Part shown: piece after piece, positions 1-37,101 of the stretch | Layout of the letters: every line of letters starts with the position of its first letter | How positions within the stretch are numbered: the first letter of the stretch is position 1 | NCBI GenBank assembly: GCA_028377625.1 | Contig: JAONKT010000005.1 | Coordinates: 1 to 37,101, forward strand | From: Candidatus Nitrosopumilus sp. | GTDB taxonomy: Archaea > Thermoproteota > Nitrososphaeria > Nitrososphaerales > Nitrosopumilaceae | Reading direction: 5' to 3' | Length of the DNA: 37,101 nucleotides | The notes under the pieces: model-generated | What the model saw: the letters and a program-made list of their open reading frames with translations, nothing else | What the model was told of the DNA's origin: nothing | Database searches by the model: none | Position numbers and translations under genes: made by a program

Positions 1-46
1 TTCAGATTTAATCATTTATAGTGTAATTAAAATGAAGAAATAACTC

Positions 47-1099
47 ATGAGTGCAAAACGTGATTATTATGAAGTTTTAGGAGTGACAAAAACTTCTTCT
101 CCAGATGAAATAAAGAATCAATATCGAAAATTAGCATTAAAATTCCATCCGGATCGTAATCAATCTGCAGATGCTGGAGAGCATTTCAAAGAAATTTCTG
201 AAGCTTATGCTGTTCTTTCAGATTCAGAAAAAAAGCAAACCTATGATCAACATGGACATGAAGGAGTAGATGGTAGATACAGTAATGATGACATCTTTGG
301 TCGTGGCGGTGGCGGTGGTTTTAATGATATTTTTGAATCCATTTTTGGTCGTGGCGGTGGCGGTTTTACTCAACAACAACGTGGTTCTGATCTTCTTTAC
401 CAAACAACAGTAACATTAGAAGATGTGTTACATGGCAAAAAAATGGAAATTAATTTACAAAAACAAATCAAATGTGATAATTGTCAGGGTTCTGGTTGTA
501 AACCTGGTACTAATAAAAAAACATGTACAACATGTAATGGTCAGGGAGAAGTAAGACAAACTCGTAATATGGGATTTGCTTCATTTGTAACTGCTGCCCC
601 ATGTCCTACTTGTAGAGGTCAAGGTTCAATGATAGAAACTCCATGTAAAAATTGTAAAGGCCAAGGTAGAGTTAAAGGAAATAAAAAAGTTGATTTTGAA
701 ATCCCACCTGGAATAGATTCAGGTGATTATATTGTTTCTAATGAGGGGAATGAAATTCCTGATGGAATAAATGGTGATTTAGTAATACGAGTTAAAGTAC
801 AACCTCATAGACATTTTAATAGAGATGGAAAAGATATTTTTTATGATCAAGATATTTCTATGATTGAGGCGGCATTAGGTTGTGAAATTACTGTCCCTAC
901 GCTTCAAGGAGATGAAAAAATTAAAGTTCAATCTGGTAGTCAACCAAATACAATAATAAAACTAAAAGGAAAAGGAGTTTCTCATATTAATTCAAGAGGA
1001 ACCGGAGATCAATATGTTCGAATGGTAGTAAATATTCCTAAAAAACTTAGTAAACATCAAAAAAATCTCTTAGATGAATTTCAAAAAACTTCTGATTAG
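47..1099 (+). CDS. dnaJ: Chaperone protein DnaJ (Hsp40)
   Basis: Co-chaperone that delivers unfolded clients to DnaK and stimulates its ATPase in the cytoplasm. Seen: an N-terminal J domain with the HPD signature at residues 34-36. A Gly/Phe-rich stretch follows (about 83-108) in which a GRGGGGGF-type block occurs twice. Then come four CxxCxGxG-type zinc-finger repeats (CDNCQGSG, CTTCNGQG, CPTCRGQG, CKNCKGQG) and the C-terminal client-binding region. At 350 aa it is a complete type I DnaJ. ATG start; the 46 bases before it hold only the possible tail of an upstream frame ending TAA at 41-43. In archaea dnaJ usually follows dnaK/grpE, so those probably lie just outside the window (inference). 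The next gene begins within 10 bases, so the two are probably co-transcribed. Confidence 0.97.
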   Translation: MSAKRDYYEVLGVTKTSSPDEIKNQYRKLALKFHPDRNQSADAGEHFKEISEAYAVLSDSEKKQTYDQHGHEGVDGRYSNDDIFGRGGGGGFNDIFESIFGRGGGGFTQQQRGSDLLYQTTVTLEDVLHGKKMEINLQKQIKCDNCQGSGCKPGTNKKTCTTCNGQGEVRQTRNMGFASFVTAAPCPTCRGQGSMIETPCKNCKGQGRVKGNKKVDFEIPPGIDSGDYIVSNEGNEIPDGINGDLVIRVKVQPHRHFNRDGKDIFYDQDISMIEAALGCEITVPTLQGDEKIKVQSGSQPNTIIKLKGKGVSHINSRGTGDQYVRMVVNIPKKLSKHQKNLLDEFQKTSD

Positions 1100-1108
1100 T
1101 TGATAATA

Positions 1109-1648
1109 ATGAAAATTGCATTAGATGTTGATGGAGTTCTTGCAGATGTTATTGTTTCTTGGATAAATTATAGTAATTCAATTAGACCGCATATTTCTAA
1201 AAATCAAGTTACTGATTGGGAATTTTGGAAAAAATTTGATATTGATCCTTTTGATTTTTATTCAGAATTAAGCTCTTGTTGGAAAAACTGGAAATCTATT
1301 CCTACTACACAAGCAAACTTATCAGATATTACAAAAAATCTTTCAGCTCTTGGTCAAATTGATATTGTAACTGCTAGAGAACATTCAACTAATTCTTTTG
1401 TAAAAAATTGGCTAAACTATTATAATATTTCATATGATAATTATGTATCAGTAATAGATGGTCCAATGAAAGCTGATTTAGATTATGATATATTTATTGA
1501 TGATTCACCTTTGAATACAATAAAATTCCTTGAAAATAATAAAAAAGTAATTTTATACTCACAACCTTGGAATCAACACATTTCAAATCATAATTTATCT
1601 AGAATTTCTAATCTTTCTGAAGCAATTGAAAAAATCAAATCATACTAA
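1109..1648 (+). CDS. HAD-superfamily phosphatase, 5'-nucleotidase-like
   Basis: Small HAD-fold hydrolase of 179 aa. Motif I, DVDGVLAD, lies at the very N-terminus with the nucleophile and acid/base Asp pair. A Thr-Ala-Arg segment (IVTAREH) fits motif II and FIDDSPLN near residue 135 fits the acidic motif IV. No large cap domain is visible, which resembles the 5'(3')-deoxyribonucleotidase/NT5C-like group; the substrate is not shown by the sequence. A TTG codon at 1100 opens the frame, but ATG at 1109 puts motif I in the usual place and is preferred. It follows dnaJ by 9 bases. Its TAA stop overlaps the TAG stop of the opposite-strand mini-gene within four shared bases (1645-1648). Confidence 0.8.
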   Translation: MKIALDVDGVLADVIVSWINYSNSIRPHISKNQVTDWEFWKKFDIDPFDFYSELSSCWKNWKSIPTTQANLSDITKNLSALGQIDIVTAREHSTNSFVKNWLNYYNISYDNYVSVIDGPMKADLDYDIFIDDSPLNTIKFLENNKKVILYSQPWNQHISNHNLSRISNLSEAIEKIKSY

Positions 1649-1809
1649 TCTTTTACAAATTTTCTAATGGTTATTTCATGTCCATTTCTAACATGAGTAA
1701 CATGACTTGTTTTCATCAACTCTGCAATTTTATCTTCACTGAAAAATTTTATGTTATACCTACCAATTATTTTTTTACAACTTGTACAATAAATTTCTCT
1801 AAATTCCAT
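1645..1809 (-). CDS. 54-aa CxxC mini-protein, unknown function
   Basis: A complete ATG-to-TAG frame encoding 54 aa. A single CTSC motif (Cys8, Cys11) sits near the N-terminus. A basic, His-containing second half follows (THVRNGHEITIRKF). One CxxC could be half a zinc site completed by a histidine or by a dimer, or a redox pair; I do not recognise the family. Support for it being real: it fills the gap exactly, ends in a four-base shared-stop overlap with the neighbouring gene as other convergent pairs in the window do, and has a non-random charged and hydrophobic pattern. Upstream, TGATATAC on the opposite strand near 1828-1835 could supply promoter elements. No function is assigned. Confidence 0.6.
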   Translation of the reverse strand: MEFREIYCTSCKKIIGRYNIKFFSEDKIAELMKTSHVTHVRNGHEITIRKFVKD

Positions 1810-2075
1810 TTTATCACTTAATTATTTGATATACTTTTTTCTTGTATAATAAAGAACTTATGTTAGAATTTTAAATTCACGATACAATAATTGTTTTTGT
1901 TTTTAATCCACTTTATGAATTCGAGGGAATGCTTTCTAATTTAATAACAGGTTTCGACCAAATCACGCTGAATTAATGTCCAATAATTCAGTTATTTACT
2001 ATTAAAATTAACTACAAAAATTCTAAAATATTGATTTTCCTAAAGAATCATTAATGAAAAACAATTATAAAATTT
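1810..2075. other. 266-bp intergenic region with one clear hairpin
   Basis: No supported protein gene was found here. The only open frame of note is a 15-codon ATG frame near 1930, too short to call. The stretch about 1900-1992 is less AT-rich than its flanks and ends in a perfect 8-bp stem (listed separately). The right end, about 2040-2075, presumably holds the promoter of the thiolase gene; the AATTATAAAA run at 2063-2072 is AT-rich but lies too close to the ATG at 2076 to be a normal TATA box. Confidence 0.5.
1968..1991 (+). repeat. Perfect 8-bp hairpin, possible RNA element
   Basis: CTGAATTA (1968-1975) and TAATTCAG (1984-1991) are exact reverse complements around an 8-base loop, and a G-U pair can extend the stem. 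The following bases are T-rich (TTATTTACTATT). It could be the 3' end of a small RNA, a transcription-termination aid between the flanking genes, or a protein-binding palindrome. Nothing here separates these options. Confidence 0.45.
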
Positions 2076-2996
2076 ATGACCTGTGATAGATGTGAAAATC
2101 AGGAAGCATATACAAGAAAATACTCTGGTGAAAAGCTCTGCTCTCAATGTTTTTCAAAATCTATTGTAAAAAAAACTGCTAAAACTATTTCAAAATATAA
2201 AATGATTAAGAATAATGAATTAGTTGCAGTTGCTGTATCAGGTGGAAAAGATTCATTAGCATTACTCAAAGTTATTCATGAAATGTCACTAACACATAAT
2301 TTTAGAATTAAAGTAATAACAATTGATGAGGGAATTCCAGGATATAGAAATGAAGCATTAGAAATTGTTAAAAATGTTTGTAGTCAACTTAATGTGGATT
2401 ACAAAATATTTTCTTACAAAAATCTATTTGAATTAACACTTGATGAAGCATTAGATTTACGAGAAAATGAAAAAACATCTTCATGTTCAATGTGTGGAAC
2501 ATTTAGAAGACGTGCAATGGATTATGCTGCAAAAGATATTGGAGCAGATGTAATTGCAACAGGTCATAATTTAGATGATACCTTGCAAACTTTTGTGATA
2601 AATATGCTTTCAGGTGATACAACAAAAGTGGGTTGGATGAATCCAGACACATCAGCTAATTCTTTAAGAAAAATAAAACCTTTTTGTGAAATATATGAAT
2701 CTGAAATTGTATTTTATGCATTTACAAATAATATGCCATTTCAATCTGAACCATGTCCTCACATGAATGAAGGAATAAGAACAGATATTCGTGAATTTTT
2801 AAATTCATTAGAAAATCAACGTAGTGGAATTAAAAATAATTTGTATCAATCAATCATCAAAGTTTCTGAAGTGATGAAAAATTCTAGTTCAACCAATAAA
2901 GAAAAAATGAATTGTGAAAAATGTGGAAGTGAATGTACAGGCAATATATGCTCAGTTTGTACCTTGGTTTTAAAATTAAAATCAAATCAAACCTAA
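2076..2996 (+). CDS. tRNA 2-thiolation protein, TtuA/NcsA (CTU1) family
   Basis: ATP-dependent tRNA thiolase of the TtcA/TtuA/Ncs6 group, which activates a uridine by adenylation and inserts sulfur. Seen: an N-terminal zinc site with CxxC pairs at Cys3/Cys6 and Cys22/Cys25; the PP-loop SGGKDS at 55-60; Cys137 and Cys140 (CSMC) plus Cys227 (EPCPH), spaced like the three [4Fe-4S] ligands of TtuA; ATGHNLDD near 161-168; and a C-terminal zinc ribbon (CEKCGSEC...CSVC). At 306 aa it matches family length. Known: archaeal members modify either wobble U34 (NcsA, with a SAMP/Urm1-like sulfur carrier) or U54 (TtuA); the sequence alone does not decide. The SRP RNA gene starts 31 bases downstream on the same strand. 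Confidence 0.9.
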   Translation: MTCDRCENQEAYTRKYSGEKLCSQCFSKSIVKKTAKTISKYKMIKNNELVAVAVSGGKDSLALLKVIHEMSLTHNFRIKVITIDEGIPGYRNEALEIVKNVCSQLNVDYKIFSYKNLFELTLDEALDLRENEKTSSCSMCGTFRRRAMDYAAKDIGADVIATGHNLDDTLQTFVINMLSGDTTKVGWMNPDTSANSLRKIKPFCEIYESEIVFYAFTNNMPFQSEPCPHMNEGIRTDIREFLNSLENQRSGIKNNLYQSIIKVSEVMKNSSSTNKEKMNCEKCGSECTGNICSVCTLVLKLKSNQT

Positions 2997-3000
2997 TGCA

Positions 3001-3008
3001 AATATAAC
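3001..3008 (+). promoter_or_regulatory. TATA box of the SRP RNA gene
   Basis: AATATAAC is centred about 24 bases before the first base of the terminal stem of the SRP RNA (3028), the normal archaeal TATA-to-start distance. It lies directly after the stop codon of the thiolase gene, so the RNA probably has its own promoter. Confidence 0.6.
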
Positions 3009-3027
3009 ATACCATCCTAGAAAAAAT

Positions 3028-3343
3028 GGTAGTAGGTAGGATTGGGGTGCTAGCCGTGCCCTATTCTGAAACCGGCTATATGCAGAGATCAGTAACTGTT
3101 GGGTAAATCTCTAGATGGGTAATTCCCGCTTGGTGTGCGGAAATGAAATCACGCCGAGGCGGGTGGTTGCAGGACTAGAAATATTCGAAGGAATAACTTC
3201 TAAGACCGAACTATCGAAAGGGATGAGGTCCGGGAGGGAGCAATCCTAAGGTGGAGCATCCACGCTTCCTCGTCTACGTGGCGGATCTTGTACGCCTTGA
3301 AATGGGGCTATTCGTCTAGACTGGAACCAGCGGATCTACTACC
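3028..3343 (+). ncRNA. 7S signal recognition particle RNA
   Basis: RNA scaffold of the archaeal SRP, which binds SRP54 and SRP19 and targets membrane and secreted proteins. Seen: the ends pair (GGTAGTAGGT at 3028-3037 with ATCTACTACC at 3334-3343), giving about 316 nt, normal for archaeal 7S RNA. A 5' domain with helix 3/4-type loops (GGGGTGCTAGCC, about 3045-3056) follows. The conserved helix 8 core GTCCGGGAGGGAGCA lies near 3228-3242, with the complementary strand TAAGGTGGAGCA shortly after. The region is far richer in G+C than its surroundings, as expected of a structured RNA in an AT-rich genome. Exact ends are inferred from the terminal helix. No long open frame covers it. Confidence 0.93.
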
Positions 3344-3352
3344 TTTATAATT
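3344..3352 (+). promoter_or_regulatory. TATA-like box directly after the SRP RNA
   Basis: TTTATAATT begins on the base after the closing stem of the SRP RNA and is centred about 26 bases before the ATG at 3374. That spacing predicts a leaderless mRNA for the small downstream gene. The same AT-rich stretch may also be where SRP RNA transcription ends. Confidence 0.45.
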
Positions 3353-3373
3353 AAAATTAAATTTGCATGGGTT

Positions 3374-3706
3374 ATGGAAGGAATAATTTCATTTGGAAAT
3401 AAAAGAAATTATGATGATTTTAAGAAACAAATTCCAATAACAGTATTACCACTTTTTGATTCAATAAGAGAATTCTGTTTTAAATTAGGTGAAAATGTAT
3501 TAGAAGATGTTAGAATGCACAGGGTAGTTTTTTGTAAATCAATGACATTTAGATGGTTTCTTGATGTTCAACCAGAAAAAGATGGTGTTATCATTAAAAT
3601 TCAAAAGAGTAGAAAAGATCCAATTGAAACTATTCAAATTAAAAAAGATCAACAAATTTCAGAATTTACTGAATTATTCAAAACTGCATATGAAAATATT
3701 CACTAG
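3374..3706 (+). CDS. Conserved-looking 110-aa protein, unknown (DUF5655-like?)
   Basis: A 110-aa soluble protein with no membrane segment or signal peptide. The order of elements (an LFDSIREFCFKLGENV helix, a basic strand carrying MHRVVFCKSMTFRWFLDVQP, then a KIQKSRKDP turn) reminds me of the DUF5655 domain, found alone or attached to other proteins; that match is from memory and tentative. The ATG has a TATA-like box about 26 bases upstream. The TAG stop is shared with the convergent acylphosphatase in the palindrome CTAG (3703-3706). No catalytic residues can be named. Confidence 0.65.
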   Translation: MEGIISFGNKRNYDDFKKQIPITVLPLFDSIREFCFKLGENVLEDVRMHRVVFCKSMTFRWFLDVQPEKDGVIIKIQKSRKDPIETIQIKKDQQISEFTELFKTAYENIH

Positions 3707-3981
3707 TATAAGACATCAAACTTTGTAAATTTATTATTAAATTCTTCATTGTGAATTTCAACATTTTCAACTATTGCATTTGCAGGACCAGTATGAGCCC
3801 ATGTAATAATTTTAGAAATATTTTCTTCAGTACCTTCTAAAATACATTCAACACGACCATCATGGAGATTTTTTACCCATCCGAAAATATTATTTTGTAT
3901 GGATTTAGCTTTTAAACTCTGACGGAAAAAAACTCCTTGTACTCTACCCGTTACAAAAAGTCTCACACACTCATTAGACAT
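3703..3981 (-). CDS. acyP: Acylphosphatase
   Basis: Hydrolyses carboxyl-phosphate bonds such as those in acetyl phosphate, carbamoyl phosphate or 1,3-bisphosphoglycerate. Seen: a single domain of 92 aa, the family length, with GRVQGVFFRQ carrying the phosphate-binding loop and catalytic Arg20, and GWVKNLHDG carrying catalytic Asn38. The ending with aromatic and hydrophobic residues also fits. ATG start. The gene ends in a four-base shared stop with the gene at 3374-3706. The physiological substrate in this organism is not known. Confidence 0.93.
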   Translation of the reverse strand: MSNECVRLFVTGRVQGVFFRQSLKAKSIQNNIFGWVKNLHDGRVECILEGTEENISKIITWAHTGPANAIVENVEIHNEEFNNKFTKFDVLY

Positions 3982-4031
3982 TGATATAAAATTTAAGAAA
4001 CTTGTTAATCAATTTTAGGTTTAAAGAAAAA

Positions 4032-4766
4032 CTATCTTCTTTCTTTAATTCTAGCTCTACCAGTTTTTCTAGCAGCAATACTTCCAACTTTTGCTCCAGG
4101 AGGTGCATCTCTAGAAACAGTAGAACTTTGTCCAACGTGTTGGTGACGACCACCACCGTGTGGGTGAACATATGCTGCTTGTGCAACACCTCTGACAATT
4201 GGATATTTTTTTCCTTTAGCTTTAAAACTACGCCATTTGTTACCGGCACTCATAAAATGACGTTCGGTGGCTCCACCACCTGAAAGAGTACCAATCATAG
4301 CTCTATTTTTTGGATTAAGAGTTGCAAATTTACCTGAAGGAAGTTTAATTGTAACCCCATCATCACCATGTGAGAAAATAGTTGCATCTGTTCCTGCTGA
4401 TTTTACTATGGCACCACCGTCTCCAAAATGCCTTTCAATATTACAAACAATAGTACCATCAGGGATATTCTGAACACTAATCACATTTCCTTTTTCAATT
4501 TTTGATTTTAAGCCAAATTCTAATGATTCACCTACTTTAGTTCCAAGAACTGCTGGAATGAAGGATACAGAACCATCCTCAAATCTAACCTTAGATAGCG
4601 GTGCCTCTCTTCCACGCTCATGAACTAAATCTATAATTTCACCAGTATGATTTTCTGCTAGTGGAAAACGTGGATAAGTAGCAGTTTTTCCTACTTTGCC
4701 TGTAGAAGTTGATCTAAATTGATTGCCTCCACGGCCTCGTCTACGTACTAATGGTCTTTTACCCAA
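4032..4766 (-). CDS. rpl2: 50S ribosomal protein uL2
   Basis: Core large-subunit protein that binds 23S rRNA near the peptidyl transferase centre and supports subunit joining. Seen: the basic N-terminus GKRPLVRRRGRGG, the RNA-binding SH3-like and KOW-like core, and the conserved C-terminal loop with HPHGGGRHQH. An open frame extends 23 codons further upstream, but the family begins Met-Gly-Lys-Arg, so the TTG at 4766 (read as Met, followed by GKRPL) is chosen; this gives 244 aa. TTAAAATT on the coding strand about 30 bases upstream may be its TATA box. It stands alone here, with cdc48 divergent and no other S10/spc-type ribosomal genes beside it. Confidence 0.95.
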   Translation of the reverse strand: MGKRPLVRRRGRGGNQFRSTSTGKVGKTATYPRFPLAENHTGEIIDLVHERGREAPLSKVRFEDGSVSFIPAVLGTKVGESLEFGLKSKIEKGNVISVQNIPDGTIVCNIERHFGDGGAIVKSAGTDATIFSHGDDGVTIKLPSGKFATLNPKNRAMIGTLSGGGATERHFMSAGNKWRSFKAKGKKYPIVRGVAQAAYVHPHGGGRHQHVGQSSTVSRDAPPGAKVGSIAARKTGRARIKERR

Positions 4767-4840
4767 GTTGATCGTTTCCAACTGAAAAGAGAATTTTAAG
4801 CTTTGGTATGGAGCAAAACATGAAAGAATTACCACAAAGG

Positions 4841-4848
4841 TATAAAAA
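4841..4848 (+). promoter_or_regulatory. TATA box of cdc48
   Basis: TATAAAAA is centred about 26 bases before the ATG at 4871, predicting a leaderless transcript. This supports ATG 4871 over the in-frame TTG at 4865. Confidence 0.6.
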
Positions 4849-4870
4849 TTAGATTAGAAGTTCTTTGTAT

Positions 4871-7072
4871 ATGAGTCAAAATGCACTTTCTCTCAAAGTC
4901 CTTGAAGCATATACAAGAGATGTTGGACGAGGAGTGGCAAGAATTGATTATGATTCAATGGATACTCTAAATGCATCAACAGGTGATGTAATTGAAATTA
5001 AAGGTAAAAGAAGAACAGTTGCAAAATGTCTTCCTCTATATCCATCTGATGAAGGTAAAGGAATTATTAGAATTGATGGACTTGGTAGAAATAATTCAGG
5101 AATAGCAATTGGTGATACAATTTCGGTTAGAAAAATTAAAGCAGTTGCTGCTGAAAAAGTAGTAGTTGCACCATTAGAAGCAATTCCTCCAATAGATGAA
5201 AGATATCTTGCAGATGCTTTAGAAAGTGTTCCATTAATCAAAGGTGATAATGTAATGGTACCATACTTTGGTGGACGTTTAACATTCCAAGTAATTGGTG
5301 TAACACCAGCAGCTGATGCAGTTTTGATTACACAAAAAACAGTTTTCCATATTGCAGAGAAAGGTGAAACATTACGTGGCGTTCCTCAAGTCACTTATGA
5401 AGACATTGGCGGTATACATAATGAAATTAAAAAAGTTCGAGAGATGATTGAACTTCCATTAAGACATCCGGAAATTTTTGAAAAATTGGGTATTGAAGCT
5501 CCAAAAGGAGTTTTACTTTATGGTCCACCAGGTACTGGTAAAACATTACTTGCAAAAGCAGTAGCAAATGAAAGTCAAGCACATTTCATTAGTATATCTG
5601 GTCCAGAAATAATGAGTAAGTTTTATGGAGAAAGTGAAGCTAGATTAAGAGAAATTTTCAAAGAGGCAAGAGAAAAAGCACCTTCAATAATTTTTGTAGA
5701 TGAAATAGACTCAATTGCACCAAAGAGAGAAGAAGTTACAGGAGAAGTAGAACGTAGAGTAGTATCACAGATGTTATCATTAATGGATGGATTAGAAGGT
5801 AGAGGAAAAGTAATTGTAATTGCAGCAACAAATAGACCAAATGCAATTGATCCTGCACTTAGAAGACCAGGAAGATTTGATAGAGAAATTGAGATTAAAG
5901 TTCCAGATAAAAAAGGAAGAAAAGACATTCTTGCAATTCATAGTAGAAATATGCCTTTAGCAGCAGATGATCAAGAATTACCAGTAGATATTGATAAAAT
6001 TGCATCAGTTAGTCATGGATATGTTGGTGCAGATTTAGAATATCTTTGTAAAGAAGCAGCAATGAAGTGTTTGAGAAGATTATTGCCAGAACTTAATTTG
6101 GAAGAAGAAAAACTTCCACCTGAAACTTTAGATAAATTAATTGTCAATCATGATGATTTTACAAAAGCATTGATTGAAGTAACTCCATCTGGAATGAGAG
6201 AAGTATTCATTGAAAATCCAGATATTAAATGGGAAGAAGTAGGAGGTTTAGAAGATGTTAAACGAGAATTACAAGAAGCTGTAGAATGGCCAATGAAATA
6301 TCCAGGATTATATGATAAACTAGGACATAGTATGCCAAGAGGTATATTACTTCATGGTCCAAGTGGAACTGGTAAAACATTACTTGCAAAAGCAGTAGCA
6401 ACACAAAGCGAAGCAAATTTCATTTCAGTAAGAGGACCTGAACTATTATCAAAATGGGTAGGTGAATCAGAAAGAGGTATCAGAGAAATTTTCAAAAGAG
6501 CAAGACAATCATCTCCTTGTGTAGTGTTCTTTGATGAAATAGATTCAATTGCACCAATTAGAGGAGCAGGTGGAGAAACTGCAGTTACTGAAAGAGTTGT
6601 CAGTCAATTATTAACAGAATTAGATGGTATGGAAAATATGCATGGAGTTATAGTTTTAGCTGCAACAAATAGAGCAGATATGATTGATCCAGCATTATTG
6701 AGACCAGGAAGATTTGACAAAATTATTCAAATTCCACTTCCAGATAAAGAAAGTAGAAAGAGTATTTTGAAAATTAATGCAGAAAAAATACCAACAATCA
6801 CAGAAGAAAATGATCCAAAACATATTGACTTTGAAAAACTTTCAGAGATAACCGATGGACTTAGTGGTGCAGATACAGCATCAATTGCAAATACTGCAGT
6901 ATCATTAGTAATTCATGAATTCTTAGATTCACATCCAGATGTGAAAGATATTGAGAAAGCCAGTATTGATGCTAAAGTAAGTATGAAGCATTTTGAAGAA
7001 GCTGTAAAGAAAGTAAGAGAACAAAAAGACCTAAAGTTAGGCGAAAAACTAGTAGCTTCCTATTACAGGTAG
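4871..7072 (+). CDS. cdc48: AAA+ ATPase Cdc48/VAT (p97 homologue)
   Basis: Hexameric unfoldase that threads substrates through its central pore. Seen: N-terminal double-psi barrel and four-stranded barrel region (about 1-180); D1 AAA domain with Walker A GPPGTGKT at 218-225, Walker B IIFVDEID, and the arginine-finger/sensor segment ending [10 protein letters not shown]2 AAA domain with Walker A GPSGTGKT at 496-503 (Ser in place of the second Pro), Walker B VVFFDEID and LRPGRFDK. Length is 733 aa, typical. The last residues are Ser-Tyr-Tyr-Arg, which fit the HbYX motif used by proteasome-activating ATPases to dock on the 20S core. A TATA box supports ATG 4871 as the start. gatD follows after 32 bases with its own TATA-like box. 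Confidence 0.97.
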
Positions 7073-7085
7073 TTTTAATAAAATA
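7073..7085 (+). promoter_or_regulatory. TATA-like box of gatD
   Basis: TTTTAATAAAATA begins on the base after the cdc48 stop and is centred about 26 bases before the gatD ATG at 7105. This suggests a separate leaderless promoter for gatDE rather than read-through only. Confidence 0.45.
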
Positions 7086-7104
7086 GTAAATCTAATTCTC
7101 ATAA

Positions 7105-8394
7105 ATGTCAGAATATACAGGATATCATGGAAATTCATTAGAATTTCTTAAGATAAATAAAATTTTGGTAGGAGACTCTGTAAAAATTTTGGCTGACATA
7201 ACATATTCAGGAATAATAATGCCAAGATATGAACACAGTGATGATAAACATATTGTTTTAAAATTAAAAAGTGGATACAATATAGGTCTAGAAATTAATA
7301 AGATTGAAAAAATTGAGAAAAAACCAACAATAAAAAAATTTATTGAAAAAAATCAAGAAATTAAAAAAAACACTAACTTACCAAATATTTTATTATTATC
7401 AACTGGAGGTACAATTGCAAGTAAAATTGATTATAGAACAGGTGCAGTTACACCGGTATTAACAGCTGAAGAATTAAATTCATCAGTTCCAGAACTTGCT
7501 AAAATTGCAAACATTGACACAAAAGTACTGTTTTCAGAATATTCTGAAAATATTATGCCTGAACATTGGTTAAAAATTGCTGAGACAATAAAAGAATACA
7601 GTAAATCCAATTATGCTGGAATAATTATTGCTCATGGAACAGACACCATGCATTATACATCATCATATCTTTCTTTTTCATTAGCAGGTTTTCCAATACC
7701 TGTAGCATTAGTTGGATCACAAAGATCATCAGATCGTGCATCATCAGATGCAGCATTAAATCTTATTGCAGCAACAAAATTTCTTATTGAATCTAAAACA
7801 AATGGAATTTACGTAGCAATGCATCAAGATGAAAATGATGAAACAATTGCATGTCATATTGGTACACGTGTAAGAAAAAATCATACTAGTAGAAGAGGAG
7901 CATTTCAAACAGTAGGTAGTGAACCCGCATTTTTGATTGTAAATAATGAAATTCATAAAAATATGAAAAGTAATTTTTTTACAACTGATGACTTTATTCC
8001 AAAAATAAAAATTAATGAAAAAGTTGCTCTAGTGAAATACCATCCAGGATATAATCCAGATTCATTAAAAAATATTATCGATTTAGGATATAAAGCAATA
8101 ATTTTTGAAGGTACGGGCTTGGGACATATTGGAAAAAATATGTATCCAGTAGTAAAAATTGCAAATGAAAAAGGAATTTTCATGGGTATGACTTCACAAT
8201 GCATTGATGGTAGAGTAAGAATGACAGTTTATGAGAGTGGTAGAGATCTATTAAATTTAGGAATAACTCCACTTGAAAATATGATTCCAGAAATTGCACT
8301 AGTTAAAGCAATGTGGGTAACAGGAAATACTGAAAAATATGATGAAATTAAAGAAAATATGCTTAATCAAATTGCATCAGAATTTACAACATGA
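7105..8394 (+). CDS. gatD: Glutamyl-tRNA(Gln) amidotransferase subunit D
   Basis: Asparaginase-like subunit that releases ammonia from glutamine and passes it to GatE, which converts Glu-tRNA(Gln) to Gln-tRNA(Gln). Seen: an N-terminal beta-barrel AnsA-leader region (about 1-90) specific to GatD; the first catalytic Thr in LLSTGGTIAS (Thr103 in the GGT); the second Thr-Asp pair in AHGTDTMH (Thr179, Asp180); and the helix SQRSSDRASSDA. Length 429 aa is normal. The stop overlaps the region that leads into gatE; the pair is the archaea-specific GatDE operon. ATG start backed by an upstream TATA-like box. Confidence 0.96.
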   Translation: MSEYTGYHGNSLEFLKINKILVGDSVKILADITYSGIIMPRYEHSDDKHIVLKLKSGYNIGLEINKIEKIEKKPTIKKFIEKNQEIKKNTNLPNILLLSTGGTIASKIDYRTGAVTPVLTAEELNSSVPELAKIANIDTKVLFSEYSENIMPEHWLKIAETIKEYSKSNYAGIIIAHGTDTMHYTSSYLSFSLAGFPIPVALVGSQRSSDRASSDAALNLIAATKFLIESKTNGIYVAMHQDENDETIACHIGTRVRKNHTSRRGAFQTVGSEPAFLIVNNEIHKNMKSNFFTTDDFIPKIKINEKVALVKYHPGYNPDSLKNIIDLGYKAIIFEGTGLGHIGKNMYPVVKIANEKGIFMGMTSQCIDGRVRMTVYESGRDLLNLGITPLENMIPEIALVKAMWVTGNTEKYDEIKENMLNQIASEFTT

Positions 8395-8396
8395 TT

Positions 8397-8400
8397 GGAG
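8397..8400 (+). promoter_or_regulatory. Ribosome binding site that sets the gatE start
   Basis: GGAG lies six bases before ATG 8407, directly after the gatD stop. A TTG at 8395 is in frame but would place this site inside the coding region. The Shine-Dalgarno match favours ATG 8407. Confidence 0.6.
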
Positions 8401-8406
8401 ACTAAA

Positions 8407-10314
8407 ATGGAAAAATTTTCAATTAAAGATGCAGGTGTTAAAGTAGGCTTAGAAATCCATCAACAGCTTGAAACTAATAAGAAATTATTTTGTAATTGTG
8501 CTCCTGTTGAATTAGATAATTATTCAATTAAATTTCAACGAAAATTAAGAGCTTCTAAAAGTGAATTAGGGGAATTTGATCCTGCTGCATTATTTGAAAG
8601 TACAAAATCAAAAACTATAATGTATTATGCAAATGAAGAAAATAGTTGTTTAGTTGAACAAGATGAAGAACCACCTCACGAATTAGATGAAGATGCAAGA
8701 AAGATTGCATTAGTTATTGCTGCTGCCCTAAAGTCAAATATTTTTAGTGAAATTTATCCTATGAGAAAAACTGTAATTGATGGTTCCAATACAACTGGAT
8801 TTCAACGTACAATGTTAATTTCACAAGGTGGATTTTATAATGTTGGAGAAACAAAAATTGGAATACAATCAATTTGTTTAGAAGAAGATGCAGCAAAAAT
8901 TTTAGGAGAGGAAGGTAGTGTTAGAAAATTTGGATTAGAACGTTTAGGTGTACCGCTAGTTGAAATTGCAACAGATCCTTTCGAAGTAGATTCAGCAGAA
9001 ATTAAAGAAATTGCATTATCTTTAGGACGAATTTTGAGAAGTACAAAAAAAGTAAAACGAGGATTGGGATCAATTCGACAAGATGTTAATGTATCAATTA
9101 AAGATGGAAATGGAGTTGTAATTGAAGTTAAGGGAGTACAACAACTAGATCAATTAGAAAAAGTTGTAGAATATGAAGCAAAAAGACAACATGGACTATT
9201 AAAAATTTCAAAAAAAATACAAGAAAATAATTGGTTATTTAATGATCAAAATAAAAAAGATATTACCGAATTATTTACAAAATGTAATTCAAAAATTATT
9301 CAAAATGCATTAAAGAAAAATCAGAAAATAATAGCAGTTTCCTTTAAAAACATGGCAGGAATATTTGGATATTCTCCTTATGAGGGAATTAGGCTGGGGA
9401 AAGAAGTAGCTGAATTAGTAAGATTTTTTGGAATTGGTGGAGTATTTCATTCAGATGAATTACCAAACTATGGTATTGAAGAATCAGATATAGAAGAATT
9501 AAAGAAATTTTTACAAAGTAATGAAAATGATGCATTTTTAATTTTAGCATCTCCTGAAGAAAAAATTCACATAGTGATTGATCAAATTATTTTAAGAATA
9601 GAACATATCAAAAATCATGGTATCCCAATTGATACAAGATTAGCTACTCAATCTGGTGAAACAAAATTTCTTAGACCAAGACCAGGGGCTGCACGAATGT
9701 ATCCAGAAACAGATATTCCTCTAATAATAATTGGTAAAGATGACTTAATAGATGCAGAAAAAAATATTCCAAAACTATGGGATGAGTCAATTAAAGAAAT
9801 AGAAACTAAGTATAAAATAAATTCACAACTTGCAGAACAAATTTTTGATTCTAAATATATTGAATTATTTGAAAATATAGTTGAAAAAATTAAAACAAAT
9901 CCAACATTTGTTGCATCCATTCTTTGTTCAACAATTACAAATTTAGAAAGAAAAGGATTGGATTCAAATTTATTAAAAAATGAAAATATTTTCAAATTAT
10001 TTGAATTATTAGAAAGAGGCGAAATTGCAAAAGAATCAATTGAGATAATATTTGAAAACATAATGTCAAAAAAATCAAAAAGTGTAGAAGAAGCTATGAA
10101 AAACACTTCAATTGAATCCATTAATGAAGGAGATTTAGATAAAATTATCAAAGATATAGTAGATAAAAATCAAGAAATTATTAAAAATCAAAAAGAGAGA
10201 GCAATGGGACCATTGATGGGTATTGCAATGAAAGAATTAAGAGGCAAAGTTTCAGGTGAAATAATTAACAAACTTCTTTTACAAAATATTAAAAAAGAAT
10301 TAGAAAATAATTAA
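8407..10314 (+). CDS. gatE: Glutamyl-tRNA(Gln) amidotransferase subunit E
   Basis: GatB-like kinase/amidotransferase subunit that phosphorylates the Glu side chain on Glu-tRNA(Gln) and amidates it with ammonia from GatD. Seen: the GatB-type N-terminus with GLEIHQQLETNKKLFCNC; the cradle-domain signature INV-type segment RQDVNVSIKDG; a central GAD-type insertion (about 280-400) that separates GatE from bacterial GatB; RPGAARMYPETDIP; and a helical tail with the YqeY-like ending GPLMGIAMKELRGKV. Length is 635 aa from ATG 8407. It is translationally coupled to gatD. Together with GatD it shows that glutaminyl-tRNA is made by the indirect route here. Confidence 0.96.
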   Translation: MEKFSIKDAGVKVGLEIHQQLETNKKLFCNCAPVELDNYSIKFQRKLRASKSELGEFDPAALFESTKSKTIMYYANEENSCLVEQDEEPPHELDEDARKIALVIAAALKSNIFSEIYPMRKTVIDGSNTTGFQRTMLISQGGFYNVGETKIGIQSICLEEDAAKILGEEGSVRKFGLERLGVPLVEIATDPFEVDSAEIKEIALSLGRILRSTKKVKRGLGSIRQDVNVSIKDGNGVVIEVKGVQQLDQLEKVVEYEAKRQHGLLKISKKIQENNWLFNDQNKKDITELFTKCNSKIIQNALKKNQKIIAVSFKNMAGIFGYSPYEGIRLGKEVAELVRFFGIGGVFHSDELPNYGIEESDIEELKKFLQSNENDAFLILASPEEKIHIVIDQIILRIEHIKNHGIPIDTRLATQSGETKFLRPRPGAARMYPETDIPLIIIGKDDLIDAEKNIPKLWDESIKEIETKYKINSQLAEQIFDSKYIELFENIVEKIKTNPTFVASILCSTITNLERKGLDSNLLKNENIFKLFELLERGEIAKESIEIIFENIMSKKSKSVEEAMKNTSIESINEGDLDKIIKDIVDKNQEIIKNQKERAMGPLMGIAMKELRGKVSGEIINKLLLQNIKKELENN

Positions 10315-10333
10315 TTAAAGCATAGATTATTTT

Positions 10334-11530
10334 CTAGATTGTAAACCATCCAGATTTTACATATGATAAAGCGATATTGAGACCAAATAGAATAAACGTA
10401 AATGCGTAAATTGCCCACATTATAGTTTTAACTGCTTTATCTGAAAATCTTTTATCGATAATAATATGAATAAATTTTCCACCATCTAAGATTGGTAATG
10501 GCAGCATGTTGATTATGCCTATAAAAAATGAAATCATCCATAACCATAACAAGAACATTGAAACAGTTGGATCATTCCATTCGATGAAATTCATTACAGG
10601 TGTATATGCAAATGAATTATCTCGCATAATTCCAATTAATCCTCTTTCAGGATCATCTGGTGCTGGCATTACTGTTAATCCAAAGTCTAATGGTTGACCA
10701 TCTCTAAGTACAGATACAGTAGCTACATCACCTGGACTTAAACTAGGAAAATCTGCTGGACTAATAATCGGTATACCGTTAATTGAAGTGATTATATCAT
10801 TTGCAAGTAACCCTGCTTGTTCAGCACCCGAATTTTCTATAATTGAAAGTATCAAAACACCTTCAGGTAATTCATAAAATATACTCAATAATGGCTCAGG
10901 CACTACCATTGCAAAAAATGGATTTGTTAATAGTATGACACCTAACACTAATGCAAATAATACATTTGAAGTTGCACCTGCTCCAATTACTCTTAGTTTT
11001 GAAATCTTTTTAGCTTTTTCAAATTCTTCTTCATCTGGTTCTACAAATCCTGCAAACATTGCGATAAAAATTGCAAAACCACCTGTTTTTATTTTAATTT
11101 TTTCAAGTGCAGCTACAATTCCATGTCCACCTTCATGCATTACAAGTACGATTGGAATTGAAAGTAAAAAGTACGTAATAGCTGGTGCTGAAGTTAAAGT
11201 AATTCCTGGAATTAGTACAGTTAATTCATTAAATTCTGATTGTGCAACAAAAAAGTTTGAAACATTATTTAGTAAAAACCAAAATGCAAAACCCATCATG
11301 ATAAAACCTGCAACTACACTAACATTTGCAAATACTGATACTGCCGCTTTTGTTCTTCCAAGAACTCGAATTAAAACATCATTGACACTTTTATTTTTGT
11401 AAACTAGGCTGTACGGTTTAATTTCAACACCATATTTTTCTAATTTTAGAGCTTTTGCGGTTATGAAAATAGCTACCCAAGCCATTAAGACGTAGATTAT
11501 CGCATTTTCAGTAATAAAATCAAGTTCCAA
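10334..11530 (-). CDS. Site-2 protease family membrane metalloprotease (M50) with PDZ domain
   Basis: Intramembrane zinc protease that cuts substrates within or near the membrane. Seen, numbered from the TTG at 11530: an N-terminal membrane helix, HEGGH at 132-136 (two zinc His and catalytic Glu) within a transmembrane segment, a PDZ-type domain about 215-285 (with AGLLANDIITSINGIPI), and the second motif NMLPLPILDGG with zinc-ligand Asp at about 349, followed by a last pair of membrane helices. Length 398 aa. The frame could extend to an ATG at 11635, but that would overlap the divergent cutA gene by 62 bases; TTG 11530, just before the first membrane helix, is preferred with moderate certainty. 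Substrate unknown; a membrane-bound regulator would be typical. Confidence 0.88.
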   Translation of the reverse strand: MELDFITENAIIYVLMAWVAIFITAKALKLEKYGVEIKPYSLVYKNKSVNDVLIRVLGRTKAAVSVFANVSVVAGFIMMGFAFWFLLNNVSNFFVAQSEFNELTVLIPGITLTSAPAITYFLLSIPIVLVMHEGGHGIVAALEKIKIKTGGFAIFIAMFAGFVEPDEEEFEKAKKISKLRVIGAGATSNVLFALVLGVILLTNPFFAMVVPEPLLSIFYELPEGVLILSIIENSGAEQAGLLANDIITSINGIPIISPADFPSLSPGDVATVSVLRDGQPLDFGLTVMPAPDDPERGLIGIMRDNSFAYTPVMNFIEWNDPTVSMFLLWLWMISFFIGIINMLPLPILDGGKFIHIIIDKRFSDKAVKTIMWAIYAFTFILFGLNIALSYVKSGWFTI

Positions 11531-11573
11531 ACTAATTGCTAATTTTTTAAAGTAGAGCCATTTATCGGTTACT

Positions 11574-11885
11574 ATGAAACCTGTCTTGATTATCTCTACA
11601 TATCCTAACAAAAAATCTATTTTAAAAATCGCCAATCAACTTGTCAAAACTAAGATAATAGGTTGTGTCAATATTTCAAAAATTGATTCAATTTATTCAT
11701 GGAATGGCAAAATTCAAAATTTACCAGAATATATTGCAATATTCAAAACTGTATCTAAAAATAAAACTAAACTCAAAAAAATAATTGCAGAAACTCATCC
11801 ATATGATGTTCCAGAAATAGCAGAAATTGATATTACTTCAATAAATAAATCATATTTGAATTGGTTAATTGAATCAACCAACTAA
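11574..11885 (+). CDS. cutA: CutA1-type divalent cation tolerance protein
   Basis: Small trimeric protein of the PII-like ferredoxin fold, 103 aa. Seen: the family start PVLIISTYPNKKSILKIA, the central GCVNIS strand, YSWNGKIQ, and the C-terminal HPYDVPEIAEIDI, which is the most conserved CutA stretch. Known: the family is widespread, binds copper and other cations in vitro, and its real role is unsettled. The ATG has a TTTTTTAAAG box about 24-26 bases upstream, suggesting a leaderless mRNA. Its TAA stop overlaps the stop of the convergent pelota gene in the four bases CTAA. Confidence 0.93.
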   Translation: MKPVLIISTYPNKKSILKIANQLVKTKIIGCVNISKIDSIYSWNGKIQNLPEYIAIFKTVSKNKTKLKKIIAETHPYDVPEIAEIDITSINKSYLNWLIESTN

Positions 11886-12925
11886 GTTTCTAGAGAATAT
11901 CGTAATAGAGAAACTATTCCACCAAGACCTGTAACTCTTAGTCCAATATCTGTAGATGAATCAACACTGTAAATTTTAACTCCTTTATTTTCAACATCAT
12001 TTAAAAAATTCATTATTTCTTGCTCATTATTGTCTTGAATTATTTTATCTGAAAATACTATTGATTCCACTGCACCCAATTGATTTGCATTCAAAGTTTC
12101 ACTATAACCCATTGTAAATTTTTTACTTTTTTTATTTGCAAGAATCATTATTTCATCAATTATTGCTGCAGCTTTTGATAATTTACTATCCGACATTATT
12201 TCATGCATTGTCTGAGATTTTGTAAATGTGTAAATCCCATCTTCTCCACCTGAATCAATCCCGTCAACAACTTGAATTTTATATTTTTGTGATTTTTGTA
12301 AGTGATTTGAAAATCTTTTTTTTGTTTCACCAGGACCAAAAATTACTATCATGTCACCCTCTTTGAAAATAGAAGTTATTGCTTGATGTACATGCTCAAA
12401 AAATTTTTCAATATTAAAACTAGTTTTGTACCTCTTTCCACCAGATCCTGAATAAATATTTGGCATAAATTCTAAATGGGTTCCTCTTAATCTCGCAATT
12501 CCACAATCTGCAGTATCAATTGCAATTAAAACAAAGCTTACTTGATTATTACTTGATTTCAAAAGTTTCTTTTCAACTGGTAACCATTTTTTCTTTGAAA
12601 TTGTTATTCCATCATTGAGTTGTAAAATAAATGAATGGTGTGAACCATGTGGTACTGATTCATTACTTGATTCAGAAATTATTCCACCAATTCTTAATTT
12701 ATCTAAAACTTCATCTAGTGAAATTTTTTCTACTGTTAATGCAATTCTAATTTTAATTCTTTCTCCTTTATCTGGTCTTGAATATTCTTTATCTTGTTTT
12801 AACACTCTTGTTGTATCCCCAATTACTTTGTCATTTTCTTTAATTATACGTCGTAAATTCAATAAATCTTCTGAGTCTTCTGGAATAACTGAAATTAAAT
12901 TTTCATCTATTGTCTTTGTAATCAT
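11882..12925 (-). CDS. pelA: mRNA surveillance protein Pelota (Dom34)
   Basis: eRF1-like factor that, with aEF1A (aABCE1 afterwards), rescues stalled ribosomes. Seen: 347 aa in three domains: an Sm-like N-terminal domain (about 1-130) starting with PEDSEDLLNLRRIIKENDKV; the central domain (about 131-255) with FVLIAIDTADCGIARLRG; and the C-terminal L7Ae-like domain with VESIVFSDKIIQ and the closing TGLGGIVSLLRY. The GGQ motif of true release factors is absent, as expected. ATG start. The stop is shared with cutA. Confidence 0.96.
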   Translation of the reverse strand: MITKTIDENLISVIPEDSEDLLNLRRIIKENDKVIGDTTRVLKQDKEYSRPDKGERIKIRIALTVEKISLDEVLDKLRIGGIISESSNESVPHGSHHSFILQLNDGITISKKKWLPVEKKLLKSSNNQVSFVLIAIDTADCGIARLRGTHLEFMPNIYSGSGGKRYKTSFNIEKFFEHVHQAITSIFKEGDMIVIFGPGETKKRFSNHLQKSQKYKIQVVDGIDSGGEDGIYTFTKSQTMHEIMSDSKLSKAAAIIDEIMILANKKSKKFTMGYSETLNANQLGAVESIVFSDKIIQDNNEQEIMNFLNDVENKGVKIYSVDSSTDIGLRVTGLGGIVSLLRYSLET

Positions 12926-12957
12926 GATATTGTTATAATTTACAAAAAGTAAAGTGT

Positions 12958-13374
12958 TTACTTTGTTGTTTCAGTAGTTTTTTCTTCTTGTGCTTTTTTC
13001 TTTAGATAATTTTCAACCCAATCCAAAGTAAGAACTCCGGATTCTGCTAAGTTTGTTAAAGAATTTGGAGAAGCTTCACCTGTTACTTTACCTTCCATTC
13101 TTCTTATTTGACGCCATTTTAGAGATGTGTTTCCACTTTTTGAATTATAAATAATTCCAAGAACATCTCTTGCGTTCATAAATGTAATATCTCTAATTTT
13201 TTTCAAAGTTACTTTATCTGCAGCTTCGACGTATATTGCACCCAAATTATCTTCTCTTTCTGCAAATACTTCTGCATCTTCCAAATAACTTCTTGGAGCG
13301 TATGATTTGCAAGTACTAGAGATGATAAATCTTCTAAAACTTTCTAATGTTGCTGGAGTGCTAATTGTGACCAT
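12958..13374 (-). CDS. Unrecognised 138-aa protein
   Basis: Soluble, charged 138-aa protein that I cannot assign to a family. A compact alpha/beta part (about 1-75, with YVEAADKVTLKKIRDITFMN) is followed by SGNTSLKWRQIRRMEGKV, a helical segment LTLDWVENYLKKKAQEEK and a Lys/Glu/Thr tail. No metal-binding or catalytic motif stands out. ATG start; CTTGATAAATGG on the coding strand is centred about 26 bases upstream and could be its TATA box. Transcribed in the same direction as pelota, 32 bases before it, so the two may share a transcript. The basic tail and a neighbour active on ribosomes make an RNA-related role possible, but this is guesswork. Confidence 0.8.
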   Translation of the reverse strand: MVTISTPATLESFRRFIISSTCKSYAPRSYLEDAEVFAEREDNLGAIYVEAADKVTLKKIRDITFMNARDVLGIIYNSKSGNTSLKWRQIRRMEGKVTGEASPNSLTNLAESGVLTLDWVENYLKKKAQEEKTTETTK

Positions 13375-13449
13375 TTTGCTTGACTAACTATTCGCCATTT
13401 ATCAAGCTTCTTGAAAGACTCAATAGTATAATCTTTAAAATTTGGCTTG

Positions 13450-13508
13450 CAGGCTGTGATGATCCCTATCCTTCTGACTAATGATGAGGATCTTGAGTTC
13501 TGAGCCTG
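13450..13508 (+). ncRNA. C/D box small RNA (2'-O-methylation guide)
   Basis: All four boxes are present in order: C box GTGATGA (13456-13462), D' box CTGA (13474-13477), C' box ATGATGA (13481-13487), D box CTGA (13500-13503). The ends pair (CAGGCT at 13450-13455 with AGCCTG at 13503-13508). The two guide stretches are 11 and 12 nt (13463-13473 and 13488-13499), and the C'-D' spacer is 3 nt, matching compact archaeal sRNAs that assemble with L7Ae, Nop5 and fibrillarin. By the N+5 rule the D' guide would target the fifth base of AAGGATAGGGA and the D guide the fifth base of AACTCAAGATCC. GTATAAT at about 13426-13432 is a plausible TATA box. Confidence 0.88.
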
Positions 13509-13545
13509 TCTTATGATTTTAATGCTTGATCTATATTGTTATGAT

Positions 13546-13965
13546 ATGAAATTCTTAACTGAGTACCTCAGTTTTCGTATTAAAAAACGTCGAGGATTTG
13601 TTAACATTACTCCTGATATTTCAAAATTAGTTTTAAAAAGTGAAATTCAGGAAGGTCTATGTCTTGTTAATGCAATGCATATCACTGCAAGTGTTTTCAT
13701 TAATGATAATGAAAGTGGATTGCATCATGATTATGAAAAATGGTTAGAAGAATTAGCACCACATGAACCAATTGAACAATATGAACATAATAATACCGGT
13801 GAAGATAATGCAGATGCTCATTTAAAGAGACAAATTATGGGAAGAGAAGTTGTCGTTGCAATTACAAATGGACAATTAGATTTTGGTCCATGGGAACAAA
13901 TCTTCTATGGTGAATTTGATGGTAAAAGATCAAAAAGAGTTTTAGTTAAAATTATTGGAGAATAA
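13546..13965 (+). CDS. YjbQ family protein (UPF0047)
   Basis: Homotrimeric 139-aa protein of the YjbQ/UPF0047 family. Seen: [11 protein letters not shown] near the start; [14 protein letters not shown], the conserved His-Thr/Ala-Ser stretch; [18 protein letters not shown] with the conserved His; and the C-terminal [18 protein letters not shown] and [10 protein letters not shown]. Some members have weak thiamine-phosphate synthase activity in vitro; the physiological role is not settled. The frame opens at 13513, but ATG 13546 matches the family N-terminus and clears the upstream C/D box sRNA, whose last stem base is 37 bases earlier. TGATTTTAATG about 27 bases upstream may be the promoter. 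Confidence 0.92.
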
Positions 13966-13969
13966 TATT

Positions 13970-14134
13970 TTATCCGAAATCTGCATCACGTTTTTGACTT
14001 TGTGATTCATTCTTTCTTGCAGCATCTCTAAATGCATCATCATGATTTTGAGGTCCGTGCTCACATTTTACACATGCAATTTTAAAACCATCTTCATTTT
14101 TAACATAAGTTTCGCATCCACAAAAACATGCCAT
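13970..14134 (-). CDS. 54-aa cysteine-rich putative metal-binding protein
   Basis: Complete ATG-to-TAA frame of 54 aa. The N-terminus carries a dense CFCGC cluster (Cys3, Cys5, Cys7), then a CVKC pair (Cys21, Cys24) followed by Glu-His. That gives five Cys plus His26, enough for a zinc-ribbon or metallothionein-like site. The second half is hydrophilic and helical (DDAFRDAARKNESQSQKRD). I know no named family. It starts 15 bases after the DtxR-type regulator on the same strand, which itself starts two bases after the TrmB-type regulator, so all three look like one operon. A metal-handling or sensing partner of the DtxR regulator is a reasonable inference, not shown. Confidence 0.72.
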   Translation of the reverse strand: MACFCGCETYVKNEDGFKIACVKCEHGPQNHDDAFRDAARKNESQSQKRDADFG

Positions 14135-14148
14135 GACTATTGTAATTT

Positions 14149-14625
14149 TTAATCTGATATATCTTTTGGGATATCTTTAATTTTTTTACAGCATTCGCCC
14201 ATTGGAATATCATGGTTATGTGGACTTTTTCTCGGATGACCTAACATTGTACATAATGCATCAGTAAATTGTTTATTCATATGATGTTCAATTCCACATA
14301 CCATTTCTTCATCAATTTCTACTTTTAATGCGCTATCCATTAGAACTTCTAATAATCTACTATTTCTCAACATACTAGCACCAATTTTTTCTCCTTCCTC
14401 TGTAAGATTTACACCTGCTTTGTTATACTCCACAAGATTTTTACCATTTAATTTTTTTAGCATTTGAACAACACTTGGTTGTCTAATATTGAGAATTTTT
14501 GCAATTGTACTAATTTTAACATCATCGCCTCTTTCCCTTATGTGCCAAATTGCTTTAAGATACATTTCAACATGTTCTGCTTCTGCAGTTCCAACAAATA
14601 GTTTTTCTTCCTTGCGTATATCCAT
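14149..14625 (-). CDS. DtxR/MntR-family metal-dependent regulator
   Basis: Metal-dependent transcription factor of 158 aa. Seen: N-terminal winged helix-turn-helix (about 10-75) with EMYLKAIWHIRERG and ISTIAKILNIRQPSVVQMLKKL; the dimerisation/metal part with EMVCGIEHHMNKQFTDAL, which carries the Cys/Glu/His pattern of the DtxR metal site; and a Cys-Cys and His-rich ending (HPRKSPHNHDIPMGECC). No SH3-like third domain, so it is MntR-like in layout. Which metal (Fe or Mn) is sensed cannot be told. It lies between the TrmB-type regulator (2-base gap) and the Cys-rich mini-protein. Confidence 0.9.
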   Translation of the reverse strand: MDIRKEEKLFVGTAEAEHVEMYLKAIWHIRERGDDVKISTIAKILNIRQPSVVQMLKKLNGKNLVEYNKAGVNLTEEGEKIGASMLRNSRLLEVLMDSALKVEIDEEMVCGIEHHMNKQFTDALCTMLGHPRKSPHNHDIPMGECCKKIKDIPKDISD

Positions 14626-14627
14626 GA

Positions 14628-15395
14628 CTATACCTTCTTTGAATCTTTTAATAAATATTCAAAATACTGACGTGCAAATCCTGCCAAACCTATATGATCT
14701 GCCCAAATTGCAATAATCTCTGAAGAATTTTCACCTGCAATTTCTGGACCTAGTAAAATTACAACATATCTTTTATCAGAAATTATTCCTCCTCCAAACA
14801 AACCTTTTTTGATTTTCACATCTGCAACTCTTTTAATTGCAGTTACTGATTCTTTATTTATTTTATCTGATGTAAGGATTGTAATTTTAACTCCTTTATC
14901 ATGCAATGCTCTTAATTTTGGTAATGCTTGCTTAACTAATTCTATACCAGCTTCTGGTAATGTGATCATTACTTCATCTCTACAACTATCTACCATTTCT
15001 AAAATTTTGGCAGTGATATTGACTGCTCCTGAAAGTACCCATATGTCTGGTCTTTCACTTGTTCCACTTTTTTCGTATAGTGGAACTAATTCATTTAAAA
15101 TAATATTTTGATTTTGTAAAAAATCACTTTCCATTTTTTGTTTTGTACTTTCTACTCCAGTAGATGGTGACTTTGCAAAATATTTTGTTGGTCTTGAATC
15201 ATCTGAGCCAATCCATCCTTTATCTTCTAATGAACCTAATACCTCATAGATTTTTGAGTATGGTACACCTGATTTTTGACTAAGATCAGATGCTGTCATT
15301 TCCCCTGATTTTAGTAATGCTGAAAATGTTTTGATTTCATAACTAGTAAGCCCAATTTTTTCTAGAGATTTTTTCGTCTTATCTGTAATGCTCAT
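14628..15395 (-). CDS. TrmB-family transcriptional regulator
   Basis: Archaeal regulator of the TrmB type, 255 aa from ATG 15395. Seen: an N-terminal winged helix (about 5-75) with LTSYEIKTFSALLKSGEMTASDLSQ and the recognition segment SGVPYSKIYEVLGSLEDKGWI; a helical linker; then a PLD-like effector domain (from about 110) with SGAVNITAKILEMVDSCRDEVMITLPEAG. The full sugar-binding TrmB C-terminal domain is not evident, so the ligand is unknown. The frame extends to GTG 15434, but a TATA box (GTTTAAATATC) sits about 27 bases before ATG 15395, which favours the ATG. The gene is divergent from the tes-like gene across 116 bases and heads a three-gene leftward set. Confidence 0.88.
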   Translation of the reverse strand: MSITDKTKKSLEKIGLTSYEIKTFSALLKSGEMTASDLSQKSGVPYSKIYEVLGSLEDKGWIGSDDSRPTKYFAKSPSTGVESTKQKMESDFLQNQNIILNELVPLYEKSGTSERPDIWVLSGAVNITAKILEMVDSCRDEVMITLPEAGIELVKQALPKLRALHDKGVKITILTSDKINKESVTAIKRVADVKIKKGLFGGGIISDKRYVVILLGPEIAGENSSEIIAIWADHIGLAGFARQYFEYLLKDSKKV

Positions 15396-15416
15396 GCGAT
15401 CTAGTCGATCAGTTTT

Positions 15417-15427
15417 GATATTTAAAC
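15417..15427 (-). promoter_or_regulatory. TATA box of the trmB-dtxR operon
   Basis: GTTTAAATATC on the minus strand is centred about 27 bases before ATG 15395. It would fall inside the coding region of the longer GTG-started frame, so it helps to decide the start. Confidence 0.55.
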
Positions 15428-15474
15428 CCGTCACGCCTGTTTCCTAAATTCCACACGGGGGCAAGTATGTAACA

Positions 15475-15484
15475 GATTATATAC
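15475..15484 (+). promoter_or_regulatory. TATA box of the tes-like gene
   Basis: GATTATATAC is centred about 32 bases before ATG 15512, predicting a start near 15505 and a leader of only a few bases. The space between this and the divergent TATA box (about 47 bases, including the G-rich CACGGGGGCAAG) is where a shared regulator could bind. Confidence 0.6.
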
Positions 15485-15511
15485 TGTTTTTTGAAAACTG
15501 ATAATACAGTC

Positions 15512-17176
15512 ATGGCACTAATTCAAATTTCCAATCAATCAAGTAAAAATTTAGGCAAAAAATCTACTATCAGATTTACTCAAAGTATCTGTCCTGACTG
15601 TAACATGATTTTAGACGCTGAAGTATTTGAAAGAGATAGTCAAGTTTTCATGTCAAAAGTTTGTCCAACTCACGGTGAATGTGAGGAATTATACTTTGGT
15701 TCTTACGAAATGTACAAAAAATTCAGTACTTACTGGATGGATGGCAAAGGCGCACATTCTCCAAATGTAATGATTGACAAATGTTCTTGTCCAAATAACT
15801 GTGGTTTATGTTCAAACCACTTATCTCACAGTGGATTAGCAAACATGATTGTAACTAATAGATGTGATTTAACATGTTGGTATTGTTTCTTTTATGTAAA
15901 GAAAGGCCTTGAAGGCGCTTACATGTATGAACCAGACCATACTCAAGTTAGAGGTATGATGAAAACTCTAAGAGCAGAAAGACCAATTCCAGGAAACTCT
16001 ATGCAAATTACTGGTGGTGAACCAATGCTCAGAGAAGATATTGCTGATGTTATTCAAATTATGAAAGAAGAAGGTGTTGACCATATTCAAATGAACACTA
16101 ATGGTATTAGACATGCAATGGATCCAGAAGCAGCAAGAGAAGTAAGACTTGCTGGATGTAATAACTTGTATCTTTCTTTTGATGGTGTAACTGCAAGAAC
16201 AAATCCTAAAAATCACTGGGAAATTCCATATGCTCTTGACAGTTGTAGAAAAACAGGTACTACTGTAGTATTTGTTCCAACCGTAATCAAATCAATTAAT
16301 GATCATGAATTAGGCGGAATTATCAGATATGCACAAAAGAACATGGATGTAGTTCATGCTGTTAACTTCCAACCAGTATCATTAACCGGAAGAATGGGTA
16401 AATCTGAACGTGAAAAATATAGAATTACAGTTCCTGACTGTGTTCAAAGAATTGAAGAACAAACAGATGGTCAAGTAACTGTTGACGATTGGTTCCCAGT
16501 TCCAAGTTGTATGCCATTAACTAATGTAATTGAAGCATTCTCAAGTAAACCAAAATACGAATTATCTATTCACTTTGCTTGTGGTGCAGGAACATACATC
16601 TTTGAAGATGCAGATACAAAGAAATTTGTTCCGTTAACTAAATTCTGTGATATACAAGGAATGTTAGAACTGTTTGAAGATAAATCCGAAGAAATTCGTT
16701 CTGGTAAAAACAAATACTTTACAATGCTCGAAGTTGTTAGAAAACTAAAAGGTTTTGTTGATACTAAAAAACAACCAGCAGGATTAGATTTAGCCAAAAT
16801 GTTTGGTAATATTCTTATGAAGAGATCATTTGATTCAGTTGGTTCATGGCACGTCAAAGGATTATTCCTTGGTATGATGCACTTCCAAGACAAATACAAT
16901 GAAGATTTAGAAAGATTACAAAGATGTGATATCCATTATGTTACCCCAGATCTTAGAATAGTTCCATTCTGTGCATTCAATGTAATTCCAGAATGGTACA
17001 GAGACAGAATTCAAAAGAAATATTCTATCACTGTAGAAGAATGGGAAGAGCGTGAAGGTGTAAAACTTGAAGATGGTCTATACAGAGGTCTAATGAGACG
17101 TGGAGCAGGTGATGAACTTGCCGCTGGCTGTGCAAAGAGTCAGATGTTCCATGATGCATCTCAAGCAACAATGTAA
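15512..17176 (+). CDS. tes: Radical SAM enzyme, probable tetraether lipid synthase (Tes)
   Basis: Probable enzyme that joins archaeol chains tail to tail to make membrane-spanning GDGT lipids. Seen, numbered from ATG 15512: an N-terminal CPDC...CPTHGEC element (Cys27, Cys30, Cys51); a CSCPNNCGLCSNH cluster (91-103); then the radical SAM core TNRCDLTCWYCFF with the CxxxCxxC triad Cys118, Cys122, Cys125; the SAM-binding ITGGEPMLREDI; and a long C-terminal part with further Cys (CAFNV, AAGC). Length 554 aa. The extra Cys clusters and order match, from memory, the archaeal Tes proteins (the MJ0619/MA_1486 group). The organism type is known to make GDGTs. The frame opens at TTG 15491; ATG 15512 fits the TATA box. 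Other radical SAM roles in lipid or cofactor chemistry are not excluded. Confidence 0.8.
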   Translation: MALIQISNQSSKNLGKKSTIRFTQSICPDCNMILDAEVFERDSQVFMSKVCPTHGECEELYFGSYEMYKKFSTYWMDGKGAHSPNVMIDKCSCPNNCGLCSNHLSHSGLANMIVTNRCDLTCWYCFFYVKKGLEGAYMYEPDHTQVRGMMKTLRAERPIPGNSMQITGGEPMLREDIADVIQIMKEEGVDHIQMNTNGIRHAMDPEAAREVRLAGCNNLYLSFDGVTARTNPKNHWEIPYALDSCRKTGTTVVFVPTVIKSINDHELGGIIRYAQKNMDVVHAVNFQPVSLTGRMGKSEREKYRITVPDCVQRIEEQTDGQVTVDDWFPVPSCMPLTNVIEAFSSKPKYELSIHFACGAGTYIFEDADTKKFVPLTKFCDIQGMLELFEDKSEEIRSGKNKYFTMLEVVRKLKGFVDTKKQPAGLDLAKMFGNILMKRSFDSVGSWHVKGLFLGMMHFQDKYNEDLERLQRCDIHYVTPDLRIVPFCAFNVIPEWYRDRIQKKYSITVEEWEEREGVKLEDGLYRGLMRRGAGDELAAGCAKSQMFHDASQATM

Positions 17177-17248
17177 AACTGATTTTTTACAATAAGTTAT
17201 ACCTTATTTTAAAAGAGTATTACTAGTTCTAATTGTGGGACTGATTTA

Positions 17249-19474
17249 ATGATCATAGAGAATCAATTATTCAAAATTGGCAATTTTAATTTCAAATTAC
17301 ATCATCTATTAGTAATTGGAATATTGATTTTATCGTTTTCAATATCCCTCATGCTTCGTTCACAAGTTCTAGATTATGGAACTGAATTATATGAATTTGA
17401 TCCATTCTTTAATTTTCGTGCAACAGAATTCCTTGTAAATAATGGTCTTTTGGAATATTTTGATTGGCATGATGTGTTAAGTTGGTATCCCAATGGACGA
17501 GATATTTCAGCAACATCACAAACCATGTTGCATTTAACTGCAGCAACAACATATCAAATTTTTGCTGGTCAAATGGAGTTGTACAATTTCACAATTTTAT
17601 TTCCTGGTATAATCGGAGCTTTAACTGCTATCATAATTTTTGCACTTGTTAGAGTAGTGGGTGGAACTACAGCTGGATTAATTGCATCTTTGCTTTTTGC
17701 AATATCTGCACCAATCCTAGTAAGAGGATTTATGGGATGGTTCAAATCTGAACCTTTAGGATTATTTTATGGTCTACTTGGATTATATTTATTTTTAAGT
17801 GGCATTAAATCTGATAATAAAAAAATTTCAATTTCTAAATTAATTGGAGGTGGAATTTTTCTAGCATTTGGTCTTGCATCATGGGGAGGAACACAATTTT
17901 TTATAATTCCTATTGGAATATTCATTTTAATTCTTCCATTTCTTCGAAAGGATTTCAGATTTTTAATTTGGAGTATTCCTGTATTTGTTACTTCATTACT
18001 ACTAACTACAGCAGTTTTTGAGAGGCCTGGTATGGAATTTGTATTGGGAATAGGAGGATTCTGTTTAATTATACCTACAATATTTTTAGTTATTTGTTCA
18101 TTTATTCAAAAATTCAATAATTCTAAAAATCAAACTCGAAATTATTTAATTTTGTTGGTAGGTATAATCTTGATTAGTTCATCTATATTGATAATTAATA
18201 TAGAAAATCATTTTTTACCTTCTCCAAGCTTTCGTTATCTAAATGCAATAAACCCATTTTTAACAACGACCAATCCATTAGTTGATTCAGTTTCTGAACA
18301 TGCAACAACAACAATTCATGAGTCCTTTTTTATGCATTCTATATTGATGATTTTTGCAGGTTTAGGAGCTTGGATAATTTTTAACAAATTAAAATCTAAA
18401 CCATCTCAAATTTTCCCAAAACATTTGGTAGCATTTTGGATAATTTTTAACAAATTAAAATCTAAACCATCTGAAGATTTTCCAAGAGATTTGATGATAT
18501 TTACACTAATTCTAGGTTTAACAGGAGTCTATGTTGGTTCGGCATTTGTTAGATTAGAATTATTTACATCAATATCTGTGATATTTTTATCTTCAATTGG
18601 ACTATCTATAATTACAAAAGAAGTTTTTAACTACAAAAAACAATTACATTCAATTCAAAATAATATCATTAAAGTTTCTTACGTGGGAGGAATTTTGATT
18701 CTAATGATTCTTCCACTGATATTTCCTGCCTCAAACTGGGTTTCAATATTAGATACACCTGCTACAATTCTAAATGGAGGATCTGGATATAAAGTAGTAA
18801 CAAATGATTGGAAAGAATCTTTAGAATGGATTAAACTAAACACTCCACCTGATTCTGTAATTTTATCTTGGTGGGATTATGGATATTGGATTACTACAGT
18901 ATCTGAAAGAACTACAGTTGTAGATAATGCAACAATAGACTCAAAACAAATTCAGAAAGTTGCCAAAATACTTGTTAGCTCTCCTGATGAAGCATGGAAT
19001 ATGCTTCAAGAAACAGGTAGTGATTATGTAGTGATATTTGTTGCTGGACAAAAATTCCAAACTACTGATGAAAATTTATTGTATTTACTTGAGGGTGGAG
19101 GAGATGAATCAAAAAAAATGTGGTTTATGAAAATAGCAGGTGTACCAATTGAAAAATATCTTCATTCTGACGGTTTTAGTGGAACAGATTATTTTTGGAA
19201 TGAAACTCTCTTAGGTAAAATGATTCCTTTTTCTTTAGTTGCATATACACATCCTAACAATCAAATTTTTCCAACATATGTACCAGGATTTATTGGAATT
19301 TATACAAATGACATTAAATATCCTGAGGATGGCAATGGTCCATTAAAATTAGTTTATGCATCATCTTCATTTACTGAACAAAAACCTGGAGTGATGATTG
19401 GTGTTTTTGTTTATGAAGTTAATAAAAATTATATTTCATCTCAAAATTTATCTGATTCAAAAACTTTTGAATAA
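17249..19474 (+). CDS. aglB: Dolichyl-phosphooligosaccharide-protein glycotransferase AglB (STT3)
   Basis: Catalytic subunit of archaeal oligosaccharyltransferase, moving a lipid-linked glycan to Asn of exported proteins on the outer face of the membrane. Seen: a signal-anchor first helix (about 18-36); the first acidic catalytic motif YEFDPFFNFR with Asp51; about a dozen hydrophobic membrane segments up to about residue 500; then the signature WWDYGYW at 541-547 in the C-terminal globular domain, and NATIDSKQI after it. Length 741 aa, within family range. Odd: a 66-bp tandem duplication repeats WIIFNKLKSKPS at 375-386 and 397-408. The gene ends 18 bases into the convergent glycosyltransferase gene. 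TTTTAAAAGAG upstream (17205-17215) could be the promoter. Confidence 0.95.
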   Translation: MIIENQLFKIGNFNFKLHHLLVIGILILSFSISLMLRSQVLDYGTELYEFDPFFNFRATEFLVNNGLLEYFDWHDVLSWYPNGRDISATSQTMLHLTAATTYQIFAGQMELYNFTILFPGIIGALTAIIIFALVRVVGGTTAGLIASLLFAISAPILVRGFMGWFKSEPLGLFYGLLGLYLFLSGIKSDNKKISISKLIGGGIFLAFGLASWGGTQFFIIPIGIFILILPFLRKDFRFLIWSIPVFVTSLLLTTAVFERPGMEFVLGIGGFCLIIPTIFLVICSFIQKFNNSKNQTRNYLILLVGIILISSSILIINIENHFLPSPSFRYLNAINPFLTTTNPLVDSVSEHATTTIHESFFMHSILMIFAGLGAWIIFNKLKSKPSQIFPKHLVAFWIIFNKLKSKPSEDFPRDLMIFTLILGLTGVYVGSAFVRLELFTSISVIFLSSIGLSIITKEVFNYKKQLHSIQNNIIKVSYVGGILILMILPLIFPASNWVSILDTPATILNGGSGYKVVTNDWKESLEWIKLNTPPDSVILSWWDYGYWITTVSERTTVVDNATIDSKQIQKVAKILVSSPDEAWNMLQETGSDYVVIFVAGQKFQTTDENLLYLLEGGGDESKKMWFMKIAGVPIEKYLHSDGFSGTDYFWNETLLGKMIPFSLVAYTHPNNQIFPTYVPGFIGIYTNDIKYPEDGNGPLKLVYASSSFTEQKPGVMIGVFVYEVNKNYISSQNLSDSKTFE
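18371..18502 (+). repeat. 66-bp tandem duplication inside aglB
   Basis: A 36-base block starting TGGATAATTTTTAAC is repeated exactly at 18371-18406 and 18437-18472, a period of 66 bases (22 codons, frame kept). The 30 bases after each exact block are related but diverged (20 of 30 identical by eye). The duplication adds a second end-of-helix and basic loop to the membrane domain. Confidence 0.9.
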
Positions 19475-20278
19475 TTGCTTTGGATTATTTATAATATCTT
19501 TCCACGAATATTTTAAATTTTTTTTACAATGATCACGAATTTTTTTGTTATACCGAATACTGTGATTTGAAAAGAAACCTAATGTAAACATGAAACCCTT
19601 ATGGATTCCATTCTTTTTTGTTATTGTTAAACCTCTACCAATTCCATAAAATGAAGTATATCCTAAAGCCTTGTAGGAAAAACCCATATGATAAAATTTT
19701 TTTATACTATAATTTTTTCCAGTTGGTCTCTGAGTTTTAGTTGTGATTGGATATACTGATACTTTCATACCTTCTGATTGTATTTTAAATAAAGCGTAAG
19801 TTTCATAACCCCAATTTGACTCATATTTCCATTCTATACACTCCATAGCTTTTTTTGTAAAAATTCTTCCTGAACCCCTTGGCGATACTGTAATTTCATT
19901 TTCTATAATCCCCGATGCCATATCGACATCATCTTTTTCCATATTTTTGATAATTTCTTCAATATAATTTTCAGGTAAAATATGATCAGCACCCAAAATC
20001 ATGAAATAAGAATTATCTTTATTAAAAAAATTCATACCAAATGAGAATAAAATTCCTAATTCTCCACTAATTACCCAGTTTTTATGTTCATATGGAAAAT
20101 TTATCACTTTTGCTCCATAAGAAATTGCAATTTTTTCTGTTTTATCTTTTGAATTATCATTTACAACAATTATGGAATTAGCTTTAATTGTTTGATTGGT
20201 AATACCTTCTAATGTTTTTTTAATATTTTCTTCTTCGTCCCTTGCAGGAATTAACACATCATAATTTATTTTGTCCAT
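19457..20278 (-). CDS. Family 2 glycosyltransferase
   Basis: Inverting GT-A glycosyltransferase of 273 aa. Seen: the GT2 start YDVLIPARDEEENIKKTLEGI, VVNDNSKDKT with the nucleotide-binding Asp, then LGADHILPENYIEEII in place of the usual DxD, and a C-terminal acceptor part rich in Lys and aromatic residues (GFSYKALGYTSFYGIGRGL). No membrane helix is obvious, so it is cytosolic or peripheral. Donor and acceptor are unknown. It overlaps its upstream partner (the small membrane protein gene) by 20 bases on the same strand and faces aglB with an 18-base overlap, so a role in building the N-glycan or another surface glycan is likely (inference). Confidence 0.88.
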   Translation of the reverse strand: MDKINYDVLIPARDEEENIKKTLEGITNQTIKANSIIVVNDNSKDKTEKIAISYGAKVINFPYEHKNWVISGELGILFSFGMNFFNKDNSYFMILGADHILPENYIEEIIKNMEKDDVDMASGIIENEITVSPRGSGRIFTKKAMECIEWKYESNWGYETYALFKIQSEGMKVSVYPITTKTQRPTGKNYSIKKFYHMGFSYKALGYTSFYGIGRGLTITKKNGIHKGFMFTLGFFSNHSIRYNKKIRDHCKKNLKYSWKDIINNPKQLFKSF

Positions 20279-20612
20279 TTTCCATCTTTTCTAATTCTTT
20301 TATCCATGCTTCAGTTTCTGATGTTTTATTTTGTTGTGATTCTAGCATTAATCTTATTGATTTGATTAAACTTGTTTGTTTACTAAAATTCATGTTAAAA
20401 TCAGTTGACTGTTGTTTATTATGAAAAATATTTCCAATTATCATAAGAATTGAAATTAAAATTATTGCAAAAATTGGAATGTATACATAAATCGGAATTA
20501 CATCTTTTATTGTTGTCAATGAATATGAGATAATTAGAAAATTTATCATTGATAACACTGGAAAAATAACAGATTGACCTAATCGCATTTTATGATATAG
20601 TTGTTTTAACAT
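20259..20612 (-). CDS. Small two-helix membrane protein, unknown
   Basis: 117-aa protein with two hydrophobic segments (about 15-34 and 41-62: SVIFPVLSMINFLIISYSL and VYIPIFAIILISILMIIGNIF), followed by a cytoplasmic-looking charged helix ending in EAWIKELEKMENGQNKL. No family recognised. It has the clearest Shine-Dalgarno sequence in the window (AGGAG, five A bases, ATG) and a TATA-like box further up. It overlaps the glycosyltransferase start by 20 bases, so the two are probably made together; it may anchor or regulate that enzyme. Confidence 0.78.
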   Translation of the reverse strand: MLKQLYHKMRLGQSVIFPVLSMINFLIISYSLTTIKDVIPIYVYIPIFAIILISILMIIGNIFHNKQQSTDFNMNFSKQTSLIKSIRLMLESQQNKTSETEAWIKELEKMENGQNKL

Positions 20613-20638
20613 TTTTTCTCCTAGTAATCTATTCTAAA

Positions 20639-20650
20639 TTTATCAATAAA
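20639..20650. promoter_or_regulatory. Operator-like palindrome, copy 1
   Basis: TTTATCAATAAA is palindromic apart from its two central bases. It overlaps the predicted transcription start (about 20643) of the leftward membrane protein/glycosyltransferase operon, a classic repressor position. The reverse complement occurs as copy 2, 85 bases away. Confidence 0.5.
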
Positions 20651-20723
20651 ACTATTGTTTGAATTATATGCCTATTTTTGATTTAAATTGACTTTTTTTG
20701 GCTAAATTTCTATATTCAGAGGC

Positions 20724-20735
20724 TTTATTGATAAA
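20724..20735. promoter_or_regulatory. Operator-like palindrome, copy 2
   Basis: TTTATTGATAAA is the exact reverse complement of copy 1, and the match extends one further base. The spacing of 85 bases is close to eight helical turns, which would put both sites on one DNA face and would suit looping or cooperative binding. Confidence 0.5.
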
Positions 20736-20820
20736 TACTTGAAATTATTATTTTCATGAAATAATTGTTAAATTTTTTAATAATTAATTATTTTAAATAT
20801 GGAAGAAATTTTTTTGTTGT

Positions 20821-21879
20821 ATGGATGGAAATATTGCCATTGATTCTTCACTAAGAACTGTAGAGTGGAAAAATAATAAAGTGATAATGATTGAACAAAC
20901 AAAGCTTCCAAATGAATTAGTTTTTGTGGAATATGATGATTTTAATCAAGTTGCAAATGCTATCAAAACTTTGATAGTTAGAGGTGCTCCTGCAATCGGA
21001 GTATCTGGCGCATTTGGATTAGGGTTAGCTGCTTTACAAAGTAAGGCAACTTCAAAAGCAGAATTATTATCTGATTTAGAAGATGCAAGAAAAATTCTCT
21101 TTGCAACAAGACCAACTGCTGTAAATCTGGGTTGGGGATTAGAAAAAATTATGAACGTTGCTAAGACTGGAGAAACTGCTGAAAAAATTAGAGAAATAGT
21201 AATCTCTACTGCTAAAAAAATGGCAGATGAAGATATTGAAATTAACAAGGCTATGGGAAAAAATGGTTCAGTTCTTTTTGATGATAATGATACAATTATG
21301 ACTCATTGTAATGCAGGTGCATTAGCTACTGTAGCATATGGAACTGCACTAGGTGTAATTAGAGCAACCAGAGAAAGTGGAAAAAATGTTAAAGTAATTG
21401 CCACTGAAACAAGACCAATTCAACAAGGTTCTAGATTAACAGCTTTTGAATTAAAACATGATGGATTTGATGTTAGTTTAGTTCCTGACACTGCAGTTGG
21501 ATATTCCATGGCAAATGGATTAGTTAACAAAGTTGTAGTAGGTGCTGATAGAATTGTAAAAACTGGTCACGTTTTTAATAAAATTGGAACTTACCAAGTA
21601 GCAACAATGGCAAAACAACATGGAATTCCGTTTTATGTTGCAGCACCATTATCTACAATTGACATGCAAACAAAATCTGATGATGTAATTATTGAAATGC
21701 GAAAAGGATCTGAAGTTACAGGCATTGGTAACAACAAAACTGCACCTGATGATATTGGTGTAATCAACCCTGCCTTTGATATGACTCCTCCTGAATTAAT
21801 TGCAGGAATAATTACTGAAAAAGGCGTGGCTACAGCCCCTTATGAAGAATCTATTGCAAAATTATTCCAAGCTAATTAA
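20821..21879 (+). CDS. mtnA: S-methyl-5-thioribose-1-phosphate isomerase (MtnA/aIF2B-like)
   Basis: Isomerises methylthioribose 1-phosphate to methylthioribulose 1-phosphate in methionine salvage. Seen: VRGAPAIGVSGAFGLGLA (about 53-70), THCNAGALAT with catalytic Cys163, ETRPIQQGSRLTAFEL, and GADRI with catalytic Asp243. Length 352 aa, typical. These catalytic residues separate MtnA from non-catalytic eIF2B alpha subunits. The related ribose-1,5-bisphosphate isomerase of the archaeal AMP pathway is usually shorter, and the sequence fits MtnA better. Leaderless start likely (TATA about 25 bases upstream). Confidence 0.9.
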   Translation: MDGNIAIDSSLRTVEWKNNKVIMIEQTKLPNELVFVEYDDFNQVANAIKTLIVRGAPAIGVSGAFGLGLAALQSKATSKAELLSDLEDARKILFATRPTAVNLGWGLEKIMNVAKTGETAEKIREIVISTAKKMADEDIEINKAMGKNGSVLFDDNDTIMTHCNAGALATVAYGTALGVIRATRESGKNVKVIATETRPIQQGSRLTAFELKHDGFDVSLVPDTAVGYSMANGLVNKVVVGADRIVKTGHVFNKIGTYQVATMAKQHGIPFYVAAPLSTIDMQTKSDDVIIEMRKGSEVTGIGNNKTAPDDIGVINPAFDMTPPELIAGIITEKGVATAPYEESIAKLFQAN

Positions 21880-21918
21880 TACAAAGTTTTTATTGTTTTT
21901 CAAACTGCTGTATAAAAT

Positions 21919-22560
21919 ATGAGTACAGTTACTTCCCAAGCAATTGAGGAATCTTTGAAACAATGTATGGATCCTGAAGTTCCTCTTAATATTGTGGAAA
22001 TGGGATTAATCTATGGAATTGATGTTAAAGAAAATAATGACGTTGATATTAAAATGACAATGACAACTCAAGGTTGTCCTTTACATGAAACTTTAGTTGC
22101 TGATGCAACAAGATTTGCAAAAAAAGTTCCTGGGGTAAATAATGTCAATATTGAAATTGTATGGGAACCAGTTTGGACAATGGATAAAATGACTGAAGAA
22201 GGAAAACTCAAAATTAAAGAAATGGGAGCTGCTGGAGTAAATACTCCTGCTCCAATTAATTATGAAACTGCATTACCTCAAGGAGTTGGAAAATTAGTAC
22301 AACAAGAAGATGGTTCTATGGTTTTAGCTAATGAACATGATCAAGGATTTATGGTAAATCAAGCTATTGTTGATTTCTGGAAATCTTGTAATGGTCAACG
22401 TAAAGTGACAGATCTTGTAGAAGTATTTGCTAATCAAACAGGATTACAAAGAAATCAAGTTGAAAAAGAAGTAATGCAATTATTGCAACAACTTCGTGAT
22501 GGTGGATTAATTGCAATTGCAGGTCAACCAGACGTACCAAATGTTGAATTTAAGAAATAA
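21919..22560 (+). CDS. MIP18/DUF59 Fe-S assembly domain fused to a PqqD-like domain
   Basis: 213-aa two-domain protein. The first part (about 1-100) is a MIP18/DUF59 (PaaD/SufT-like) domain: MDPEVPLNIVEMGLIYGIDV at the start and TMTTQGCPLHETL with the conserved Cys, followed by VNIEIVWEPVWTMDKM. Such proteins help to mature Fe-S proteins. The last part (about 135-205) resembles PqqD-like peptide-chaperone domains: FMVNQAIVDFWKSCNGQRKVTDLVEVFA and a helix ending LLQQLRDGGLIAI. Between them is a linker with GVGKLVQQEDGSMVLANE, which fits the first strands of PqqD folds. Separate promoter likely; mtnA ends 39 bases earlier. The client is not known. Confidence 0.82.
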   Translation: MSTVTSQAIEESLKQCMDPEVPLNIVEMGLIYGIDVKENNDVDIKMTMTTQGCPLHETLVADATRFAKKVPGVNNVNIEIVWEPVWTMDKMTEEGKLKIKEMGAAGVNTPAPINYETALPQGVGKLVQQEDGSMVLANEHDQGFMVNQAIVDFWKSCNGQRKVTDLVEVFANQTGLQRNQVEKEVMQLLQQLRDGGLIAIAGQPDVPNVEFKK

Positions 22561-22563
22561 TTT

Positions 22564-23211
22564 TTAAAAAATATAATTAGAATTTGCACCATCAAAATTA
22601 ATTGTAACGCCTGATAGATATTTTATTTTATTTTGAATTATTGCTTTTACAAAACTTCCAATCTCTTCAGGCTCTCCTAATCTTTTCATTGGTAATGTTT
22701 TTTCAAATTCTTGAATATTTTCTATTAATTCTTTAGTTCTATCCGTATTGACAGGACCTGGTGCAATATTGATGCAACTAATATTATTTTGAGCATACTC
22801 TTTACTTAAAACTTTGAAAACTTCTGCAAATGCTGCACGATATGCTGAAGAAATAATTAATTTTGCATTTGGTTCTTTAATCACATTTGAACTAATTAGA
22901 AAAATATATCCATTTTCATTAATTTTTATTTTTTGTAAAATAGTACAAAATCCTAAAAATAATTGATTGTGGTATTTTCTCCAATCCTCTTCAGTAATAG
23001 TTGAAAATGGTTTTGGTTCAGGACCTCCAGTATTTAGAATTAAAATATCTGTTTCAGTATGTATTTCTAAAAATTTTTTTACACTGTCTAAATTTGATGT
23101 ATCAATATCTTTTTTGGATGCAGCAAATACATCGATCTCTATTGATTTTAATGAATTTGAAATAGCTTTACCTATTCCACGTGAACCTCCTAAAACGATC
23201 GCTTTAGTCAT
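22564..23211 (-). CDS. Short-chain dehydrogenase/reductase-like protein with altered active site
   Basis: 215-aa Rossmann-fold protein. Seen: the SDR glycine motif GGSRGIGK (8-15), LNTGG in place of NNAG (60-63), the SS pair (107-108) at the catalytic Ser position, and the C-terminal APGPVNTDRT and YLSGVTINFDGA. The usual Tyr-x-x-x-Lys is not present: the aligned stretch ISSAYRAAF has Ser121 and Arg125 at those places (or Tyr124 with Phe128). So it may be a divergent reductase or a non-catalytic NAD(P)-binding protein. Substrate unknown. It ends three bases after the stop of the convergent DUF59-PqqD gene. Confidence 0.85.
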   Translation of the reverse strand: MTKAIVLGGSRGIGKAISNSLKSIEIDVFAASKKDIDTSNLDSVKKFLEIHTETDILILNTGGPEPKPFSTITEEDWRKYHNQLFLGFCTILQKIKINENGYIFLISSNVIKEPNAKLIISSAYRAAFAEVFKVLSKEYAQNNISCINIAPGPVNTDRTKELIENIQEFEKTLPMKRLGEPEEIGSFVKAIIQNKIKYLSGVTINFDGANSNYIF

Positions 23212-23257
23212 ATTATTATGGAAAATTAGTCATAATTAAATTTCATTATATTCAAAA

Positions 23258-23413
23258 TTAAAATTTTGAAGCTTTAGAAAAAGTTGGTATGTGCTTTTCA
23301 TCTTTATTTTTAAATAATATGTAATGTTTTTTACATAAATTTCTATTTTCTTTAAAGCTAATTTTTACAGTTTGTATTGCCTTTTCTTTACATTCTGAAA
23401 TACTGCATTGCAA
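23258..23413 (-). CDS. 51-aa Cys/His mini-protein (possible zinc finger)
   Basis: Open frame of 51 aa ending TAA, with Cys3, Cys8, Cys27 and His30 in a C-x4-C ... LCKKH pattern that looks like a small treble-clef or zinc-finger-like unit, followed by a basic tail. No ATG is available. The TTG at 23413 is the best start; the frame stays open about 14 codons further up, so the start is uncertain. The Cys/His order and lack of stops make it better than chance, but it has no clear promoter or ribosome site. Function unknown. Confidence 0.42.
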   Translation of the reverse strand: MQCSISECKEKAIQTVKISFKENRNLCKKHYILFKNKDEKHIPTFSKASKF

Positions 23414-23504
23414 TATAGTAAATAATTCATTTTTCTTAATAAAACTTTGAAATTATACAATTACCCTTCCTAACTTTTTTATCATTGTAAATTATTGCAC
23501 AATT

Positions 23505-23714
23505 ATGGAAGATGATGAAAAAGGGAAAGAATTTTTAAAATTAATTGATGATCAAAATACTGTTCAGTGGAATATTGTTGCAAAATTATCTTCTTTAATT
23601 AAATCTGAATGGAATTCTACAGAATTAAAAAGTGAAATTGAGACTTTAGTAAATGATCATTATAAAATAACTAAAGATCTTAACAGTTTAGATAACAATA
23701 ACAGTATTTTATAA
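23505..23714 (+). CDS. Small 69-aa acidic helical protein, unknown
   Basis: 69-aa protein, acidic at the N-terminus, mostly predicted helix (EFLKLIDDQNTVQWNIVAKLSSLIKSEW and a second helix SEIETLVNDHYKITKDLNSL). No motif recognised. ATG start; TTTTTTATC is centred about 25 bases upstream, so a leaderless mRNA is possible. Its end overlaps the convergent ctaB gene by six bases. Confidence 0.6.
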   Translation: MEDDEKGKEFLKLIDDQNTVQWNIVAKLSSLIKSEWNSTELKSEIETLVNDHYKITKDLNSLDNNNSIL

Positions 23715-24638
23715 TCCGGAATCTACCATTAATGCAATAAATAAGACTGCTAAATAGGGACTAGAAAATTTAAACAATGTCCATGCGGCTGTTTCCATAG
23801 GTTTTATTGTAACCCAAACTGATAATCCTAACATTAATGCACCTGATGCAATTGCAGTCCACAAATATACATCACCTACCATGTTTTCACCGTTTTCAGT
23901 TGTAATGAAAAATGGTGCAATTGAAAATAATACCATTACAACAGTAGATAATGCAATAGCTCTTGCTGATGTTTTCTCAGATTGTACTGCAGTTAACATT
24001 GGAACATTTACTTTATTGTAATCTTCTTTGAAATGTAATGTTAACGCCCAAATGTGCATTGGAATCCAAATAAACACTAATCCTGCCATTGCAAGACCCA
24101 TTGTCCATAAATCTGACATACTTACTGCAACCCATCCAATCATAGGTGGCGAACCTCCGCATAGTCCTCCTAAAATAATATTAGTTCTAGAATTTCGTTT
24201 TAGTACATATGAATAAACAATGATATTGTTTACTAATGCAAATGCAATGAAAATTGTTGCCCATATTCCTTGCTCAAATGTTGTAGTAAATGAAATTGCA
24301 AAAGCCAACACCAATGATATACCTGCTAATGCTAATCCAAAATTTCTTGCTTTAACTGCAGGGTAAATTCTCTTTGATGGAAGAGGTCTATCTTTTGTTC
24401 TTTCCATGATAGCATCAATATCTCTATCGTGATAGTTTGTCAAAGTATTAGCTGCTGCAGAACCTGATGCTACTGAAAATAACATCAATGCCCAAGTTTC
24501 AATTGAAATTGGAATATTGTAAATATTTGATGCTGTTAGTGCGGCTCCAAATGCAGTAAATACAAGTAAATACCAAATTTTTGGTTTTGTTAATTCATAA
24601 TAAACTGCTACCCTTGAACTAGCTGTTTGTTTTTGCAA
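23709..24638 (-). CDS. ctaB: Protoheme IX farnesyltransferase (heme O synthase)
   Basis: UbiA-superfamily membrane prenyltransferase that converts heme B to heme O for heme-copper oxidases. Seen: about eight or nine hydrophobic segments; the first Asp-rich motif NYHDRDIDAIMERTKDRPLP with Asn68, Asp71 and Asp75; and the second loop region with HFKEDYNKVNVPML. Length 309 aa. The start is TTG 24638, supported by GGTGA six bases upstream inside the end of lrp. It lies two bases after the lrp-type regulator, so the two are one operon. Expected to serve the terminal oxidase of an aerobic ammonia oxidiser (inference). Confidence 0.94.
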   Translation of the reverse strand: MQKQTASSRVAVYYELTKPKIWYLLVFTAFGAALTASNIYNIPISIETWALMLFSVASGSAAANTLTNYHDRDIDAIMERTKDRPLPSKRIYPAVKARNFGLALAGISLVLAFAISFTTTFEQGIWATIFIAFALVNNIIVYSYVLKRNSRTNIILGGLCGGSPPMIGWVAVSMSDLWTMGLAMAGLVFIWIPMHIWALTLHFKEDYNKVNVPMLTAVQSEKTSARAIALSTVVMVLFSIAPFFITTENGENMVGDVYLWTAIASGALMLGLSVWVTIKPMETAAWTLFKFSSPYLAVLFIALMVDSGL

Positions 24639-24640
24639 TA

Positions 24641-25108
24641 TTAGTCACCACTATTTGATGGCATATATGGCATTGCTTTAGTTCGTGATTTCATTTCAAT
24701 AAATGACTCTGATGACTGAATACCTTCAACTCTACCTATCTTTTCTGAAACCATTTTGTGCATTTGATCCAATGATCTTGAATACATTGTGACTAGTATG
24801 TCAAACCTACCTGTAACTTCTGCAACTTCTCTCACTCCATCAATACTGAATAATTGTTCAATTACATTATCTCTTTGTTTTGTATCTATGTTGATTCCTG
24901 TTAATGCTTTAACTTCGTATCCAAGTTCAGCATCATTGACATCTATTGTAAAACGTTGAATTAATTTTCTTTTTACTAATCTTTTGATTCTTGAATAAAC
25001 TACTGATGAATTTACATCTATTTTTTTTGATAATCGTGGAACTGAAATTGAAGCATCATTAGATAATTCTGATAAAATCTGTAAATCTAAATCATCAACT
25101 TTTACCAT
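24641..25108 (-). CDS. Lrp/AsnC-family transcriptional regulator
   Basis: 155-aa regulator. Seen: N-terminal helix-turn-helix (about 5-55) with DLDLQILSELSNDASISVPRLSKKIDVNSSVVYSRIKRL, and the C-terminal RAM/ACT-like effector domain with VREVAEVTGRFDILVTMYS. ATG 25108 is preceded by AGGTG at six bases and by a TATA-like CTTTATAAGA about 38 bases upstream. It is co-transcribed with ctaB and may respond to an amino acid or to a metabolic signal; the ligand is not evident. Confidence 0.93.
   Translation of the reverse strand: MVKVDDLDLQILSELSNDASISVPRLSKKIDVNSSVVYSRIKRLVKRKLIQRFTIDVNDAELGYEVKALTGINIDTKQRDNVIEQLFSIDGVREVAEVTGRFDILVTMYSRSLDQMHKMVSEKIGRVEGIQSSESFIEMKSRTKAMPYMPSNSGD
24645..24649 (-). 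promoter_or_regulatory. Ribosome binding site supporting the TTG start of ctaB
   Basis: GGTGA on the minus strand lies six bases before TTG 24638, within the last codons of the lrp-type gene. No ATG fits the family N-terminus better. Confidence 0.55.
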
Positions 25109-25114
25109 CTAAAA

Positions 25115-25119
25115 CACCT
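25115..25119 (-). promoter_or_regulatory. Ribosome binding site of the lrp-type gene
   Basis: AGGTG on the minus strand, six bases before ATG 25108. A leader of about a dozen bases is implied by the TATA-like CTTTATAAGA at 25141-25150, so this gene is probably not leaderless, unlike many neighbours. Confidence 0.5.
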
Positions 25120-25178
25120 AAACCGATGTGGATTTCTGGTTCTTATAAAGTTATTATTGTAAAAATTACAATTAATTT

Positions 25179-26255
25179 CTAAATTTTACCTTTTTTGTAT
25201 AACATTTCTGCTAAAAGAACAGCTCCTTTTGCAGAACCCATTTTTTTATTATGTGAAAATAACATGTACTTCAAACCATTATCAAATAACTCTTCTTTTT
25301 CAACTCTTCCAATTGTCGTTGTCATTCCATCACCCACTGTTCTTTCCATTCTGGGTTGTGGTCTGGTTGGATCTTCATGAAATGCATAGTAATCTTTGGG
25401 AGCAGAAGGTAATCCAATTACTGAACTGTCTTTATTACTTTGATTGTAAGTTTCTTTTGCCATTTCTGGATTAATTTCTTTTGTAGTTTCTACAAAAACT
25501 GATTCAGTATGACCATCAATTACTGGAACTCTGGTACAAGTACAACTGATTTTGATATCTGCATCTTCAATTTTTCCATTGATTAGTTTACCCAAAATTT
25601 TTCTTGTTTCTAGTCTTACTTTTCCTTCTTCTTTTGGAATATATGGAATGATATTATCTGTAATTCCCATTGCAGAAACACCTGATTTACCTCCACCCGA
25701 AATTGCTTGCATTGAAGTCATCATGACTTTTTTTGCACCATATTGCTCAAGTAATGGTTTTAGTGTAATTGCTAAACCTGTAGTTGTACAGTTTGGTAGC
25801 GGTGCTACAAATCCTTTCCAGTTACGGTTTTTCTTTTGAATTTCTAATAATTCTGTTTGTTCATCATTTATTCCTGGAATAAGTATTGGAACATCGTCTT
25901 CATATCTATATGCAGAACTAGTTGACACTACAGGTAGTTCTGCTGCCATTTTAGTTTCAATGTCTATAGCAGCTTGTGATTCTACTGCTGAAAATACTAA
26001 GTCTAATTGTGATGTGTCAAGATCATCAACTTTCTTGACTACCATTGATTTGATATATTCTGGAATTTCGCCACCAACATCCCACATGATGATGCCTCCA
26101 TCATTTCTAATGGCTTCTAGATAATTTTTACCTGCAGAGCGTTCTGAAGCTGCAATTTGAGTTACCTCAAACCATGGGTGATTATTCAATGATTGGACAA
26201 ATTCTTGACCTACAGAACCTGTAACCCCAATTATTGCAACTTTTTTCTTCTCCAT
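25179..26255 (-). CDS. asd: Aspartate-semialdehyde dehydrogenase (or malonyl-CoA reductase paralogue)
   Basis: NAD(P)-dependent dehydrogenase, 358 aa. As ASD it reduces aspartyl phosphate to the semialdehyde for Lys, Thr and Met synthesis. Seen: GVTGSVGQE nucleotide loop (10-18), PLPNCTTTG with catalytic Cys156, SCTCTRVPVIDGH with substrate Arg242 and catalytic His249, and the archaeal/fungal-type ending. Alternative: in Sulfolobales malonyl-CoA reductase evolved from the same family, and thaumarchaea fix carbon by the 3-hydroxypropionate/4-hydroxybutyrate cycle, so a reductase role cannot be excluded from sequence. It is followed downstream by the lrp-ctaB pair and is divergent from the cobalamin operon across 82 bases. 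Confidence 0.85.
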   Translation of the reverse strand: MEKKKVAIIGVTGSVGQEFVQSLNNHPWFEVTQIAASERSAGKNYLEAIRNDGGIIMWDVGGEIPEYIKSMVVKKVDDLDTSQLDLVFSAVESQAAIDIETKMAAELPVVSTSSAYRYEDDVPILIPGINDEQTELLEIQKKNRNWKGFVAPLPNCTTTGLAITLKPLLEQYGAKKVMMTSMQAISGGGKSGVSAMGITDNIIPYIPKEEGKVRLETRKILGKLINGKIEDADIKISCTCTRVPVIDGHTESVFVETTKEINPEMAKETYNQSNKDSSVIGLPSAPKDYYAFHEDPTRPQPRMERTVGDGMTTTIGRVEKEELFDNGLKYMLFSHNKKMGSAKGAVLLAEMLYKKGKI

Positions 26256-26308
26256 AATGAGAATTTAGATCGGTTTCAATTAATAATCGTTTTCAGATTA
26301 CCAAAACA

Positions 26309-26318
26309 TACTAAATTA
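26309..26318 (+). promoter_or_regulatory. Putative TATA element of the cobalamin operon
   Basis: ATACTAAATT-type sequence centred about 24-25 bases before GTG 26338, consistent with a leaderless start. I found no sign of a cobalamin riboswitch in the 82-base gap. Confidence 0.35.
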
Positions 26319-26337
26319 GCCAATTCTATTTTGAACT

Positions 26338-27420
26338 GTGAAAATAAACACAAAATCATCCATTCGTAAGCATTCTCCTGTAATTCATGGAGGAAAAATT
26401 CCTTCAAAAAATAGCGATCACAAAATTATTGATTTTAGTTCAAATATTACTCCTTTAGGAATTCCTAATTCTGTAAAATCAATCATTAAAAAAAATTTAG
26501 ATAACGTCAAATTTTATCCTGATCCACATTCTGACACTGTAGTTTCAAGTTTAGAAAAATATACTCATTTATCAAAATCAAATATTATTGTTGGAAATGG
26601 TGCAATAGAAATTCTTTATAATTTCTGTTTTGCATTATTATCGAAAACAACTAAAGTGTTAATTCATGTACCAACATTTCAAGAATATGAAACTGCAGTA
26701 AAACTAAGTAATTGTAAAATTTCTTATTTTAATTCATTGAATTTATCAAAAAATATTGATTTGTTTATTTCAAAAATTCCAAAAAATGGATGTATTTTTC
26801 TTTGTAATCCTAATAATCCTACAGGTGAATTATTATCTAAAAAAGAATTATTATCTGTAATAATTACAGCAAAAAAATTAAAAACCATTGTGTTTATTGA
26901 TGAATGTTTTATTGAATTAGTACCAAAATCTAATGAATCTGTTCTATCTTATGTAAAAAAATATGATAATCTTTTTATTTTAAGATCTCTAACAAAATCA
27001 TTTGGATTACCTGGATTAAGAATAGGATATGGATGTGGTTCTAAAGAAATAATTAAAATTTTACAAAAAATAAAAATTCCATGGAGTGTAAATTCATTGG
27101 CACAGGATGCAGCAAATGTTGTAATTAAAAATGTGTCTCATATTAAAAAATCTAATTTCATAATTAAAAAAGAGTTAAAATATTTAGAAAATGCAATTTC
27201 TATTTTAAATGGATTTGAATGTATTTCTTCATCTACTAATTTCATTTTAATTAAAACAAAATATGATTCTACAAAATTACAAACAAAATTATTAAAAAGT
27301 AAAATTTTAATTCGTGACTGTAAAAATTTTAGAGGTTTAGATAATCATTATGTTAGAATTGCAGTAAAATCTCACAAAGATAATGTAAAATTAGTAGCAG
27401 CATTGGAGAAAATCAAATGA
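26338..27420 (+). CDS. cobD: Aminotransferase-fold PLP enzyme, probable L-threonine-phosphate decarboxylase (CobD)
   Basis: PLP-dependent enzyme of the HisC-like class, 360 aa. Seen: SSNITPLGIP near the start, GNGAIEIL (86-93), NPNNPTGELL (158-167), FIDECFIELVP, and the PLP-lysine segment SLTKSFGLPGLRIGYG with Lys220. HisC itself shares this layout, but position at the head of a run of cobalamin genes (cobQ, cbiB, cobS, cobY) argues for the CobD role of making (R)-1-aminopropan-2-ol phosphate, the nucleotide-loop linker. The start is GTG. The stop overlaps the next gene in ATGA. Confidence 0.85.
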   Translation: MKINTKSSIRKHSPVIHGGKIPSKNSDHKIIDFSSNITPLGIPNSVKSIIKKNLDNVKFYPDPHSDTVVSSLEKYTHLSKSNIIVGNGAIEILYNFCFALLSKTTKVLIHVPTFQEYETAVKLSNCKISYFNSLNLSKNIDLFISKIPKNGCIFLCNPNNPTGELLSKKELLSVIITAKKLKTIVFIDECFIELVPKSNESVLSYVKKYDNLFILRSLTKSFGLPGLRIGYGCGSKEIIKILQKIKIPWSVNSLAQDAANVVIKNVSHIKKSNFIIKKELKYLENAISILNGFECISSSTNFILIKTKYDSTKLQTKLLKSKILIRDCKNFRGLDNHYVRIAVKSHKDNVKLVAALEKIK

Positions 27421-28256
27421 AATCTTTAATGATTCAGGGAACTTCCTCTGGTGCTGGTAAAACAACATTAGTTGCAGCCTTATGTAGAATTTTTTCAGAC
27501 AAAGGCTACAGTGTTGCTCCTTTTAAATCTCAAAATATGTCTAATTTTGCTTATAGTACGCCTGATTTTGAAATTTCTCGTGCTCAAGCAATTCAAGCTT
27601 TTGGTGCACGTTGTAACATAACTTCTGATTTGAATCCTATTTTATTAAAACCAGTTGGAAATTATTCTAGTATTGTTTACTTGAATGGAAAACGCTTCAA
27701 AAAAATGCATGCTCAAGAGTACTACGAAAAATTTGTAAATACTCAAGGTATGAAAATAGCCACAAAATCATTACAGACTTTACAGAAAAATTTTGATTTG
27801 GTAATTCTAGAAGGTGCAGGTTCTCCTGCAGAAATTAATTTACAAAAGTATGATATTGCAAATATGAAAATTGCTAAAAAAGCAAATGCACATGTATTAC
27901 TTGTAACTGATATTGATAAAGGAGGATCTTTTGCAAGTTTAGTTGGAACAATGAATTTAATTGATAAAAAATATCAAAAGCTTGTAAAAGGATTTGTTTT
28001 TAATAAATTTCGTGGCGATCTTACTGTATTGAAACCTGGATTTAAAAAATTAAAAAATATTACAAAAATTCCAACAATTGGAACTATCCCATTAATGACA
28101 TTAAATTTACCTGAAGAAGATTCTCTTAATGCAAAACCTAAAGATATTACTTTTAATAAAAAAAATATTTCTAAAATTAATAATGAATTAAATAAATTAT
28201 CAAAAATTGTTAAATCAAATATAGATATTAATACAATTGAGAAAATATTACAATGA
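27417..28256 (+). CDS. cobQ: Cobyric acid synthase-like protein, ATPase domain only
   Basis: Amidates cobyrinic acid a,c-diamide side chains in the family. Seen: P-loop GTSSGAGKTT (8-17), the CobQ signature FKSQNMSNFAY (36-46), ISRAQAIQAFGA, LNPILLKPVG, VILEGAGSPAEINL, and VTDIDKGGSFASLVGT with GFVFNKFRGD. That is the complete dethiobiotin-synthetase-like half. The protein stops at 279 aa, whereas family members are near 480-500 aa with a C-terminal glutaminase (GATase) domain. That half is missing. The stop runs into cbiB by ATGA, with no remnant of the lost domain, so this is a real architecture and not a frameshift seen here. The ammonia source must differ (inference). Confidence 0.88.
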   Translation: MKSLMIQGTSSGAGKTTLVAALCRIFSDKGYSVAPFKSQNMSNFAYSTPDFEISRAQAIQAFGARCNITSDLNPILLKPVGNYSSIVYLNGKRFKKMHAQEYYEKFVNTQGMKIATKSLQTLQKNFDLVILEGAGSPAEINLQKYDIANMKIAKKANAHVLLVTDIDKGGSFASLVGTMNLIDKKYQKLVKGFVFNKFRGDLTVLKPGFKKLKNITKIPTIGTIPLMTLNLPEEDSLNAKPKDITFNKKNISKINNELNKLSKIVKSNIDINTIEKILQ

Positions 28257-29224
28257 TTCTTGAATCTATTTTTATTATTGGTTTTGCAATTTTAATTGAT
28301 TTAATATTTGGAGATCCAAAAAATCGTTATCATCCAACAGCTTGGATAGGAATATTAATTGCAAAATTTACTCCTCCTGCAAAACATCATAACCCAATAT
28401 TTGAAAAAATTAATGGGATTTTAATTATAATAATTATTTCTGGTATTGTTATTTCATTATTGTCTGGTCTTAATATTGGAATTTCTTTAATTTCTATTGA
28501 TTATATTTCATTAATTGTCTCTGTATTAATTGGAGCCTTATTGCTTAAGACAACTATAGCTATTCGTGGAATGGAAAAACATGCAACTAGTGTATTGGAA
28601 TCATTGGAAAGTAATAATCTTGATTTGGCCAGAAATTATCTATCTATGATTGTTAAACGAAATACTACTAATTTAGACAAAAATCATGTACTTTCAGGCG
28701 TACTAGAAAGCATCAGTGAAAATACTGTTGATGGTATAACTGGTCCAATGTTTTATTATGCTTTTTTTGGGTTATGGGGAGCTTTTGTTTATCGAATAAT
28801 CAATACAGCAGATTCAATGATTGGGTACAAAAATGATTTTTTTAAAAATTTAGGATGGTTTACTGCTATCAGTGACACAATCTTAAATTATATTCCATCT
28901 AGGCTTACAGGATTGATAATGATTGTTTCAGCAGCTATTTTACAAAATAATTGGAGAAATTCTTACAAAGTGATGATGAGGGATGGTAACACAACTGAAA
29001 GTCCTAATGCTGGATACCCGATGGCAGCATTAGCCGGAGCTTTAGAAACTAAATTTGAAAAAATAAATCATTACAAATTAGGTGATGGTGAGATTACACT
29101 CACAAAATATCATGTTTATTCTGCAATTAAGATTATGAAATTAACATCAATTCTTTTCTTTGGACTTGTTACAGTTCCAATTATTCTAATTTTATCTATG
29201 ATTGGATGGTGGCTCTATGTTTAA
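28253..29224 (+). CDS. cbiB: Adenosylcobinamide-phosphate synthase CbiB
   Basis: Membrane enzyme that joins aminopropanol phosphate to adenosylcobyric acid. Seen: the conserved DLIFGDPKNRYHPTAWIG near the N-terminus, membrane helices, LVKR-type MIVKRNTTNLD, ESISENTVDGITGPMFYYAFFGLWGAF, YKNDFFKNLGWFTA, and MMRDGNTTESPNAGYPMAALAGAL. Length 323 aa. It overlaps cobQ by ATGA and cobS by eight bases. Confidence 0.95.
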   Translation: MILESIFIIGFAILIDLIFGDPKNRYHPTAWIGILIAKFTPPAKHHNPIFEKINGILIIIIISGIVISLLSGLNIGISLISIDYISLIVSVLIGALLLKTTIAIRGMEKHATSVLESLESNNLDLARNYLSMIVKRNTTNLDKNHVLSGVLESISENTVDGITGPMFYYAFFGLWGAFVYRIINTADSMIGYKNDFFKNLGWFTAISDTILNYIPSRLTGLIMIVSAAILQNNWRNSYKVMMRDGNTTESPNAGYPMAALAGALETKFEKINHYKLGDGEITLTKYHVYSAIKIMKLTSILFFGLVTVPIILILSMIGWWLYV

Positions 29225-29942
29225 ACAAATTGGTTCAATTTTTTCTTTTTTAACAATTTTACCAACATCAAATTCTACATTAGATGATATTGCAAAATAC
29301 ATGTATCTATTTCCTATTGTTGGAATCTTCATTGGAATTTTAGTAGGTTCATTTGGTTTTGGTTTATCATTTCTTTTAGATCCAATTCTAGTTAGTTTTC
29401 TTGTAGTTACATCAATTGTAATAATAACTGGAATTCATCATGCAGATGGTTTAGCTGATTTTGCTGATGGTCTTATGGTGAAAGGTAGTAAAGAAAAAAA
29501 ACTTAATGCAATGAAGGATCTTTCTACAGGTTCTGCAGGAGTAGTTGCAATTGTTTTATATTTGATTGGCTTGGTTGTCACAATTTCACTTACGAATGGA
29601 TTTGATTTGTTTAAGGCAATTTTGATTAGTGAAATTTTAGCAAAATTTTCAATGGTTCTATTGGCAAGTTTAGGAAACTCAGCATCAATAGGCTCAAACT
29701 CTCCTTTTATGAAAATTATGAAAGATAGGAAAAAACTAATGGTGGCTTTTGTAATTATGATAATTCCTGTTGCTTTAGTTGCTGAAACTACTGGGTTAGT
29801 CATGTTAGTTGTAACTTTTCTTGTAACATTGATAATTTTGGCAATATCTAACCGTAGTTTTGGCGGAGTTACTGGAGATGTTCTAGGAACAACTAATGAA
29901 TTAACTCGCCTGTCATCTTTGATGGTGTTTGTGTCATTATGA
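29217..29942 (+). CDS. cobS: Adenosylcobinamide-GDP ribazoletransferase (cobalamin synthase) CobS
   Basis: Integral membrane enzyme that joins adenosylcobinamide-GDP to the lower-ligand riboside in the last stage of B12 synthesis. Seen: SFLTILPT near the start, HHADGLADFADGLMV with the metal-binding Asp residues, KLNAMKDLSTGSAGVVAI, and GGVTGDVLGTTNELTRL near the C-terminus, all family hallmarks, plus multiple membrane helices. The frame opens with TTG 29202, but ATG 29217 (preceded by GGTGG) gives the standard N-terminus. Length 241 aa. It overlaps cobY by ATGA. Confidence 0.94.
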   Translation: MFKQIGSIFSFLTILPTSNSTLDDIAKYMYLFPIVGIFIGILVGSFGFGLSFLLDPILVSFLVVTSIVIITGIHHADGLADFADGLMVKGSKEKKLNAMKDLSTGSAGVVAIVLYLIGLVVTISLTNGFDLFKAILISEILAKFSMVLLASLGNSASIGSNSPFMKIMKDRKKLMVAFVIMIIPVALVAETTGLVMLVVTFLVTLIILAISNRSFGGVTGDVLGTTNELTRLSSLMVFVSL

Positions 29943-30523
29943 TTGGTTTGATAATGGCAGGTGGTAAAGGTACACGTATGAATTTAGAAAATGAAAAATT
30001 ATTACTTAAATATAAAAAACCAATCATCTTTCATGTATTTGATTCTTTAAAAAATTCTAATTGTTTTTCAAAAATTTTAGCATTAACTAGTTCAAATTCT
30101 CCAAACACAAGAACATTATTACAAAAAAATAATATTGAAATTTTTGATACTACTGGAATTGGATATGTTGAAGATTTAACTTTGCTACTTCAATCTACAA
30201 ATGATTCGGTGTTAGTTACTTCAGGTGATTTACCGTTATTGGATGCAGAAATTATACAAAAAATTGTTAAAAATTATGAACCGGAAAAAATTTGGACAAG
30301 TATACTTGTTACTAATCAGTTTTTAACTAAACTAGGATTAGAATCTGATTACTTTGTAACTCATAATAATCAAAAATGTAATTATACTGGAATTTCTTTA
30401 ATTAATGCAAATAAAATTAATTCATCTAAAAATTTGGATGAAAATTATATTATAATTGATGATAAGCGAATTGCATTTAATTTAAACACAAAACAGGATT
30501 ATGAATTACTCAGCACTACCTGA
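29939..30523 (+). CDS. cobY: Adenosylcobinamide-phosphate guanylyltransferase CobY
   Basis: Archaeal replacement of CobU that makes adenosylcobinamide-GDP from GTP. Seen: a nucleotidyltransferase fold starting IGLIMAGGKGTRMNLENEKLLL (GG/KGTR nucleotide loop and the Lys), VTSGDLPLLD in the middle with the metal-binding Asp, and NYTGISLINANKI. 194 aa, normal. Related MobA-like transferases look similar; the cobalamin operon context decides. The end overlaps the convergent eS27 gene by 18 bases. Confidence 0.88.
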   Translation: MIGLIMAGGKGTRMNLENEKLLLKYKKPIIFHVFDSLKNSNCFSKILALTSSNSPNTRTLLQKNNIEIFDTTGIGYVEDLTLLLQSTNDSVLVTSGDLPLLDAEIIQKIVKNYEPEKIWTSILVTNQFLTKLGLESDYFVTHNNQKCNYTGISLINANKINSSKNLDENYIIIDDKRIAFNLNTKQDYELLSTT

Positions 30524-30703
30524 AACTTTACCGTTTATTTTAGCTTTAGAACCTGTTGGTTCTGAAATTGTATTGCCACAAGAATTGCATGCAATAATTG
30601 TAGATGCATGAGAATATATTATTTGTAATTCACCACATTCTTCACAATTAACTTTTTGAAACTTACTTGATGGTTTTGGAACTTCGATGTGATCTTTCTT
30701 CAT
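30506..30703 (-). CDS. rps27e: 30S ribosomal protein eS27
   Basis: Zinc-ribbon small-subunit protein, 65 aa. Seen: the two pairs CEEC and CNSC about 15 residues apart, followed by ISEPTGSKAKINGKV, which is the family ending. It overlaps the end of eL42 by ATGA on the same strand, the usual archaeal eL42-eS27 pair. It is convergent with cobY, overlapping it by 18 bases. Confidence 0.96.
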   Translation of the reverse strand: MKKDHIEVPKPSSKFQKVNCEECGELQIIYSHASTIIACNSCGNTISEPTGSKAKINGKVSGSAE

Positions 30704-30981
30704 GCTGCTACCAACTCAAATTTCTTAATTCTAACCCCTGTTTTATTGTATTTCTTTTTACAGACAGTACATGTCATAATAGGAGTAACTTTCTTAGTAA
30801 CTTTAGCTGGTTTTGCAAGTTTTGGGAATTTTTGTCCACCATAACCTTTCTTACGTTCAGCGTGACGGCGTTCACCTCTAGCAGAACCACGTCTCTTTCC
30901 AGCCTTGTAAATGGAGACCTTTTGGTCAGTATGTGTTTTACATTTTGCACAATACTTTCTGATCACCTTTGGAATGTTCAT
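30700..30981 (-). CDS. rpl44e: 50S ribosomal protein eL42 (L44e)
   Basis: Zinc-binding large-subunit protein near the E site, 93 aa. Seen: MNIPKVIRKYCAKCKTHT with the first Cys pair, the basic KRRGSARGERRHAERKKGYGG loop, and CTVCKKKYNKTGVRIKKFEL with the second pair. ATG 30981 has GCTTAAATTA about 27 bases upstream, so a leaderless eL42-eS27 mRNA is likely. Confidence 0.97.
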   Translation of the reverse strand: MNIPKVIRKYCAKCKTHTDQKVSIYKAGKRRGSARGERRHAERKKGYGGQKFPKLAKPAKVTKKVTPIMTCTVCKKKYNKTGVRIKKFELVAA

Positions 30982-31003
30982 ATCAACAAAACCTCTTCAT
31001 CCG

Positions 31004-31013
31004 TAATTTAAGC
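31004..31013 (-). promoter_or_regulatory. TATA box of the eL42-eS27 operon
   Basis: GCTTAAATTA on the minus strand, centred about 27 bases before ATG 30981. Confidence 0.5.
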
Positions 31014-31020
31014 ATTGAAC

Positions 31021-31028
31021 CTATAATA
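31021..31028 (+). promoter_or_regulatory. TATA box of the adenine deaminase gene
   Basis: CTATAATA is centred about 26 bases before ATG 31051, predicting a leaderless mRNA. It sits only about 8 bases from the divergent ribosomal-operon TATA box, so the two promoters may compete. Confidence 0.5.
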
Positions 31029-31050
31029 GTCATAAATTTCATTTATTATT

Positions 31051-32814
31051 ATGAATTCAAGCCTAGCTGATTCAATCGGTTCTTTAAATTCGGTAGCACT
31101 TGGTGATAAAAAAGCTAATCTTGTCTTAACAAATTGTAAATTATTATCAGTCTATACTAGAGAAATTATTCCAAAAAGTCAGATCGCAATAATTGACGAT
31201 CGTATTGCATATGTTGGTCCTGATGCAACACACACAATTGGACCAAAAACAAAAGTGATTGATATTCATGATAAATTTGTCAGTCCAGGATTTGCAGATC
31301 CTCATTTACACATTGATCAATTTGTGTTGCCATCGGAATTTGCAAAACAAGCACTTCTTTGTGGTGTAACTTCACTTTTTTCAGATCCAATTGATATTGT
31401 TAGTGTAGCAGGTTACAAGGGTTTTCAAGAATTTCTCAAGCTAGGAGAAAATTTACCCATTAGAATATTTCAAGCAGTTCCTGGAGGACTCCCTGTTGAT
31501 GCAAAATTTAGTAATAGTAAATCATTAAGTTCATTTCAAGAAAAAAATGCAATAAAACATCCACATGTAATTGGAATGGGTGAAGTTTTTTCATGGACTA
31601 AAGTAATTTTACGTGAACCTAAAACAATGAAATCTCTTTCAACAATGTTAGAATGTGATTGCATAATTAATGGACATACTGCAGGTGCAAGTGATAAGAA
31701 ACTTAATGCATATGTTTCATCTGGTATACTTTCATGTCATGAACCAATTAATTTTGATCAAGTATTGGAAAGATTACGTTTAGGAATGTGGATAATGATT
31801 AGAGAAGGTTCTATACGTCGTGATTTAAAAGAAATTATTCCACGTATACTATCACATGGAACATATCTTGATAGGTTAATGTTTTGTTCTGATGGTCTTG
31901 ATCCGTTAGATATTTCTAAATTTGGTCATATTGATTATTGTATACGTGAATCCATTAAACTTGGTTTAGAACCTATTGATGCAGTTACAATGGCATCTAA
32001 AAATAATTTTGATTATTATAATATGGATAAAGATCTTGGTGGCATTGCACCTGGAAAATTAGCTGATATCTTAGTTTTTGATAATTTAAAATCATTTAAA
32101 CCAAAACATGTTTTTGTTGGTGGAAAACTTGTTGTTTCTAATGGCTCTTTTGTAGCTCGTATTAGAAAAAATATTATTTCTCCATGGATTAAAAAAACTG
32201 TTAAATTAAAAAAATTCTCTAAAAATGATTTTCAAATTAAATCTAAAAAAGATCATGTAATAGCAAATACAATTTTTATGCAAAATGAAATAATTACTAA
32301 ATTGGGAACATCGGAACTTATTCCTAAGGATGGTAATGTTTCTGCATCAATTGATAATGATATTTGGAAAATTGCAGCATTTGATAGAATTCATGGAACA
32401 AATCAACATTCTATTGGATTTCTTCAAAATTTTGGTGCTGATATAGGAGCATTTGCTTCAACTTGGAGTTTTCATGAAAATGATTTGATTGTACTTGGTT
32501 CCAATGATTCTGATATGGTAATAGCATCAAACCATTTAATTAAAAATCAAGGTGGGTTAGTCGTAGTTAAGTCTGGGAAAATTCTTGCCTCATTACCTCT
32601 ACAATTTGGTGGAATTGTTTCAACTGATTCTTTTGAGACTGTTTCATCTAATTTTGAGAAGATCAATAATTCTATCGTAGATTTGGGGTGTAAATTTACT
32701 AGACCGCACTTGATCCCTCTATTCTTACCTTTTCTAGCCCTACCTTCTATTCGAATTCTTGCTGGCGGAATTATTGATGTAAAAAAAAGATCTTACATTT
32801 CACCCATCAATTAG
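31051..32814 (+). CDS. ade: Adenine deaminase
   Basis: Amidohydrolase-fold enzyme that converts adenine to hypoxanthine and ammonia. Seen: small beta domain about 20-75 with IAIIDDRIAYVGPDA; metal site PGFADPHLHID with His85 and His87; MGEVFSW with the bridging Glu; NGHTAG; SCHEPI; FCSDGLDP with the metal/catalytic Asp; LGGIAPGKLADILVFD; and the C-terminal adenine-deaminase domain ending in LPFLALPSIRILAGG. Length 587 aa, normal for the family. Ammonia release from purines may matter in an ammonia oxidiser (speculative). The next gene is the thermosome, 44 bases on. Confidence 0.95.
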   Translation: MNSSLADSIGSLNSVALGDKKANLVLTNCKLLSVYTREIIPKSQIAIIDDRIAYVGPDATHTIGPKTKVIDIHDKFVSPGFADPHLHIDQFVLPSEFAKQALLCGVTSLFSDPIDIVSVAGYKGFQEFLKLGENLPIRIFQAVPGGLPVDAKFSNSKSLSSFQEKNAIKHPHVIGMGEVFSWTKVILREPKTMKSLSTMLECDCIINGHTAGASDKKLNAYVSSGILSCHEPINFDQVLERLRLGMWIMIREGSIRRDLKEIIPRILSHGTYLDRLMFCSDGLDPLDISKFGHIDYCIRESIKLGLEPIDAVTMASKNNFDYYNMDKDLGGIAPGKLADILVFDNLKSFKPKHVFVGGKLVVSNGSFVARIRKNIISPWIKKTVKLKKFSKNDFQIKSKKDHVIANTIFMQNEIITKLGTSELIPKDGNVSASIDNDIWKIAAFDRIHGTNQHSIGFLQNFGADIGAFASTWSFHENDLIVLGSNDSDMVIASNHLIKNQGGLVVVKSGKILASLPLQFGGIVSTDSFETVSSNFEKINNSIVDLGCKFTRPHLIPLFLPFLALPSIRILAGGIIDVKKRSYISPIN

Positions 32815-32858
32815 GCAATGTTAAAAAGGGGGATTTTAAGAATTGAAAATGAATCTAA

Positions 32859-34484
32859 ATGGCATCAATTCAACAAGGACCAAACGGACCTGTATTAGTT
32901 CTCAAAGAGAGTGCTTTACAACAAAAAGGCAAAGATGCACAACAAAATAATATTGCTGCAGCAAAATTAGTTGCAGAATTAGTTAAAAGTAGTTTAGGTC
33001 CACGTGGTCTGGATAAAATGTTAGTAGATTCCTTAGGCGACGTTACAATTACAAATGATGGTGCAACTATTCTTAAAGAAATTGATGTTCAACACCCAGC
33101 AGCAAAAATGATCGTTGAGATTTCTAAAACTGTAGATAATGAAGTAGGTGATGGAACAACTTCTTCTGTTGTTTTTGGTGGCGCATTATTAGCAAGAGCA
33201 GAAGACCTTTTGAAAAAAGACGTTCATTCTTCAACAATTATTGAAGGTTTTCAAGCAGCATCTGAAAAAGTTCTTGAAATTTACTCACAATTATCTAAAA
33301 AAATTCAACCTGATGATAAAGCATCACTTCTTAAAATTGCCTCAACAAGCATGCAATCAAAATTAATTTCTGAAGATAGTAGTAGTTTGTCAAAAATTGT
33401 AGTTGACGCAATTCTTAGTATTGCAACAAAAAAAGGAGATCAATATTTTGTTGATTTAGAAAACATTAAAGTTGAAAAAAAGCCAGGCGGCTCAATTGAA
33501 GATACACAAATTGTAAAAGGTATTGTTTTAGATAAAGAAATTGTTCATAGTGGAATGCCTACTAGAATTGAAAAAGCAAATATTGCATTAATTAATTCCG
33601 CATTAGAAATTGAAAAAACAGAAATGAGTGCAGAAATTAGAATTACTGACCCTACTCAAATGCAAATGTTTTTGGAAGAAGAAAATAGAATGCTAAAAAC
33701 AATGGTTGAAAAATTACATGATGTTGGCGCTAATGTTTTGATTTGTCAAAAAGGAATTGATGACATTGCACAACATTATCTTTCAAAACATGGAATTATG
33801 GCAATTCGTCGTGTTAAAGAAAGTGATATGATAAAACTTGCTAAAGCTACTGACGGTCGTGTAATTAGTAACTTAGATGATTTATCTGAAAAAGATCTTG
33901 GTTCTGCAGATTTGGCTCACCAAAAGAAAGTTGAATCTGATAAATGGGTATTCATTGAAGGTTGTAAACAGCCACAATCTGTTACACTATTAATTCGTGG
34001 AGGAACCCAAAGAGTAATTGATGAGGTTGATCGTTCTATTCATGATTCATTAATGGTTGTAAAAGATGTAATTGAAAAACCAGAAATTGTTGCTGGTGGC
34101 GGTGCCCCAGAAGCATTTGCAGCATCTCAACTCAAAGACTGGGCAGATAACTTCAGTGGAAGAGAACAACTTGCAATTAAAAAATATGCTGAAGCTTTAG
34201 AGATTATACCATTAACAATTTCTGAAAATGCTGGAATGGATCCAATTGATACAATGGCTACTTTAAGATCAAAACAAAACCAAGGTCAAAAATGGACTGG
34301 AATTGATGCAAAAAATACAAAAATTGCTGATATGATGGCAATTAACGTTGTAGAGCCAATTGTAGTTAAAGAACAAATAATTAAATCTGCAACAGAAGCA
34401 GCATGCATGATTCTTAGAATTGATGATGTCATTGCAATATCTGGTGGTCCAGGTGGCGGTGGCGGTATGCCTCCGATGGGATAA
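32859..34484 (+). CDS. thsA: Thermosome subunit (group II chaperonin)
   Basis: ATP-driven double-ring chaperonin subunit, 541 aa. Seen: [37 protein letters not shown] (the nucleotide-binding N-terminal block), GDGTTS (97-102), the apical-domain segment with helical protrusion [33 protein letters not shown], and the flexible [13 protein letters not shown] tail. The ATG is certain from the family N-terminus. GTTAAAAAG at about 32820-32828 may be the TATA box, although it lies about 35 bases upstream. Confidence 0.97.
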
Positions 34485-34523
34485 ATTTAGTTAAAACTTA
34501 ATCATAACAGGTATCATAAATTA

Positions 34524-35393
34524 TTGTTGTACAAAATCGGTGTAGATTTAGGTGGTACTAAAACAGAAATTATTGTTCTTGATGAAAATCTAAATATTTT
34601 AGAAAGAAAAAGAGTACCTACTCCTCAAAATGATTATAATGAAATTATACATACAATTGAAACTTTAGTTTCAGATGTATCTGAAAATATCTCTGATTTC
34701 TCTTTAGGAATTTGTTGTCCTGGTGCAATTTCAAAACAAACTGGATTAATTAAAAATAGTAATACCCAATGTTTAATTGGTAAATCTTTAAAAAAAGATT
34801 TAGAAAATAAAATCCAAAAAAATATTTCTATTGAAAATGATGCAAATTGTTTTGCTTTGTCTGAATCTAAAATTGGTGCTGGAGTTAATTTTAACTTAAT
34901 TTTTGGTGTTATTATGGGAACTGGAGTCGGTGGAGGAATTGTAATTAATGATGTTCTTCATTCTGGTAGAACTAATATTGCTGGTGAATGGGGACATCAC
35001 ACTTTACATCAAAATGGTAATTCTTGTTATTGTGGTAAATCTGGTTGTGTTGAGACGTACATTAGTGGACCTTCTTTAGAAAAACGCTGGAGTCAATTAA
35101 CTGGATTCACTCAATCTATGCCTGAAATTATTCGTAATTTTGATAACAATATCGGTAGACAATGGAAAGAAGAATTCTTGGAAAATTTTGGTTATGGTAT
35201 TGCAAATGTAATTGATATTTTAGATCCTGATGCAATAATTCTTGGAGGTGGGTTATCTAATATTGATTTTTTATACACTGAAGGTGTAAACTCAATTTAT
35301 TCAAAAGTATTCTCAGATATTGTTGAAACTCCTATATTAAAAAATAAACTTGGTGATTCTTCAGGAGTATTTGGAGCTGCACTTTTAGATTAA
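34524..35393 (+). CDS. ROK-family sugar kinase
   Basis: ASKHA-fold kinase, 289 aa, probably acting on glucose, fructose, N-acetylglucosamine or N-acetylmannosamine; the sugar cannot be read from sequence. Seen: GVDLGGTKTEIIVLD phosphate loop, ENDANCFALSE with catalytic Asp106, MGTGVGGGIV, GEWGHHTL (HxH-like zinc/His), and the ROK zinc motif CYCGKSGCVE (168-177). Start TTG 34524 (a second TTG follows at once). GTTAAAACTTA about 27 bases upstream could be its TATA box. The TAA stop is shared with the convergent DUF2024 gene (TTAA, 35390-35393). Confidence 0.93.
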   Translation: MLYKIGVDLGGTKTEIIVLDENLNILERKRVPTPQNDYNEIIHTIETLVSDVSENISDFSLGICCPGAISKQTGLIKNSNTQCLIGKSLKKDLENKIQKNISIENDANCFALSESKIGAGVNFNLIFGVIMGTGVGGGIVINDVLHSGRTNIAGEWGHHTLHQNGNSCYCGKSGCVETYISGPSLEKRWSQLTGFTQSMPEIIRNFDNNIGRQWKEEFLENFGYGIANVIDILDPDAIILGGGLSNIDFLYTEGVNSIYSKVFSDIVETPILKNKLGDSSGVFGAALLD

Positions 35394-35653
35394 TTTTTTG
35401 GACATCCTTCCATTTTGATAATAAAATAACCATTTGTCATTATCTCAATTTCAATATCCTCTGAAACAGATTCTGAATGACAAAATTTACATTCTTCTGT
35501 AGTCACCACTGCATTATTTTCTCCAATTGATTTTAACCATTCTTTTGCAAAAGAAATTGCAGCTAATGAATCATTTTTGTCTGTAATTACATCAAAATGT
35601 ATTGTATGACCATCATTTGCTTTTACATAAGTGTCAAAAACATGAAAGGTCAT
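35390..35653 (-). CDS. DUF2024 family protein
   Basis: 87-aa protein that matches the DUF2024 pattern: FHVFDTYVKANDGHTIHFDV at the start, AISFAKEWLKSIGENNAVVTTEECKFCHSE in the middle, and GYFIIKMEGCP at the end. Three Cys (CKFC and the terminal Cys) with His could bind metal. Function is unknown. The frame reaches GTG 35662, which overlaps the upstream stop by GTGA; ATG 35653 matches the family N-terminus and is preferred. Same strand as the guaA set. Confidence 0.85.
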   Translation of the reverse strand: MTFHVFDTYVKANDGHTIHFDVITDKNDSLAAISFAKEWLKSIGENNAVVTTEECKFCHSESVSEDIEIEIMTNGYFIIKMEGCPKN

Positions 35654-35658
35654 ATTTG

Positions 35659-36021
35659 TCACAAATTTTTTGCATATACATCTCTAATTTCAAGAGTTTT
35701 ATCTACAATTTCATTTACATTTGCATCTAATTCTGTGGTTATCAAAATTAAACCTGCTCCGCCAATTGGTACTGTTATTCTATAGATTTTTTCATATTTT
35801 GCTAATGCAAAAACTGGAACACCAATTTTATCTGCAGTTTTTTTCCTTGTTGACCATCTGTAGATTGCTTGTGATAATGATGTTTCAGTTTCTTCTCTAG
35901 TTAAGTGAGATGTGACCCCTGGTCTTATTTTATCATGTAGCTCACCATAATCGTAAACTGCTGCATATCTAATTTTTTCATTACATGCTAATATTTCATC
36001 ACAGATTTTTTCATAACTCAT
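35659..36021 (-). CDS. Unknown 120-aa protein, thaumarchaeal type (DUF6659-like?)
   Basis: 120-aa soluble alpha/beta protein. An N-terminal helix with YEKICDEILACNEKIRYAAVYDYGELHDK is followed by a Thr/Glu-rich helix (HLTREETETSLSQAIYRWSTRKKTADKIG) and a strand pair (IYRITVPIGGAGLILITTEL). I associate this pattern with a family seen in many copies in Thaumarchaeota (DUF6659), from memory. No catalytic motif. It starts nine bases after the guaA stop with GTGA just upstream, so it is probably co-transcribed with guaA and the DUF2024 gene. Confidence 0.72.
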   Translation of the reverse strand: MSYEKICDEILACNEKIRYAAVYDYGELHDKIRPGVTSHLTREETETSLSQAIYRWSTRKKTADKIGVPVFALAKYEKIYRITVPIGGAGLILITTELDANVNEIVDKTLEIRDVYAKNL

Positions 36022-36030
36022 AATTTTTCA

Positions 36031-37101
36031 CTACTGTGGCTCAATGGTTGCTGGTGGTTTACTGGAAATTGTATATGTTACCCAAGTTACATCCTCAATT
36101 TCATTAGTAATTCTATTACTCATTTTTTCTAATACTCCATGTGGCAGTCTAGTCCAATCAGCAGTCATTGCGTCAATAGAATCTACAACTCTAATCATAA
36201 CTATGTTTCCATATTTTCTCTCATCTCCTACCACGCCTACTGCCTTATCATCGCCTACAGCTGCATATGCTTGCCACACTTTGGTATAAAATCCGGATTC
36301 CATTAATTCTTCTTCAACAATTTTACTTGCTACTTTTGAAATCTCTAATTTTACTGGAGTAATTTCTCCAATTATTCTAACTGATAACCCTGGACCTGGA
36401 AATGGATGTCTCATGAAAAGGTTTTCAGGAACACCTAAAATTTTAGCAATTTCTCTAACTTCGTCCTTGTAAAGTTCTCTAAGTGGTTCTAAAATTTCTA
36501 ATTTCAACCAATCTGGTAATCCTCCTACATTGTGATGAGATTTTATTACATCTGCTGGACCTTTTGAAACTCCACTTTCAATTACATCTGGATATAAGGT
36601 TCCTTGAGCTAACCATTTGAATGGACCTTCTTTTTCAGCAAAATTAGTAAAAACATGAACAAATTCTTCACCAACAATTTTTCTTTTATGTTCTGGATCT
36701 TCTACACCCTTTAATTTTTCAAGAAACTGTTGACCTGCATTAATTGATGTAAAATTAACTTTAAAATTTTCTTTAAACATTTCCTCTACTTCTTTTTCTT
36801 CATTTAATCGTAACAAACCATTATCCACAAATACACATTTCAATCTATTTCCAATTGCTTTATCAATTAGTAATGCTACTACAGTAGAATCTATTCCACC
36901 ACTAACACCACACAATACATTTCCTTCGATTTTAGAAATTTTTTCTACTGCTGTCTCAATAAAACCTTTCATTGTCCAATCTTGTTTTGCACCACATACT
37001 TTTAGAACAAAATTTTTGAGAATTTCTGTACCCTGTTCAGTGTGGACAACTTCGGGATGAAATTGAATTCCATAAACTCCTTTTTCTTCTGATGCAATTG
37101 C
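36031..37101 (-). CDS. guaA: GMP synthase, glutamine-hydrolysing (5' end outside window)
   Basis: Converts XMP to GMP. The visible part holds the end of the glutaminase domain ([21 protein letters not shown] with the catalytic His-x-Glu), then the ATP-pyrophosphatase domain with SGGIDST, and the C-terminal dimerisation domain ending [15 protein letters not shown] with [15 protein letters not shown] before it. The frame stays open to the right edge, so this is a fused two-domain GuaA and not the split form found in some archaea. An internal ATG at 36972 is not the start. The missing N-terminal part would lie to the right. Confidence 0.97.

Follow-up and report, generated by a model that had tools for sequence, protein, structure and literature searches.

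A cobyric acid synthase variant with an absent or inactivated glutaminase domain in ammonia-oxidizing archaea

The window analyzed here, a stretch of 37,101 nucleotides from Candidatus Nitrosopumilus sp., carries cobQ (cbiP) within a late cobalamin gene cluster. The order CobD-like aminotransferase-cobQ-cbiB-cobS-cobY is that found in ammonia-oxidizing archaea (AOA) and recurs with small changes in non-AOA relatives. The genes, and the parts of the CobQ protein, are the following.

26338..27420, + strand: HisC/CobD-like aminotransferase of the L-threonine-phosphate decarboxylase type (TIGR01140, 276 bits, slightly below cut-off); upstream neighbor, kept in AOA and non-AOA
27417..28256, + strand: cobQ/cbiP without glutaminase domain (279 aa ORF; NCBIfam matches; same length and locus in genus relatives; dN/dS 0.10-0.18)
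27417..28124, + strand: ATPase/amide-ligase domain, residues 1-236 (Pfam CbiA and AAA_26; dethiobiotin-synthetase fold; motifs intact)
28125..28157, + strand: junction without glutaminase, residues 237-247 (from alignment with full-length CobQ of AmoA-negative relatives, which have about 200 residues here)
28158..28253, + strand: kept C-terminal helices, residues 248-279 (tail HMM match; AlphaFold2 model)
28253..29224, + strand: CbiB, adenosylcobinamide-phosphate synthase (TIGR00380, 262 bits); downstream neighbor
29202..29942, + strand: CobS, adenosylcobinamide-GDP ribazoletransferase (TIGR00317, 186 bits)
29939..30523, + strand: CobY-like nucleotidyltransferase (TIGR00454 and NF045495, both below cut-off; position conserved)

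An initial annotation of this DNA had described a 279-residue reading frame with intact overlaps on both sides. The locus bears this out: cobQ shares a 4-base ATGA overlap with the aminotransferase gene upstream and another with cbiB downstream. The protein matches PRK00784 with 331 bits over profile positions 1-245 of 480, above the cut-off of 273, and TIGR00313 with 297.2 bits over positions 1-258 of 477, narrowly missing the equivalog cut-off of 309.9. It carries the CobQ-specific ATPase domain with its P-loop and EGAGSPAEIN/DIANM motifs. A Pfam search of the protein found the CbiA/AAA_26 ATPase and no GATase_3, the glutaminase (GATase) domain. When the window's own assembly was searched in six frames for GATase_3, the window contig gave no match and the only matches elsewhere were CbiA and PdxT, in agreement with the earlier statement that no leftover GATase sequence is present. 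A phmmer search against the PDB returned no solved relative of CobQ. When the predicted structure of the short protein was submitted to Foldseek, the best match was 1dts (TM 0.58/0.71, 18% identity). Dethiobiotin synthetase (BioD), a single-domain P-loop enzyme, is thus the closest solved fold, but its substrate and reaction differ.

The description of the gene as only the ATPase half of the enzyme was correct as to the missing GATase_3 but not as to the end of the protein. In full-length CobQ the glutaminase is followed by two C-terminal helices, and the last ~31 residues of the window protein are their counterpart. With an HMM of this tail made from AmoA-negative relatives, most short CobQ tails outscored all of 12,000 shuffled sequences. 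With an HMM made from bacterial and euryarchaeal CobQ, the best match lay at the C-terminus in 40/40 AOA CobQs, and 26 of the 40 exceeded the best of 8,000 shuffles; the tail of the window protein scored 15.4 bits, against a maximum of 9.7 in 8000 shuffles. AlphaFold2 placed helices at residues 248-268 and 271-278 of the window protein (pLDDT 94-96; mostly at least 90 in the ATPase domain), and the same helix pair stands at the end of a structure model of a full-length relative's CobQ. Because these post-glutaminase helices were retained, the glutaminase must have been cut out from within the gene. A plain 3' truncation of cobQ is ruled out by the conserved tail.

The initial annotation had proposed to check the length of other thaumarchaeal cobQ genes. 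Nearly all genus relatives carry a short CobQ at this locus, and the short form extends across the window's family. In the order as a whole, CobQ was found in 298 of 400 genomes. Only 17 CobQs reach into the glutaminase region, a count drawn from the matches listed, with the lowest-scoring matches outside the list. Fourteen of these 17 belong to families coded f6, f7, f9, f13 and f14 (the window's family being f1), and all fourteen have the catalytic Cys, in GICGG or GVCGG, and the His of GT-x-x-HG. AmoA was not found in those of the 14 genomes covered by the AmoA searches, some of these negatives being only implied by the absence of the genome among the matches listed. The other three long CobQs (from G073 and G089 in f3 and G114 in f2) come from AmoA-positive genomes, and their glutaminase is dead. 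Wherever both properties were tested the split is without exception: the domain is absent or dead in the AmoA-positive families f1, f2, f3 and f8 and intact in the AmoA-negative families f6, f7, f9, f13 and f14. Over several hundred relatives, the state of the glutaminase follows ammonia oxidation, and in every AOA examined here the domain is absent or inactivated.

The initial annotation had taken full-length CobQ at the same locus in related genomes as a possible sign of local error or decay. Such genes do exist, likewise ordered aminotransferase-CobQ-CbiB, but they are confined to AmoA-negative families or have a dead domain; the GATase-less cobQ is therefore an ancient trait of the lineage rather than a product of local decay. 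Across the 398 genomes examined from the phylum, non-AOA CobQs are long, with a single exception (G711), a 206-residue frame that matches part of the profile only. In bacterial and euryarchaeal CobQ the catalytic Cys, the catalytic His and the His of EIH are conserved in 79/79 sequences, a sample ranked by match to a full-length query and therefore uninformative on how frequent short CobQs are elsewhere. No report of a GATase-less CobQ in AOA was found in the open-access literature (papers behind subscription could be missed).

Some features of the surrounding genomes deserve mention in their own right. In AmoA-negative relatives (L044, L045, L046) full-length cobQ clusters with genes for CbiZ (adenosylcobinamide amidohydrolase) and for FecCD, Peripla_BP_2 and ABC transporter proteins, probably representing corrinoid salvage; these genes are missing beside AOA cobQ. 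One genome with 5% contamination (G063) has two short CobQ copies, on contigs C99 and C10, perhaps reflecting a contaminant strain. In G159 (f8), contigs C12, C15, C27 and C29 hold two long and two partial matches to archaeal AmoA, which suggests that either amoA is present in an unusual number of copies or the assembly is split.

The three dead domains allow the decay of the glutaminase to be followed. In the f3 proteins (G073 and G089) the catalytic His is replaced by Tyr; in G114 the Cys is replaced by Asp and the His region is deleted. Common to both are a change of GICGG to GI-EG and the loss of EIH, suggesting, as far as sequences can tell, that they descend from one inactive ancestor. 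In f3 the glutaminase has changed more quickly than the ATPase: G073 and G089 are 80.6% identical in the ATPase domain and 56.4% in the glutaminase, as against 82-86% and 69-82% in four control pairs with active glutaminase. In a tree of the ATPase domain all AOA CobQs form one clade (100/99) adjoining the CobQs of AmoA-negative genomes. Within it, the dead G114 protein joins the short f2 CobQs (82/54), and the short f1 and f8 CobQs stand together (89/92). On this tree the short state requires two changes, one change being sufficient in 14% of the bootstrap trees. We prefer to read these data as one inactivation with at least two later excisions, without taking them as proof. Since AOA CobQs make up one clade, the match between CobQ and ammonia oxidation is possibly one event, which does not show cause; the link may rest on a single ancestral event coinciding with other AOA traits.

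The condition of the gene itself speaks against the simplest explanations of its shortness. The window comes from a fragmented assembly, 58.6% complete, in which a local assembly error or a recent pseudogene might be suspected, but closed genomes of several genera and families have CobQ of the same length at the same locus and short cobQ is under purifying selection (dN/dS about 0.10-0.18). We regard this possibility, ruled out by these two findings, as negligible. A more elaborate proposal would be that the short protein is no longer a cobyric acid synthase and performs some of the amidations only, or has another role, while another enzyme completes the side chains. What favors it is that Leu43 and Gln86 (positions 27543-27545 and 27672-27674 of the window), conserved in full-length CobQ, are replaced in AOA CobQs, including those of f3 and G114 with dead domains, and that Asn44 is in part changed as well. 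However, 44 positions that are invariant in full-length CobQ are also retained in the AOA proteins, cobQ still lies among genes for CobD-like, CbiB, CobS and CobY proteins, and the genomes contain no second CobQ, other matches being weak (1e-9 or worse). Moreover, AOA make B12 (PMC4303638). Loss of the cobyric acid synthase role is thus very unlikely in our judgment. Leu43 and Gln86 may be part of the coupling to the glutaminase. The AOA protein agrees with CobQ/CbiP (TIGR00313, PRK00784) in its ATPase domain, main motifs, C-terminal helices and gene neighborhood, and differs in having no glutaminase (in f3 and G114, a catalytically dead one) and in the replacement of Leu43 and Gln86. Because domain, tail and neighborhood fit CobQ and only the glutaminase feature fails, the protein is best called a GATase-less variant of CobQ.

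If the enzyme works, its ammonia could be made by another protein. A detached CobQ-type glutaminase, the partner that the initial annotation had proposed to look for, is absent from 30 single-contig AOA genomes, in a search whose query does pick up the decayed remnant of G114. Searches for stand-alone forms, made in 120 relatives with Pfam GATase_3 and in 36 genomes with the GATase half of the G077 protein, returned only CbiA and weak matches in ~200-aa frames of other GATase families, and a stand-alone CobQ-type GATase is rejected for the genomes searched. In all four AOA families, the glutaminase Cys and His are retained by CbiA, the amidating enzyme that precedes CobQ, and AOA genomes encode about as many class-I GATases as non-AOA genomes do, from which it follows that AOA have not abandoned glutamine generally. 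Since CbiA is a low-flux enzyme and yet retains Cys and His, plentiful ammonia alone fails to explain why the loss is confined to CobQ. CobQ might, then, borrow ammonia from the CbiA glutaminase through a CbiA-CobQ complex, the domain loss having removed a redundancy. The two enzymes act in succession, the AECGG and ASYxH motifs of CbiA are intact in AOA of all four families, and complete AOA genomes have no further GATase of the CobQ/CobB type besides CbiA; but cbiA is distant from cobQ (positions 66 kb and 157 kb in G006; 2.38 Mb and 0.91 Mb in G078), and a non-AOA genome (G076) has CbiA with intact glutaminase alongside a full-length CobQ. We hold this arrangement to be unlikely, and somewhat less likely again one in which a stand-alone class-I GATase unrelated to the lost domain feeds CobQ as GatD does MurT. 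A candidate for the latter is an orphan GuaA-subunit-A-like protein of 180-200 aa with its catalytic Cys and HPE in place. It occurs throughout the AOA families, G114 and f3 among them. GuaA in AOA is a fused protein, and a stand-alone GuaA synthetase subunit with which the orphan could pair is missing. The GATase family of the orphan nonetheless differs from that of the lost domain, its gene lies in a PriL/PriS primase-UPF0182-GATase-TPR cluster away from the cobalamin genes, and it also occurs in family f12, where CobQ was not found.

Two further observations concern these GATases. The cluster PriL-PriS-UPF0182-GATase-TPR is located at L081:1-6500 in G006 and on contig C34 (L035) of the window's own genome, and recurs in most AOA families. 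In G023 (C3:152525-152938) one in-frame TAG interrupts CbiA within its GATase part; this may be a sequencing error, or CbiA may be decaying in this genome.

CobQ normally draws its amide nitrogen from glutamine. With the CobQ and CobB enzymes of Pseudomonas denitrificans, ammonia is usable in vitro, at a Km much higher than that for glutamine. The initial annotation had proposed that the short enzyme uses either free ammonia or a borrowed glutaminase. That AOA CobQ uses ammonia from outside the protein is well supported, because no detached GATase was found and the short form is an ancient lineage trait; we infer both that the source is free ammonia and that ammonia oxidation lies behind the loss. 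As sources, we rank free cytosolic ammonia as the most likely, CbiA next and the orphan GATase last. In our favored explanation the product of the gene is a functional cobyric acid synthase which, deprived of a glutaminase of its own, receives nitrogen from outside the protein, most likely as free NH3; we consider this probable, if by no means assured. The glutaminase would have stopped working in or near the AOA ancestor, and the useless domain would have been deleted later, probably at least twice. The remaining enzyme would activate the b, d, e and g carboxylates of the corrin a,c-diamide with ATP, like other CobQs, and the nitrogen would be supplied to it externally, most likely from the cytosolic free NH3 of an ammonia-importing cell. 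A stronger version holds that AOA CobQ is strictly ammonia-dependent, that its glutaminase died as the lineage became an ammonia oxidizer, and that the enzyme altered at Leu43 and Gln86 is adapted to free NH3, so that the AOA cytosol holds enough ammonia for this step without glutamine hydrolysis. This we advance tentatively, as a serious possibility that falls a little short of probable. The level of ammonium inside AOA cells is not known (PMC10432482).

Two other synthetases offer parallels. NadE, the ATP-using, amide-forming NAD synthetase, exists with and without a glutaminase part; its single-domain form uses ammonia, has been judged ancestral and is spread across taxa (PMC3376133). AOA CobQ likewise belongs to an amide-forming, ATP-using enzyme found in both states and, by analogy, probably works like the single-domain, ammonia-using NAD synthetase; in CobQ, however, the glutaminase was there at first and went through decay, with intermediates, within a single physiological group. 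In MurT-GatD, which amidates lipid II, the CobQ-type GATase is a separate subunit, GatD, which has a solved structure and uses the Cys-His pair as a dyad (PMC5871853). MurT and AOA CobQ are both synthetases without a glutaminase of their own, and the Cys-His dyad of GatD is common to CobQ, but a GatD-like separate subunit was not found in 30 closed AOA genomes.

Evidence points to AOA as major sources of oceanic vitamin B12; all thaumarchaeal genomes available at the time of that study encode the B12 pathway, and N. maritimus grows without vitamins (PMC4303638). The series from active to His-dead, Cys-dead and deleted glutaminase provides a clear case of an amidotransferase losing the use of glutamine, and a CobQ without GATase can serve as an easy marker for the AOA lineage. 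Should ammonia be supplied in trans instead, a partnership of CobQ with CbiA or with the orphan GATase is there to be found. If AOA CobQ runs on free ammonia, four amide nitrogens of AOA B12 would come straight from the energy substrate of the cell, and the amount of B12 made could vary with the supply of ammonia; the Km of the enzyme for ammonia would offer an independent handle on the ammonia concentration inside AOA cells.
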